DNA of 64,000 nt from positions 868,001-932,000 of the forward strand of contig NZ_AP022581.1 of assembly GCF_010731535.1 (NCBI RefSeq), read 5' to 3'. Each line of letters begins with the position of its first letter. The stretch's first letter is position 1. Positions 1 to 64,000 of the stretch are shown in pieces. The DNA comes from Mycobacterium lacus. GTDB lineage: Bacteria; Actinomycetota; Actinomycetes; Mycobacteriales; Mycobacteriaceae. Both the position numbers and the translations under genes were made by a program. The notes under the pieces are model-generated. The model made no database searches, was not told where the DNA came from, and saw nothing but the letters and a program-made list of their open reading frames with translations.

Positions 1-2
1 GT

Positions 3-428
3 TGCACGTACCGCGAGGGCCTGTCGGCGGTGCGGATCGACGGCGGCGTCGCCGGCAACGTGATTCCCGACGCGGCCGCGGTGACGGTCAACTACCGTTT
101 TGCGCCCGACCGGTCGCCCGCCGCGGCGCTGCAGCACGTGCACGACGTGTTCGACGGGCTCGGCGTGGAGATCGAGCAGACCGATGCCGCGGCGGGGGCG
201 CTGCCCGGCCTATCCCAGCCCGCCGCCAAGGCGCTGGTCGAGGCCGCCGGCGGCCAGGTCCGGGCGAAATACGGCTGGACCGACGTGTCCCGGTTCGCCG
301 CCCTGGGCATACCCGCGGTCAACTACGGGCCCGGTGACCCCGACCTGGCGCACCGGCACGACGAACGCGTGTCGGTCGATCAGATTACCGCCGCGGTGGC
401 GATGCTGCGGCGCTACCTGAGCGGCTGA
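3..428 (+). CDS. dapE: Succinyl-diaminopimelate desuccinylase, C-terminal part (cut by window start)
   Basis: This is the last ~141 residues of an M20-family metallopeptidase; the reading frame is open from base 3 and the start lies before the window. DapE hydrolyses N-succinyl-LL-diaminopimelate to succinate and LL-diaminopimelate in the cytoplasm, feeding lysine and peptidoglycan synthesis. The visible part holds the end of the dimerisation (lid) domain, with the [10 protein letters not shown] and VNYRFAPDR segments, followed by the end of the catalytic domain ([20 protein letters not shown]), whose last histidine fits the C-terminal metal ligand of the family. The identification also rests on synteny with Rv1202 upstream of the LOG protein and fadD6. 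It converges on the minus-strand ATPase gene, with only about 9 bases between them. Confidence 0.85.
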
Positions 429-437
429 CAGTCGGCC

Positions 438-2576
438 CTAGCGCCGCGCCTGGGCGGCGGCATCGGCGGCCGCCGCGCGCATCCCGACCGCCGCCAGCTC
501 ATCGGACACCGCCGCCAGGGCCGCCCTGTCGCGGTTGGCCAGCGCGCGTGCATGGTTGACGACGATGTTGCCCACCGCACAGTCGATCTCGGCGGCCAGT
601 CGGGTGACCGGGTCGACGGCACGGACGTCGCCCAGCCGAACCGCGTCGTGCCAGGCGCACAGAGCCACCGCCGACTGCCCGGCCCGCTCGGCCGTCCGGG
701 CCGCCTCACGGGCCGCGCTGATGGCGCCCGTGGTGTCCCGGGCGGCCGCTCTGGTCCACGCGCGCGCCAGCCCCAGCTCGGGTGCGAACAAAGCGGACTT
801 CGTCCCGTGGCGAGTTTCGGCGCGGCGCAACGCTATTGCGGACGCAGGTATGTTGCCCTGGTGCGCCAGTGCCGTCGCCAACAACATCAGCGACAGTGGC
901 CCCCACGAGTAGCCGGTGCGTTCCAGCGTCGCCGCGGCCGGCTCCAGCATCGACGCCGCCGCGCCGAATTCGCCCTTGATGATCAGCACGTCTGCCAGCA
1001 ACACTTCGCCCACGGCCCGACCGGGTTGCTGCAGTTCGGCGAAGTCGGTGAATCGCTGGGCCAGTTCCTGCGCCCGCGCCACGTCGCCGGCCATCAGCAG
1101 CGAAGTGATCTGGGCTAGGCCGGTGGTGAATCGCAGCAGCCCGGGATGCTCGGCGGCCAACGCGCGCTCGGCCATCGGCTCGACGTCGCGCCACCGGCCC
1201 ATCCGCGCCGAACATAATGCCGCGGCGCTGGCCGCCCAGGCCACCGCCATGTCCGCCACCGGTCGGGACAACACCTCGGCGGCTATCGCGGTGGCACGCT
1301 GCAGATTCCCGGCGTTCATCGCGAACGTGGCGGATAGTGCTTCGAGGGTGAGGCGGGCCGCTGGGTCCGACATCCGGTTGCGGGTGGTCTGCAGGAACGC
1401 GGTGGCCCGCTCGGGCTCGTCGAGCATCCAGAATTGGTTCGCGGCCCGGGGCACCGCCCAGGCCATGAGCTCGGTGTCGGACAACTCGCCCGGATTGACC
1501 GCCGCGAGCACCGCGCCGGCTTCGCGACCGCGGCCCTGCCAGGCCAGCGCTTGGCCCAGGACAAGTCGCGCCGCAAGTCCGCCCGAGGAATCCAACGCCG
1601 CCCGCGACAACCGCTCGGCGAGCGTCAGGTCGCCGAGCCGCAGCGCCTGCTGGGCGGCCTCGGTGACCTCAGCTACCGGCTGCGGGGCGTCGCTGTTCAG
1701 CGCCAGCGACGCCAGCCGGAGCCGGTCGCTGAGGTGGTCGGACGGATGCCGCGACAGCAGCCTGACCAACTCGGTGCGCCGTCGTCGCGCGCCCTCGGCG
1801 CCAAGCTCGGCACGCGCTCGTTCGGCGAATAGCGGGTGCGCCGTGTAGACCACCGGGTCGTTCGCGCCTTGGCCGCGCACCCGGGTCTCCGCCGCGCCCA
1901 GGTCCTCCGCCTGCCGGACCGCGCCCTCGCCGGCGAGGATCGTCAGATCGGCGAGCGAGAGGGGCTCCTCGACGGCGAGGTAGTCCAGCACTGCCCGTGC
2001 GGCCGCAGGCAGCTCGGCAATGAACTCGTCGACATCGGCCGCGTCGGATCGTTTGGTGGCCCCGCCGGGCGGCTCGATGTCGATCCGATGGAGCAGGCCG
2101 TCGGTCCATAACGCGGCGATGGCCTCGGGGGCTGCCTCGGCGCGGGCGGTGACGATCATTCGGGCCGCGCCGGCCAGCGCCAACTGGTACACCAGTGTGG
2201 CTGACAGGACGTCGAGGTCGTGCGCGTCGTCGACGACGAGCAGTAGGTCCCCCTCCCGATCGGCGCTGCCCAGCGATGCGCGTGCCGCCCGCAAGAGGGC
2301 AGCGGGCTTCCCGATGTCGGCAATCTGCACCAGATGGCTGAAGGCCCCGAAGGGGACCACGCGTTCGGTCGGGGTGCCGGTGACCCAGCGGATCAGCGTG
2401 CCCGGGTGTCGAGAAGCGAAGTTCTCGGCGGCCACGCGGGCCAACGTGGATTTGCCGACGCCGTCGGGCCCGAGCACGACTGCGCCGCCCCGCGCCACCG
2501 GAGCGTCCGGGTCCAGGACAACGTCCAACCGCTCCAACACGGCCGAGTGTTCGGGGACGTTCCATCGAATCGGCAC
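438..2576 (-). CDS. LAL-type ATP-binding protein without HTH (Rv1204c-like)
   Basis: The 712-residue protein has an N-terminal P-loop ATPase domain. Walker A is GPDGVGKST near residue 40 and Walker B is LLLVVDDAHD near residue 115, as in the STAND/LAL group of large regulators. The rest is an alanine- and arginine-rich helical region that looks TPR-like. The protein stops after QARR with no LuxR helix-turn-helix, so it may be a signalling ATPase or a truncated LAL regulator. By position it matches H37Rv Rv1204c, a conserved hypothetical. It diverges from the LOG-family gene across 87 bases. Its substrate and partner are unknown. Confidence 0.75.
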   Translation of the reverse strand: MPIRWNVPEHSAVLERLDVVLDPDAPVARGGAVVLGPDGVGKSTLARVAAENFASRHPGTLIRWVTGTPTERVVPFGAFSHLVQIADIGKPAALLRAARASLGSADREGDLLLVVDDAHDLDVLSATLVYQLALAGAARMIVTARAEAAPEAIAALWTDGLLHRIDIEPPGGATKRSDAADVDEFIAELPAAARAVLDYLAVEEPLSLADLTILAGEGAVRQAEDLGAAETRVRGQGANDPVVYTAHPLFAERARAELGAEGARRRRTELVRLLSRHPSDHLSDRLRLASLALNSDAPQPVAEVTEAAQQALRLGDLTLAERLSRAALDSSGGLAARLVLGQALAWQGRGREAGAVLAAVNPGELSDTELMAWAVPRAANQFWMLDEPERATAFLQTTRNRMSDPAARLTLEALSATFAMNAGNLQRATAIAAEVLSRPVADMAVAWAASAAALCSARMGRWRDVEPMAERALAAEHPGLLRFTTGLAQITSLLMAGDVARAQELAQRFTDFAELQQPGRAVGEVLLADVLIIKGEFGAAASMLEPAAATLERTGYSWGPLSLMLLATALAHQGNIPASAIALRRAETRHGTKSALFAPELGLARAWTRAAARDTTGAISAAREAARTAERAGQSAVALCAWHDAVRLGDVRAVDPVTRLAAEIDCAVGNIVVNHARALANRDRAALAAVSDELAAVGMRAAAADAAAQARR

Positions 2577-2663
2577 TGCCGGATTTTATGGTGTTCGGCG
2601 CGCGCGTTGCGATGGGGCCAAATGCCGCACGAGTTCCGCACCCGTGGTCTACGTTTGGCGTGT

Positions 2664-3227
2664 ATGTCCGCGAAACGCGATTCCGCCGGCGACTGGACGG
2701 TGGCCGTGTATTGCGCGGCTGCACCGACGCATCCCGAGCTGTTGGAGCTCGCCGCCGACGTCGGCGCGGCGATCGCCGCGCGTGGTTGGAACCTGGTATG
2801 GGGCGGCGGTCACGTTTCGGCGATGGGGGCTGTCGCCTCGGCGGCGCGGGCTCGTGGCGGCTGGACCGTCGGCGTGATTCCCAAGATGCTGGTCCATCGC
2901 GAACTGGCCGACCATGACGCCGACGAGCTGATCGTCACCGACACGATGTGGGAGCGCAAGCAGATCATGGAGGATCGCGCCGACGCGTTCATCGTGCTGC
3001 CGGGTGGCGTCGGCACCCTCGACGAGCTATTTGACGCGTGGACCGAGGGGTATCTCGGTGTGCACAAGAAACCGATCGTGATGCTGGACCCGTGGGGGCA
3101 TTACGACGGCTTGTTGGCCTGGATGGACGGATTGCTCGACGCCGGCTACATCGCGCAGACCGCGGTGGAACGGCTCGTGGTGGTCGATAAGGTGAGCGAT
3201 GCGCTTGAGGCCTGTGCGCCCGCTTGA
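2664..3227 (+). CDS. LOG-family protein (cytokinin-activating phosphoribohydrolase-like)
   Basis: The 187-residue Rossmann-fold protein carries the LOG signature LPGGVGTLDE near residue 115 and a WGGG motif near residue 50. LOG enzymes cleave cytokinin riboside 5'-monophosphates to free cytokinin and ribose 5-phosphate. In M. tuberculosis the LOG homologue Rv1205 has been linked to cytokinin and aldehyde accumulation when it is not degraded by the proteasome. The chosen ATG gives the family length; the open frame extends upstream through the divergent promoter region without family similarity. The 3' end overlaps the preferred fadD6 start by 29 bases, suggesting translational coupling. Confidence 0.88.
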   Translation: MSAKRDSAGDWTVAVYCAAAPTHPELLELAADVGAAIAARGWNLVWGGGHVSAMGAVASAARARGGWTVGVIPKMLVHRELADHDADELIVTDTMWERKQIMEDRADAFIVLPGGVGTLDELFDAWTEGYLGVHKKPIVMLDPWGHYDGLLAWMDGLLDAGYIAQTAVERLVVVDKVSDALEACAPA

Positions 3228-5004
3228 GGTCGACGTGTCCACCCGGGTCAGCCTGACCGACATCGCATCCCGGGTGCCGGGCGTACTGGCCGACTTGCCG
3301 GTGATCATGCGCGGGGCGCGGACCGGGCTGCTGGTCCAGCCCAGGTCCAAGGCGTCGATCGGCACGGTTTTCCAGGACCGGGCGGCTCGCTATGGTGGCC
3401 GGATCTTCCTCAAGTTCGGGAGGTTTGGCGACCAGCAAATCACCTACCGCGAGGCCAATGCGACCGCCAACCGGTACGCCGCGGTGCTGGCCGCGCGCGG
3501 TGTCGGCCCCGGCGACGTCGTGGGGATCATGCTGCGCAATTCGCCCAACACCGTGCTGGCGATGTTGGCCACGGTCAAGTGCGGCGCCATTGCCGGGATG
3601 GTCAACTACCACCACCGCGGCGACGTGCTGGCCCACAGCCTGGGCCTGCTTGACGCCAAGGTATTGATTGCCCAGTCCGACTTGGTCGGCTTCGTCGGCG
3701 AATGTGGCGCCTCGAGCGGCGAGGTCCTGACCGTCGAGGACCTGGAGCGATTCGCCGCGACCGCGCCCGCCACCAACCCGGTTTCGGCCTCGGCGGTGCG
3801 GGCCAGGGACACCGCGTTCTACATTTTCACCTCGGGCACGACCGGATTCCCCAAGGCCAGTGTGATGACGCACCAACGGTGGCTGCGTGCGCTGGCCGTG
3901 TTCGGCGGGATGGGGTTGCGGCTGAAGGGCTCCGACACGCTCTACAGCTGCCTGCCGCTATATCACAACAATGCGCTGACCGTGGCGATGTCGTCGGTGA
4001 TCAATTCCGGGGCGACGCTGGCGCTGGGCACGTCGTTTTCCGCGTCGCGATTCTGGGACGAAGTGATTGACAGCGGGGCCACCGCGTTTGTCTACATCGG
4101 CGAGGTGTGCCGGTATCTACTCAACCAACCGCGCAAGCCCACCGACCGGGCGCACCGGGTCCGTGTGATCGCCGGTAACGGGCTGCGGCCGGAGATCTGG
4201 GGCGATTTCACGACGCGGTTCGGTATCGGGCGGGTGTGCGAGTTCTACGCCGCCAGCGAGGGCAACTCCGCTTTCGTCAACATCTTCAATGTGCCTGGGA
4301 CCACCGGCATCTCACCGATGCCATTGGCCTATGTGGAGTACGACCCGGACACCGGCGCTCCGCTGCGGGATGCGAGCGGACGGGTGCGGCGAGTGGCCGC
4401 CGGTGAGCCCGGCCTGTTGCTCAGCCCCGTCAATCGGCTGCAGCCCTTCGACGGCTACACCGACCCGGTGGCCAGCGAAAAGAAGTTGGTGCGCAACGCT
4501 TTCCGTCAGGGCGACTGTTGGTTCAACACCGGCGACGTGATGAGCCCCCAGGGCATGGGTCATGCCGCATTCGTTGACCGGCTGGGCGACACCTTCCGCT
4601 GGAAGGGTGAGAACGTCGCCACCACTCAGGTCGAAGCGGCGTTGGCCTCCGACGCATCCGTCGAGGAGTGCACGGTCTATGGCGTCGAGGTTCCGCGCAC
4701 CGGCGGCCGCGCTGGCATGGCCGCGATCAAGCTGCGCGAAGGCGCCGGGTTCGACGGCCAATCCATGGCCCGTGCGGTGTACGGCCGGCTACCCGGCTAT
4801 GCGCTGCCGCTGTTCGTACGGCTGGTGAAGTCGCTAGAGCACACGACGACGTTCAAGAGTCGCAAGGTGGAGCTGCGTGAGCAGGCCTATGGTCCCGGCG
4901 TCGAGGACCCGCTGTACGTTCTGGCCGGCCGCGACGAGGGCTACGTGCCGTACTACGACGGATACCCCGACGAGGTTTCGTCCGGTAAGCGACCGCGGGG
5001 CTAG
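3199..5004 (+). CDS. fadD6: Long-chain fatty-acyl-CoA synthetase FadD6
   Basis: This 601-residue adenylate-forming enzyme would activate long-chain fatty acids to acyl-CoA through an acyl-AMP intermediate. The AMP-binding P-loop TSGTTGFPK is near residue 213, the motif YAASEGN near 350, and the C-terminal FKSRKVELR near 570 carries a catalytic-type lysine. It closely matches remembered FadD6 (Rv1206, 597 aa). The start is uncertain: ATG 3199 has AAGGTGAG ahead of it and overlaps the LOG gene, while GTG 3235 has GAGG ahead of it and gives 589 residues. Relative to remembered FadD6 there is a three-residue insertion at FLKFGRFGDQQ that looks like a short in-frame duplication. Confidence 0.93.
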   Translation: MRLRPVRPLEVDVSTRVSLTDIASRVPGVLADLPVIMRGARTGLLVQPRSKASIGTVFQDRAARYGGRIFLKFGRFGDQQITYREANATANRYAAVLAARGVGPGDVVGIMLRNSPNTVLAMLATVKCGAIAGMVNYHHRGDVLAHSLGLLDAKVLIAQSDLVGFVGECGASSGEVLTVEDLERFAATAPATNPVSASAVRARDTAFYIFTSGTTGFPKASVMTHQRWLRALAVFGGMGLRLKGSDTLYSCLPLYHNNALTVAMSSVINSGATLALGTSFSASRFWDEVIDSGATAFVYIGEVCRYLLNQPRKPTDRAHRVRVIAGNGLRPEIWGDFTTRFGIGRVCEFYAASEGNSAFVNIFNVPGTTGISPMPLAYVEYDPDTGAPLRDASGRVRRVAAGEPGLLLSPVNRLQPFDGYTDPVASEKKLVRNAFRQGDCWFNTGDVMSPQGMGHAAFVDRLGDTFRWKGENVATTQVEAALASDASVEECTVYGVEVPRTGGRAGMAAIKLREGAGFDGQSMARAVYGRLPGYALPLFVRLVKSLEHTTTFKSRKVELREQAYGPGVEDPLYVLAGRDEGYVPYYDGYPDEVSSGKRPRG

Positions 5005-5034
5005 AGGCCCTGGGTCGAGTCTGCGCCGACGGCG

Positions 5035-5093
5035 TCGAGACTGCGCACAGCGCGTGTGTGAGGCCCGCCCCGGAGCCCTGAGCGCAGTGTCGA
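5035..5093. terminator. Imperfect hairpin downstream of fadD6
   Basis: TCGAGACTGCGC at 5035-5046 pairs with GCGCAGTGTCGA at 5082-5093 with one mismatch, leaving a 35-base loop. It follows the fadD6 stop by 31 bases and precedes folP2. There is no U-tract, so terminator function is only a guess; it may be a repeat remnant. Confidence 0.3.
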
Positions 5094-5136
5094 TGCCGAC
5101 GGCCCGGCGCGCCGTGCTGACAGGCACTATGGATGC

Positions 5137-6012
5137 GTGCAGTCAACTCTGTGCGGCCGGCTGGTCGCGGGGGATCGCGCGCTGATCATGGCGATCATCA
5201 ACCGCACTCCGGACTCATTTTTCGATAAGGGTGCGACCTTCAGCGAGGGAGCTGCCAGGGACGCCGTGCACCGGGCCATCGCCGACGGTGCCGACGTGAT
5301 CGACGTCGGCGGTGTCAAGGCCGGACCAGGCCAGAGCGTCGATACCGACACCGAGATCGCCCGGCTGGTGCCGTTCATCGAATGGCTCCGCGCTGCCTAC
5401 CCGGACCAGCTGATCAGCGTCGACACCTGGCGCTCGGAGGTGGCCAGGCTCGCCTGCGCGGCGGGCGCGGACCTGGTCAACGACAGCTGGGGTGGCATCG
5501 ACCCCGCCATGCCGCAGGTGGCCGCCGAGTTCGGCGCGGGCCTGGTGTGTGCGCACACCGGCGGCGCGCTGCCGCGCACGCGTCCTTTCCGGGTGAGCTA
5601 CGGCACGACCACCCGCGGGGTGGTGGACGACGTGATTCGGCAGGTCACCGCCGCCGCCGAGCGGGCGGTCGCCGCCGGAGTCGCCCGCGACCGGGTGCTG
5701 ATCGATCCGACGCATGATTTCGGCAAGAACACCTTCCACGGGCTGCTCCTGTTGCGTCACGCGGACGAACTTGTCAAGAGCGGCTGGCCTGTGCTGATGT
5801 CTTTGAGCAACAAGGACTTCATCGGAGAGACTTTGGGCGTGCAGTTGACCGAACGCGTTGAGGGGACACTGGCGGCCACCGCGCTGGCGGCGGCGGCCGG
5901 AGCACGCATGTTTCGGGTGCACCAGGTTGCGGCCACCCGGCGGGTGCTGGAAATGGTCGCCGCCATCCAGGGGACCCGCCCACCGACGCGCACGGTGAGA
6001 GGGCTGGCATGA
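5137..6012 (+). CDS. folP2: FolP2, dihydropteroate synthase paralogue
   Basis: The 291-residue TIM-barrel protein of the pterin-binding family starts with GTG and reads MAIINRTPDSF near residue 18 and ISVDTWRSEVA near 97, as in dihydropteroate synthases. FolP1 is the true dihydropteroate synthase in mycobacteria; FolP2 is reported to lack that activity, and its partnership with gpgS suggests a role in glucosylglycerate or methylglucose polysaccharide metabolism that remains unproven. The stop overlaps the gpgS start (ATGA), indicating an operon. The M. tuberculosis orthologue has a longer repetitive N-terminus; here the codons before 5137 do not continue that repeat. Confidence 0.9.
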   Translation: MQSTLCGRLVAGDRALIMAIINRTPDSFFDKGATFSEGAARDAVHRAIADGADVIDVGGVKAGPGQSVDTDTEIARLVPFIEWLRAAYPDQLISVDTWRSEVARLACAAGADLVNDSWGGIDPAMPQVAAEFGAGLVCAHTGGALPRTRPFRVSYGTTTRGVVDDVIRQVTAAAERAVAAGVARDRVLIDPTHDFGKNTFHGLLLLRHADELVKSGWPVLMSLSNKDFIGETLGVQLTERVEGTLAATALAAAAGARMFRVHQVAATRRVLEMVAAIQGTRPPTRTVRGLA

Positions 6013-6998
6013 CTGCATCTGAGTTGGTCGCCCGCGACATCGCCGGTGACGGAGCCCTCGCCGCACGACCTGGGGACATCTGGCTGTCCGACCGCACCTG
6101 GAGCCGTCCCGGCTGGACGATCGCGGAGTTGGTGGCGGCCAAGGACGGGCGCACGATCTCGGTGGTGCTGCCGGCACTCGACGAGGAAGACACCATCGAA
6201 TCGGTGATCGACAGCATCTCGCCGCTGGTGGACGGGCTGGTCGACGAGCTGATCGTGCTGGACTCGGGCTCCACCGACGACACCGAGATCCGAGCCGTCG
6301 CCGCCGGCGCCCGCGTCGTCAGCCGAGAGCAGGCGTTACCCGAGCTCCCGACGCGGGCCGGCAAGGGTGAGGCGCTGTGGCGCTCGCTTGCGGCCGCCAG
6401 CGGTGACATCGTGGTGTTTGTCGATTCCGACCTGATCAACCCGCACCCGATGTTCGTGCCGTGGCTGGTCGGCCCCTTGCTCACCGGCGAGGGGATTCAC
6501 CTGGTCAAGGGCTTTTACCGACGGCCGTTAAATGTCACTGACGGCGCCGCCCCAGGCGGCGGCGCGGTTGCAACGGGCGGTGGACGGGTCACCGAGCTGG
6601 TGGCGCGGCCGTTGTTGGCGGCGCTGCGGCCGGAGCTGGGCTGGGTGCTGCAGCCGCTGAGCGGCGAGTACGCGGGCACCCGGGAGCTGCTGACATCGCT
6701 GCCGTTCGCCCCTGGCTACGGGGTGGAGATCGGCCTGCTGGTCGATACTTTCGAGCGGCTGGGGCTGGACGCGATCGCGCAGGTCAACCTTGGCGTGCGG
6801 GCCCACCGCAACCGGCCGCTGAGCGAGCTGGGGGCGATGAGCCGCCAGGTCATCGCGACCCTGCTCTCACGTTGCGGGATCCCCGATTCCGGCGTCGGGC
6901 TGACCCAGTTCCTCGCCGACGGCGACGTCTATACGGAGCACACCTGGCCGGTGTCGCTGGCGGATCGCCCGCCGATGAATAGGCTGCGGCCGCGCTGA
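6009..6998 (+). CDS. gpgS: Glucosyl-3-phosphoglycerate synthase GpgS
   Basis: The 329-residue GT81-type glycosyltransferase transfers glucose from a nucleotide sugar (UDP-glucose preferred) to 3-phosphoglycerate, the first step toward methylglucose lipopolysaccharides. The GT-A core is clear: ISVVLPALDEEDTIESVI near residue 50, DSGSTDD near 85 and the metal-binding VFVDSDLINPHP near 138. The start ATG overlaps the folP2 stop by four bases, so the two are translationally coupled. Length and sequence match remembered Rv1208 (324 aa). The linker near residue 180 is lengthened by a short Gly/Ala-rich insert (GAAPGGGA). Confidence 0.95.
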   Translation: MTASELVARDIAGDGALAARPGDIWLSDRTWSRPGWTIAELVAAKDGRTISVVLPALDEEDTIESVIDSISPLVDGLVDELIVLDSGSTDDTEIRAVAAGARVVSREQALPELPTRAGKGEALWRSLAAASGDIVVFVDSDLINPHPMFVPWLVGPLLTGEGIHLVKGFYRRPLNVTDGAAPGGGAVATGGGRVTELVARPLLAALRPELGWVLQPLSGEYAGTRELLTSLPFAPGYGVEIGLLVDTFERLGLDAIAQVNLGVRAHRNRPLSELGAMSRQVIATLLSRCGIPDSGVGLTQFLADGDVYTEHTWPVSLADRPPMNRLRPR

Positions 6999-7037
6999 CT
7001 CGGCGGGGTGTCGGAGGGGTAGGGCAAGATCAACGAC

Positions 7038-7391
7038 GTGGCGTTGGTGTTGCTGTACTTGGTGGTGCTGGTCCTGGTCGCGATCGTGTTGTTCGGCGCG
7101 GCCAGCCTGCTGTTCGGCCGCGGCGAGCAGCTGCCGCCCCTGCCGCGGGCAACGACGGCGACGATCCTGCCCGCGTACGGGATCACCGGCGCCGACGTCG
7201 ACGCGGTCAAGTTCACGCAGGTCCTGCGCGGCTACAAGACCAGCGAGGTGGACTGGGTGCTCGACCGGCTCGGTCGTGAGCTTGAGGCGCTCCGTGGCCA
7301 GCTGGCCGCGATCCACGCCTCGTCGGCCGCCAAGACCGAGCCTGCTGCCGGGGAACCTGAGGACGGCGGGGAGCGTCAGGACACGATGTGA
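7038..7391 (+). CDS. Small membrane protein with DivIVA-like segment (Rv1209-like)
   Basis: This 117-residue protein starts with GTG. It has one N-terminal membrane helix (LVLLYLVVLVLVAIVLFG) and then a soluble part, VDAVKFTQVLRGYKTSEVDW, that resembles the DivIVA N-terminal lipid-binding motif, followed by a predicted helix. The end is polar and probably disordered. It sits between gpgS and tagA with a 4-base GTGA overlap to tagA, so the two are co-transcribed. A role in polar envelope organisation is an inference from the DivIVA-like segment only. Confidence 0.8.
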   Translation: MALVLLYLVVLVLVAIVLFGAASLLFGRGEQLPPLPRATTATILPAYGITGADVDAVKFTQVLRGYKTSEVDWVLDRLGRELEALRGQLAAIHASSAAKTEPAAGEPEDGGERQDTM

Positions 7392-7978
7392 GCGACTCGA
7401 GCGTTCCGGGACTGGTGCGCTGCGGCTGGGCGGATCTTCGCCCCGGGCCCTACACCGCGATGTACCGCAGCTATCACGACCACGAGTGGGGCCGCCCGCT
7501 GCACGGCGGGGTGGCACTGTTCGAACGGATGAGCCTGGAGGCCTTCCAGAGCGGCCTGTCGTGGCTGATCATCTTGCGCAAGCGGGAGAACTTCCGGCGC
7601 GCGTTCTCTGGATTCGACATCGAGCAGGTCGCCCGCTATACCGAGGCCGACGTGCAACGGCTGCTGGCCGATGACGGAATCGTCCGCAACCGGGCCAAGA
7701 TCGAGGCGACGATCGCCAACGCGCGTGCGGCCGCCGACCTGGGGTCGTCCGAAGACTTGTCCGAGCTGCTGTGGTCTTTCGCGCCGCCACCCCGGCCCCG
7801 GCCTGCCGACCTATCCGAAATTCCTTCGGCCAGTGCGGAATCGAAGGCTATGGCGCGGGAGTTGAAGCGGCGCGGGTTCCGCTTCGTCGGGCCCACTACC
7901 GCGTACGCGCTGATGCAGGCGACCGGGATGGTCGACGACCACATCCGCGATTGCTGGGTGCCTCCGATGGCCCCATGA
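7388..7978 (+). CDS. tagA: DNA-3-methyladenine glycosylase I
   Basis: The 196-residue protein belongs to the TAG family, which excises 3-methyladenine from alkylated DNA in base excision repair. Family marks are VRCGWA at residue ~10, YHDHEWGRPLH near 30 and DDHIRDCW at the C-terminus, which give the Cys/His zinc ligands. The segment LSWLIILRKRENFRRAF forms part of the HhH-like core. The GTG start overlaps the stop of the preceding gene. Length is normal for the family (about 190-205). Confidence 0.94.
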   Translation: MSDSSVPGLVRCGWADLRPGPYTAMYRSYHDHEWGRPLHGGVALFERMSLEAFQSGLSWLIILRKRENFRRAFSGFDIEQVARYTEADVQRLLADDGIVRNRAKIEATIANARAAADLGSSEDLSELLWSFAPPPRPRPADLSEIPSASAESKAMARELKRRGFRFVGPTTAYALMQATGMVDDHIRDCWVPPMAP

Positions 7979-8144
7979 CCCCGCAGAGCCGGGTCTTTGT
8001 GCACCCGTGGACCCGGATAGGGAACAATGGGGGAGTGATTTGGCAGTTCAATGTCGGGTATGGCTGGAAATCCACTGGCGGGGCATGCTCGGCGCCGGCC
8101 AGGTCCGTGACGGCGGGCCAGCTCGAATCTGGAGGGAGCACTCG

Positions 8145-8312
8145 ATGGCGGCGATGAAGCCCCGGACCGGAGACGGTCCTCTGGAAGCGACAAAGGAGGG
8201 GCGCGGCATCGTGATGCGGGTACCACTCGAGGGTGGGGGTCGTCTGGTCGTCGAGCTGACGCCCGACGAAGCCGCCGCACTCGGTGACGAGCTCAAGGGC
8301 GTGACTGGCTAA
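8145..8312 (+). CDS. DUF3117 small conserved protein (Rv1211-like)
   Basis: The 55-residue protein reads MAAMKPRTGDGPLE at its start and ends in a short acidic helix (LTPDEAAALGDELKG), the DUF3117 pattern conserved across Actinobacteria. Function is unknown. I prefer ATG 8145 because GGAGGGA lies about ten bases upstream and conservation begins exactly there; an in-frame ATG at 8085 would give the 75-residue form used for Rv1211 in H37Rv. It converges on glgA with a 28-base gap. Confidence 0.85.
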   Translation: MAAMKPRTGDGPLEATKEGRGIVMRVPLEGGGRLVVELTPDEAAALGDELKGVTG

Positions 8313-8340
8313 GTCCAGCTGACCGGCGAATGGTTGGCTA

Positions 8341-9504
8341 TTACTCGCACACCTTCCGGTAGATGTCTAACGTCTGCTCGGCGATGTGCGCCCACGAGAA
8401 TTCTTCGACGCAGCGCTGGCGTCCCGCGTGGCCGTAGCGCTCCGCTCTCGCAGGGTCGGCGACCAGGGCGTTGACCGCCTCGGCCAATCTGGCCTGGTAA
8501 CCGGATGGGTCGGCGGCGTCGTAATGGACCAGCGACCCGGTGGTTCCGTCGGCGACCACCTCGGGTATCCCGCCGACGTCTGAGGCGACCACGGCGGTCG
8601 CGCAGGCCATCGCCTCCAGGTTCACGATGCCCAACGGCTCGTATACCGATGGACATGCGAAAACTGTTGCTGCCGAGAATATTTCGCGTAGCTTGCCGAT
8701 GGGCAGGATGTCCCGGATCCAGAAGACGCCGGTGCGGTTGCGGGCCAGTTCGGCCACCGCCGATCGCACTTCATCGGCGATCTCCGGAGTGTCGGGAGCG
8801 CCGGCGCAGAGCACCAGCTGGATGTCCGGTCTGAAGCGGTGCGCGGCTGCCAGCAGGTGAGCAACGCCTTTTTGCCGGGTAATCCGTCCGACGAACGCCA
8901 CCATGGGCCGATGGGGGTCGACTCCGAGTTCGGCCAGCACAGACTCGGTGCCCGCGGGCTCGGCCGGATACCACACGTCGGTGTCGATTCCGTTGCGGAT
9001 CACGTGCACCGAGTTCGGATCCAGCGTGGGGTAAACCCGCAGCATGTCGTCGCGCATGCCGCAGCTGACCGCAATGATCGCATCGGCGGCCAGCACCGCG
9101 GTGCGTTCCACCCACGTGGACACCCGATAGCCGCCGCCGAGTTGCTCGGTCTTCCACGGCCGCATCGGCTCGAGCGAATGCGCGGTCAGGACGTGCGGGA
9201 TGTCGTAGAGCAACTTGGTCAGATGCCCCGCCAGGCCGGTGTACCAAGTGTGTGAATGCACAACGGTGGCCGCGTGCGCGGCGTTGGCCATCACCAGGTC
9301 TGACGACAAAGTGGACAGCGCCGCGTTGGCGCGGCTCAGGCGCGGGTCGGGCTGATGAGCGATAGCACCCGGGCGGGGCGCACCCATGCAGTGCACGTCG
9401 ACCGCGCACAGCCGGCGCAGTTGGGATACCAATTCGGTGACGTGTACCCCGGCCCCGCCGTAGACCTCCGGTGGGTACTCCCGTGTCATCATCGCCACCC
9501 GCAT
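8341..9504 (-). CDS. glgA: GlgA/GlgM, ADP-glucose-dependent alpha-glucan / maltose-1-phosphate synthase
   Basis: This 387-residue GT4-type enzyme (GT-B fold) is the mycobacterial protein shown to make maltose-1-phosphate from ADP-glucose and glucose-1-phosphate (GlgM), feeding GlgE-driven alpha-glucan synthesis. The N-terminus MTREYPPEVYGGAGVHV carries the donor-binding glycine loop. FVGRITRQKG near residue 205 and the E-x7-E region CPSVYEPLGIVNLEAMAC near 310 are family motifs. The start is the ATG at 9504-9502, giving the same length as M. tuberculosis GlgA; the frame stays open upstream only because it runs through the 59-bp repeats. It is divergent from glgC, which makes its ADP-glucose substrate. 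Confidence 0.95.
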   Translation of the reverse strand: MRVAMMTREYPPEVYGGAGVHVTELVSQLRRLCAVDVHCMGAPRPGAIAHQPDPRLSRANAALSTLSSDLVMANAAHAATVVHSHTWYTGLAGHLTKLLYDIPHVLTAHSLEPMRPWKTEQLGGGYRVSTWVERTAVLAADAIIAVSCGMRDDMLRVYPTLDPNSVHVIRNGIDTDVWYPAEPAGTESVLAELGVDPHRPMVAFVGRITRQKGVAHLLAAAHRFRPDIQLVLCAGAPDTPEIADEVRSAVAELARNRTGVFWIRDILPIGKLREIFSAATVFACPSVYEPLGIVNLEAMACATAVVASDVGGIPEVVADGTTGSLVHYDAADPSGYQARLAEAVNALVADPARAERYGHAGRQRCVEEFSWAHIAEQTLDIYRKVCE

Positions 9505-9518
9505 ACTGCGCACCGTAG

Positions 9519-9677
9519 TTCGGCGACGATGCGGGCCGCGCGGCGGCCCGTTGAGGAGCTGGACAATTGGGCGCGGGTTCGGCGACGATGCGGGCCGCGC
9601 GGCGGCCCGTTGACGAGCTGGACAATTGGGCGCGGGTTCGGCGACGATGCGGGCCGCGCGGCGGCCCGTTGAGGAGC
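9519..9677. repeat. 59-bp tandem repeat array between glgA and glgC
   Basis: Units begin at 9519, 9578 and 9637 (period 59); two are complete and the third is partial, ending near 9677. The second differs from the first by one base in the GTTGAGGAG segment. Each unit starts with TTCGGCGACGATGC, then a short perfect hairpin GGGCCGC-GCG-GCGGCCC, then a GAGGAGCTGGACAATT stretch. It occupies the divergent glgA/glgC promoter region and shares period and design with the array at 27326. Confidence 0.92.
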
Positions 9678-9768
9678 CGTCCAAATGCCTTGATGGACAG
9701 CTCGTCAGGACGGTGGTGGCAGGGAATTCCCCTGGCAGCGGTTCGCGGGGGCCGATAGGTTTGAGCAC

Positions 9769-10983
9769 ATGAGGGAAGCGCCACACGTGCTGGGCATCGT
9801 TCTGGCCGGCGGTGAGGGCAAGCGGCTGTATCCGCTGACCGCGGACCGGGCCAAACCCGCGGTTCCCTTCGGGGGCGCCTATCGGCTGATCGATTTCGTG
9901 CTGTCGAACCTGGTAAACGCCCGATACCTGAGGATCTGCGTTCTCACCCAATACAAGTCGCATTCACTGGACCGCCACATTTCACAGAACTGGCGGCTAT
10001 CCGGTCTGGCGGGTGAGTACATCACCCCGGTGCCGGCCCAACAGCGCCTGGGGCCCCGCTGGTACACTGGCTCCGCCGATGCGATCTATCAATCGCTCAA
10101 CCTGATCTACGACGAAGATCCGGACTACATAGTGGTTTTCGGAGCCGATCACGTTTACCGGATGGACCCCGAGCAGATGGTCCGGTTCCACATCGACAGC
10201 GGGGCCGGCGCTACGGTGGCCGGCATCCGGGTTCCGCGCGCCGACGCGCATGCGTTCGGATGCATTGACGCCGACGAGTCCGGCCGAATCCGCAGTTTCG
10301 TCGAAAAGCCGCTGGAGCCGCCCGGGACTCTCAACGACCCCGACACGACGTTCGTCTCGATGGGCAACTACATCTTCACCACCAAGGTACTGATCGACGC
10401 GATCCGCGCGGACGCCGATGACGATCACTCCGACCACGACATGGGCGGCGACATCATCCCCCGGCTGGTGGCCGACGGGATGGCCGCGGTCTACGACTTC
10501 AACGACAACGACGTGCCCGGTGCCACCGACCGCGACCGGGCCTACTGGCGTGACGTCGGGACGCTGGACGCGTTTTACGACGCCCACATGGACCTGGTGT
10601 CGGTCCACCCGGTGTTCAACCTGTACAACAGGCGCTGGCCGATCCGCGGTGCGACGGAGAACCTGGCGCCGGCGAAGTTCGTCAACGGCGGCTCCGCTCA
10701 GGAGTCGGTGGTGGGTGCCGGCAGCATCATCTCGGCGGCATCGGTGCGCAACTCGGTGCTGTCGTCCAACGTCGTGGTCGACGACGGCGCGATCGTGGAG
10801 GGCAGTGTGATCATGCCGGGCGCTCGGGTCGGCCGCGGCGCGGTGGTACGCCACGCGATCCTGGACAAGAACGTCGTCGTCGGGCCCGGCGAGATGGTCG
10901 GAGTGGACCTGGAAAAGGACCGGGAACGCTTCGCGATCAGCGCCGGCGGCGTGGTCGCTGTCGGCAAGGGCGTGTGGATTTAG
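9769..10983 (+). CDS. glgC: Glucose-1-phosphate adenylyltransferase
   Basis: The 404-residue enzyme makes ADP-glucose from ATP and glucose-1-phosphate, the committed step for glycogen, capsular alpha-glucan and maltose-1-phosphate. The nucleotidyltransferase signature [13 protein letters not shown] starts at residue 12 and is followed by AKPAVPFGG; the catalytic region [11 protein letters not shown] is near residue 125. The C-terminal third shows hexapeptide-type beta-helix sequence. The length equals that of M. tuberculosis GlgC. It is divergent from glgA and ends at a palindromic terminator. Confidence 0.96.
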
Positions 10984-10986
10984 TAC

Positions 10987-11048
10987 CGCGAGCAGACGCA
11001 AAAGCACCCATTTCGGCACGAAAATGGGTGCTTTTGCGTCTGCTCGCG
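10987..11048. terminator. Bidirectional palindromic terminator (TRIT type) between glgC and the methyltransferase gene
   Basis: A perfect 27-bp inverted repeat spans 10987-11013 and 11022-11048 with an 8-base loop; each arm carries the core GCGAGCAGACGCAAAAG. It lies 3 bases after glgC and 9 bases after the convergent gene. Mycobacteria are known to use such long hairpins, often without a strong U-tract, as intergenic terminators. Here an AAAA/TTTT run within the arms could serve both strands. Confidence 0.85.
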
Positions 11049-11057
11049 GACCGGCCG

Positions 11058-11732
11058 CTACCACACGAAGGGCACCAACCGGTAGCGCACGCGCCGTGCG
11101 TATTCGCGGTATCCGGTTAATTCCTGGGCGAGCATCTTCTCCTCGTCGAGAATGCGGAAGACGAGCAGCACGACGCCCGGGATGACGAAGAGGAGTCCCC
11201 AGTAGGAGCCGAGGGCCAGGGGTATGCCCACCATCATGATCACGCTGCCGGCATACATCGGGTGCCTGACGAACTTGTAGACACCGCCCGAGACCACATG
11301 CTGACCCGTCTCCACCGTGACGGTCGAAGCCGCGTAACTGTTCTGGATGACCACCAGCATGGCGAAACCGAGTCCGGCCGCAACCAGGACATCGCCGAGC
11401 AGGCTCACCCACCCGGGCACTATCGACCAGCCCATTCGATAATCAAATGCGCTGGCCGCCATCATTGCGAAGCAATCCACCATCGTGCCGGTGACGATGA
11501 TCTTTTGCGCCACTCTGGTTTCCGCCCGTGGACCGGCGTGCATACGTCGCCGCAGGGTCGCGGGGTTGGTCCGAGCCAGATAGATGGTGGGGACGATCGT
11601 CACAGCCACGAAGACGGCGATGAAAACCCATGCCTGCCAATAGTCGAATGTGCCCGCTGGCCAGAACAGGACCAAGCCGAATGCGACAAGTCCGAGAACG
11701 GATGATGCCGTCGCTTGAACGCCAGCCTTCAT
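11058..11732 (-). CDS. Integral-membrane isoprenylcysteine/phospholipid methyltransferase-like protein (Rv1216c-like)
   Basis: The 224-residue protein has about five hydrophobic segments and ends with the ICMT/PEMT-type signature FVRHPMYAGS near residue 155 plus a downstream EEKMLAQELTGYREY, which forms the SAM-binding region in that family. It probably methylates a small lipid or prenyl substrate at the membrane, but the substrate is unknown. It is the last gene of the TetR-ABC transporter operon, 8 bases after the permease gene, and its length equals remembered Rv1216c. Confidence 0.8.
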   Translation of the reverse strand: MKAGVQATASSVLGLVAFGLVLFWPAGTFDYWQAWVFIAVFVAVTIVPTIYLARTNPATLRRRMHAGPRAETRVAQKIIVTGTMVDCFAMMAASAFDYRMGWSIVPGWVSLLGDVLVAAGLGFAMLVVIQNSYAASTVTVETGQHVVSGGVYKFVRHPMYAGSVIMMVGIPLALGSYWGLLFVIPGVVLLVFRILDEEKMLAQELTGYREYARRVRYRLVPFVW

Positions 11733-11740
11733 AACCCCTC

Positions 11741-13387
11741 CTAGCAGCGCAGATCACGTCGTCGAAAGGCCATTGTTCCCAACATGATTAGCGCACCATC
11801 GATGCCTAGCAACCACAGCAGCGGCACGGCGGTGAAGCCGCCGCAGCCGACTCGCGGAACGTGGGCGAACGGTTCCAGGTCGAGCAGCCACTGTGGGAAT
11901 CCGGCCAGCGAACCGATCAGATACAACGCGATGAAGGCCACCAGCACGCCCCACGCCACCGGCGTGAACCGCGGTGCGAGCCCGAACAATCCGACGGTCA
12001 CCCCGGCCAACAGCCAGACGGCGGGCAGCTGCACGACCGCGGTGCCGCTAACGATGGCCAGCTTGCCGCCGATATCGCCGGCCGCCGTGCCGTAGATGAG
12101 CCCGGCCGCCATACCGGCGGCCAGCATCGCCACCGCAGATCCAACGAGCGCCGCGACCAAATTGCTTGCCAGCCAACGGGTTCGCGAAACCGCCCCGGCG
12201 AGCGTCGGCTCGGCGCGCTGACCGGATTCTTCTTGGAATAGTCGCAAGGTGAGCGAGACGGCGAACGCGGCGGCCACCATGCCCATCATGGTGAATGCCA
12301 CCGCAACGAAGGCCTGCTCCAGCGCGCTGGTGCCGCCCATCCGCGCGACGATGTCACGCACGGTGGCGCTGTTGCCCAGCTCGTCGCCGATGCCGTGCAC
12401 CACGCTGCCGATTACCGCGCCATATAGGCACAGGCCGACGGTCCACAGCAGCAACGCGCCGCGGTCCAGCCGCCAGGCCAGCCCGACGACGCCGCGCAAC
12501 CCCGGGCCGGCGACGCCGGGGCCGGCTCGCTCGGCGATGAGCCCGGCGCCGACATCGCGGCCGGCGAGCAGTCGGTAGGCCAGCACGGTAAGCACGACCA
12601 TCGTTGACAGATGCAGCAGCAGCACCCACCAGCGATCGCCCGCGTAAGGCCTGACCTGCAGCGACCACCCCAGTGGCGAGAGCCATGACAGCGTGCCATC
12701 ACCGGCATCACCAATGGCGCGCAGCGTGAACTCCAACCCCAGCACGGCGAACGCGACACCGCGGGCGACGCGGGCGCTCGGCGAGAGTTGCGCGGCCACC
12801 GCCGCCACGGCGGTGAACACCAGACCGGAGCAGGCCAGCGCCGCTCCGAAGGCTAGTGACCCGCCGGCCGGAATGTCGGTGCTGAGCAATCCCGCCGCCC
12901 CGATCGCGCCGGTGGCGATCGACGCCCCGAACGACAACAGCAGCGCCGCGGTGAGGCTGGCGTACCGGCCGACCGCGGTCGAGTCCAGCAGTTCGGTGCG
13001 GCCGGTCTCCTCGTCGGCGCGGGTGTGCCGGATCACGGTGAGGATGACCGCTATCGCGATGAGCAGGTGGAACATCCCGGCCTTCCAGATGCCGACCGCG
13101 CCGAGGCTGGTGTTGTAGACCGGCCCGTAGAGCGCACGTTGGGCCGGGCTGGCCATGATGGTGGCCGCGAACATGGAGCGGCCCGCCTCGGTGGGATAGA
13201 TCTTCTCGACGCTGCCGACGTACACGCTCGCCAGCGGCACCGAGAGCAGCGACACCCACAGCGGCAACGAGATTCTGTCGCGGCGCAGGTACAGCCGCAA
13301 CATCGATAGCGTCCCGGAGAAGTTGGAGCCGGCGCGTGGCGGCGGGTGTGCCGGACGCCGTGGTCGATTCAAAGTCGCGGCGCTCAT
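11741..13387 (-). CDS. ABC exporter permease (Rv1217c-like)
   Basis: This 548-residue membrane protein has about twelve hydrophobic segments in two similar halves, the layout of tetronasin/multidrug-type ABC permeases. The N-terminus is Pro/Arg-rich and cytosolic. It pairs with the ATPase encoded immediately upstream, whose stop overlaps its start by four bases. In M. tuberculosis Rv1217c-Rv1218c has been linked to efflux of several antibiotic classes. Regulation is probably through the TetR gene heading the operon. Confidence 0.9.
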
Positions 13388-14298
13388 GGCGCGGGCACCT
13401 CCGCCGCGACGTCGTAGTGGCGCAGGAAGAGCTCCTCAAGCGTGGGCGGCTGGCTGACGAGGCTGCGCACTCCGGCGTCACCGAGCACGCGGATGAGCTC
13501 TCCGAGGCTTTCGCTGTCGACTTGGGCGCGCAGCGTGGTCCCGTCGAGGCTGACGTCCTCGACGCCCCTGATCCGGGTGAGGTCGCCTGGGTCACCGATC
13601 ATTTCGGCCTTGATCGAGGTGCGGCTCAGATGCCGCATGGAGTCCAGTGTGCCGCTCTCGACGGTCTTGCCGGCCCGGATGATGGTCACCCGTTCGCACA
13701 GTGCCTCGGTCTCGGCCAGGATGTGGCTGGACAGCAGGACCGTCACACCCCGGTCGCGTGCTTCGCTGACGCACTGCTGAAACACGTTCTCCATCAACGG
13801 GTCCAGGCCGCTGCTGGGCTCGTCCAAGAGCAGCAGTCCGGCCCGCGACGAGAAGGCCGAAATCAGGGAAACCTTTTGGCGGTTGCCCTTCGAGTACGTG
13901 CGCGACTTCTTGTGCGGGTCCAGGTCGAAGCGCTCGATCAGGTCCGCGCGACGATGTTCGTCGATGCCGCCCCGCATGCGCGCCAGCAGGTCGATGGTCT
14001 CGCCGCCGGTCAGCGACGGCCACAACGTGACATCGCCGGGTACGTAGGCGATCTGGCGGTGTAGCTCGACGGCGTCGTTCCACGGGTCGCCCCCCAGGAG
14101 CCGCGCGGTTCCGCTGTCGGCCTTCACCAGACCCAACAAGATGCGGATGGTGGTGGACTTTCCGGCCCCGTTCGGTCCGAGGAAGCCGTGCACTTCGCCT
14201 TCGTGCACCGTCAGGTCCAGACCGTCCAGCGCCCGCACCGCGCCGAAGCGCTTTGTCAGACCGCGGATTTCGATAGGATTTCGCCGGTCAACTGGCAT
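13384..14298 (-). CDS. ABC exporter ATP-binding protein (Rv1218c-like)
   Basis: The 304-residue ATPase has Walker [10 protein letters not shown] near residue 43, a modified signature [12 protein letters not shown] near 138 and Walker [13 protein letters not shown] near 158, followed by a switch histidine in [11 protein letters not shown]. The non-canonical signature (SKGNRQ rather than LSGGQ) is usual for this drug-export subfamily. The start overlaps the end of the TetR gene by 11 bases and the stop overlaps the permease start, so the genes form one operon. It powers export by the Rv1217c-like permease. Confidence 0.93.
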
Positions 14299-14926
14299 GG
14301 GGTTCTCCTCGATCCTCTGCGGCCAGGAATGCGTCGTACATGGTATGGTCGGTCAGCAGTCCTTCGCTGTAGACCTCGAGGGCGGGCAGCACCATCTCGC
14401 GCGAATAATCGCGTAGCACCGCGCGGAGATCCGTTGGGGTTTGATGCATTTGAAGATAGAGCAGAAATCCCCCGCCCCCGGTGATCGCGAGATATCTGGC
14501 CCTGGCGTGCGGGTCACGGCTGGGCTTTATGGTGCCCGCGCGCACCCCCTCGTCGATATACTCCTCGGCATTGTCAATCATCTTGTGCCATAACATCTTC
14601 GCCAGGTCACCGCCGGACTGCATGCTGCGCACCAGGTAGGCCATCAGCGGCGCATAGGACTCGATCTCGGCCAGCTGTGCGAACCAGGTGGCCGGATCGT
14701 TGGACCGTAGCGCCTCCGACTTGCTGCTGCGGATTTCTTCGGCGACGAAGTCGTCACAAGCCCTGCGCAGGCCGTCCTTGGAGCCGAAGTGATGGATGAC
14801 CAGCGCGGCGCTCACCCCCGCGGCTTCGGCGATCGTGCGTAGCCCGACGCCGAAGCCGTGCTGCCCGAACTGCTCGATGGCCGCATCGCGGATCCGGGCA
14901 GTCGCGGTCAGATCGGCTGAACGCAT
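14288..14926 (-). CDS. TetR-family repressor of the ABC exporter operon (Rv1219c-like)
   Basis: The 212-residue protein has an N-terminal TetR helix-turn-helix ([20 protein letters not shown] followed by [18 protein letters not shown]) and a helical ligand-binding domain. ATG 14926 gives exactly the length of Rv1219c, whose product is a known repressor of the Rv1217c-Rv1218c efflux genes. It is the first gene of the operon, overlapping the ATPase gene. A palindrome covers the start codon, pointing to autoregulation. Confidence 0.92.
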
Positions 14927-14952
14927 GTTCAGTATACTAAACGTATGTTCAG
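14917..14952. promoter_or_regulatory. Candidate TetR operator at the exporter operon start
   Basis: CTGAAC (14917-14922) and GTTCAG (14927-14932) form an inverted repeat overlapping the start codon, and ATGTTCAG occurs twice, at 14925 and 14945, exactly 20 bases apart. The palindrome AGTATACT sits between them. The layout fits a TetR dimer or dimer pair controlling its own operon; it is not experimentally shown here. Confidence 0.6.
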
Positions 14953-15049
14953 CCACGGTCAAGTTGGGCCCTGTCAGGAATCCGTCGGTTGCTCAATGGT
15001 TTTCGACTACCGACCGGGCGGTCGCGGCACATGCACTCATTGGGTTATC

Positions 15050-15500
15050 TCGATGTCGTCGTCTGAGCCGGACGGACCAAGACCGGCAGGTCCGCTACCG
15101 CGGGCCCCTCCGGTCCAGCGAGTGAGATTGCTGGCGCTTGACGCCGGCCTCACCGTTGGCCGCACCGGCGCCCCGTAGGTGCGGTCGCCGATCAGCGGGT
15201 GACCCAATAGCAGGTTGGTCGTCCACGAGCGCCTGCAATGGCGACGCGTTGGCCGCCTCAGCGATGAGCCAATGCCCGCCACATCCGAGGCGCCACCGAA
15301 AGCATCCCCGGTGTTGCGCGCGTCCGACATTTGGCGAAGCCTGCGGTCACCGTGGGCAACAACCGAGGCACCTTCCGAGGTGCCCGCCGCGCCGGCCATG
15401 CCGGCACCGCCGTTGCCGACCGCCCGCCGTGAACCATGCGGGGACTCTGGTGAAGCAATCGACACCGACATCCGACAGGGCGCCACCCCTTTCGCCTCGG
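15050..15500 (-). pseudogene. Possible PE/PE_PGRS relic
   Basis: Read on the minus strand this stretch shows scattered PE-family phrases out of normal context: SDVAGIGSSL (compare the PE helix DLAGIGSAL), then LLLGHPLIGD (compare the PE_PGRS linker LLGRPLIGN), and a Gly/Ala-rich bit, AVGNGGAGMAGAAG, in the wrong order. No intact PE start or continuous GGX repeat exists. It fills the gap between the TetR gene and the LuxR fragment. I read it as a shuffled, decayed PE_PGRS remnant; chance similarity in GC-rich sequence is possible. Confidence 0.35.
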
Positions 15501-15506
15501 TGATGG

Positions 15507-16127
15507 GTGGCAGCCGCGCAAGGGCAGATCGAACGCGCACGCGACACAGCTGCGCAGGCTGCGACGTTCGCACGCTGGCGCGGCCTGTTGGCCAGCGAAG
15601 TCATGTGCCTGCAGACCTCGGTTCAGTTCTGCGACGCAAGCGTCGCAGACCGGCTAGCCGAGTTGGCCACTCTCGTCGAGGGGCCACGCGCACCGATCGC
15701 GGCGCGCTACGCGAAAGCGCTCGCCGACGACGCCGCGGCAGAACTCGACGCGGTAGCCGCGGAATTTGAATCGATGGGCGATCTCCTTGCCGCGGCGGAC
15801 GCGGCCGCCCATTCGTCATCGGCCTACCGAGTGGCCAATCGAAACGGCAGCGCCTTGACTGCGGCCGCTCGCGCCGAGGGCCTGGGCAAACGTTGTGGCG
15901 GCGCGACCAGTCCGGCGCTCGCGGGGGCCAAGATCGCTTTCCCGTTCAGCCACCGGCAACGCGAGATCGCACTTCTGGTGTCCAAAGGCCTCAGCAACCG
16001 GGAGATCGCAGAGGCCCTGTCGCTGTCCGTCCGCACCGTCGAAGGGCACATCTACCGCGCCACCTTCAAGGCCGGGATCGCTACTCGTGCCCAATTGGCG
16101 AAGCTTGTCCAGCAGTTCGACTCTTAG
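15507..16127 (+). pseudogene. 3' fragment of a LAL/LuxR-family transcriptional regulator
   Basis: The 206-codon frame encodes a helical TPR-like part, then FSHRQREIALLVSKGLSNRE and LSVRTVEGHIYRATFKAGI, which is a clear LuxR (GerE) helix-turn-helix at the very C-terminus. LAL regulators are normally 900-1,100 residues with an N-terminal ATPase or cyclase; none of that is present upstream, where the DNA instead shows PE-like debris on the other strand. The fragment therefore looks 5'-truncated. It ends 10 bases before the interrupted terminator at 16138. Confidence 0.8.
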
Positions 16128-16167
16128 CCCGGCACTTCGCTGAGCAGACGTAAAAGCTCCTGAAAAC

Positions 16168-17798
16168 GGTGCTCCTGACCTATCCGTGGGTTGATGGGTT
16201 GGAAGTTTCTTCTTGCTCCCTTCCGCGATAGTTGCTCGTTGGCGCTGCCTGCGTGGGAGGTGTCCATGTGGAGCCCCCCGAGCGCAGCGAGGCGGAACGA
16301 CATGGACACCGACGCGCGGGTGGCGCAGAATCGGCGACGCTGCGGAAGGGGCCCGCCAGGGGTGCCCTGGTGGGGTGTTAGCCGCGGCCGGGCAGTGTGG
16401 GGCGGTGGCCGCCGAGGGCGAGCATGGCCAGCGCGATCAGTGCGGCGGGGTTGTGAAACCCGAACGCGACGCGGGTCAGGACCCGGATTTTGGTGTTGGT
16501 GGATTCGATCAGTCCCTGGGACAGGCCGTGGTCGAGGGCGGCGTCGATGGCCTGGCGGTGGCGCACGATGCGGCCGGCCAGCTCGACGAATACCGGGATG
16601 CGGCAGCGCCGCGCCCAGGAGATCCACCGGTCCAGGGCCTGTTTGCCTTCCTCGCCCTTGACCGAAAACACGTGCCGTAGGCCCTCTTTGAGCAGATAGG
16701 CACGGTATAGCCGGGGATCGGTCTTGGCGATCCAGGCCAGTTTGGCGGTTTGACGTTCGCTGAGGTCTTCGGGGTTTTTCCACAGCGCATAGCGGGCACC
16801 CTTGAGCCGCCGTGCCCGCTCATGACCCGGCCGCGGCGCGGTGTTCTTGGCGGGCCGGCCACGGCCCCATTTGGCCTCGGTACGCGCCAGCGTCCGCGCG
16901 TCATTCCAGGCCCGGCGCCGCTCGGCGTCCAGGGCCTCGGTGGCCCAGGCCACCACGTGAAACGGATCGGCGCAACGGATCGCGGCCGGGCAACGCTCGG
17001 CGACGACGTCGGCGATCCAGTCCGCCGCATCGGCGGACACATGGGTGATCTGCGCGGCCCGGTCGGCACCCAGCGCGTCGAAGAAGCGCCGCAGGGTGGC
17101 GGTGTCGCGTCCGGGCGCGGCCCAGATCAGGTGGCCGCTGTCGTGGTCGACCACCACCGTCAAATACTTGTGGTGGCGTTTGTAGGCAATCTCGTCAATG
17201 CCGATACGACGCAGATTGGCGAACCGATCGACGGTCTTTTCGGTGTCGGCCCACACCCGGGCCACGACTGCCCCCACGGTGCGCCAGGCGATTCGCATCA
17301 GTTCGCACACCGCGGTTTTCGAGCAGGCCACCGCCAGCCAGGCCACCGTGTCATCAAAGGCAAACGTGTGTCCAGCATGGTGACGCGCCCACGGCACCAT
17401 CACCACGGTCGGCCCATGGGCGGGGCAATTCACCCGCGGCGCCTCGGCCTCCAAAAACACCCGGATCGTGCCCAAGTCCAAGCCCCGCCACCGCCGCGGT
17501 CCTCACCCCGGTCATACCAGGGCGCCTTGCGTTGACAGCGGCCACAGCGGCCCGACATACCGCTGCGCGAGCGCACCCGCGCCACCACCAACTCCGCGCC
17601 ATCGCCGTCTTCAGCGAACTCGATGTCCTCGATTACCGTGCGGCGGTCGACACCAAGCAGCGCACGCCATAGCCTCACATTGCGCACGTCGTTGCTGGCT
17701 CCTTTGGTTTCGGACCCTTCACAAGCCAGAAACCTTAAGCCACAACGGCGTGCGCCCCTACTTCGCTGCTATCCACCCACGGAACTGTCAGAAGAGCC
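16168..17798 (-). mobile_element. ISL3-family insertion sequence, 1631 bp, with 8-bp target duplication
   Basis: Terminal inverted repeats lie at 16168-16195 and 17771-17798 (21 of 28 positions match; both start GG and share TCCGTGGGT). The flanking direct repeat CTGAAAAC is present at 16160-16167 and 17799-17806; 8-bp duplications are typical of ISL3. The single transposase gene is on the minus strand and is frameshifted. Intact ends and an exact duplication suggest a fairly recent insertion. Confidence 0.92.
16378..17687 (-). pseudogene. ISL3-type transposase, frameshifted
   Basis: Two overlapping frames together give a normal-length transposase of about 436 residues. The upstream frame (start 17687) carries MRNVRLWRALLGVD and the zinc-finger pair CGRCQRK. 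The downstream frame (from about 17510 to the stop at 16378) carries LDLGTIRVFLEAEAPRVNCP, then the DDE core with IGIDEIAYKRHHKYLTVVVD, VSADAADWI, CADPFHVVAW and the last acidic motif GLIESTNTK. A one-base indel near 17495-17515 breaks the frame between the zinc finger and the DDE core. It may be an inactivating mutation, programmed frameshifting or a sequencing error. Confidence 0.85.
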
Positions 17799-17843
17799 CT
17801 GAAAACGCCAGTTTTCAGGAGCTTTTACGTCTGCTCAGCGAAC

Positions 17844-18530
17844 CTAGTCGCGCACCGCGGCCAGAACGCCGTCGCCCAGCGGCACCAGGGCCGGGGTGAG
17901 CCGTTCGTCCTCGGCAATCAGCCGGGCCGCCTCGCGGACGGCGGTCACCTCGGCGTCGCGCGCCGCGGGATCACCGGCACGCCCGCCCAGCGCGGCCCGG
18001 TGGACAACGATCACCCCGCCGGATCGCAGCAACCGCACGCCCTCGACCACGTATTCCGGCTGGTCGATCGGATCGGCATCGATGAACACCAGGTCGTAGG
18101 ACTCGTCGGCGAGCCGGGTCAGCACCTCTTGGGCCCGCCCGCTGATCAGCCTGGTACGCGACGGCCCGATGCCGGCCTCGGCGAACGCCTGCTTGGCGAG
18201 CCGCAAATACTCGGGCTCGATGTCGATCGTGGTCAAGACGCCGTCGTCGCCCATGCCGGACAACAACCACAGGCCGCTGACACCCGCGCCGGTGCCCACC
18301 TCGGCAACCGCCTTGCCGCCGCTGAGCTTGGCCAGCAGGCTCAGCAGCGCACCGACCGCCGGTGTCACCGCCCCGGACCCGATGTCCACGGCGCGCTCCC
18401 GGGCGCTTGCCAGGACCGCGTCTTCGGACATCGATTCCTCTGCGTGTGCCAGCAGCGCCTCTGCCTGACTGTGGGCCCGACCGCGGGGGCCCTGGCCTGG
18501 GGTGACCGAGCAGTTACCGGTGCCGTCCAT
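17844..18530 (-). CDS. SAM-dependent O-methyltransferase (Rv1220c-like)
   Basis: The 228-residue protein belongs to the class I catechol-type O-methyltransferases: [16 protein letters not shown] is motif I near residue 75, [10 protein letters not shown] follows, and [15 protein letters not shown] near 145 is the metal and substrate region. It probably methylates a hydroxylated aromatic or similar small molecule with SAM. ATG 18530 gives a length close to Rv1220c (about 215 aa). It is divergent from sigE, with a 213-base shared upstream region. Its stop is followed at once by the interrupted terminator. Confidence 0.88.
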
Positions 18531-18683
18531 GACCCGCAGCGTATGTCGGATTCGCCGCGGGGGCAGGCAGGCGCGCCCGGTGCCGGCCCCGTGCACAGCC
18601 CGCGACACGCCCGGGACGCGCGGCGCGACGAACGTCACCATGCGCCCGAAACGCCCTGGACAACGCAGGTAACGATATGGTTT

Positions 18684-18708
18684 CTCAGCTAAAGCTCAGT
18701 TTGCTCAT
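18684..18708. promoter_or_regulatory. Candidate MprA-type repeats upstream of sigE
   Basis: CTCAG at 18684-18688, CTCAG at 18695-18699 and CTCAT at 18704-18708 form closely spaced direct repeats 36-60 bases ahead of the sigE start. The response regulator MprA is known to control sigE in M. tuberculosis and to bind loosely conserved CTCAG-like direct repeats. Spacing of the first two is 11 bases, one helical turn. Confidence 0.5.
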
Positions 18709-18743
18709 ATACCGCCCACACGCCGGTACGCGACGGTGTCCGT

Positions 18744-19499
18744 ATGCAAGGCGATTGGCGCGGATCCGGGAATAGAGAGCGGCAACCAAGTGTTGCCCGC
18801 TTTGACGAACTGCCAATCCGTCATGGCAGGGCAAATTCGGAGGATTCGATCATCACCACCTTGAGCCCGACCAGCATGTCTCATCCCCAACAGGTCCGCG
18901 ACGACGAGTGGGTGCAACCGTCTGACGCGTTGCAAGGCACCGCGGTTTTCGACGCGACCGGGGACAAGGCCACCATGCCGTCATGGGACGAATTGGTGCG
19001 TCAGCACGCCGACCGCGTGTACCGGCTGGCTTACCGGCTCTCCGGCAACCGGCACGACGCCGAGGATCTGACCCAGGAGACGTTCATCAGGGTTTTCCGG
19101 TCGGTGCAGAATTACCAGCCCGGAACCTTTGAAGGCTGGTTGCACCGCATCACCACCAACCTGTTCCTCGACATGGTCCGCCGGCGCGCCCGCATCCGCA
19201 TGGAAGCGTTACCCGAGGATTACGACCGGGTGCCTGCCGATGAGCCCAACCCCGAGCAGATTTACCACGACTCGCGGCTTGGGCCCGATCTGCAGGCGGC
19301 CCTGGATTCGCTGCCGCCGGACTTCCGTGCCGCCGTCGTGCTGTGCGATATCGAAGGTCTGTCCTACGAGGAGATTGGCGCCACCCTGGGCGTGAAGCTG
19401 GGTACCGTGCGCAGCCGCATCCACCGTGGACGACAGGCGCTGCGCGACTATCTCGCCAAGCATCCCAAGCTTGGCGCCGTCAGCTCGGCCGCTCGCTAG
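18744..19499 (+). CDS. sigE: ECF RNA polymerase sigma factor SigE
   Basis: The 251-residue ECF sigma factor directs transcription under envelope, detergent, heat and phagosomal stress. Region 2 is [20 protein letters not shown] through [10 protein letters not shown] (residues ~88-125) and region 4 is [20 protein letters not shown] near 210. The first ~70 residues diverge from H37Rv SigE, but from [17 protein letters not shown] onward the match is almost complete. An internal ATG at MSHPQQ (18885) matches the shorter SigE isoforms known in M. tuberculosis, so start usage may be conditional. The anti-sigma gene rseA follows. Confidence 0.95.
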
Positions 19500-19642
19500 G
19501 GGGAGTGTCAACATCCGCATCGACCGGGGGTAGGGCTGGCTTAGCCGCCCCAGTGATGCTGGGGTTTTACCGGTTTGTGCTGGGTACTAGCACGATGTCG
19601 CGCTACATTCGAGATACGGGTGGCTGCGAAAGGAGCTGGAGG

Positions 19643-20056
19643 ATGGCCGGCCCTGAAAATATGGGACAAGTGTTCCGTCGCGCGTTCTCCTGGCTCCCCG
19701 CACAATTCGCGTCCCAGAGTGATGCGCCAGTGGGCGCGCCGCGGCGGTTCGGTTCCACCGAGCACCTGTCCGTCGAGGCCATCGCGGCCTTCGTCGACGG
19801 TGAGTTGCGGATGAACGCACACTTGCGCGCCGCGCATCACCTTTCGCTGTGTCCCCAATGCGCGGCCGAGGTGGACGACCAGAGTCGAGCGCGCGCCGCG
19901 CTGCGCGACTCCCACCCGATCCGCATCCCCAGCACGTTGCTCGGACTGCTATCCGAGATTCCGCGTCACCGATCTGGGGGTGCGCCCGACGACACCACGT
20001 TGCTCTCCGACCGCCTCGCCGACGACGACGCGCGCAACCAACGTAAGCGGCGGTAG
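19643..20056 (+). CDS. rseA: Anti-sigma factor RseA
   Basis: The 137-residue protein binds SigE and keeps it inactive until it is phosphorylated and degraded, or its redox state changes. The zinc-associated anti-sigma motif HHLSLCPQCAAEV (H-x3-C-x2-C) is at residues ~70-82. GGAGGATG places a strong Shine-Dalgarno sequence on the chosen ATG. The 143-base gap after sigE allows separate expression. The C-terminal tail after SEIPRH is shorter and different from that in H37Rv (154 aa). Confidence 0.94.
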   Translation: MAGPENMGQVFRRAFSWLPAQFASQSDAPVGAPRRFGSTEHLSVEAIAAFVDGELRMNAHLRAAHHLSLCPQCAAEVDDQSRARAALRDSHPIRIPSTLLGLLSEIPRHRSGGAPDDTTLLSDRLADDDARNQRKRR

Positions 20057-20128
20057 CTTGACGCCCGTCCTGCCCGCGTTTGCCGCGTGTGCGCTCATGC
20101 CGACTAACCGGGGAAGTATGGATACTAG

Positions 20129-21694
<1,566 letters not shown>

Positions 21695-21747
21695 TGATCG
21701 CAAGCGCGGCGCAGCCGGGCGCAGCGGGTCATCACCATCCGACCTAG

Positions 21748-22131
21748 ATGTTCGCCAATATCGGCTGGGGGGAGATGCTCGTCCTCGTCGTGGTCGGGCT
21801 GCTGGTGCTCGGCCCGGAGCGGCTCCCGGGTGCCATCCGCTGGTCGGCGCACGCGCTGCGGCAGGCGCGCGACTATCTCACCGGGGTGACCAACCAGCTA
21901 CGCGAGGACATCGGACCGGAGTTCGACGACCTGCGTGAACCGCTCAGCGAGCTACAGAAGTTGCGGGGCATGACGCCGCGCGCGGCGCTGACCAAGCACC
22001 TGCTCGACGGCGATGACTCCATTTTCACCGGGAATTTCGACCAGCGGGTCAACGGAACGCCGGTACCGCCGGCCGAACCGGCCGAGCCACGGCCCAGCGA
22101 CCACACTCCGTTCGACACCGACGCAACGTAG
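21748..22131 (+). CDS. tatB: Twin-arginine translocation protein TatB
   Basis: The 127-residue protein has the TatA/B layout: a short N-terminal membrane helix ([19 protein letters not shown] with the hinge GPERLP), an amphipathic helix and a polar tail. TatB with TatC forms the receptor for folded Tat substrates. It lies 53 bases after htrA, placing protein export beside the envelope stress genes as in H37Rv (Rv1224). The polar C-terminal tail is Pro-rich and differs from H37Rv. Confidence 0.95.
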
Positions 22132-22140
22132 CCGATCCCA

Positions 22141-22196
22141 CGAGCGTAACCACACTGCGAAATCCGCGCCCCGCAATCGCAGCCACGTTACGCTCG
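22141..22196. terminator. Hairpin terminator between tatB and mrp
   Basis: CGAGCGTAAC (22141-22150) is a perfect reverse complement of GTTACGCTCG (22187-22196), with extra inner pairing of TGCGA with TCGCA. It sits between convergent genes, 9 bases after tatB and 8 bases after mrp on the other strand. It lacks the GCAGACGCAAAAG core, so it belongs to a different hairpin type. Confidence 0.75.
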
Positions 22197-22204
22197 CGAC
22201 GAGA

Positions 22205-23365
22205 CTATTTCGGAGTCGGGTCGAGCCCCAGCGACACCCCCGCCAACCCGCGTCGTCGCGCCGACAGTCCGTCGGCGACCCTGAGCAGCTCCTTGCCCGC
22301 CGCCGAGTCGGGGGCGCTGAGCACGATGGGTACGCCCGAATCACCGGCGGCCACCAGCGCGGGGTCCAGTGGGATCTGGCCCAGCAGCGGCACGTCGGCG
22401 CCGACCGCACGGGACAGCCGCTCGGCCACCTGCTGGCCCCCTCCCTCGCCGAATACCTGCAGCGTGGTGCCGTCCGGCAGGGTAAGCCCCGACATGTTTT
22501 CCACGACGCCGACGATGCGCTGACGGGTCTGCAGCGCGATGCTGCCGGCTCGTTCGGCCACTTCGGCGGCCGCCAGCTGAGGCGTCGTGACGACGAGGAT
22601 TTCCGCGTTCGGGATCAGCTGAGCCACCGAGATGGCGATGTCGCCGGTTCCGGGCGGCAGGTCAAGCAGGAGCACGTCCAGGTCGCCCCAGTAGACGTCC
22701 GCCAGGAACTGCTGCAACGCCCGGTGCAGCATTGGCCCACGCCACACCACCGCCGTATTGCCCTGGGTGAACTGGGCGATCGAGATGACCTTCACCTCGT
22801 GGGCGATGGGGGGCAGGATCATCGACTCAACCTGTGTGGGCCGGTCGGTGGTGCCCATCATCCGGGGGACGGAATGGCCGTGGATGTCGGCGTCCAGCAC
22901 GCCGACCGACAGGCCGCGGGCGGCCATCGCGGTGGCCAGGTTGACGGTGACGGTCGACTTACCCACTCCGCCCTTGCCGGACGCGACCGCATATACCCGG
23001 GTCAGTGAGCTGGGCTGGGCGAATGGGATAACGGGTTCACGGGCCCCTGATTCCGAGCCGCGCAGCTGCTTGCGCAGCTCGGCGCGCTGCTCGTCACTCA
23101 TCACGTCCAGGCCGACCGTCACGGCCCCGGTGCCGGGCACGTCGGCGACCGCTTTGGTGACGCGCTCGCTGATTTCGGACTTCTTCGGGCAGCCGGCGAT
23201 GGTCAGGTAAATCTCGACGTGCGCGGCGCCGTCGGGGCCGACGTCGATGCTCTTGACCATCCCGAGGTCGGTGATGGGGCGCCGCAGTTCAGGGTCGATC
23301 ACCTTGGCCAGCGCGCCGCGGATAGCCGCACCCAGGTCGGCAGCGTCGTCTCGAGTTCCGGACAT
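22205..23365 (-). CDS. mrp: Mrp/NBP35-type P-loop iron-sulfur carrier ATPase
   Basis: The 386-residue protein has an N-terminal MIP18/DUF59 domain (VIDPELRRPITDLGMVKSI near residue 25) and a P-loop domain with the deviant Walker A SGKGGVGKST near residue 135, MRP motifs and DLPPGTGD near 235. Mrp proteins bind and transfer Fe-S clusters. ATG 23365 is preferred over the adjacent in-frame TTG. Length matches Rv1229c. Confidence 0.94.
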   Translation of the reverse strand: MSGTRDDAADLGAAIRGALAKVIDPELRRPITDLGMVKSIDVGPDGAAHVEIYLTIAGCPKKSEISERVTKAVADVPGTGAVTVGLDVMSDEQRAELRKQLRGSESGAREPVIPFAQPSSLTRVYAVASGKGGVGKSTVTVNLATAMAARGLSVGVLDADIHGHSVPRMMGTTDRPTQVESMILPPIAHEVKVISIAQFTQGNTAVVWRGPMLHRALQQFLADVYWGDLDVLLLDLPPGTGDIAISVAQLIPNAEILVVTTPQLAAAEVAERAGSIALQTRQRIVGVVENMSGLTLPDGTTLQVFGEGGGQQVAERLSRAVGADVPLLGQIPLDPALVAAGDSGVPIVLSAPDSAAGKELLRVADGLSARRRGLAGVSLGLDPTPK

Positions 23366-23401
23366 CAACGCCGAGTGTAGGCGGCTGGGATGGCCGGCGG
23401 A

Positions 23402-24691
23402 TCAGCTGACCGGAATGAGTGCCGGCTCTCCCGGCGCCGGAGGAGTGGGCGTCGGCGGCTGCGGCGGCCCGGTCGGTGGCATCGGTGGCATCGGCGGCCC
23501 GGCGGGCGGGGCCAGCGGATCCGGGGGTGGCGGGGCGGCCGGGATCGGGCCGACCCCAGGTGCAGGCGCGTCGGGCAGGTTCTGCGAGGTTATGCAGATC
23601 AGCGTGCAGCCAGGTTGCGGCGCCAGTGGCGCAGGGGCGGGCGGTTGCTGCAGCCACGGCCACATCGGAGGCATCGGATATTGAGGGAGTGACCGGGGTG
23701 GGCCGAAGTCGATCAGCGGCATGTGTTGTCCCAGCGGGTCGTTGACGCCGAGGCCGTTTTGGTTCAGCGGCAAATCAGGCCCGAGTCCCTCCGGATGCTC
23801 GAGGTGGGCGTCGCCGATCGGTGGGGGCGGTCCGGTGATCGGTGGCAGGTCGACCGGGACCACGCCCGTGGCGTACGCCGCAGCCCAGCCCAGCACGTTC
23901 TGCGCATAAGGCATCGAGTTGTTGTAGCGCAAGATCGCCGCCATGACCTGCGCCGGATCCCGCAGGTTGAACCCACCGCTGCAGAGGTAGCGGGCGGCGG
24001 CCAGCGTGGAGTCGAACAGGTTCTGTGGGTCGGGCACGCCGTCGCCGTCGCCGTCGGAGGCGTACCGCGCCCAGGTACCGGGGAGAAACTGCATGGGGCC
24101 CATCGCGCGGGCGTAGGTTACGCGATTGCCGACTTTGCTCTGGATAATGATCTCGTTGCCGGGCAGTGTGCCATCCAGCGCGGGGCCGTAGATCGGGCTG
24201 ACCGCCGTCCCGTGCGCGTCGACGGCGCCGCCGTTTGCGTGCATCGACTCGATCCGCCCGATTCCGGCCAGCAAGTTCCAGCTGATGCCGCAGGCCGGGG
24301 CGGCGATTGTCATCTTCTGTTCGGCGTTGCGGTAGGCGGATAACGCCATGAGCGGAATGCCAAGCGCGCCAGGCGAGTTCACGATCATTGGCGGTGGGGG
24401 CGCCGACCTGCTGGCCGCGGCGACATGGAAACCGGTCGGCGGACGCTGGACAGCGATGACCGTCGGGCCGGATAGGTCTGGGCCGGAGGGCTCGACGGCG
24501 GCCACCGGGGTGATGACGGTGCGCACCGTCGGGTTCTTGCGTGGGTGCGGGGGAGCCGCCCCGCCGACCGCTCCGGCGAATACCAAGGGGGTGATCACGG
24601 CCATGCCGAGCACCGGCCGTGTCAGGCTTTGTGCCCGCCGCCGCACTGTCGCGACGGCCGGGCGTGCTGCCCAGCGTCCCCCTATGCGCAC
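23402..24691 (-). CDS. Secreted lytic transglycosylase-like protein (Rv1230c-like)
   Basis: This 429-residue protein starts with GTG. It has an N-terminal membrane/signal segment (GMAVITPLVFAGAVGGAAP), a catalytic region resembling MltB/SLT-type lytic transglycosylases (ISWNLLAGIGRIESMHANGG with the likely catalytic Glu, then MGPMQFLPGTWARY and AAARYLCSGG, residues ~150-275) and a long Pro-rich tail. Such enzymes cleave the glycan strands of peptidoglycan. The N-terminal Arg-rich stretch suggests a cytosolic tail before the signal anchor. It follows mrp on the same strand with a 36-base gap. Confidence 0.85.
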   Translation of the reverse strand: MRIGGRWAARPAVATVRRRAQSLTRPVLGMAVITPLVFAGAVGGAAPPHPRKNPTVRTVITPVAAVEPSGPDLSGPTVIAVQRPPTGFHVAAASRSAPPPPMIVNSPGALGIPLMALSAYRNAEQKMTIAAPACGISWNLLAGIGRIESMHANGGAVDAHGTAVSPIYGPALDGTLPGNEIIIQSKVGNRVTYARAMGPMQFLPGTWARYASDGDGDGVPDPQNLFDSTLAAARYLCSGGFNLRDPAQVMAAILRYNNSMPYAQNVLGWAAAYATGVVPVDLPPITGPPPPIGDAHLEHPEGLGPDLPLNQNGLGVNDPLGQHMPLIDFGPPRSLPQYPMPPMWPWLQQPPAPAPLAPQPGCTLICITSQNLPDAPAPGVGPIPAAPPPPDPLAPPAGPPMPPMPPTGPPQPPTPTPPAPGEPALIPVS

Positions 24692-24814
24692 GCGACCGTC
24701 CTCAGTTGTGAGCCGTCGGGAAACTTACCTTACCGTCACCATTTCTTAGCTTCATGAACTTGATCACCATACATAACTCGCGTAACGCGAGTAGCGCAAT
24801 GGCGGACTTGATTG

Positions 24815-25357
24815 TCAGCGGGATTTCTCTGCGCGGCGCTCGGCGTTGTCGGATAACGGGGTGGGCCCGGTGTCCGGTCTTGCGGGCTGCATACCATCGA
24901 GCAGGGTGCGCAGGCCTTCCAATTCATGACGCAGGTAATCACGCGTCGGGACCTCGCCGACGGCCAGCCGCAGCGCGGCCAGCTCGCGGGCCAGATACTC
25001 GGTGTCCGCCTTGGTCTGTGCGGCGCGTCGCCGATCCTCTTCGATCAGGACGCGGTCCCGGTTTTCTTGCCTGTTCTGGGCGAGCAGAATCAGCGGCGCG
25101 GCGTATGAGGCCTGTGTGGAGAAGGCGAGATTCAGCAGAATGAAGGGGTACGGGTCCCAGCGCAGGCTGACCGCGAACAGGTTCAGCGCGATCCACGTCG
25201 CCACGAAAAGGGTCTGTGCCAGCAAGTAGCGGCCGGTACCGAAGAACCGTGCGATGGACTCAGTCGTCCTCCCGACGGCCTCGGGGTCGAGCCGCGGCCC
25301 GAGGGCGCGCGATGTTCGCGGGGTGTGCAGCCGTCGTGGCGTGAAGGTCTTGCTCAC
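24815..25357 (-). CDS. DUF1003 membrane protein (Rv1231c-like)
   Basis: The 180-residue protein has the DUF1003 core: two membrane helices (LLAQTLFVATWIALNLFAV and PYPFILLNLAFSTQASYAAP) followed by the conserved LILLAQNRQENRDR and a charged coiled-coil tail. Function is unknown in this family. The start overlaps the end of the upstream CBS/MgtE-N gene by four bases, so the two are co-translated. Confidence 0.85.
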   Translation of the reverse strand: MSKTFTPRRLHTPRTSRALGPRLDPEAVGRTTESIARFFGTGRYLLAQTLFVATWIALNLFAVSLRWDPYPFILLNLAFSTQASYAAPLILLAQNRQENRDRVLIEEDRRRAAQTKADTEYLARELAALRLAVGEVPTRDYLRHELEGLRTLLDGMQPARPDTGPTPLSDNAERRAEKSR

Positions 25358-26652
25358 AGCGATCCTCCGAGTCGGCCGGCGGCGTCGAGCTCCTGCACAT
25401 CCACACGCCAGTCATGCGGCAGTAGATGATCGAGCAGATCGTCCACCGTCACCGCTCCCAACAGGTGGTTTTGGTCGTCGACCACCGGCCCGCACACCAG
25501 GTTGTAGGCGGCGAAATAGCGGGTCACCGCGCCTAGCGGGGTCTCCGGCGTCAAGGTGAGCAGGTCGGTGTCGACGATTCCGCCGACCAGCTCGGCGGGC
25601 GCTTCGCGGAGCAGCCGCTGCAACGGCACGCAGCCCAGGTAGCGCCCAGTGGGGGTGGCCGTCGGCGGGCGCGCCACGAAAGCCATAGACGAGAGGGCGG
25701 GGGTGAGGTCCGGATCGCGGACCCGGGCCAGCGCCTCGGCGACCGAGGTGTCGGGGGTCAACACCACCGGATTGGAGGTCATCAGGCCGCCCGCGGTGTC
25801 GGGGGAGTGCTTCAGCAGCCGACGCACCGGGTCGGACTCGTCGGGGTCCATTCGGGTCAGCAGCATTTCGGCGTCGGTCGGACTGAGCACGCCGAGCAGG
25901 TCGGCGGCGTCGTCGGGATCCATCTTCTCGAGCACGGCGGCCGCGCGGTCGGTGCCAAGTTGCGACAACACTTCGGCCTGATCCAGCTCCGGCAGCTCCT
26001 GCAAGATGTCGGCCAGCCGTTCGTTGCCGAGCGCATTGAACACCTCGTAGCGGCGTTTGGTCGGGAGTCCGCGGATGGCGTCGGCCACGTCGACCGCTTT
26101 TCGCCCCTCGAACTGGTCCAGCAGCTGGGCTACCGCCTGACCCGGCATCGCTAAGGCCGACGGCGTCAACCCGTGCACGTTCTGCCAGTCCACGACGTGC
26201 ACGGGGCCGCGACGTCCCAGCCGTCGCTGGCCGCGGACGGCAACCCTGGACACCACCCAGTCGCGTGTTCGGGTTTGCTCGATCCCCAGGTCGGTGATCA
26301 CCACGTCAGCCTTCGCCAGCTCCGGCAGCGCGGGATCGGTGACATTCACCGGGGTATCGAGCACTTGGCCTATCGCCAGCACCTCGCCCGGCCGTTGCTC
26401 GAAGCGGCGCAATGACACGTTGCCGGTGTTGAGTGTCACCGCGTCGGGCTCGATGGCGGCGACGCGCAGAATCGGAATGAAGATCTTGCGGCGGGTCGCC
26501 AAATCGACGACCAGACCCAGGACACGCGGCTGCTGGCGGACAATGCTGATGCCGATCACGACATCGCGGACCCGCCCGAAGGATTCGCCGAGTGGACCCA
26601 GCACCATCATCCGCGCCAGCCGTGCTACGTAGACCCTATTGACCGATCCCAT
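25354..26652 (-). CDS. PRC-barrel / MgtE-N / CBS domain protein (Rv1232c-like)
   Basis: The 432-residue soluble protein has an N-terminal PRC-barrel-like part (GPLGESFGRVRDVVIG), an MgtE intracellular N-domain (ADAIRGLPTKRRYEVFNALG through repeated ADLLGVLSPTDAEMLL segments, ~residues 190-280) and two CBS domains (from TSNPVVLTPDTSVAEALARV). The membrane pore of true MgtE transporters is missing, so it is probably a Mg2+ or nucleotide sensor. It overlaps the DUF1003 gene and both may act in magnesium or membrane homeostasis; corA lies 8 kb away. Confidence 0.85.
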   Translation of the reverse strand: MGSVNRVYVARLARMMVLGPLGESFGRVRDVVIGISIVRQQPRVLGLVVDLATRRKIFIPILRVAAIEPDAVTLNTGNVSLRRFEQRPGEVLAIGQVLDTPVNVTDPALPELAKADVVITDLGIEQTRTRDWVVSRVAVRGQRRLGRRGPVHVVDWQNVHGLTPSALAMPGQAVAQLLDQFEGRKAVDVADAIRGLPTKRRYEVFNALGNERLADILQELPELDQAEVLSQLGTDRAAAVLEKMDPDDAADLLGVLSPTDAEMLLTRMDPDESDPVRRLLKHSPDTAGGLMTSNPVVLTPDTSVAEALARVRDPDLTPALSSMAFVARPPTATPTGRYLGCVPLQRLLREAPAELVGGIVDTDLLTLTPETPLGAVTRYFAAYNLVCGPVVDDQNHLLGAVTVDDLLDHLLPHDWRVDVQELDAAGRLGGSL

Positions 26653-26695
26653 GCTTGAGAGCGTAGGCAGCCGCCTGCGGGATGGCAGCTTGCCG

Positions 26696-27313
26696 CTAAT
26701 GCAAATGAATGCTGAAGATCCCGATGATCGAATAGACCAGTAGGGTCGCGACCCCGATCACGATGCCGGCGACCGCCAGACCGTAGCCCTCTTCGCGGGT
26801 CCGCTTGATCTCGTTGATCGCCATCACGCCCAGCACGATGGCGACGAGCGAGCCGATGCAGCAGAACACGCCGACGAACGCGGAGATCAGCGAGACGATC
26901 GCCATGGTGTTCATTCCGGGCTGCGCCGTTCCGTAGCCCAGGTAATCCGGAGGCGGGTAGTAGGCGCCGGAATGCGAACCTGGGTAGGAAGGTGGTGCCC
27001 CAAATCCGCCCGGAGGAGCGCCGTACGCCTGCGGCATGGGCGGATACGGCGGGTTGCCGTAGCCCGCCGGCTGCGGGTATCCGGGCGGTGCGTATCCGGT
27101 GGGCGTGATCGGCGGTGGATAGTCGGCCGGATAGGCAGGCGGATAACCGGGTGGCGGGTAGGCGGGCGGCGGGTAGTCGGGTACCGGCGAAGATGCCGGC
27201 GGCTGCCAGGGAGCCTGCCATACAGGCTGGTCAGAGTCCCGCTCACCAGCTAGAGGAGGGGGAGCCCCATCGTCGTGGCTACCTTCGTCGGAGGAGCCGC
27301 GCGGAGCCGTCAT
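26696..27313 (-). CDS. Pro/Tyr-rich DUF4190 membrane protein (Rv1233c-like)
   Basis: The 205-residue protein has a disordered N-terminal half full of PPPGYPP-type repeats and a C-terminal DUF4190 domain with two membrane helices (MAIVSLISAFVGVFCCIGSL and a second near the end). Proteins of this kind often cluster at the septum or pole, but no role is proven. ATG 27313 is the start homologous to H37Rv; the frame stays open to 27556 through the VNTR, which could mislead automated annotation. Confidence 0.85.
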   Translation of the reverse strand: MTAPRGSSDEGSHDDGAPPPLAGERDSDQPVWQAPWQPPASSPVPDYPPPAYPPPGYPPAYPADYPPPITPTGYAPPGYPQPAGYGNPPYPPMPQAYGAPPGGFGAPPSYPGSHSGAYYPPPDYLGYGTAQPGMNTMAIVSLISAFVGVFCCIGSLVAIVLGVMAINEIKRTREEGYGLAVAGIVIGVATLLVYSIIGIFSIHLH

Positions 27314-27325
27314 GCGATCAACATA

Positions 27326-27590
27326 GCCTGGCGACGATGCACGCCCCGTAGGGGCGTGAGAAGGAGCCGGGCAATCCAACTTGAGCCTGGCGACGATGCA
27401 CGCCCCGTAGGGGCGTGAGAAGGAGCCGGGCAATCCAACTTGAGCCTGGCGACGATGCACGCCCCGTAGGGGCGTGAGAAGGAGCCGGGCAATCCAACTT
27501 GAGCCTGGCGACGATGCACGCCCCGTAGGGGCGTGAGAAGGAGCCGGGCAATCCAACTTGAGCCTGGCGACGATGCACGCCCCGTAGGGG
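27326..27590. repeat. 59-bp perfect tandem repeat (VNTR), four copies plus a partial fifth
   Basis: Units start at 27326, 27385, 27444, 27503 and 27562. The four complete units look identical base for base; the fifth stops at 27590. Each holds GGCGACGATGC, the perfect hairpin CACGCCCC-GTA-GGGGCGTG, then AAGGAGCCGGGCAATCC. Because 59 is not a multiple of 3 and no minus-strand frame is closed, spurious ORFs with a 59-residue period appear. It lies in the divergent region between the Rv1233c-like and Rv1234-like genes. Confidence 0.97.
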
Positions 27591-27723
27591 ATTCATCGGA
27601 TTCATCGACGTCGCGACGCCAAGGCCACCTACAGGTTGCCCGGTTAGTGTGGCGGACGTGCTGGATATGACCGGACATGACTGGACATGAAACGATGGTC
27701 AAGGCAGAGGAGAATAAGGACCG

Positions 27724-30587
<2,864 letters not shown>

Positions 30588-30598
<11 letters not shown>

Positions 30599-31442
30599 CG
30601 GGTTGAGCACCGAGCCATTGGGTGCGCGGCGCGCCGCGTTCTGGGCCGTCATCGACACCTTGGTCGTGGCGTATGCGCTGCTTCCGGTGTTGTGGATCTT
30701 GAGCCTGTCACTCAAGCCAACGTCAACTGTCAAGGACGGCAAGCTGATTCCGTCATCGGTGACGTTGGACAACTATCGCGGCATCTTCCGGGGCGAGTTC
30801 TTCACCTCGGCGCTGATCAACTCCATCGGAATCGGGTTGATCACCACGGTGATCGCGGTGACGCTCGGCGCGATGGCGGCCTACGCGGTTGCCCGGCTGG
30901 ACTTTCCGGGCAAGCGGCCGCTGATCGGTGTCACCTTGCTGATCACGATGTTCCCCGCGATATCACTGGTCACACCGTTGTTCAACATCGAACGTGCCGT
31001 CGGCCTCTTCAACACCTGGCCGGGGTTGATCCTGCCGTACATCACGTTCGCGTTGCCGCTGGCCATCTACACGTTGTCGGCGTTCTTCCGGGAGATCCCG
31101 TGGGATCTGGAAAAAGCCGCGAAGATGGATGGCGCCACACCCGCTCAGGCCTTCCGCAAAGTGATTGTGCCGCTGGCGGCTCCGGGGCTGGTGACCGCCG
31201 CGATCCTGGTGTTCATCTTCGCCTGGAACGACCTGCTGCTGGCGTTGTCGCTTACCGCTACCAAGGTGGCGATCACCGCGCCGGTGGCCATCGTCAACTT
31301 CACCGGCAGTTCGCAATTCGAGGAGCCAACCGGATCGATCGCGGCCGGCGCGATCGTGATCACGGTCCCGATCATCGTCTTTGTTCTCATCTTCCAACGT
31401 CGGATTGTCGCCGGGTTGACCTCTGGCGCTGTGAAGGGATAG
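30588..31442 (+). CDS. sugB: Trehalose ABC importer permease SugB
   Basis: This 284-residue MalG-type permease has six membrane helices and the EAA loop [20 protein letters not shown] near residue 178. It pairs with SugA to form the trehalose channel. ATG 30588 lies inside the end of sugA, and sugC follows after 4 bases. Slightly longer than remembered SugB (274 aa) because of the N-terminus. Confidence 0.95.
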
Positions 31443-31446
31443 CACG

Positions 31447-32619
31447 ATGGCCGAGATAGTGCTGGAGCACGTCAACAAGAGTTACCCCGACGGGGCGATG
31501 GCCGTAAAGGACCTCAACATCACCATCGCCGACGGCGAATTCCTGATCCTGGTCGGGCCTTCCGGCTGCGGCAAGACCACGACACTGAACATGATTGCCG
31601 GACTTGAGGATATCTCGTCGGGAGAACTGCGCATCGGCGGCGAACGGGTAAACGAGAAGGCGCCGAAAGACCGCGATATCGCGATGGTGTTCCAGTCGTA
31701 CGCGCTGTACCCGCACATGACCGTGCGGCAGAATATCGCGTTTCCGCTGACACTGGCGAAGATGAAGAAGGCCGACATTGCGCAGAAGGTCGCCGAGACC
31801 GCCAGAATCCTCGACCTCACTGACCTTCTGGATCGTAAGCCGTCGCAGTTGTCGGGCGGGCAGCGGCAGCGGGTCGCGATGGGCAGGGCAATCGTGCGCC
31901 ACCCCAAGGCATTCTTGATGGACGAGCCGCTGTCCAACCTGGACGCGAAACTGCGAGTGCAGATGCGCGGCGAGATCGCCCGGCTGCAAAAGAAGCTGGG
32001 CACTACCACCGTCTACGTCACCCACGACCAGACCGAGGCGATGACACTGGGCGATCGCGTGGTGGTGATGCACGGGGGTGTGGCGCAGCAGATCGGCACT
32101 CCCACTGAGCTTTACGAACGCCCCGCCAATCTGTTCGTCGCGGGCTTCATCGGATCGCCGGCAATGAATTTCTTTCCCGCCAGTCTGACACCGATCGGGT
32201 TGGCGCTGCCCTTCGGTGAGGTGACACTGACGCCAGAAGTCCAGGAGGTGATCACCGTGCACCCGAAACCGGACAACATCGTCGTCGGGGTGCGACCCGA
32301 ACATGTGGCGGATGCCGCGTTGATCGACGGCTACCAGCGCATCCGGGCGCTGTCCGTTGAGGTCACTGTCGACATGGTCGAATCCCTGGGCGCCGACAAA
32401 TACGTGTATTTTTCCGCCCCGGGTTGTGATGTGCACTCGGCTCGGCTGGATGAGCTTGCCGCTGACTCGGAAGCGAATGAAAGCCAGTTCGTGGCAAGGG
32501 TTCCCGCCGAATCGAAGGCTGCCATCGGAAAGTCGATCGAGTTGGCTTTCGACACCTCGAAGCTCACCGTTTTCGATGCCGACTCCGGGGTAAACCTGAC
32601 CATTCCGGTGTCGCCTTAA
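31447..32619 (+). CDS. sugC: Trehalose ABC importer ATPase SugC
   Basis: The 390-residue MalK-type ATPase has Walker [10 protein letters not shown] near residue 37, signature [14 protein letters not shown] near 135 and Walker [13 protein letters not shown] near 155, then an OB-fold regulatory domain ([12 protein letters not shown]). It energises trehalose uptake. It is the last gene of the operon; the terminator after it has been invaded by an IS110-type element. Confidence 0.96.
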
Positions 32620-32696
32620 GGGGTCGCGAGCAGACGCAAAAGCTCCCAATTTCTCGGCGTAGTAAGAGAGCTATGCCGATGAATGTTGATCAGAAG

Positions 32697-32753
32697 GACG
32701 CCCTCCTGGTGTCGTTGACGGGCTTGGAATCCCAATACATCCAGGAGGGCGTC
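32697..32753 (+). promoter_or_regulatory. Hairpin burying the transposase ribosome binding site
   Basis: GACGCCCTCCTGG (32697-32709) pairs perfectly with CCAGGAGGGCGTC (32741-32753). The right arm contains AGGAGG and ends directly before ATG 32754, so pairing hides the Shine-Dalgarno sequence. This is the layout of translational attenuators that protect transposons from read-through transcripts. It could also be part of an IS110 bridge RNA. Confidence 0.7.
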
Positions 32754-34089
32754 ATGGTTCAGGGTAGTGGTCTGTCGCGCGGTGACAAGCGGCGCAATGC
32801 CAGGTTGGCTCGGTTGCGGGAATTGGTGCCGGCCAGCAACGCGATTTTGGCGATCGATTTGGCCGATGAGAAGCAGGCGGTGGTGCTCTGCGATCATGAT
32901 TCGCGGGTGCTGGCCCGTCGCACGGTGAAAGCCAAGGCGTGGCGGCTGGGCCCGGTACTGGCGTGGGCGCGCCAGGAGGCGCGCAAGCATGGTTTCGCTG
33001 ATGTGACGGTGGGTTGTGAACCGACCGGGCATCGCTGGCGGGTGCTGGATCAGCTTGCTGCCCAACAGGATATGGCGTTGGTGTGTGTGCAGCCGCTGCT
33101 GGTTGGGCGGGCCCGCGAGACCGAGGACTACACCCGAGATAAGACCGATCACAAGGATGCGGTGCTGATCGCGCGGCTGGTGGCCCAGCTGGACTGCTAT
33201 GTCCCCGAGCGTGCCGACGAAAGCTGGGCGCAGCTGCGCCAGTTGGGCGCCTATCGGGACCGGCTGATCACCACAGCCACCGCGGCCATCCAGCAGCTGC
33301 GCGATCTGCTGGAGTGCGCCTGGCCGGCGGTGCTGACCGCGGCCGCCGACCCGTTTGACTCGATCACCTGGTGTGCGGCACTGGCGGTGGTGCTGGAGCG
33401 TTGTGATGGCCGCCCGCAGCGGCTGGCCCGGCTCGGCCCGACGCGGTTTGAGCAGGCGGTACGCCGGGAGTTCGCGCGCTGGGGGGGAAGGCGGGGGCCC
33501 CGGCGGCGCATCCTGACCGCGGTCTTTACCGCGCTGACCGATCCGGCCGGGGTATTGGCGCAGCGCCTGGGTGCGCTGCAGCGCGCCAAGTGGGTGCTGG
33601 CCGATTGGCGCGCCACCAAGACCCGCTTGGCCGAGGTGGAGACCCACATGGTCGCCATCCTCGATGAACTCAGGTTGACCGAGCTGGTCAGCAGCATCCC
33701 CGGCGTCTCGGCACTGGGGCGGCCGCCATCCTGGCTGAAACCGGCGACCCCACCCGCTTCGATAGCCCGCGCGCTGGTCAAACACGCCGGGCTGTGCCCG
33801 CGGGAGAACGCCAGCGGCACCATGACGGGCCGGTCGCGGATCTCCGGGCGGGGCCGGCCCCGGCTGCGGCTGGCGGCCTGGCGCGCCGTGTGGGGCGCCC
33901 TGCCGAATAACCCGGTAATGGCCGCCCGCTACCGGCATTTGACTAGCCGAGCGCAATCCGCTCAAAGACGGGCAAGCCCGAGCCGCTATCGCGGCCGCGC
34001 TGCTGCGCTGGATACATACCATCGTCACCCGCCGGGTGACCTGGGACGCCGCCATCGCCGGCCCCACCGAGCTGCCCGCAGCTGCCTAA
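32754..34089 (+). pseudogene. IS110-family transposase, multiply frameshifted
   Basis: The N-terminal RuvC-like DEDD domain is intact: ILAIDLADEKQAVVLCD near residue 30, VGCEPTGHRW near 82 and DYTRDKTDHKDAVLIARL near 122. The C-terminal Tnp_20 region is damaged. After SSIPGVSALG about 20 residues are in the wrong frame before the correct frame resumes at RALVKHAGLCPRENASG. A further shift after RHLTSRA moves the true C-terminus (ARAAIAAALLRWIHTIVTRR) to another frame ending at 34089. ATG 32754 follows the RBS hairpin; an ATG at 32673 is in the same frame. Confidence 0.85.
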
Positions 34090-34286
34090 CCTCACCCACC
34101 CCGAACCAACCGAATGAAATAGGTTGGGGCCAAGCTCCACTCGGCGTAGAGGACCACCTCGACCGACACCATGAGCAGGCCCCGCCCATTCCTCACCGAA
34201 CTCGATTGCACGCTGTCGGGGCATCACGAACCCCGGTTGATCGCTACGTAGAGACGATGAACGGGCAGGCCCCCCAACCCCTTGAC

Positions 34287-34313
34287 AAAAACCCCTTACG
34301 TTGGTGTCGGGGT
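34287..34313 (-). terminator. Possible intrinsic terminator of corA
   Basis: On the minus strand, ACCCC (34313-34309) and GGGGT (34295-34291) form a short stem with a 13-base loop, followed by a TTTT run. It begins 24 bases after the corA stop and lies at the inner edge of the split palindrome. It could replace the terminator lost on this side. Confidence 0.45.
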
Positions 34314-34336
34314 CTTTTGCGTCTGCTCGCCGCGAC

Positions 34337-35440
34337 CTACAGCCAGTCTCGCTTGCGGAAACTGATGTAGAGGAATATGCAGATGGCGACCATTGCGCTG
34401 ATCACCGTCGGGTAACCCCACCTGGAGTCCAGCTCGGGCATGAAGTGGAAGTTCATGCCATAAATCCCAGCGACCATGGTGGGCACGGCGATGATGCCGG
34501 CCCACGCCGATATCTTGCGCATGTCCATGTTTTGCTGCATGCCGACACGCGCCAGCGCGGCCTGCACCAGCGAGTTGAGCATGTCGTCGTAGCTGGCGAT
34601 CTGATCCGCGGCCTCCGTCTGGTGGTCGGCGACGTCACGCAGGTAGCGTCGCACTTCCTTGGAAATCAGGTCTTTGCTCTCCGTCTGCAGTCGCTGGAAG
34701 GCGGCGGACAGCGGGCTCACGCACCGGCGTAGTTCGACCACCTCGCGCTTGAGCAGATAAATCGGTTCGACGTCGAGCTTGCGGCTAGGGGCAAACGCCA
34801 CCTCCTCGATGCTGTCGATATCGGTCTCCATCAGACTGGTCACCGCCAGGTAGTGGTCCACGACGTAGTCGGAGATCGCGTGCAGCACCGCGTACGGCCC
34901 CAGTCGCAGATGGTCGGGGTCGGAATCCATTCGCTTGCGCACGTCGGACAGTCCGCCGTGTTCGCCGTGCCGCACCGTGACCACAAAATCCCTGCCGACG
35001 AAGATCATGATCTCGCCGGTCTCCACGATCTGGCGGGCCAGGACCACCGATTCGTGCGGCACGTAATTCACGGTCTTCAGGACAAGGAATAGCGTCTCGT
35101 CGTAGCGCTCCAGCTTGGGCCGCTGGTGCGCGTGCACGGCATCCTCGACCGCCAACGGGTGCAGGCCGAAGACGTCGGCCACGTCCTGCATATGGCTCTC
35201 GTCGGGCTCGTGCAGACCGATCCAGACGAATGCCTCATGGCCCGTCAGCTCGATCTCGCGCACCCTCGCCAGCGCGGCGTCGTGCGTGTACTTGCCGGGC
35301 AACCGGTGGCCGTCGACGTAGACCCCGCAGTCGACCAAGGCGTCGGCCGGGCCGTTGACCGGGTGTCCATGCGGCTCGTAAACCCGGGGCTTTGCGATTG
35401 GCCTCAGCACTTCAGGCAATGCGTCAAATCCCGGAAACAC
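34337..35440 (-). CDS. corA: CorA-type Mg2+/Co2+ channel
   Basis: This 367-residue protein has a large cytosolic N-terminal domain and two C-terminal membrane helices; the selectivity motif GMN is in AGIYGMNFHFMPEL near residue 325. CorA forms a pentameric magnesium channel. GTG 35440 is chosen because GGAGG precedes it and H37Rv CorA begins with the same FPGFDALPEVL. The frame is open further upstream without homology. It is divergent from mdh. Confidence 0.94.
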   Translation of the reverse strand: MFPGFDALPEVLRPIAKPRVYEPHGHPVNGPADALVDCGVYVDGHRLPGKYTHDAALARVREIELTGHEAFVWIGLHEPDESHMQDVADVFGLHPLAVEDAVHAHQRPKLERYDETLFLVLKTVNYVPHESVVLARQIVETGEIMIFVGRDFVVTVRHGEHGGLSDVRKRMDSDPDHLRLGPYAVLHAISDYVVDHYLAVTSLMETDIDSIEEVAFAPSRKLDVEPIYLLKREVVELRRCVSPLSAAFQRLQTESKDLISKEVRRYLRDVADHQTEAADQIASYDDMLNSLVQAALARVGMQQNMDMRKISAWAGIIAVPTMVAGIYGMNFHFMPELDSRWGYPTVISAMVAICIFLYISFRKRDWL

Positions 35441-35617
35441 ATCCACCTCCGATCGCAGCGCAGGTCTGACCGGCGGGGGTCCATGGTACGCGCCCCGGCA
35501 TAACGGCGAGAGACGAAGCGCGGCCGTTGCCAGCATTGGACCGGGGATTTGCCGACGGCAGGGGTGCGCTAGTTTCGACCCGACACCCTACGAGGATGCG
35601 TAAGGAGCAGAACCGAC

Positions 35618-36607
35618 GTGAGCGCAAGTCCCCTCAAGGTCGCCGTCACCGGTGCCGCCGGCCAGATCGGCTACAGCCTGTTGTTCCGACTGGCCAGCGG
35701 CTCGCTGCTGGGCCCCGACCGCCCGATCGAGCTGCGTCTGCTCGAGATCGAGCCCGCACTGAAGGCCCTCGAGGGTGTCGTGATGGAACTCGACGACTGC
35801 GCGTTTCCGCTGCTGGCGGGCGTCGAAACCGGCGCCGACCCGAACGAGATCTTCGACGGTGTAAGCCTGGCGCTGCTGGTCGGTGCTCGTCCGCGCGGCC
35901 CGGGCATGGAGCGCAGCGACCTCCTCGAGGCCAACGGCGCGATCTTCACCGCTCAGGGCAAGGCCCTCAACGCGGTGGCCGCGGACGACGTGCGCATCGG
36001 CGTGACGGGCAACCCGGCCAACACCAACGCGCTGATCGCGATGAGCAACGCCCCCGACATCCCCAGAGAGCGGTTCTCAGCGCTGACCCGCCTCGACCAC
36101 AACCGGGCGATCTCGCAGCTGGCCCGCAAGACCGGCGCCGCGGTGACCGACATCAAGAAGATGACAATTTGGGGAAACCACTCGGCCACCCAGTACCCCG
36201 ACCTGTTCCACGCCGAAGTCAAGGGCAAGATCGCCGCGGAGGTGGTGGGCGATCAGGCCTGGATCGAGAACGACTTCATTCCGACGGTCGCCAAGCGCGG
36301 CGCCGCGATCATCGACGCGCGCGGCGCGTCGTCGGCCGCGTCGGCCGCGTCGGCGACCATCGATGCCGCCCGGGACTGGCTGTTGGGTAGCCCCGAGGGC
36401 GACTGGGTCTCGATGGCGGTCGTTTCCGACGGCTCCTACGGCGTGCCGGAGGGCCTGATTTCCTCGTTCCCGGTGACCACCAAGGACGGCGACTGGACGA
36501 TCGTCAGCGGCCTGGAGATCGACGACTTCTCGCGCGGGCGCATCGACAAGTCGACGGCCGAGCTCGCCGACGAGCGCAACGCCGTCACCGAGCTTGGCTT
36601 GATTTAG
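35618..36607 (+). CDS. mdh: Malate dehydrogenase
   Basis: The 329-residue NAD-dependent enzyme interconverts malate and oxaloacetate in the citric acid cycle. The nucleotide-binding glycine motif [15 protein letters not shown] starts at residue 10, the mobile loop arginines are in [15 protein letters not shown] near 90, and the catalytic histidine is in [12 protein letters not shown] near 188. It starts with GTG. Length and sequence match M. tuberculosis Mdh. A short direct repeat encodes SSAASAASA near residue 240. Confidence 0.97.
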
Positions 36608-36668
36608 GCGGAGGCGCGGTCGTCGGGACGTCTTGACGCACGCATAGGTAGACATCATGATGACTGCT

Positions 36669-36935
36669 ATGCGCACCACCTTGACGCTCGACGATGACGT
36701 CGTCCGCCTGGTCGAGGAGGCGGTTCATCGCGAACGCCGACCCATGAAGCACGTCATCAACGACGCGTTGCGGAGCGCGTTGGCACCGCAGGCGGCACGC
36801 CAGGAGCCGTATCGGTTGAACCCGCATGAGTCCACAGTGCGGCCTGGATTCGATCTGGCAGGCTTCAACCGGTTGGTCGACGAGCTGGAGGACGCGGCGA
36901 TCCTGGACGCCGCGCGCACCGGTGATCATCCCTGA
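36669..36935 (+). CDS. VapB-type antitoxin
   Basis: The 88-residue protein has an N-terminal ribbon-helix-helix (MRTTLTLDDDVVRLVEEAV) for operator binding and an acidic C-terminal tail that would wrap around the toxin. ATG 36669 fits the usual RHH start; an ATG 12 bases upstream is also in frame. It overlaps the toxin start by 14 bases. It occupies the place of vapB33 in H37Rv but looks like a different subfamily. Confidence 0.85.
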   Translation: MRTTLTLDDDVVRLVEEAVHRERRPMKHVINDALRSALAPQAARQEPYRLNPHESTVRPGFDLAGFNRLVDELEDAAILDAARTGDHP

Positions 36936-37356
36936 CGTCAATCTGCTGCTCTATGCGGTCATCACTGGGTTCCCGCAACATCAGCGCGCGCACGCGTGGT
37001 GGCAAGATACTGTCAACGGCCCCACACGAATCGGGTTGACCCATCCAGCGTTGTTCGGATTCCTGCGGATCGCCACCAACGCCCGAGTGCTCGCCGCGCC
37101 GGTGCCTACGGTGGATGCGGTCGCCTATGTGCGTGACTGGCTTTCGCAGCCAAACGTGGACCTGCTCACCGCGGGTCCGCGCCATATGGAGATCGCGTTG
37201 AGCCTGCTTGAGAAACTCGGCACCGCCGGCAACCTGACTACCGATGTGCAATTGGCTGCGTACGGCATCGAAAACAACGCCGAGATCCAGTCCAGTGACA
37301 CCGACTTTGCCCGATTCGCCGACCTCAGGTGGACCGATCCCTTGCGCGACGGGTGA
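36922..37356 (+). CDS. VapC-type PIN-domain toxin
   Basis: The 144-residue PIN-domain ribonuclease starts with GTG inside the antitoxin gene. The first acidic motif IIPDVNLLLYA is at residue 2-12 and the C-terminal acidic pattern TTDVQLAAYG and SSDTDFARFADLRWTDPL matches one VapC subfamily that cleaves RNA. The usual second acidic residue near GFLRIATN is not obvious, as in other members of this subfamily. It converges on the PE_PGRS gene with a 3-base gap. Confidence 0.88.
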   Translation: MIIPDVNLLLYAVITGFPQHQRAHAWWQDTVNGPTRIGLTHPALFGFLRIATNARVLAAPVPTVDAVAYVRDWLSQPNVDLLTAGPRHMEIALSLLEKLGTAGNLTTDVQLAAYGIENNAEIQSSDTDFARFADLRWTDPLRDG

Positions 37357-37359
37357 TCG

Positions 37360-38997
37360 CTAACCGTCCAGGCCGTGCTGCCCGTTGGCGCCGGTGGCGC
37401 CTTGAGCGCCAGCGGCGCCCATGTTCCCAGGGGTGAAGCCCGCCCCGCCGGCACCACCCGCGCCGCCCGCGCCGCCCGAGCCGCCGAGACCCCCGGCGGC
37501 GCCGGCGCCGGGGCTGCCCGCCTGACCGAACAGCCCGCCCGCGCCGCCCGCTCCGCCGTTGCCGCCGGCGCCACCGGCCCCGCCGTCGCCGCCCGCTCCG
37601 CCGTCGCCGCCGTCGCCGCTGGTGAAGAATCCTCCGCCAGTGCCCGACGCGATACCCCCATTGCCACCGCCACCGCCGGCGCCTCCCGGCGCACCGATGC
37701 CGCCGTCGCCGCCGATGCCGCCGATGCCGCCGGCGCCGCCCGTGCCGACCAGCAGCCCCCCGCGACCACCGGCGCCCCCGAAGCCGCCGATGCCGCCGGT
37801 GCCGCCGTCGCCACCGTTGCCTCCCGTAGCGTCGCCGCCCGATACGGAGGCGTCACCGCCGTTGCCGCCGGCACCGCCGGCACCACCGATACCGCCCGCA
37901 CCACCGACACCACCATCGCCACCGGTAGCGCCGGCGGGACCGGTGGCCATACCGCCGGCACCGCCCGCACCGCCAGCGCCACCGGCACCTCCGGCGCCGC
38001 CGGCACCACCGTTGCCCCCGGTAGCGTGCTGTCCGTTGCTTGTGGCGGAGCCCCCGGCCCCGCCGTCGCCTCCCGAGGCGAAGTTGCCGGCAGCACCGCC
38101 GGTCCCGCCGACGCCTCCGGAAACGACGCCGCTGCTAGTCCCGTCCCCGCCCATGCCGCCATCCCCGCCGCCCACCCCGGGGTTGATACCATTGCCGCCG
38201 GACACGCCGTCGCCGCCGTTGCCGGACCCGTTGTCGAGCCCGTCGGCGCCGTTGGGCGCCTGTTGCACCTGGTTGGGCGCGGGATTTACGGCGTTGGCGC
38301 CGGTCGCGCCGGCCGCGCCCGCCCCGCCGGCCCCGCCGTTGCCCCACAGTCCGGCGTTGCCGCCGGCCCCGCCGTTACCGCCGCTGCCGCCGACGATGGT
38401 GGCGACCCCGCCGGCCCCACCGGCCCCGCCGTTGCCATAGAACAGCCCGCCGTTGCCGCCGGCACCACCGTTCGCGCCGGGCCCGCCGGCTCCACCGGCC
38501 CCGCCGTTGCCGATCAACCCGGCGGCACCGCCGCGACCGCCGGGCTGGCCGGGGGTGGTGCTCGAGCCGCCGTTGCCGCCGTTGCCACACAGCAACCCGC
38601 CGTCGCCACCGTTTTGCCCGGGCCCGTCATTGGCGCCGTTGCCGATCAGCGGGCGCCCGAGCAGTAACTCGGTAGGCGCGTTGACCAGGTTCAGCGCCTG
38701 CTGCATGGGCGAGGCATTCGCGGCCTCGGCGGCTGCGTATGATCCCGAAGCGGCACTCAACGCCCGCACAAACTGCTGATGAAACTCCTCTGCCTGCGCG
38801 CTGAGCGCCCGGTAGGCCTGGGCATTGGCAGAAAACAGCGACGCGATGGCCGCCGACACCTCATCCGCGCCCGCGGCCAGCACCCGGGTGGTCGGGGCCG
38901 CCGCCGCAGCATTGGCCGCGACCAGTGCCGAGCCGATGCCCTGCAAATCCGTCGCCGCCGCCTCCAACATGTCCTGCGCTGCAATCAGATACGCCAT
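37360..38997 (-). CDS. PE_PGRS family protein (position of PE_PGRS23)
   Basis: The 545-residue protein has an N-terminal PE domain ([20 protein letters not shown], residues 1-95), the linker [20 protein letters not shown] and then a long run of Gly-Gly-X/Ala repeats (GNGGAGGAG type). PE_PGRS proteins are exported to the mycobacterial surface by ESX-5. The start is the ATG at 38997, where PE homology begins. In H37Rv PE_PGRS23 (Rv1243c) is in the same place. The opposite strand carries long Pro/Ala open frames that are shadows of the repeats. Confidence 0.93.
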
Positions 38998-39102
38998 GAC
39001 GGGCCTCGCAGGCGCCGAAATCAAACAACGGGCACGAGTCTATCGGAGGCTCGACAGCACATCGGCGTTTTGTCCGGGCAGGCCTGCAGTACCCTCGACC
39101 CC

Positions 39103-40278
39103 GTGCCAAAAATCGACCTGTCGCCACGCATCGTCATCGACGACGACGAGATCTTCGAGGCGCACGTAGGCGGCAAGCTTTCCGTAGCACTGAAGGCTCC
39201 GCTGGACACCCAGCGCGCGTTGTCGATCGCCTACACCCCGGGTGTGGCGCAGGTCAGCCGCGCGATCGCTGCGGACCGCACCGTGGCCGCCCGCTACACC
39301 TGGGCCAATCGGCTGGTGGCGGTCGTGAGCGACGGCAGTGCGGTGCTCGGGCTCGGGGATATCGGCGCGGCCGCGTCGCTGCCGGTGATGGAGGGCAAGT
39401 GCGCCCTGTTCAAGGCCTTTGGGGGGCTGGACGCAATCCCGATCGTGCTGGACACCAAGGATCCCGACGAGATCGTCGAGACCCTGGTGCGGCTGCGCCC
39501 GACGTTCGGCGCCGTCAACCTCGAAGACATCGCGGCGCCGCGCTGCTTCGAGATCGAACGGCGGGTTGTTGAGGCGCTGGACTGCCCGGTGATGCACGAC
39601 GACCAGCACGGCACGGCGATCGTCGTGCTGGCCGCGCTGATGGGCGCCACCAAGGTGCTCGGCCGCGACATGTCCTCGCTGCGGGTGGTGGTGTCCGGCG
39701 CCGGCGCCGCGGGGGTCGCATGCACGAATCTGCTTCTCGCAATGGGGGTTTCCGACATCACGGTCCTCGACTCCCGCGGGATTCTGCACACCGGGCGTGA
39801 CGACATGAACAGCGTCAAGGTCGACTTGGCGCAACGGACCAATCCCGGTGGCCTCACCGGCGGCATGGCCACGGCTCTCGGCGGCGCGGACGTGTTCCTC
39901 GGGGTGTCGGCGGGCCAGGTCGCCGAAGAGTTGATCGCCACGATGGCACCCGAACCGATCGTGTTCGCGCTGTCCAATCCGGACCCGGAGATATGCCCCG
40001 ACGTTGCGGCGAAGTACGCGGCGGTGGTGGCCACCGGGCGCAGCGACTTCTGCAACCAGATCAACAACGTGCTCGCCTTTCCCGGGGTGTTTCGCGGCGC
40101 ACTGGACGCCGGCGCGCGCCGGATCACCGAGAAGATGATGGTGGCCGCGGCCGAGGCGATCTTCTCCGTCGTCAGCGACGACCTCGCCGTCGACCGCATC
40201 GTCCCCAGCCCACTGGACTTGCGCGTCGGGGAAGCGGTTGCCAAGGCGGTGGCCCTGGCCGCAGATACTTCCGGGTGA
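39103..40278 (+). CDS. Short NAD(P)-dependent malic enzyme
   Basis: The 391-residue enzyme would decarboxylate malate to pyruvate with NAD(P) reduction. It is the short bacterial form: an N-terminal malic domain (LSIAYTPGVAQVSRAIA near residue 38, the metal-binding region NLEDIAAPRCFEIE near 138, and PVMHDDQHGTAIV) followed by a Rossmann domain with VVSGAGAAGVACTNLL near residue 200. It lacks the phosphotransacetylase tail of MaeB. As I recall, H37Rv has no gene here and its Mez (Rv2332) is a longer, different form. The GTG start is chosen because homology begins there. The stop overlaps the lpqZ start. Confidence 0.9.
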   Translation: MPKIDLSPRIVIDDDEIFEAHVGGKLSVALKAPLDTQRALSIAYTPGVAQVSRAIAADRTVAARYTWANRLVAVVSDGSAVLGLGDIGAAASLPVMEGKCALFKAFGGLDAIPIVLDTKDPDEIVETLVRLRPTFGAVNLEDIAAPRCFEIERRVVEALDCPVMHDDQHGTAIVVLAALMGATKVLGRDMSSLRVVVSGAGAAGVACTNLLLAMGVSDITVLDSRGILHTGRDDMNSVKVDLAQRTNPGGLTGGMATALGGADVFLGVSAGQVAEELIATMAPEPIVFALSNPDPEICPDVAAKYAAVVATGRSDFCNQINNVLAFPGVFRGALDAGARRITEKMMVAAAEAIFSVVSDDLAVDRIVPSPLDLRVGEAVAKAVALAADTSG

Positions 40279-41117
40279 AAGTCGGCAGGCTGGCCGCGCT
40301 GCTGCTCGCCGGGGCGCTGGCGGTGGCCGCCTGTGCGGCCGAGGAGCACAGCCCGGCGTTGGTCGTCGGATCCAAGCCTGACTCCGAGTACAGGCTGCTG
40401 GCCGCCATCTACGTCGCCGCGTTGCGGTCGTACGGGTTCGGGGCGCGTGCCCAAACCGCGAGTGACCCCATGGCGAAACTGGATTCGGGTGAGTTCGCCG
40501 TCATGCCCGCTTTCACCGGCCAGGTGCTGCAGACGTTGCAGCCCGGCGCCTCGGCGCTCTCCGACGGGCAGGTCTACCGGGTGATGATCTCCGCGCTGCC
40601 CGAGGGCGTCACCGCCGGTGACTACACCACCGCCGCCGAAGACAAGCCCGCGCTGGTGGTGACTGCGGCCACCGCGACGGCCTGGGGTGGCAGCGACTTG
40701 AGCCTGCTGCCGCGCCACTGCGACGGGCTGGTCGTCGGGCGGGTCAATGGCGCGCAGCCCACGGGGGTGGGTTCTTGCCGGCTGCCCGTGGTGCGTGAAT
40801 TCCCGGACTACCCAACGATGTTCGCCGCGCTGCGGGCCGGACAGCTGACCGCGGGCTGGACCACCACCGCCAACCCCGACCTCCCCGCCGACCTGGTTGT
40901 GCTCGCCGACGGCAAAGCCGCGCTGATCCGGGCCGAGAACGTGGTGCCGCTCTATAGGCGCAATGCCCTGAATGATCGGCAACTGCTGGCGATCAACGAA
41001 ATCGCGGGGGTGCTGGACACCGCGGCCCTGACCGACATGCGCCGCCAGGTGGCACGCGGTGCGGACCCACAGGTGGTCGCCGACGGGTGGTTGGCTGAGC
41101 ACCCGTTAGGGCGCTAA
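40275..41117 (+). CDS. lpqZ: Lipoprotein LpqZ, osmoprotectant-binding-like
   Basis: The 280-residue lipoprotein has a signal peptide (LAALLLAGALAVAACAA) with lipobox VAAC at residues ~18-21 and a glycine-betaine/choline-binding-type fold (OpuAC-like: VVGSKPDSEYRLLAAIYVAA, QTASDPMAKLDSGEFAVMPA). It probably binds a small cationic or similar solute outside the membrane; no permease is adjacent. GTGA overlap couples it to the malic enzyme gene. Length is close to Rv1244 (286 aa). Confidence 0.9.
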   Translation: MKVGRLAALLLAGALAVAACAAEEHSPALVVGSKPDSEYRLLAAIYVAALRSYGFGARAQTASDPMAKLDSGEFAVMPAFTGQVLQTLQPGASALSDGQVYRVMISALPEGVTAGDYTTAAEDKPALVVTAATATAWGGSDLSLLPRHCDGLVVGRVNGAQPTGVGSCRLPVVREFPDYPTMFAALRAGQLTAGWTTTANPDLPADLVVLADGKAALIRAENVVPLYRRNALNDRQLLAINEIAGVLDTAALTDMRRQVARGADPQVVADGWLAEHPLGR

Positions 41118-41133
41118 TGCGCACGTCTGGCTG

Positions 41134-41195
41134 CGCGAGCAGACGCAAAAGCCCCCATTTGCGCCGCCAAATGGGGGCTTTTGCGTCTGTTCGCG
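41134..41195. terminator. Bidirectional palindromic terminator between lpqZ and the SDR gene
   Basis: 28-base arms lie at 41134-41161 and 41168-41195 with a 6-base loop; one position pairs as G-T. The core GCGAGCAGACGCAAAAG is shared with the hairpins at 10987 and 32626. The hairpin lies 16 bases after lpqZ and 8 bases after the convergent SDR gene. Confidence 0.85.
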
Positions 41196-41203
41196 CTGAC
41201 CCG

Positions 41204-42037
41204 TCAGCGATGCGGGGCTGGCAATAGCCGGCCCAGCACGGGCATGAACAGCCGCTGGTATCCGGAACCCGTCAAGCGCACCACGATGTCCAGCACCTTG
41301 GCGTCCGGGCCGACCAGCACCCGGGCCTTGTTCTTGCGCACCGCCCCCAGGATGATCCGGGCGGCCCGCTCCGGGCTCGTGTGGGCCACCCGCCTGTCGA
41401 ACATCTTGGCCAGTTCGGCCTGGTCAAGGCCCTCCGCGACGGTCGCGTTACGGGCGATCGCGGTCTTGATGCCGCCGGGGTGCACCGTGGTCACCCCGAC
41501 CGGATGCCCGGCCAGAATCATCTCCTGCCGCAGCGCCTCGGTGAAGCCGCGGACGGCGAACTTGGCCGCGTTGTATGCCGCCTGACCCGAGACCGAAAAC
41601 AGCCCGAACACGCTGGAAACGTTGACGACGTGGCCGTCCCCGGAGGCGATCAGGTATGGCAGGAACGCCTTGGTGCCGTTCACCACGCCCCAGAAGTCGA
41701 CGTCCATCACCCGTTCGATGTCCTTGAACTGGCTGACCTCGATGTCACCGGTGAAGGCGATGCCGGCGTTGTTGTAGATCTGGTTTACCTTGCCGAAGTG
41801 CTCGTTGACCGCGTCGGCGTAGGCCAGGAACGCTTCGCGCTCGGTGACGTCAAGTCGGTCCGCCCGCACCGGGGCGCCGATCGCCTTCAGCCTTTCCTCG
41901 GTCCCCGCCAGCCCTTCGGTGTCGACGTCGCTGATCGCCAGCTTGGCGCCCGAGCGTCCCAGTTCGACGGCCAGCGCCTGCCCGATGCCCGAACCCGCGC
42001 CGGTGACCACGGCGACTTTTCCGGCGAACCCCTCCAT
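41204..42037 (-). CDS. Short-chain dehydrogenase/reductase (Rv1245c-like)
   Basis: The 277-residue classical SDR has the cofactor motif TGAGSGIGQALAVEL near residue 11, NNAGIAF near 88, the catalytic Ser in VVNVSSVFGLFSVSG near 137 and YNAAKFAVRGF (Tyr-x3-Lys) near 158. It should reduce or oxidise a carbonyl or hydroxyl group with NAD(P); the substrate is unknown. ATG 42037 gives the H37Rv length. The frame is open upstream without homology. Confidence 0.92.
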   Translation of the reverse strand: MEGFAGKVAVVTGAGSGIGQALAVELGRSGAKLAISDVDTEGLAGTEERLKAIGAPVRADRLDVTEREAFLAYADAVNEHFGKVNQIYNNAGIAFTGDIEVSQFKDIERVMDVDFWGVVNGTKAFLPYLIASGDGHVVNVSSVFGLFSVSGQAAYNAAKFAVRGFTEALRQEMILAGHPVGVTTVHPGGIKTAIARNATVAEGLDQAELAKMFDRRVAHTSPERAARIILGAVRKNKARVLVGPDAKVLDIVVRLTGSGYQRLFMPVLGRLLPAPHR

Positions 42038-42161
42038 GCGCACCCTCCCTCGGTCGTTGCGATCGACGTTAGCCGGTACCGCTGGTCCCGTTAGTAGCGG
42101 GTGGTTCAGGCGAGCAAAACCATTGGCGATATCGGAGATCAAGTGTGCCCGCCCCGGCGCA

Positions 42162-42761
42162 TCAACGGATCCAGATGCCGGTGGCGATTCCGATGTTGAA
42201 GAACATGTTGGTCGGCAGCGCGACGATCGCGTCTACCAGATCCGATTTCCGGCAGCCACCGTCGGGTCTTCGACGGCCCGGATTCGGCGGCGCCGTTGAA
42301 CAGCGCCGAGCCGTTCAGGACTATCCCGGCGCAGCCGCCGCGGTCATGCCTGGGCCGCATCTTGTGCGCAAGTGGCACATAAGCAGCGTCTGCCCGTCGC
42401 CAATGGAGGGAAGACTATGCGAGGACCGCGTACCCGCGGCGAGCGCTTCCTTCTCGACGGCCTCATGCGCCGCCTTCCGGTCAAAACCGTTGGGGGGGTT
42501 GGACATCCAGAAGGCGAAGGTGCGGTCCCAGAACTGGTCGTCGGCCAGGGTGCCGCCGAGGCGGATGTTGCCGGCGTCTTGGCCCTTGGCGATCATGTCC
42601 GGCTCGGCCAGCGTCCGCACCTCGTCGCGAGTAGGCTCGAGGACGCAGTCCAGGCGTCGCAGGATCGTGAATGGCAAGATCACGCCGCCGTATTGGTGCG
42701 ACTTGTATACGCCGCGCAGTTGGTCGGCGATCCCACAGGCGAAGTTGCCGAGCCTGCTCAA
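42162..42761 (-). pseudogene. Type I restriction-modification HsdM relic
   Basis: The minus strand encodes the start of an HsdM N6-adenine methyltransferase (IADQLRGVYKSHQYGGVILPFTILRRLDC, split here as motifs IADQLRGVYKSHQYGG and VILPFTILRRLDCVLEPTR). It is joined directly to the catalytic region around AFWMSNPPNGFD, so the SAM-binding middle is deleted. A first frameshift follows GMTAAAAPG and leads to IVLNGSALFNGAAESGPSK. A second leads to VDAIVALPTNMFFNIGIATG, which ends at the stop 42162-42164. In H37Rv this position holds a relBE-type pair, which is absent here. Confidence 0.82.
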
Positions 42762-42884
42762 ACCCGATCTCCCGCTGACGGTCCCGCGTCAAAACCGTGT
42801 GGCACGCACTTTCACTTCACGAGCGCGCGCAAAATGCCGGCCGACGTGGCGTGGCGCGGTACAAACACGCACGTTCGCCGTGCT

Positions 42885-46619
<3,735 letters not shown>

Positions 46620-46769
46620 GGCCGCTGTTCGCCTCGATTCCTCTGTTCTCCAAGGTCCCGCAAGCGCCATGGTGCGACGCCTGCCGTTCTGATGGTCTCC
46701 GCCTCATAAAGGCTAACGCTTTGCCGGCAATTCGCCAGCGAGACGGATGCAACCCGGCCCTAGCCGGCC

Positions 46770-47534
46770 CTAGCCGGCCTCGCGAACCGGCGGCAATAGG
46801 TGCAGGGTGACTGGCCAGCGCGCCGGCGGGGCGCCGAACGCTTTGTGGGCGTTGCTGACGAGCTTCTTGCCCGCGAGGTAATTGCCGATGGCGCCGACCA
46901 GGGCGCCAATGCCGACCGGCAGCAGCTTGCCGAACATCAGTGCGCTGCGTCGCACCGTGTACCGCTTGACCCAGGACTTGAGCAACCGCGAGTTCAACCG
47001 CGACATCGACGACAGTGGCAGCGAGGCCATGCCCTCGGCGATCCAGCCACCGTTGGTGCGGGCCGGACCGATCAGCTCGGCGACGGCGTGCCCGCTGTTG
47101 TCTCCGACCAGCACCGCCAGCACCAGAGCGCGGCGTCGTTCCCGGTGGTCGGCGGGAATGCCGTACACCACCGCCAGCGCCAGCACCAGGAGCGCGGTGG
47201 CCTCGAGGAACGCCACGGTTTCCGCCGCAGCCGCGGACAGCGCACTCAACGTGCCGATCCCGGGGATGGTCGCTGCCATTCCCACCGCCACGCCGCTGGC
47301 AGTCACCACGGCCAGGTAGCGCTTCTGTAGCTTGGTGGCGATCTCGGCGGGGCTGGCGGCGGGGTGCGCGCGCCGCAGCCTGGCCACGTAGGCCTCGGCG
47401 GCCGGGCCCTGTATCCGCGAGCTGCGCTCGATGACCTGCGCCAATGCGCGCGCGGACGCTTTGGGTCGACCGCCTGGGGTCCTCGGCAGCGCTTGAGTCG
47501 ACCTCTTCCGTCGGGGGTTGCGTCGGGCCTGCAT
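46770..47534 (-). CDS. Membrane protein of unknown function (Rv1249c-like)
   Basis: The 254-residue protein starts with an Arg-rich basic segment and has hydrophobic stretches near residues 95-115 (AVGMAATIPGIGTLSALSAA) and 115-135, plus one near the C-terminus (PVGIGALVGAIGNYLAGKK). The last resembles EcsC or similar membrane-associated proteins. Function unknown. It precedes kgd on the same strand with a 150-base gap and matches Rv1249c by position and length. Confidence 0.75.
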   Translation of the reverse strand: MQARRNPRRKRSTQALPRTPGGRPKASARALAQVIERSSRIQGPAAEAYVARLRRAHPAASPAEIATKLQKRYLAVVTASGVAVGMAATIPGIGTLSALSAAAAETVAFLEATALLVLALAVVYGIPADHRERRRALVLAVLVGDNSGHAVAELIGPARTNGGWIAEGMASLPLSSMSRLNSRLLKSWVKRYTVRRSALMFGKLLPVGIGALVGAIGNYLAGKKLVSNAHKAFGAPPARWPVTLHLLPPVREAG

Positions 47535-47656
47535 AATTGCCTCTCCTGCGAATGGCGTCTGTCTAGGCTAACGCCTGGCTTACCCGGAATAATGCAGGCT
47601 GGATGTCGGTCGGCGGCGTTGCGGGTAGCTCCGGTGGAGCCGAAACGAGGTGAGTG

Positions 47657-47773
47657 CATGACCCGCGCTGGCGACGATGCCGTGGGGGTCCCACCCAACT
47701 GCGGGGATGGGGGCACGCGCCCGCAGGTGGGAGGTACCCCCACCCGCTTGCGGGGGAAGGAGCGGCGCTCATG
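47657..47773 (+). repeat. MIRU-like element at the start of the MFS gene
   Basis: The element opens CATGACCCGCGCTGGCGACGATGC and closes GGAAGGAGCGGCGCTCATGACC, so CATGACC frames both ends. The middle holds a near-palindrome, CCCGCAGGTGGGAGGTACC with its complement ending TGCGGG. Mycobacterial interspersed repetitive units typically read GCTGGCGACGATGC...GGAGGAGC...ATG across gene junctions. Here the right end supplies GGAAGGAG and the ATG of the exporter. Confidence 0.7.
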
Positions 47774-49657
47774 ACCACGGCGACGACCCGGTTCCGGGGC
47801 CCCTGGCGCGTGGGGTCGAGTCACAGCAGCTCAGGAAACCCCTGGAACGCGTTGTGGGCGATGATGATCGGCTTCTTCATGATCATGCTCGACTCGACGA
47901 TCGTGGCCATAGCGAACCCGACCATCATGGCCAAGTTGGCGATCGGCTACGACACCGTGGTCTGGGTGACCAGCGCCTACCTGCTGGGGTATGCGGTGCT
48001 GTTGCTAGTGGCCGGTCGACTCGGTGACCGATTCGGCCCGAAAAACCTCTACCTGATCGGCCTGGTGGTGTTCACCGTCGCGTCGGTGTGGTGCGGCCTG
48101 TCGGGCAGCGCAGGCATGCTGATCGCCGCCCGCGTGGCACAGGGTGTGGGTGCCGGGGTGCTCACCCCGCAGACGTTGTCGACGATCACCCGGATCTTCC
48201 CGGCGCACCGCCGCGGCGCCGCCATGAGCGTGTGGGGTGCCACCGCCGGAGTAGCCAGCCTGGTGGGACCGTTGGCCGGCGGGGGGCTGGTCGACAGTCT
48301 GGGCTGGCAGTGGATCTTCTTCGTCAACGTCCCGGTCGGCATCGTCGCCCTGGTATTGGCGGTTTGGCTGGTTCCGGTGCTGCCGACCCAGCTGCACCAG
48401 TTCGACTGGATCGGCGTCGGCTTGTCCGGGGTGGGCATGTTTCTGATTGTCTTCGGCCTGCAGGAGGGGGAGTCCGCCCATTGGCAGCCATGGATCTGGG
48501 CGGTGATCGTCGCCGGCGTCGGGTTTTTGTCGACGTTTATCTACTGGCAGGCCCTCAACACCCGCGAGCCGTTGATTCCGCTGGACATCCTCGACTACCG
48601 GAACTACAGCCTGTGCAATGTCGGGGTGGCGATTACCGCATTCGCCATGACGGGGATGGTGCTGCCGCTGACGTTTTACGCGCAGGCGGTGTGCGGGTTG
48701 TCGCCGACCCGCTCGGCGCTGCTGATCGCGCCGATGGCGATCACCAGCGGTGTGCTGGCCCCGCTCGTCGGCGTGATCGTGGACAGATCCCATCCGCTGC
48801 CGGTGCTCGGTTTCGGGTTTTCGGCGCTGGCGATCGGGCTGACGTGGCTGGCGTTCGAGATGGCTCCGGACACGCCGATCTGGCGGTTGATGTTACCGTT
48901 CAGCGTCATCGGTGTGTCGATGGCGTTTGTGTGGTCACCGCTGACGGCCACCGCGTCCCGCGACCTGCCGCCGCGCCTGGCCGGTGCGGGCTCGGGCGTG
49001 TACAACGCGACCCGGCAACTCGGGGCGGTGCTCGGCAGCGCAGGCATGGCCGCGTTCATGACGGCGCGCATCGCCGCCGAGATGCCGCCGATGCCCGGCG
49101 GCGCGGGCACGCCCAGCGTGCAGGGCGCCCCCACCTTGCAGTTGCCCGAGTATGTTCGCGAGCCGTTTTCGGCCGCGATGTCGCAGTCGATGCTGCTGCC
49201 CGCGTTCATTTCGTTGTTCGGGATCGTTGCCGTCTTGTTCTTGGAGGGCTTCACAGGTCCGGTGACGACCGACGAGCCCGTGCCCGCCGACGGCTATGAC
49301 GATAGCTATGACGACTATGTCGAGTACGTCATCCGTCGCGAACCCGACATCGATTCCGCGCTGCAACCGGTGTACGACGAGGGCGACACAGAACCGCTGG
49401 TGGCCCGAGTCGGTCAACTGCGCCCGGCATCCGCCGAAGCGCGGCACAGCGACTCTGTCGAATCATCGCACGGCGTGCCCGCGGACCCCGTTTCGGCGCC
49501 GCTTGAACAGATTGGCTTCGCCCACAACGGTTCTCCTGCCGACGACGGGCAGCGCTTCCGCCCGATCGCCGAGTATTCGCCGTGGCGCAACAAGCACCGC
49601 CGCGCAGATCCGGACGACTATGGCACTTCCGGTCGGCATTCGTTTCGTGGGGATTAA
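47771..49657 (+). CDS. EmrB/QacA-type MFS drug exporter (Rv1250-like)
   Basis: The 628-residue protein has about fourteen membrane helices, the DHA2-family layout. Helix 1 carries [17 protein letters not shown] (motif D1), then [14 protein letters not shown] (motif A) near residue 80 and the [21 protein letters not shown] region (motif C) near 160. The C-terminal ~110 residues are an acidic cytosolic tail ([18 protein letters not shown]). It probably exports drugs or lipids by proton antiport. ATG 47771 has GGAAGGAG 10 bases upstream. Confidence 0.93.
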
Positions 49658-49668
49658 TTTAGCTGTCT

Positions 49669-51140
49669 TCAACTGGCTTGAGTCAGCGCGAGGAACCCGC
49701 CCAGGTCTACCAGGCTGGCGGGCGTGGCGGGCAGTTACCCGGTCAGCATCTCCGAGCGCACGACCACGGCCGCATACTGCGCCCGGCTGATGGCGGCGTT
49801 GAGCCGATTCCTGTTGAGCAGAAACGAGATTCCGCGTGGCACTTCATCAGCGGACGATGCCGTCATCGAGATGAAGACGACCGGCGCCTGCGCGCCCTGG
49901 AACTTGTCGATTGTTCCGACCCTGACGTCGCGCAGACCGGCCGACGACAACCGCCGGCGCAGCATCGCCACGTGGGCGTTGTACGGTGCCAGCACCAGCA
50001 CGTCGGCGGCGGCCAACGGCCGGGTGCCGTGCTCATCGGTCCACGACCTGCCGAGCAAACGCTGAATCTCAGCGACGATCGCCTCGCCCTCCTGCGGGCT
50101 TTCGATCGAATTCCCTTGGTGGCGAACGGGAACCACCCGGACGCCGGGTTGATATGCGTCGAGGCTGCGCGCGGCGATGCACTTGGCGTGGGAGCGCGGC
50201 CTGCCTCCGTAGCACAGCTCGGAGACGGCGGCGCGCACCGCCGGATGCATCCGGTATGAGCGATCCAGGAAATAGCCCCGTTCATCGGGCAGCGTGTGCC
50301 GACCGTCGACCAGCCAATCCAGCGCGGAGTTGTCGACGGTCGCCTCGCGGGCAACGAAGACGTCTGTGTTGTCCGCCCATTCGTCGACCGGGAAGTTCAG
50401 CCGATCGAAATGCGCCCACCAGAGCACGGGCAGCGGCCAGCAGGGCGACCGCCGTTTGTTCCGGCGTGCGATCGCACGCGGCGGCATCCCCCATGAAGGC
50501 CGACAAGGTTGACGACAGCGAGTCATGGTCGTCGATCGCGGTTCCGTCTGGAACCGGTTGCACGCCGATCGGTGTCACGGTACCACCTACGCCCGGACCG
50601 GTGTCGCGTTGGCGGACTTGGAGTTTGGCCTGCGCGGTCAGCTTGTTAAGTGCGCCCGCCGCCAGGTCGGGGACCGGCCCGGCGTGGCTGGCCAGCTCGG
50701 TGATTGTGGTGATGCCGATGTCAAGTAGCTTCTCGCGCTGGGTTATTCGCATTCCGGCGACCAGCAACAGATCGTCTTTCGCGCGCAGCTGTTCGGTGCA
50801 CAGCGGGCAGCGCAAACACGCCCCCACCCCTTCGTCGTCCCAGCGTACCGGGGTGTCCGCGGCATAGTGGTCGTCAAGGAGCCGCTGCAAGAGCGCGCTG
50901 GAACCGGTACACCGGGATCAGGTCGCCGACGCGGTAGCGCAGCACCGCGCCGTCGCCAAGTTCGAGCTCGGCCTCCGGAGCCACCTGCACTCCCGAACGC
51001 GCCAGCGTGTCCGCGTAGGCCCCCAGCTGCAACAACGCGGTGACCTTGGCCGAGCGGGCCAGCTTGGTGTCGGCGACCCGACAGTGCTCGCCGTCTCGGA
51101 TCAGGAAGTCGGCGAATCCGACAAAGCGGCCGTCGAACAT
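49669..51140 (-). pseudogene. Decayed TM0106-type nuclease/AAA helicase (Rv1251c relic)
   Basis: Fragments in three frames match parts of the ~1,139-residue Rv1251c. The first (from 51140) is FDGRFVGFADFLIRDGEHCR from the RecB-like nuclease. The second is VRWDDEGVGACLRCPLCTEQ with its cysteine cluster. The third is the C-terminal helicase 2 domain (RSYRMHPAVRAAVSELCYGG, VGTIDKFQGAQAPVVFISMT, LLNRNRLNAAISRAQYAAVV). A last frameshift after SEMLTG moves the end to 49669. The N-terminus and the entire Walker A region are missing, with a deletion junction near 50430. Confidence 0.85.
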
Positions 51141-51171
51141 CGCGTCAGACTCTGGTCGGCTGACGGCTCGT

Positions 51172-51768
51172 TCAACGGCCGGCGGTGTTGCCGATCAGTT
51201 CGACGCCACTGCCGTTCCAGCGGAACTTCACGTCGCTGGTCAATCCGCTTAGGCCGCTGGGGTAGGTCAACGCCACCGTGTCGCCGGTGCACTGCGACGT
51301 GTCAATGCCGTTGAATCCGTACGTGTCGGGCACGCCCTGCGGTATGTACTTGCCGAGATGGAACAGCACCGCCCGGGTGGTGGGATTGATGGCGTTCGTG
51401 TTGGCCTTGATGATCACCGCGGACAGCTGAGCGCACTCGTTGTAGTTGCCGGCCAGCGGTTCTGGGTTCCAGGGTTGCTCGCTGCGCGGATCGCGAGGCA
51501 GCTCGGAGACGACCTTCGCGATCGTCGGCGAGGCGAGATTGACCGCGCACGGGTCGGCGGCGGCGCTGCTGCTGGGCGGGGCGGCCGTCCCGGACGGCGG
51601 GCTGCTCGGTGTAGTGCTCGCGGGGGTCGGCATGGTTGTGCTGGCCCGCGGTGTCTTCGCGACCGTGGAGTCGCCCGATCCGCAGCCAGCCAGCATCGCG
51701 GCGACGAGGGCAATGACCAAACCCGCCAGCGGCTGGGCGCGCCACGGTAGTGACCACACATCGCGCAC
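51172..51768 (-). CDS. lprE: Lipoprotein LprE
   Basis: The 198-residue lipoprotein has a signal peptide (LAGLVIALVAAMLAGC) with lipobox LAGC at residues ~23-26, a Thr/Ser/Pro-rich spacer and a conserved globular domain (PCAVNLASPTIAKVVSELPR, PWNPEPLAGNYNEC) found in actinobacterial LppP/LprE lipoproteins. GTG 51768 matches the H37Rv start; the frame is open further upstream without homology. It is divergent from deaD. Confidence 0.9.
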   Translation of the reverse strand: MRDVWSLPWRAQPLAGLVIALVAAMLAGCGSGDSTVAKTPRASTTMPTPASTTPSSPPSGTAAPPSSSAAADPCAVNLASPTIAKVVSELPRDPRSEQPWNPEPLAGNYNECAQLSAVIIKANTNAINPTTRAVLFHLGKYIPQGVPDTYGFNGIDTSQCTGDTVALTYPSGLSGLTSDVKFRWNGSGVELIGNTAGR

Positions 51769-51946
51769 GGTACCGCCATCGGGCGTGCAGGTGTGGCAGG
51801 CGTGGCCGGGTGGCCGCGATTCTGTCGCCACGAGCGCACCAAGGTGTACGGTCAATGCGGCGTGTCGCTGTACAGACACGCGCGCTCGGGGACGCGTCGC
51901 GCCTGGCATCCGGGCCGGGCGCGATCCCCACTAGACTTCCGAGGCA

Positions 51947-53614
51947 ATGGCCCTTCCGGACACCCCCCCTGCGACGTTCGCCGACCTACAGATTGACCCC
52001 CGCGTCCTGCGGGCGATCGCTGACGTCGGTTACGAGTCGCCGACGGCCATCCAGTTCGCATCGATCCCGGCGCTGATGGCGGGTTCCGACGTGGTGGGAC
52101 TGGCGCAGACCGGCACCGGCAAGACCGCGGCCTTCGCGATCCCGATCCTGTCCAGAATCGATGTCGCCAGCCAGGCCACTCAGGCGCTGGTGCTGGCGCC
52201 CACCCGGGAGCTGGCGCTGCAGGTTGCCGAGGCGTTCGGCCGCTACGGGGCGTATCTGCCAGAGCTCCATGTGCTGCCTATCTATGGCGGGTCGTCGTAC
52301 GGCGTGCAACGTGCCGGGCTGAGACGCGGCGCCCAGGTTGTCGTGGGGACTCCCGGCCGGGTCATCGACCATCTGGAACGAGAGACGCTGGACTTGTCGC
52401 GGGTGGACTACCTGGTGCTCGACGAGGCCGACGAGATGCTCAGTATGGGTTTCGCCGAAGATGTCGAGCGCATCCTGTCCGAAACCCCGGAATACAAACA
52501 GGTTGCCCTGTTTTCGGCGACCATGCCGCCGGCCATCCGCAAGCTCACCGCCAAATACCTGCACGATCCGTTCGAAGTCAAGGCTGAAGCGAAAACTGCT
52601 GCAGCCGAAAACATTTCGCAGCGCTACATGCAGGTCGCCGGTCAGCGCAAGATGGACGCACTCACCCGAGTCCTCGAAGTCGAGCCGTTCGAGGCGATGA
52701 TCGTCTTCGTGCGCACGAAGCAGGCGACCGAGGACGTCGCCGAAAGGCTGTGTGCCCGAGGCTTTTCCGCGGCGGCCATCAACGGCGATATTGCCCAGGC
52801 ACAACGGGAGCGGACCATCGCGGCGTTAAGAGATGGCGGCCCCAAAGGTATAGACATCCTGGTCGCCACCGATGTGGCGGCCCGCGGGCTCGACGTGGAG
52901 CGGATATCGCATGTGGTCAATTACGACATCCCGCACGACACCGAGGCCTACGTACACCGGATCGGACGCACCGGCAGGGCCGGGCGTTCGGGAACCGCGC
53001 TGTTGTTCGTCTCCCCGCGGGAGCGCCACCTACTCAAGTCGATCGAGAAGGCGACACGTCAAAAGCTCACCGAGGCCGAGCTGCCCACCGTCGAGGACGT
53101 CAACGCGCAACGGGTAGCCAAATTCGCCGATTCCATCACCGACGCCCTCGGCGCCCCGGGAATCGAGTTGTTCCGCGGCCTGGTCGAGGACTACGAACGC
53201 GAGCACGATGTCCCGATGGCCGACATCGCCGCGGCGCTGGCGCTGCAGTCCCGCGACGGCGAGGCGTTTCTGCTGGCGCCCGAACCGCGACCCGAGCGGC
53301 TGGAAAAGCGACGCCGCCAGGACCGTATCGAAAAGCCAAGGAGCAAGCCGGAGTTCACCACGTACCGGGTCTCCGTCGGCAAGCGGCACAAGATCGGCCC
53401 GGGCGCAATCGTCGGCGCAATTGCCAACGAGGGTGGCTTGCACCGCAGTGATTTCGGCCATATCTCCATCGGGCCAAACTTCTCACTGGTGGAACTGCCG
53501 GCCAAGATGGGCCGTGCCACACTGAAAAAACTTGAGCGCACCCGCATCTCGGGCGTGCTGATCGACCTTCGCCGCCACGACACCGGCAAACCTCGGCGGA
53601 ACCGCGCCGGATGA
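51947..53614 (+). CDS. deaD: DEAD-box RNA helicase
   Basis: The 555-residue helicase has Q motif region, Walker A AQTGTGKTAAF near residue 46, PTRELALQV, DEADEM (motif II) near 160, SAT (motif III) and HRIGRTGRAGRSG (motif VI) near 345. The C-terminus (HKIGPGAIVGAIANEGGLHR) is a DbpA-like RNA-binding domain. Bacterial DeaD assists ribosome assembly and mRNA turnover, mainly in the cold. Its stop overlaps the acyltransferase start (ATGA). Confidence 0.95.
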   Translation: MALPDTPPATFADLQIDPRVLRAIADVGYESPTAIQFASIPALMAGSDVVGLAQTGTGKTAAFAIPILSRIDVASQATQALVLAPTRELALQVAEAFGRYGAYLPELHVLPIYGGSSYGVQRAGLRRGAQVVVGTPGRVIDHLERETLDLSRVDYLVLDEADEMLSMGFAEDVERILSETPEYKQVALFSATMPPAIRKLTAKYLHDPFEVKAEAKTAAAENISQRYMQVAGQRKMDALTRVLEVEPFEAMIVFVRTKQATEDVAERLCARGFSAAAINGDIAQAQRERTIAALRDGGPKGIDILVATDVAARGLDVERISHVVNYDIPHDTEAYVHRIGRTGRAGRSGTALLFVSPRERHLLKSIEKATRQKLTEAELPTVEDVNAQRVAKFADSITDALGAPGIELFRGLVEDYEREHDVPMADIAAALALQSRDGEAFLLAPEPRPERLEKRRRQDRIEKPRSKPEFTTYRVSVGKRHKIGPGAIVGAIANEGGLHRSDFGHISIGPNFSLVELPAKMGRATLKKLERTRISGVLIDLRRHDTGKPRRNRAG

Positions 53615-54750
53615 CGCTGTCCAAGGCCGAGGACGCCCAGGGCGGGCTCGAGCAAACCTCGCACGTGGACCGGGTCGCTTCGCTGACCGGCATCCGCGCG
53701 GTCGCCGCCCTGCTGGTGGTCGGCACCCACGCGGCCTACACCACCGGCAAGTACACCCACGGCTACTGGGGCCTGGTCGGGGCCCGGCTGGAGATCGGCG
53801 TTCCGATCTTTTTCGTGCTGTCCGGATTCCTGCTGTTCCGTCCGTGGGCGAAATCGGCCGCCACCGGCGGCCCGCCGCCTTCGCTGAGCCGCTACGCCTG
53901 GCACCGGGTTCGGCGCATCATGCCTGCCTACGTCCTCACCGTGCTGTTCGCCTACGTTCTGTACCACTTCCGCGAGGCCGCGCCGAACCCCGGGCACAGC
54001 TGGATGGGACTGCTCCGCAACCTCACGCTGACGCAGATCTACACCGACGGCTACCTGGGTTCGTACCTGCATCAGGGCCTGACCCAAATGTGGAGTCTCG
54101 CAGTGGAGGCCGCCTTCTACGTGGCGCTCCCACTGCTGGCCTACCTGCTGCTGGTGGCGATCTGCCAGCGGCGATGGCAGCCCAAGTTGCTGCTGGGTGC
54201 CCTGGCGGGCTTGATGCTGATCAGCCCGGCTTGGTTGACCCTGGTGCACACCGCACACCGATTCCCCGACGGCGCCCGGCTTTGGCTGCCCACCTACCTC
54301 GCCTGGTTCCTCGCCGGCATGATGCTGGCCGTGCTGCAGGCGATGGGTGTGCGCTGCTACGCGTTCGCGGCCATGCCACTGGCGATCGTCAGCTACTTCA
54401 TCGTCTCCACCCCGATCGCGGGCGCGCCCACGACGTCGCCGGCAACTCTGGGGGAGGCGTTGGTCAAGACGGGTTTCTACGCGGGGATTGCCGCGCTGGC
54501 GGTGGCACCGCTGGCCCTCGGCGACCAGGGTTGGTATGCGCGGCTGCTGGCCACCCGGCCGATGGTGTGGCTGGGCGAGATCTCCTACGAGATCTTCCTG
54601 ATCCATCTGGTGACGATGGAGTTCGCGATGGTCTACGTGGTCCGGTATCACGTCTACACCGGCTCGATGCTGAACCTTTTCATCGCGACGCTCGCGCTGA
54701 CCCTTCCATTGGCCTGGTTGCTGCACCGATTCACGCGCGTCCGGAACTGA
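53611..54750 (+). CDS. Membrane acyltransferase, family 3 (Rv1254-like)
   Basis: This 379-residue protein has about ten membrane helices and the OafA-type start SLTGIRAVAALLVVGTHA, where the histidine is catalytic, followed by PIFFVLSGFLLFRPW. Such enzymes O-acylate surface glycans or glycolipids. It is translationally coupled to deaD. H37Rv Rv1254 (383 aa) is the positional match; the acceptor is unknown. Confidence 0.9.
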   Translation: MTLSKAEDAQGGLEQTSHVDRVASLTGIRAVAALLVVGTHAAYTTGKYTHGYWGLVGARLEIGVPIFFVLSGFLLFRPWAKSAATGGPPPSLSRYAWHRVRRIMPAYVLTVLFAYVLYHFREAAPNPGHSWMGLLRNLTLTQIYTDGYLGSYLHQGLTQMWSLAVEAAFYVALPLLAYLLLVAICQRRWQPKLLLGALAGLMLISPAWLTLVHTAHRFPDGARLWLPTYLAWFLAGMMLAVLQAMGVRCYAFAAMPLAIVSYFIVSTPIAGAPTTSPATLGEALVKTGFYAGIAALAVAPLALGDQGWYARLLATRPMVWLGEISYEIFLIHLVTMEFAMVYVVRYHVYTGSMLNLFIATLALTLPLAWLLHRFTRVRN

Positions 54751-54768
54751 ACCCGACACCATGGCTAG

Positions 54769-54787
54769 ATAGGTTACCCTGTCCTAA
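54769..54787. promoter_or_regulatory. Candidate IdeR iron box
   Basis: ATAGGTTACCCTGTCCTAA matches 14 of 19 positions of the mycobacterial IdeR consensus TTAGGTTAGGCTAACCTAA. It lies 34 bases before the start of the siderophore-interacting protein gene, a position that suits repression by Fe-IdeR. Confidence 0.7.
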
Positions 54788-54820
54788 TTAACGGCAGGCT
54801 GATGGAAGGCGTCGGGACGC

Positions 54821-55528
54821 ATGACCGAACTGAAACCATCGCGGGGTTGGCAGGGCGCGGTGCTGAAGCTGCTGCGAGCCGGGGATTACCGGCTCACCGT
54901 GATCGGCCGCCGCGAGATCAGCCCGCGCTACCTGAGGTTGAGTTTCGACGCCGGCGGGATGCTCGACGAACACGCCGTGCATCCGACGATGTGGATCCGG
55001 ATGTGGTTCGCCGACGGGCACCAACGCGGCTACACGCTGGTCGACCCCGATCCGGGCGCCGGCACGTTCGATATCGAGTTCGCGTTGCACGACGGCTGCG
55101 CGTCGGATTGGGCACGGGCCGCGCAACCCGGCGACACCATCGAGGCGACCGTGTTGGGCAGCAAGTTCGCAATCCCGGATCCGCCGCCCACCGGGTACGT
55201 CATCGTCGGCGACACGGCATCACTGCCGGCGATCAACTCGCTACTCGAATCGATTGGCGACGCCCCCGCGCAAGTGTTTCTCGAGGCCTGCTGCGACGAC
55301 GACAAATGCCTGCCGGTGGCGCGCAAAACCGGTGTCACCTGGGTGGACCGCAAGAACGCCGGCGCGGAGCTGCTCGAGACGGTCCGCTCGGCGGCGTTCG
55401 ACGCCTGCGACCACTTCGGCTGGGTGGCCTGCGACACCCGCACGACGCGTTCGGTCGCCAAGGTGCTTCGGGAGGACTTCGGCATTCCGCGGAAATCCAT
55501 TAAGGCGCAAGCCTATTGGTTGGCCTGA
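54821..55528 (+). CDS. Siderophore-interacting FAD-binding reductase
   Basis: The 235-residue protein belongs to the SIP/ViuB family, which reduces Fe(III)-siderophores with NAD(P)H so that iron is released in the cytosol. The N-terminal FAD domain has ISPRYLRLSFDA and the flavin motif RGYTLVDPDPGAG near residue 70. The C-terminal SIP domain includes YVIVGDTASLPAINSLLE near residue 127. The ATG lies after a candidate IdeR box. As I recall H37Rv lacks a gene here; its ViuB-like Rv2895c is elsewhere. Confidence 0.9.
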   Translation: MTELKPSRGWQGAVLKLLRAGDYRLTVIGRREISPRYLRLSFDAGGMLDEHAVHPTMWIRMWFADGHQRGYTLVDPDPGAGTFDIEFALHDGCASDWARAAQPGDTIEATVLGSKFAIPDPPPTGYVIVGDTASLPAINSLLESIGDAPAQVFLEACCDDDKCLPVARKTGVTWVDRKNAGAELLETVRSAAFDACDHFGWVACDTRTTRSVAKVLREDFGIPRKSIKAQAYWLA

Positions 55529-55532
55529 CCGG

Positions 55533-55751
55533 CTACGGGATGTTCGCTGCGGCGTCTTGCCGAGTGGTTGCCCGCAAGTCGCGTCGACGATGTCGTTGGT
55601 GAACGGCGGCATCAATCGTTGTCACCCCGGCAACCCGGGGGTGCGACGCGCCGGTGGCGCCGTTGGCGTCCGGATTGCCCGCGACACCGATGAGACCGAA
55701 GACGCTGCCGATGCCGACAATCATTTCCCGCGCCACCATCACAAGAGACAT
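55533..55751 (-). other. Short ORF with PE-like start, in a 327-base gap (55529-55855)
   Basis: A 72-codon minus-strand frame reads MSLVMVAREMIVGIGSVFG, which resembles a PE N-terminus (MSLVMVAPE...GIGSA), then VTTIDAAVHQRH with no clear family. It is too short for a PE protein and has no GGX tail. It may be a relic of a PE gene or chance. I see no other gene in this gap. Confidence 0.25.
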
Positions 55752-55855
55752 CGCTGGCCTCCCATCCTTCGAGGGCCCCCGGCCGCGAGGGATGGTATCG
55801 CGACGTGGTCTGCGTCTCGGGCGATATCGCCAGGTTCGTCGCGGCTAATCCGCGT

Positions 55856-56434
55856 CTACCGGCGGGTCGTTGCCGGCGTCACGATCGGGGCGACGAACTC
55901 CTCGATCATCGCTCGCTCGTCGGCTTCGTCGCGGCCGGGGAACATCAGCAGTGAGATGATCACCCGGACCACCCACCGGGCTCGGCGTTCGACGGTGGCC
56001 GGGTCGCCCGGCCCGAGCGAATGCAGGAACGCCGCGGCTAGGGCCGCGATCACCTCGGATTGTCCGGCCACCTCGCCACCGATGGGTGGACGGCTGGCGG
56101 CAAACCACGCCGCCAACGCGGGGCTATCGCGAACCATCCGCAACGCGGTGGTGATGCCGGCGATCAGCCGCTCGCGCGCGTCGTCGATACCGCTGATCTG
56201 CCGGTTGATTTCGCGGCTGAGCCGATAGGTCTCGCGGTGCACGTAGGCTGTCCGCAAGGCCTCACGGTTGTCGAAGTAGCGGTACAGGGTCGCGCGGGAA
56301 CAGCCTGCGGCCCTGGCGATCTCGTTCATGCCGATCGAGGCCGGATCGCGTTGCGTGTAGAGCTCCTCGGCGGCGTCGAGTATCCGGTCGGCGGCCACCT
56401 CGGTACGGCGCTCGCCCAGCCAGTCGGCCATCAC
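55856..56434 (-). CDS. TetR-family regulator next to cyp130 (Rv1255c-like)
   Basis: The 192-residue protein has a TetR helix-turn-helix (ILDAAEELYTQRDPASIGMN and AAGCSRATLYRYFDNREAL, residues ~18-62) and a C-terminal helical ligand-binding part. Its start overlaps the cyp130 stop by four bases, so it is the second gene of the cyp130 operon and probably controls it. A palindrome at the cyp130 start is the likely operator. The ligand is unknown. Confidence 0.9.
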   Translation of the reverse strand: MMADWLGERRTEVAADRILDAAEELYTQRDPASIGMNEIARAAGCSRATLYRYFDNREALRTAYVHRETYRLSREINRQISGIDDARERLIAGITTALRMVRDSPALAAWFAASRPPIGGEVAGQSEVIAALAAAFLHSLGPGDPATVERRARWVVRVIISLLMFPGRDEADERAMIEEFVAPIVTPATTRR

Positions 56435-57660
56435 GATTTCACTTCAAACGGCACCGACAGTGGACGCCGGACATAGCTGCCGCCGGCCCACACGATGCGC
56501 GACTCGTCGACCTCGAAGTCCGGGCAGCGGGCCAGCAGTTCGGTCAGGGCGACCCGGGATTGCATCCGGGCTGCGGCCGCGCCCAGGCAGTGGTGCGCGC
56601 CGTGGCTGAAGGTCAGGATGTTGCGCGGGCAGCGGGTCACGTCCAGCTCCGCGGCGTCCGGCCCGTACTGGCGCTCGTCCCGGTTGGCCGATCCGTAGAG
56701 CAGCAGCACCCTGCGACCGGCCGCAACGGTGGTGGCGCCGATCGTCACGTCGCGCGTCGTGGTCCGCGCCAGGCCCTGCACCGGTGAGGTCAGCCGCAGC
56801 AGTTCCTCGACCGCGTCCGGAATCAGTTCCGGGTGGTCTACCAGCAGCCGACGCTGGTCGCGACGCTGGTGCAGCAACGGCATCGAGCCGCCGAGCATGC
56901 CGGTGACGGTGTCGTTGCCGCCGGTGACCATCGTGAACGTGAACGCGAGTATCGACAGCGTGCCGGGGATGTCGCCGCGGGCGCCCATCCCGGCCGCGAC
57001 CAGGTGCGAAATGGTGTCATCCTCGGGTTCGGCACGGCGTCGCTCGATCAGCGCGGTGAAGTACGCCATCATCGACCCGACCGCGTCGCCGACGGTTTCC
57101 AGCGCGCCGGCGACGCCGCCCTCGGCGCTGTTGGCCGCGACGATCGCCTGGGTCCAGCCGTCGAACTGGACCCGATCCGCCTCTGGCACACCGAGATAGT
57201 GCGCGACCACCATCGACGGCAGCGGTTTGAACAGTTCGGTGACGATATCGCCGCCGCCGTCCGCGCGTAGCTTCTCGATCCGCTCGACGACGAACTCGCG
57301 CACTTTCGGCTCGACCGCCTCGACCTGCCGCGGGGTGAATCCGCGGGACACCAGCTTGCGAAACTCGGTGTGCACTGGGGGATCCTGCATCACCATCGGT
57401 GGGTTGTCTTGCAGCCCAATCATTTCCAGTTCGCCGTAGTTGACGGTCAATCCCTGCGCCGACGAGAACGTCTCGTGGTCGCGCGCGGCCGACCAGACGT
57501 CGTTATGGCGCGACAACACGTAGTAGTCGTGGTCGGGACGTCCGGGCGGGATGACATGGTGCACCGGGTCGTGGTCGCGCAGCGCTTTGTACATCGGCCA
57601 GGGATTCGGCCAGGTCGCTGCGGTGGCGAGCTCGAAGCTCTGAGACATCACCGGCTTCAT
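56431..57660 (-). CDS. cyp130: Cytochrome P450 CYP130
   Basis: The 409-residue P450 has the haem-cysteine loop FSHGAHHCLGAAAARM near residue 348, the K-helix EELLR and the I-helix TMVTGGNDTVTGM with the acid-alcohol pair DT. Homology to CYP130 (Rv1256c) is very high; that enzyme binds arylamines and azoles and its natural role is unknown. The start ATG 57660 sits inside a palindrome; a second ATG four codons later (MSQS) is possible. The downstream TetR gene is coupled. Confidence 0.95.
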   Translation of the reverse strand: MKPVMSQSFELATAATWPNPWPMYKALRDHDPVHHVIPPGRPDHDYYVLSRHNDVWSAARDHETFSSAQGLTVNYGELEMIGLQDNPPMVMQDPPVHTEFRKLVSRGFTPRQVEAVEPKVREFVVERIEKLRADGGGDIVTELFKPLPSMVVAHYLGVPEADRVQFDGWTQAIVAANSAEGGVAGALETVGDAVGSMMAYFTALIERRRAEPEDDTISHLVAAGMGARGDIPGTLSILAFTFTMVTGGNDTVTGMLGGSMPLLHQRRDQRRLLVDHPELIPDAVEELLRLTSPVQGLARTTTRDVTIGATTVAAGRRVLLLYGSANRDERQYGPDAAELDVTRCPRNILTFSHGAHHCLGAAAARMQSRVALTELLARCPDFEVDESRIVWAGGSYVRRPLSVPFEVKS

Positions 57661-57678
57661 GTCTCATGTCTAAGACAT
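57658..57678. promoter_or_regulatory. Candidate TetR operator at the cyp130 start
   Basis: ATGTCTAAGACAT (57666-57678) is a perfect 6-1-6 palindrome and a further ATGTCTC half-site at 57659 overlaps the start codon. Such closely packed half-sites fit binding by the TetR protein of the operon and would block transcription or a leaderless start. Confidence 0.55.
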
Positions 57679-57762
57679 ATCGACAGCAATGTCAATCGCC
57701 GACTGTGAAATCCACAACGCGACACGCGAACGACGCGTCGCGTGGTTCACGCTCGGCGAAAG

Positions 57763-59124
57763 CTAAATCCCGCTGCCGGGGTTGAGGATGCCTTGCGGGT
57801 CCAACGCCCGCTTGATGCGCCGGTTGAGGTCCATCACCTCGGGGCCGAGGTAACCGGCCAACCACGGCCGCTTCAACCGCCCGACGCCATGCTCGCCGGT
57901 GATCGTGCCGCCCAGACCGACGGCCAGATCCATGATCTCGCCGTAGGCGACATGCGCGCGCTCCACCATCGCGGCGTCGGAGGCGTCATACACCAGCAAC
58001 GGGTGCGTATTGCCGTCGCCGGCGTGGGCGATCACGGAGATCATCAGGTCGCGCTCATCGGCGATCCGCGCGATTCCGGTGATCAGCTCGCCCAATGCGG
58101 GCAGCGGCACGCCGACATCTTCGAGCAATAGCGACCCCTTGCTTTCGACGGCCGGGATACAGAACCGGCGCGCGGCCACGAACGCCTCGCCCTCGTCGGG
58201 ATCGTCGGTGGAAAAAACCTCCGTCGCACCGTTGTCGGCGAACACCGCGGCCATCAGTTCGGCGTCCTGGCTGCCCGCGCGCCCGCGTTCGTCGGAGCCG
58301 GCCACCAGCATGGCCGCCGCGGAGCGGTCCAGGTCCATCCGCATGGTGTCCTCGACGGCGTTGATCGCCACCGAATCCATGAACTCCAGCATCGAGGGAC
58401 GCAGCCGCGCGGTTACGCCGAGCACCGCATCGATCGCCGACTCCACAGAAGCGAAGCTGGCCACCACGATGCTCGATGCGTTCTGTGCCGGTATCAGCCG
58501 CAGCGTCACTTCCGTGATGACGCCCAGCGTGCCTTCGCTGCCGACGAACAGTTTGGTCAGCGACAGCCCCGCCACATCTTTCAAACGCGGGCCACCCAGC
58601 CGGACCGCGGTGCCGTCGGCCAGCACCACTTGCATGCCCAGCACGTAGTCGGTGGTGACACCGTATTTCACGCAGCACAGGCCGCCGGCGTTGGTGGCGA
58701 TGTTGCCGCCGATGCTGCAGATCTCGAACGACGACGGATCGGGCGGATACCACAGACCATGTTCGGCGGCCGCCTGCTTCACCTCGGCGTTGAACAGCCC
58801 GGGCTGGCATACCGCGGTGCGGGTGACCGGGTCGACGGTGATGTCGCGCATCTTTTCCGTCGACAACACGATCCCGTTGTTCAGCGCGGTGGCCCCGCCC
58901 GACAGGCCACTGCCGGCCCCCCGCGTGACCACCGGCACCCCGTGCGCGGAAGCCCAGCGCAGCACGGTCTGCACCTCTTGGGTGCGCCGCGGCCGGACCA
59001 CGGCCATCGGTTTGCCCGCCGACGGATCAAAGGCGCGGTCTTGGCGGTAGCCATCGGTAATCGCGGGATCGGTGACCACTGTGCCGTCGGGCAGCTCGGC
59101 GATCAGGCTGGCCAACACGTTCAC
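57763..59124 (-). CDS. FAD-linked oxidase, GlcD type (Rv1257c-like)
   Basis: The 453-residue flavoenzyme has a PCMH FAD domain (RGAGSGLSGGATALNNGIV near residue 68, SIGGNIATNAGGLCCVKYG near 135) and a C-terminal FAD-oxidase domain with GDGNTHP and GTITGEHGVGRLK near 420. Relatives oxidise 2-hydroxy acids such as glycolate or D-lactate and pass electrons to quinone or another acceptor. It is 102 bases from the cyp130 start, divergent in role but on the same strand, and the tap gene lies upstream. Confidence 0.92.
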   Translation of the reverse strand: MNVLASLIAELPDGTVVTDPAITDGYRQDRAFDPSAGKPMAVVRPRRTQEVQTVLRWASAHGVPVVTRGAGSGLSGGATALNNGIVLSTEKMRDITVDPVTRTAVCQPGLFNAEVKQAAAEHGLWYPPDPSSFEICSIGGNIATNAGGLCCVKYGVTTDYVLGMQVVLADGTAVRLGGPRLKDVAGLSLTKLFVGSEGTLGVITEVTLRLIPAQNASSIVVASFASVESAIDAVLGVTARLRPSMLEFMDSVAINAVEDTMRMDLDRSAAAMLVAGSDERGRAGSQDAELMAAVFADNGATEVFSTDDPDEGEAFVAARRFCIPAVESKGSLLLEDVGVPLPALGELITGIARIADERDLMISVIAHAGDGNTHPLLVYDASDAAMVERAHVAYGEIMDLAVGLGGTITGEHGVGRLKRPWLAGYLGPEVMDLNRRIKRALDPQGILNPGSGI

Positions 59125-59134
59125 TCACCCGATC

Positions 59135-60382
59135 CTACGGCGCGGGATCGAGGGCAAACTTCGGCTCGTGGTCCAATTCGCGCAGCGATGGCAGCCGGGT
59201 ACAGATCAGGCCGGTAACCAAGATCGGCAGCGCCAACGCGAAAAACGTTGCCTTCAACCCGGCCGCGTCGGTCAGCGGACCGGCCATCAGCAAGCCCAAC
59301 GGCCCGGCGGCAAACGCCAGGGACGTCATCACCCCGACCACCCGGCCGCGCAGATAATGCGGTGCCCGGGTCTGGATCACATAGTTGTAGATCGGCTGGA
59401 TGGGCCCGTACACCAAGCCGATCAACGCACAGCACACCAAGATGACCGGCAACGGTGGCAGCAGCGCGATGACGGCCGTCGCCAAGCCAAGGGTCGGCAC
59501 CGCGGTCAGCATGATCGTGCGCCGGGCGAGGTAGTTCGCCAGCGTCGCGTAGCCCAGCGCGCCGACCAATCCGCCAAGGGAGAGCGCCATCAGCACCGAG
59601 CCGAGTTCGGCGGGTTGATGCCTGTCGGTGAAGTACTTCGGGAACAGCACGCTCTCCATAGGCAGGTACAGCGCCGTGACGGACAGGTCGATCAGCGCCA
59701 GCGTGCGCAGTACCCGCAAGCTCCACACGAAGCGCAGCCCCTGGGCAACGCCGGACACCAGCCCCTCGGGCCGGGTCGCGTGGTGCGGCTTGCCCACGCC
59801 CTCGAGCCGTAAGGCGGCAATCGCGAGGATGGATAACCCGAATGCCCCGGCCGTGATCCACATCGTGGTGATGCCGCCAACTGTCGCGATCATCAAGCCG
59901 CCGATGCCCGGACCCACGACGAAGGCGAGGTTGAGGATCGCCTCGTAGATGCTGTTGACCCGGTCCAGCGACCAGCCCGCGCGGGCGGCGGCCTCCGGCA
60001 GCATCGACTGGCGGGCGGTGATCCCGGCCGGGTCGAAGGTGGCCGCGCAGGCGCCCAACACCGCCAGCACCGTGACGTTGACGGCGTCGGCGCCGAACGC
60101 CCAGGCCACCACCGGGACGGCGGCCACGGCTGTCCCGGACAGTGTGTCGGCAATCATTGACACCCGGCGACGTCCGAAGTAGTCGACCGCGGTGCCGGCG
60201 ACCAGCGTGGAGAACAGCAGCGGCAACGTCGTCGCGCCGGCCACAATCGACGCCTGCCCGGCGCTGCCCTGGCGCTGCAACACCAGCCACGGGAAGGCGA
60301 CTATCGAGATGCCGTCCCCCGCGCACGCCATCAGGGAGGCCAAGAGGACGAGAGACACCGGGCCGCGGTCGCTGTTGTTCAT
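59135..60382 (-). CDS. tap: Multidrug efflux pump Tap
   Basis: The 415-residue MFS transporter has about twelve membrane helices and motifs [18 protein letters not shown] (helix 1), [13 protein letters not shown] (motif A) near residue 64 and [15 protein letters not shown]. Tap (Rv1258c in M. tuberculosis) gives low-level export of aminoglycosides, tetracycline and other drugs and is induced through WhiB7. It is followed by the FAD oxidase after 10 bases. A second open frame on the same strand is a shadow. Confidence 0.95.
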
Positions 60383-60451
60383 GGGATATCGCGGCCGAAT
60401 CTAGCGCCAACCCCGGACGGGGAGCCACCGAATTTTCCGCCATCCGCCGCC

Positions 60452-61288
60452 ATGCAGGATGTTTGTGTGCTTCCCCATCCGAGCACCGGTCGGGCGTTCG
60501 GTTCTCCAGTCGCGCCGGGGACCGGGTGGCCGGGAGATCCGGCGACCCCGCGGACGCCGGTGGCCGCCGACGCCGCGCAGGTCTCGGTGCTGGCAGCCGC
60601 GGCCGGCTCGATCCCCGAACTCAACGCGGTGATCAGTGTGTGCCGGGCCTGCCCCCGGCTGGTCAGCTGGCGTGAGGACGTCGCCGTGGCCAAGCGCCGA
60701 GCCTTCGCCGATCAGCCGTACTGGGGACGCCCGGTGCCCGGCTGGGGATCGGAGCACCCGCGACTGTTGATCGTCGGGTTAGCACCCGCCGCGCACGGCG
60801 CCAACCGCACCGGACGGATGTTCACCGGTGACCGGTCCGGCGACCAGCTGTACGCGGCACTGCACCGGGCCGGGCTGGTGAACTCGCCGGTCAGCGTCGA
60901 CGCCGCGGACGGGTTGCGGGCCAACCAGATTCGGATCGTCGCACCCGTGCGGTGTGCGCCCCCGGGCAACGCCCCGACACCGGTCGAACGGGTCACCTGC
61001 TCGCCATGGCTGGACGCGGAGTGGCGCCTGGTGTCCGATCATGTCCGCGCAATCGTCGCCCTGGGCGGGTTCGCCTGGCAGGTCGCGCTGCGACTGCCGG
61101 GTTTGGCGGGGATAGCCGGGACGCGCAAGCCGAAGTTCGGCCACGGCGTCGTCGCCGAGTTACCGTCGGGCGTGCGATTGCTCGGCAGCTACCACCCGAG
61201 CCAGCAGAACATGTTCACCGGTAAGTTGACTCCGGCAATGCTCGACGACATTTTCCGGGATGCCAAGAGGCTTGCGGGAATTGGGTAG
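60452..61288 (+). CDS. udgB: Family 5 uracil-DNA glycosylase UdgB
   Basis: The 278-residue enzyme removes uracil and related deaminated bases from DNA. Iron-sulfur cysteines are visible in [15 protein letters not shown] and TCSPWL; motif 1 is [20 protein letters not shown] near residue 110 and the C-terminal motif is [16 protein letters not shown]. The N-terminal ~50 residues are Pro/Ala-rich. It is slightly shorter than H37Rv Rv1259 (299). The flavoprotein gene follows after 3 bases. Confidence 0.95.
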
Positions 61289-61291
61289 GAA

Positions 61292-62419
61292 GTGCGTGAC
61301 GTGCGGACGGTTTTGGTTTCAGGTGCCAGCGTGGCCGGCCTGACAGTGGCGTATTGGCTTGGGCAGCACGGCTATTCGGTGACCGTGGTGGAACGCCATC
61401 CCGGCCTGCGGCCGGGTGGCCAGGCGATCGACGTCCGTGGCCCGGCGCTGACGGTGCTGGGACGCATGGGACTACTCGAAGCCGCCGAGGCCCGCAAGAC
61501 CGGAATTCGCGGCGCCTCCATCGTCGACCGCGACGGCAACGAGCTGTCCCGCGACACCGAATCCACCCCGACCGGCGGTCCGATCGATAACCCCGACATC
61601 GAGCTGCTGCGTGACGACCTCGTCGAATTGCTTTACGGGGCAACCCAAGATGCGGCCGAATACCTGTTCGACGACAGCATTGCCGCGTTGCAGGACGACG
61701 GCACCTCGGTCGCGGTGACGTTCGAGCGCGCCGCGGCCCGCAGCTTCGACTTCGTGATCGGCGCCGACGGTCTGCATTCCAATGTGCGCGCGCTGGTGTT
61801 CGGCCCGGAGGAGCAATTCATCAAGAGACTGGGCACTCACGCGGCGATCTTCACCGTGCCCAACTTCCTGGAACTGGACTACTGGCAGAAGTGGCACTAC
61901 GGCGACACCACCATGGCCGGCGTCTACAGCGCGCGCGACAACACCGAGGCCCGGGCCGCGTTGGCCTTCATGGATACCGAGCTACGCATCGATTACCGCG
62001 ACGCCGAGGCGCAGTTCGCGGAGCTGGAACGGCGGATGGCCGAGGACGGCTGGGTCCGCGCGCAACTGCTGCACTACATGCGCAATGCGCCGGATTTCTA
62101 TTTCGACGAGATGTCACAGATCAAGATGGATAGTTGGTCGAAGGGCAGGGTGGCGCTGGTCGGCGACGCGGCATACTGCTGTTCGCCGTTGTCGGGGCAG
62201 GGGACCAGTGTCGCCCTGTTGGGCGCCTACATCCTCGCCGGCGAGCTTGCGGCAGCAGGCACCGACTACGAGCGCGGCTTCGCCAACTACCACGCCGAGT
62301 TCAACGGCTACGTCGAGCGCAACCAATGGCTGGTCAGCGACAACATCCCTGGCGGTGAGCCGATACCCCAGGAGGAGTTCGACCGCGTCGTGCATTCGAT
62401 CATCCTCGAGGACTACTGA
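61292..62419 (+). CDS. FAD-dependent monooxygenase (Rv1260-like)
   Basis: The 375-residue PHBH/TetX-type flavoprotein starts with GTG. It has the FAD motif SGASVAGLTVAYWL at residue 9, the conserved IGADGLHSNVRALVF near 160 and GDAAYCCSPLSGQGTSVAL near 290. It should hydroxylate or otherwise oxygenate a small organic substrate using NAD(P)H; the substrate is unknown. It lies 3 bases after udgB. The F420-type reductase gene found next in H37Rv (Rv1261c) is absent; only ~100 bases separate it from the HIT gene. Confidence 0.92.
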   Translation: MRDVRTVLVSGASVAGLTVAYWLGQHGYSVTVVERHPGLRPGGQAIDVRGPALTVLGRMGLLEAAEARKTGIRGASIVDRDGNELSRDTESTPTGGPIDNPDIELLRDDLVELLYGATQDAAEYLFDDSIAALQDDGTSVAVTFERAAARSFDFVIGADGLHSNVRALVFGPEEQFIKRLGTHAAIFTVPNFLELDYWQKWHYGDTTMAGVYSARDNTEARAALAFMDTELRIDYRDAEAQFAELERRMAEDGWVRAQLLHYMRNAPDFYFDEMSQIKMDSWSKGRVALVGDAAYCCSPLSGQGTSVALLGAYILAGELAAAGTDYERGFANYHAEFNGYVERNQWLVSDNIPGGEPIPQEEFDRVVHSIILEDY

Positions 62420-62516
62420 CCGGGCCCACGGTGCGTCGGGGCCAGACGATTCACCGAACCGATAGATCTGCAGATGACGTGCGAGTGGAGGCCAGCAAAT
62501 TTTCAGGCCCGGGAAA

Positions 62517-62951
62517 TCAGTCCTGTGCCGTGGCATCCAGTTGCGCCAGCGCCTTCCGCAGGATCCGTCCGGTGGCTTCCCGGTCCGGGTCGCGACGCAG
62601 CAGCATCCCCTTAGCGACCGACAGCTTGTCGCCGTTGCGCCGCGGCAACACGTGCAGGTGGATATGGAACACGGTCTGGAAGGCGGCGCCGCCGTCGTTG
62701 ATCGCGATGTTGGTTGCGTCGGCCAATTCCGTTGTGCGGGCCGCGCGGGCGATCCGTTGGCCAATGGCGACCAGGTCCGCCATTGTCTCCGGCGGGGTGT
62801 CGGTGAGGTCTACAGTGTGCCGCTTGGGCAGCACCAGGGTGTGGCCGCGGGTGAACGGGCGGATGTCGAGGATGGCCAGATAGGCGTCGTCTTCGTAGAT
62901 CCGGATGGCCGGAGCCTCCCCGGCGACGATCGCGCAGAACACGCAGGACAT
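62517..62951 (-). CDS. HIT-family nucleotide hydrolase/transferase (Rv1262c-like)
   Basis: This 144-residue HIT protein has CVFCAIVAGEAPAIRIYEDD at the N-terminus and the histidine triad FHIHLHVLPR near residue 97. HIT proteins hydrolyse or transfer nucleotidyl groups from dinucleoside polyphosphates or nucleoside phosphoramidates. Length is normal. It is divergent from amiB2. Confidence 0.94.
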   Translation of the reverse strand: MSCVFCAIVAGEAPAIRIYEDDAYLAILDIRPFTRGHTLVLPKRHTVDLTDTPPETMADLVAIGQRIARAARTTELADATNIAINDGGAAFQTVFHIHLHVLPRRNGDKLSVAKGMLLRRDPDREATGRILRKALAQLDATAQD

Positions 62952-63022
62952 GTCGTCACGGTACTTGCCCGCTAGGCCCGGCCGCAGACCAGTCGGGGAC
63001 TGCGCTCGGATACGCTGCCGCA

Positions 63023-64000
63023 GTGGACCCTAGCGATCTTGCCTTCGCCGGCGCGGTCACACAGGCGCGCATGCTGGCCGACGGTGAACTCACCGCACCG
63101 GTGCTGCTCGAGGTCTACCTAGAACGGATCGAGCGGCTCGACAGCGAGCTGCGCGCGTACCGAGTGGTGCTGTGCGACAGCGCGCGCGAACAGGCAGCGG
63201 TCGCCCAGCAACGCCTCGACGCCGGTGAGCGACTGCCGTTGCTCGGCGTGCCGATCGCGATCAAGGACAACGTCGACGTCGCCGGCGAGGTGACGACCTG
63301 CGGCAGCGGAGGGCACGGTCCGGCCGCGACCGCTGACGCGGAAGTGGTTCGCCGACTGCGCGCGGCGGGCGCTGTGATCATCGGCAAGACCAATGTGCCC
63401 GAGCTGATGATGATGCCCTACACCGAGTCGCTGACCTTCGGGGCTACCCGCAATCCGTGGAACCCGTCTCGCACCCCGGGCGGCAGCAGCGGCGGTAGCG
63501 CCGCCGCGGTTGCCGCCGGGCTGGCTCCGCTGGCACTGGGATCCGACGGCGGCGGGTCGATCCGCATCCCGGCGAGCTGGTGTGGTCTGTTCGGGCTGAA
63601 ACCACAACGCGATCGGATCTCGTTGGAGCCACACGACAATGCGTGGTACGGACTAAGCGTCAACGGGCCGATAGCGCGTTCGGTGATGGACGCGGCACTT
63701 TTCCTTGATGTGACGACCGAGGTGTCCGGGGTGCCCGGTCCCGAAGGTGAGTTCGTCGACGCGGCCGCACGCGAACCCGGTCGGCTGCGAATTGCCTTGA
63801 GCACCAAGGCCCCAACGCCGCTGCCCGTCAGGTGTGGAAAGGCGGAGCTGACGGCGGTAGAGATGGCGGGAGCGTTGCTACGCGACTTGGGCCATGACGT
63901 CGTCACCCGTGACCCCGAGTATCCGCGCTCGCTCTACGCTAACTACCTGCCCCGCTATCTTCGCGGCATCAGCGACGACGCGGATGCCCAGCCGCACCCG
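63023..64000 (+). CDS. amiB2: Amidase AmiB2, N-terminal part (cut by window end)
   Basis: 326 codons are open from GTG 63023 to the last base; the end is outside the window. The amidase-signature core is present: the lysine in GVPIAIKDNVDVAG near residue 83, the GGSSGGSAAAVAAGL loop near residue 154 and the nucleophile serine in GSDGGGSIRIPASWCGL near 177. It hydrolyses amides to carboxylate and ammonia. It matches M. tuberculosis AmiB2 (Rv1263, 462 aa) by synteny and sequence. Confidence 0.93.
   Translation, partial: MDPSDLAFAGAVTQARMLADGELTAPVLLEVYLERIERLDSELRAYRVVLCDSAREQAAVAQQRLDAGERLPLLGVPIAIKDNVDVAGEVTTCGSGGHGPAATADAEVVRRLRAAGAVIIGKTNVPELMMMPYTESLTFGATRNPWNPSRTPGGSSGGSAAAVAAGLAPLALGSDGGGSIRIPASWCGLFGLKPQRDRISLEPHDNAWYGLSVNGPIARSVMDAALFLDVTTEVSGVPGPEGEFVDAAAREPGRLRIALSTKAPTPLPVRCGKAELTAVEMAGALLRDLGHDVVTRDPEYPRSLYANYLPRYLRGISDDADAQPHP

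Follow-up and report, generated by a model that had tools for sequence, protein, structure and literature searches.

How does an insertion sequence (IS) come to lie inside a terminator-like palindrome, and what directs it there? The question arises in a 64-kb stretch of Mycobacterium DNA (the window), where a 60-bp palindrome between two convergent genes is split by an IS110-family element. We take the genes to be sugC and corA, following the earlier note on this DNA and the conserved gene order; the occupied gap runs from the sugC stop at 32619 to the corA 3' end at 34337. The left arm of the host palindrome, GCGAGCAGACGCAAAAG, lies at 32626-32642 on the forward strand and is matched by an exact inverted copy, the right arm, at 34314-34330 on the reverse strand. 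The earlier note had placed a decayed IS110 element inside a repeated, terminator-like palindrome, and these exact arms, together with the IS110 families found in an intact relative (see below), bear it out.

The palindrome is a repeated feature of the host. With up to three mismatches allowed, arm GCGAGCAGACGCAAAAG was matched 8 times in the 64-kb window against 0.25 expected, and two uninterrupted palindromes of the same family, recognised by arm matches and fold at 10988-11047 and 41135-41194, both have arms whose starts are separated by 43 nt. Across the source genome (5.09 Mb, a single contig) the same tolerance gave 274 arms against 24 with a reversed-pattern control, which points to about 125 palindromes or, by simple arithmetic, roughly 0.15% of the genome. 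The majority hold no IS. Convergent genes flank most of them: a rough ORF test, with the arms of one palindrome scored separately, placed 22 of 29 classified loci in that setting. Hairpins of the family fold at -37 to -61 kcal/mol, with CTTTTGCG after the inner stem. A simple terminator scan of the occupied site found no terminator; from the hairpin shape, the T run and the place at gene ends we infer that the palindrome ends transcription.

An IS110-family element and its insertion junctions

The element is 1.65 kb long and, as judged from its four genomic copies and from relatives, occupies 32661-34303 between the cores on the forward strand. It contains a transposase pseudogene of the DEDD (IS110) type at 32754-34089, forward strand, identified by copy alignment, reading frames and the families of an intact relative, with which the window copy aligns but in shifted frame. 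This relative (L046, 74-75% identical) matches the Pfam families DEDD_Tnp_IS110 and Transposase_20 (PF01548, 2.8e-24; PF02371, 6.5e-23) and, above the cut-off, the NCBIfam family IS110 (NF033542). The four copies share about 99% identity and none retains an intact transposase frame as assembled, in keeping with the decay that had been proposed. Since several of the differences are bases inserted or deleted within runs of G or C, some of the frame breaks could be assembly errors. In the window copy a stem of the predicted bridge RNA described below is also changed (GAGGAA to GATGAA), and the altered stem and dead transposase together mark this copy as a relic. A plasmid search for the element returned distant relatives only.

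Before the transposase gene lies a leader hairpin, GACGCCCTCCTGG...CCAGGAGGGCGTC (32697-32753, forward strand), which is conserved throughout actinobacterial relatives and would bury the Shine-Dalgarno sequence of the gene; it probably blocks translation of read-through transcripts. We considered this left-end hairpin as a guide and rejected it because it is unchanged in groups of relatives with different targets.

At the left junction, the host sequence CTCGGC (32653-32658) in the palindrome loop is followed by a GT core at 32659-32660, and at the right junction a second GT (34304-34305) precedes the host sequence GTCGG (34306-34310), all on the forward strand. Comparison of copies, relatives and guides assigns CTCGGC, which varies between copies, as the left target and GTCGG as the right target. 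There is no target duplication. Instead a core dinucleotide is common to the element ends and the target, being GT here, at both junctions of the copies read, and AT or CT in relatives, in which the T is invariant. Joining the flanks of each copy yielded the empty sites CTCGGC-GT-GTCGG (window), CCGGC-GT-GTCGG and ACGGC-GT-GTCGG for copies 2 and 3, and CAGC-GT-GTCAA for copy 4. The earlier note had looked to the flanks of all copies for the arm core GCAGACGCAAAAG as the recognised motif. Aligned, the flanks do have a sequence in common, but what all four copies carry at the junction is C[GA]GC-GT-GTC; the arm core is not shared, the arms of copies 2 and 3 being variants and those of copy 4 absent, so that GCAGACGCAAAAG no longer stands as the motif.

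Three of the four copies occupy GAGCAG-type palindromes with differing arm variants, those of copies 2 and 3 being, respectively, GCGAGCAGCCGCAAAAG opposite GCGAGCAGTCGCAAAAG and GCGAGCAGTCGCAAAGG at either end. The empty sites of these two copies form a complete hairpin (-53 to -61 kcal/mol) in which the target string makes up the 3' strand of the inner stem together with the loop, and that of the window copy folds at -37 to -38 kcal/mol. Uninterrupted palindromes with such a loop exist in related genomes, one of them (L206) 95% identical to the reconstructed site; they were retrieved with a query that included the loop and so speak for existence, not for frequency. Copy 4 (L039) lies outside the palindromes at a near-match of the target with no hairpin, and is itself split by an insert of about 2 kb. 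That insert starts CTAGCCCGAAGTTGCGACGGG, and the same sequence adjoins an ISL3-occupied palindrome in the right flank of another locus (L040); it is a third repeated element.

The arms are inverted and closely flank the element in three copies, as terminal inverted repeats of the element itself would. We nevertheless give that idea almost no credence. The arm variants differ between copies, similarity between copies ends inside the arms, and copy 4 has none. Moreover, the palindrome recurs about 125 times, mostly free of any IS, also surrounds ISL3 elements, and stands uninterrupted, with a different loop, between sugC and corA at the orthologous locus in a relative (L202). We therefore assign the arms to the host, as the target into which the element inserted, in agreement with the original proposal.

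A predicted bridge RNA in the right end

In IS621, an IS110 element with a CT core that targets REP sequences in E. coli, the left end encodes a bridge RNA whose first, less conserved loop binds the target and whose second, more conserved loop binds the donor; the target loop matches the left target and core on its 5' side and is complementary to the core and right target on its 3' side (PMC11208160, PMC11208158). We collected relatives of the window element from 397 Mycobacterium genomes and from named genomes of Mycolicibacter, Amycolatopsis, Nocardia, Nocardioides, Micromonospora, Terrabacter and others. The region between the transposase stop and the right end is conserved, and in all relatives read it has this right-end location. 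Alignment of 28 actinobacterial elements gave a consensus fold of two stems with internal loops, a predicted bridge RNA at 34122-34281 on the forward strand with 27 pairs, 12 of them showing double changes. In the alignment 97.7% of cells were paired. Double changes affected 78 cells, compared with 25 after shuffling and no more than 11 with partners slid. An Rfam search with the RNA returned no match.

The first loop of this fold spells out the insertion site, as CTCGGC-GT plus GT-GTCGG. Its 5' side carries the predicted left target guide CTCGGC-GT (34140-34147), identical to the left target and core, and its 3' side the right target guide CCGACAC (34163-34169), complementary to GT-GTCGG, that is, to the core and right target. 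The match of this loop to both element ends had suggested a donor loop, an assignment we rejected because CGGCGT and GTGTCGG are target-derived on the IS621 pattern (PMC11208160, PMC11208158). On that reading loop 1 serves the target, and loop 2, which is conserved, serves the donor. The predicted donor-binding loop has as its 5' side TTGCACGCTG (34206-34215), assigned from the alignment and partially matching the right end, and as its 3' side CTACG (34244-34248), the complement of the core and left end CGTAG; these and both target guides lie on the forward strand. In most elements the 3' side tracks the core, with CTAC, CTAT or CTAG for GT, AT or CT. The donor loop of the window element matches the ends only in part, and the match to the right end is clearer in AT-core relatives (TTACGCTG, TCACGCTG).

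If the predicted guides direct insertion, they should change with the targets. For the AT-core class, 21 elements from other actinobacteria, the right guide and right flank agreed in 100 of 105 positions, where shuffled pairs reached 68 on average and 84 at most; shuffling leaves some relatedness, and the right flanks of this class come from different genomes. Their variants (GAGCG, GTGCG, GTCCG, GGTCG, GACCG, GACAG, GATGG and GAGAG) were nearly all met by a matching guide. The GT-core class agreed at 79 of 85 positions on the right (17 insertions; shuffle maximum 77) and at 69 of 80 on the left (16 insertions; shuffle maximum 67), the junctions of a few relatives having been hand-corrected from their sequences. 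Not one of 100000 shuffles reached the observed match in any of the three tests.

We consider it very probable, on these sequence comparisons, that the window element is the decayed remnant of an IS110-family element whose site was chosen by base pairing. Its bridge RNA, encoded in the stretch from the transposase stop codon to the right end, would have two guides in the target loop, CTCGGC-GT and a complement of GT-GTCGG, that pair with the insertion site. Sequence comparison establishes the palindrome and both ends of the element, how the RNA folds, and that guides match and covary with targets; transcription of the RNA and its use by the recombinase we infer. An RNA-guided landing had been suggested in the earlier note, and the match of the predicted target loop to the insertion site and the covariation of guides with targets uphold it. 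Its expectation that this loop would match the terminator held for the loop and inner stem, which the guides spell, and not for the GCGAGCAGACGCAAAAG arms.

The window element and IS621 have in common a DEDD transposase, a target loop that comes first and is variable, a donor loop that comes second and is conserved, an NT core and a repeated palindromic target. They differ in that IS621 encodes its RNA ahead of the transposase gene, in the left end, and the window element after that gene, in the right end; in the core, which is CT in IS621 and GT (AT or CT in relatives) here; and in the target, REP as against a terminator-like mycobacterial palindrome. A long noncoding region that follows the transposase gene and includes a guide RNA is shared instead with elements of the IS1111 type such as ISPa11, ISKpn4 and ISEc11, whose guide is termed seekRNA and some of which target repeated, foldable sites (REP, attC) (PMC11187229). 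In seekRNAs, however, the top-strand match precedes the bottom-strand match (PMC11187229). The window element has the reverse order, that of the IS110 group, with the bottom-strand match 5' and the top-strand match 3'. The IS1111 group also has subterminal inverted repeats of 7-17 bp, where by eye the window element has GTAAG/CTTAC only. The window element thus combines an IS110 guide order and a right-end RNA, features that the papers cited here place in separate groups. That IS110 elements target repeated palindromes (REP, attC) was already known; apparently new here are terminator palindromes as an IS110 target, which extends the palindromes so used from REP and attC, and IS110-ordered guides in the right end. 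A limited literature search on IS insertion in terminators yielded nothing on point.

Target choice within and beyond the palindromes

The target string CGGCGTGTCGG forms the loop or inner stem of one palindrome class, and a guide that spells the loop of this class would take the element into terminator palindromes. The habit may persist because such sites are many and harmless, and they may be safe landing sites. Of the 34 occurrences of the string in the genome, about 8 fall in intact palindromes and at least 7 in a single repeat, the remainder being apparently genic. The repeat in question, atgcgtagagctgtgacctcggccgttatcagtgtgtgacCGGCGTGTCGG..., has at least 7 copies (L174, L176, L181, L182, L186, L189 and L200), and those seven loci carry no IS110 at the target string. 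With only about 8 of the 34 strings in intact palindromes, pairing alone fails to predict that three of four copies lie in terminators, and selection may add to guided targeting. Selection might even account for the whole pattern, had the element inserted widely, its genic copies been lost and those between convergent genes remained. The copies are old enough for frameshifts, and no IS110 copy was seen at any of the about 17 apparently genic places with the target string; yet intergenic DNA far exceeds the palindromes, three copies have the same position in these palindromes, and guides fit targets base by base, which makes survivorship by itself quite improbable.

Relatives with other guides bear on what is recognised. 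In a sister group from several other Mycobacterium genomes, the guides are close to AGCG[TC]GC-GT-GT[CT]TG and the left flanks read GCGAGC at different loci. These guides match not the loop but the arm, GCGAGCGTGCGTGT[CT]TG, of another repeated palindrome. With one mismatch allowed, the 17-mer GCGAGCGTGCGTGTNTG was matched 35, 18, 12, 6 and 4 times in sister-group hosts and 0 times in the control, and the unoccupied sites sampled fold into hairpins. In one host (G084) the prevailing repeat starts CCGAGC, and the insertion found there likewise. The palindrome with arms GCGAGCGTGCGTGT[CT]TG was seen in L063- and L022-type hosts G022, G084 and G232 (loci L232-L240). A fold-energy test of empty sites gave strong hairpins for the GAGCAG class only; sister-group palindromes are longer and imperfect, an arm-alignment test resolved only some of them, and their status as palindromes is based on motif repetition and from hairpins at unoccupied host sites. 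For AT-core relatives outside Mycobacterium, in which guides matched, the fold-energy and arm-alignment tests found no hairpin preference, so that terminator targeting appears to be a general mechanism tuned in a way particular to mycobacteria.

These observations also address whether the extruded terminator hairpin itself is recognised, with the sequence match secondary. Such recognition of structure would suit the three IS110 copies in strong hairpins, the occupation of the same palindromes by an unrelated ISL3 element and the capacity of ISPa11 and ISKpn4 targets (REP, attC) to fold (PMC11187229). It is an unlikely explanation, since copy 4 lies outside any hairpin, AT-core relatives match their guides with no hairpin preference, and groups insert at the loop or the arm of palindromes as their guides predict. 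The near-match at copy 4 in particular suggests that pairing rather than hairpin shape is decisive. Guided pairing, the reading we prefer, links an RNA-guided recombinase with a defined multi-copy mycobacterial target and supplies guides, cores and empty sites that are directly testable. It likewise makes testable whether mobile elements reach terminators through guide evolution or are left there by selection.

The second IS in the window occupies the same palindrome family by other means. A palindrome at 16140-17838 is interrupted by an ISL3 element (16168-17798; Pfam DDE_Tnp_ISL3, 1.8e-67) with the 8-bp duplication CTGAAAAC. It has a DDE transposase and makes 8-bp duplications, unlike the IS110 element, and we know of no guide RNA in ISL3 elements. 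The genome holds 13 ISL3 copies (L073-L085), 12 of them in GAGCAG-type palindromes and the thirteenth outside, confirming that a second, unrelated IS uses this palindrome family. Their duplications fall in the A/T-rich upper stem, a different part of the palindrome from that used by IS110, and two copies (L078, L079) sit in the two halves of a single palindrome. Our judgement is evenly balanced on whether, within Mycobacterium, an actinobacterial IS110 lineage whose bridge RNA lies in the right end has more than once retuned its target loop to different parts of terminator palindromes, the loop in one group and the arm in another, with ISL3 independently exploiting the same palindromes; if so, terminators would be a harbour where different transposition chemistries converge. 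Among ISL3 relatives elsewhere no insertions in the GAGCAG-type family were found, and their targets are mostly A/T-rich 8-mers. In four of these relatives from other Mycobacterium (L260, L265, L270 and L271), the 8-bp duplication is centred in short GTCA-N8-TGAC palindromes, a further palindromic preference, rather than in a terminator palindrome.
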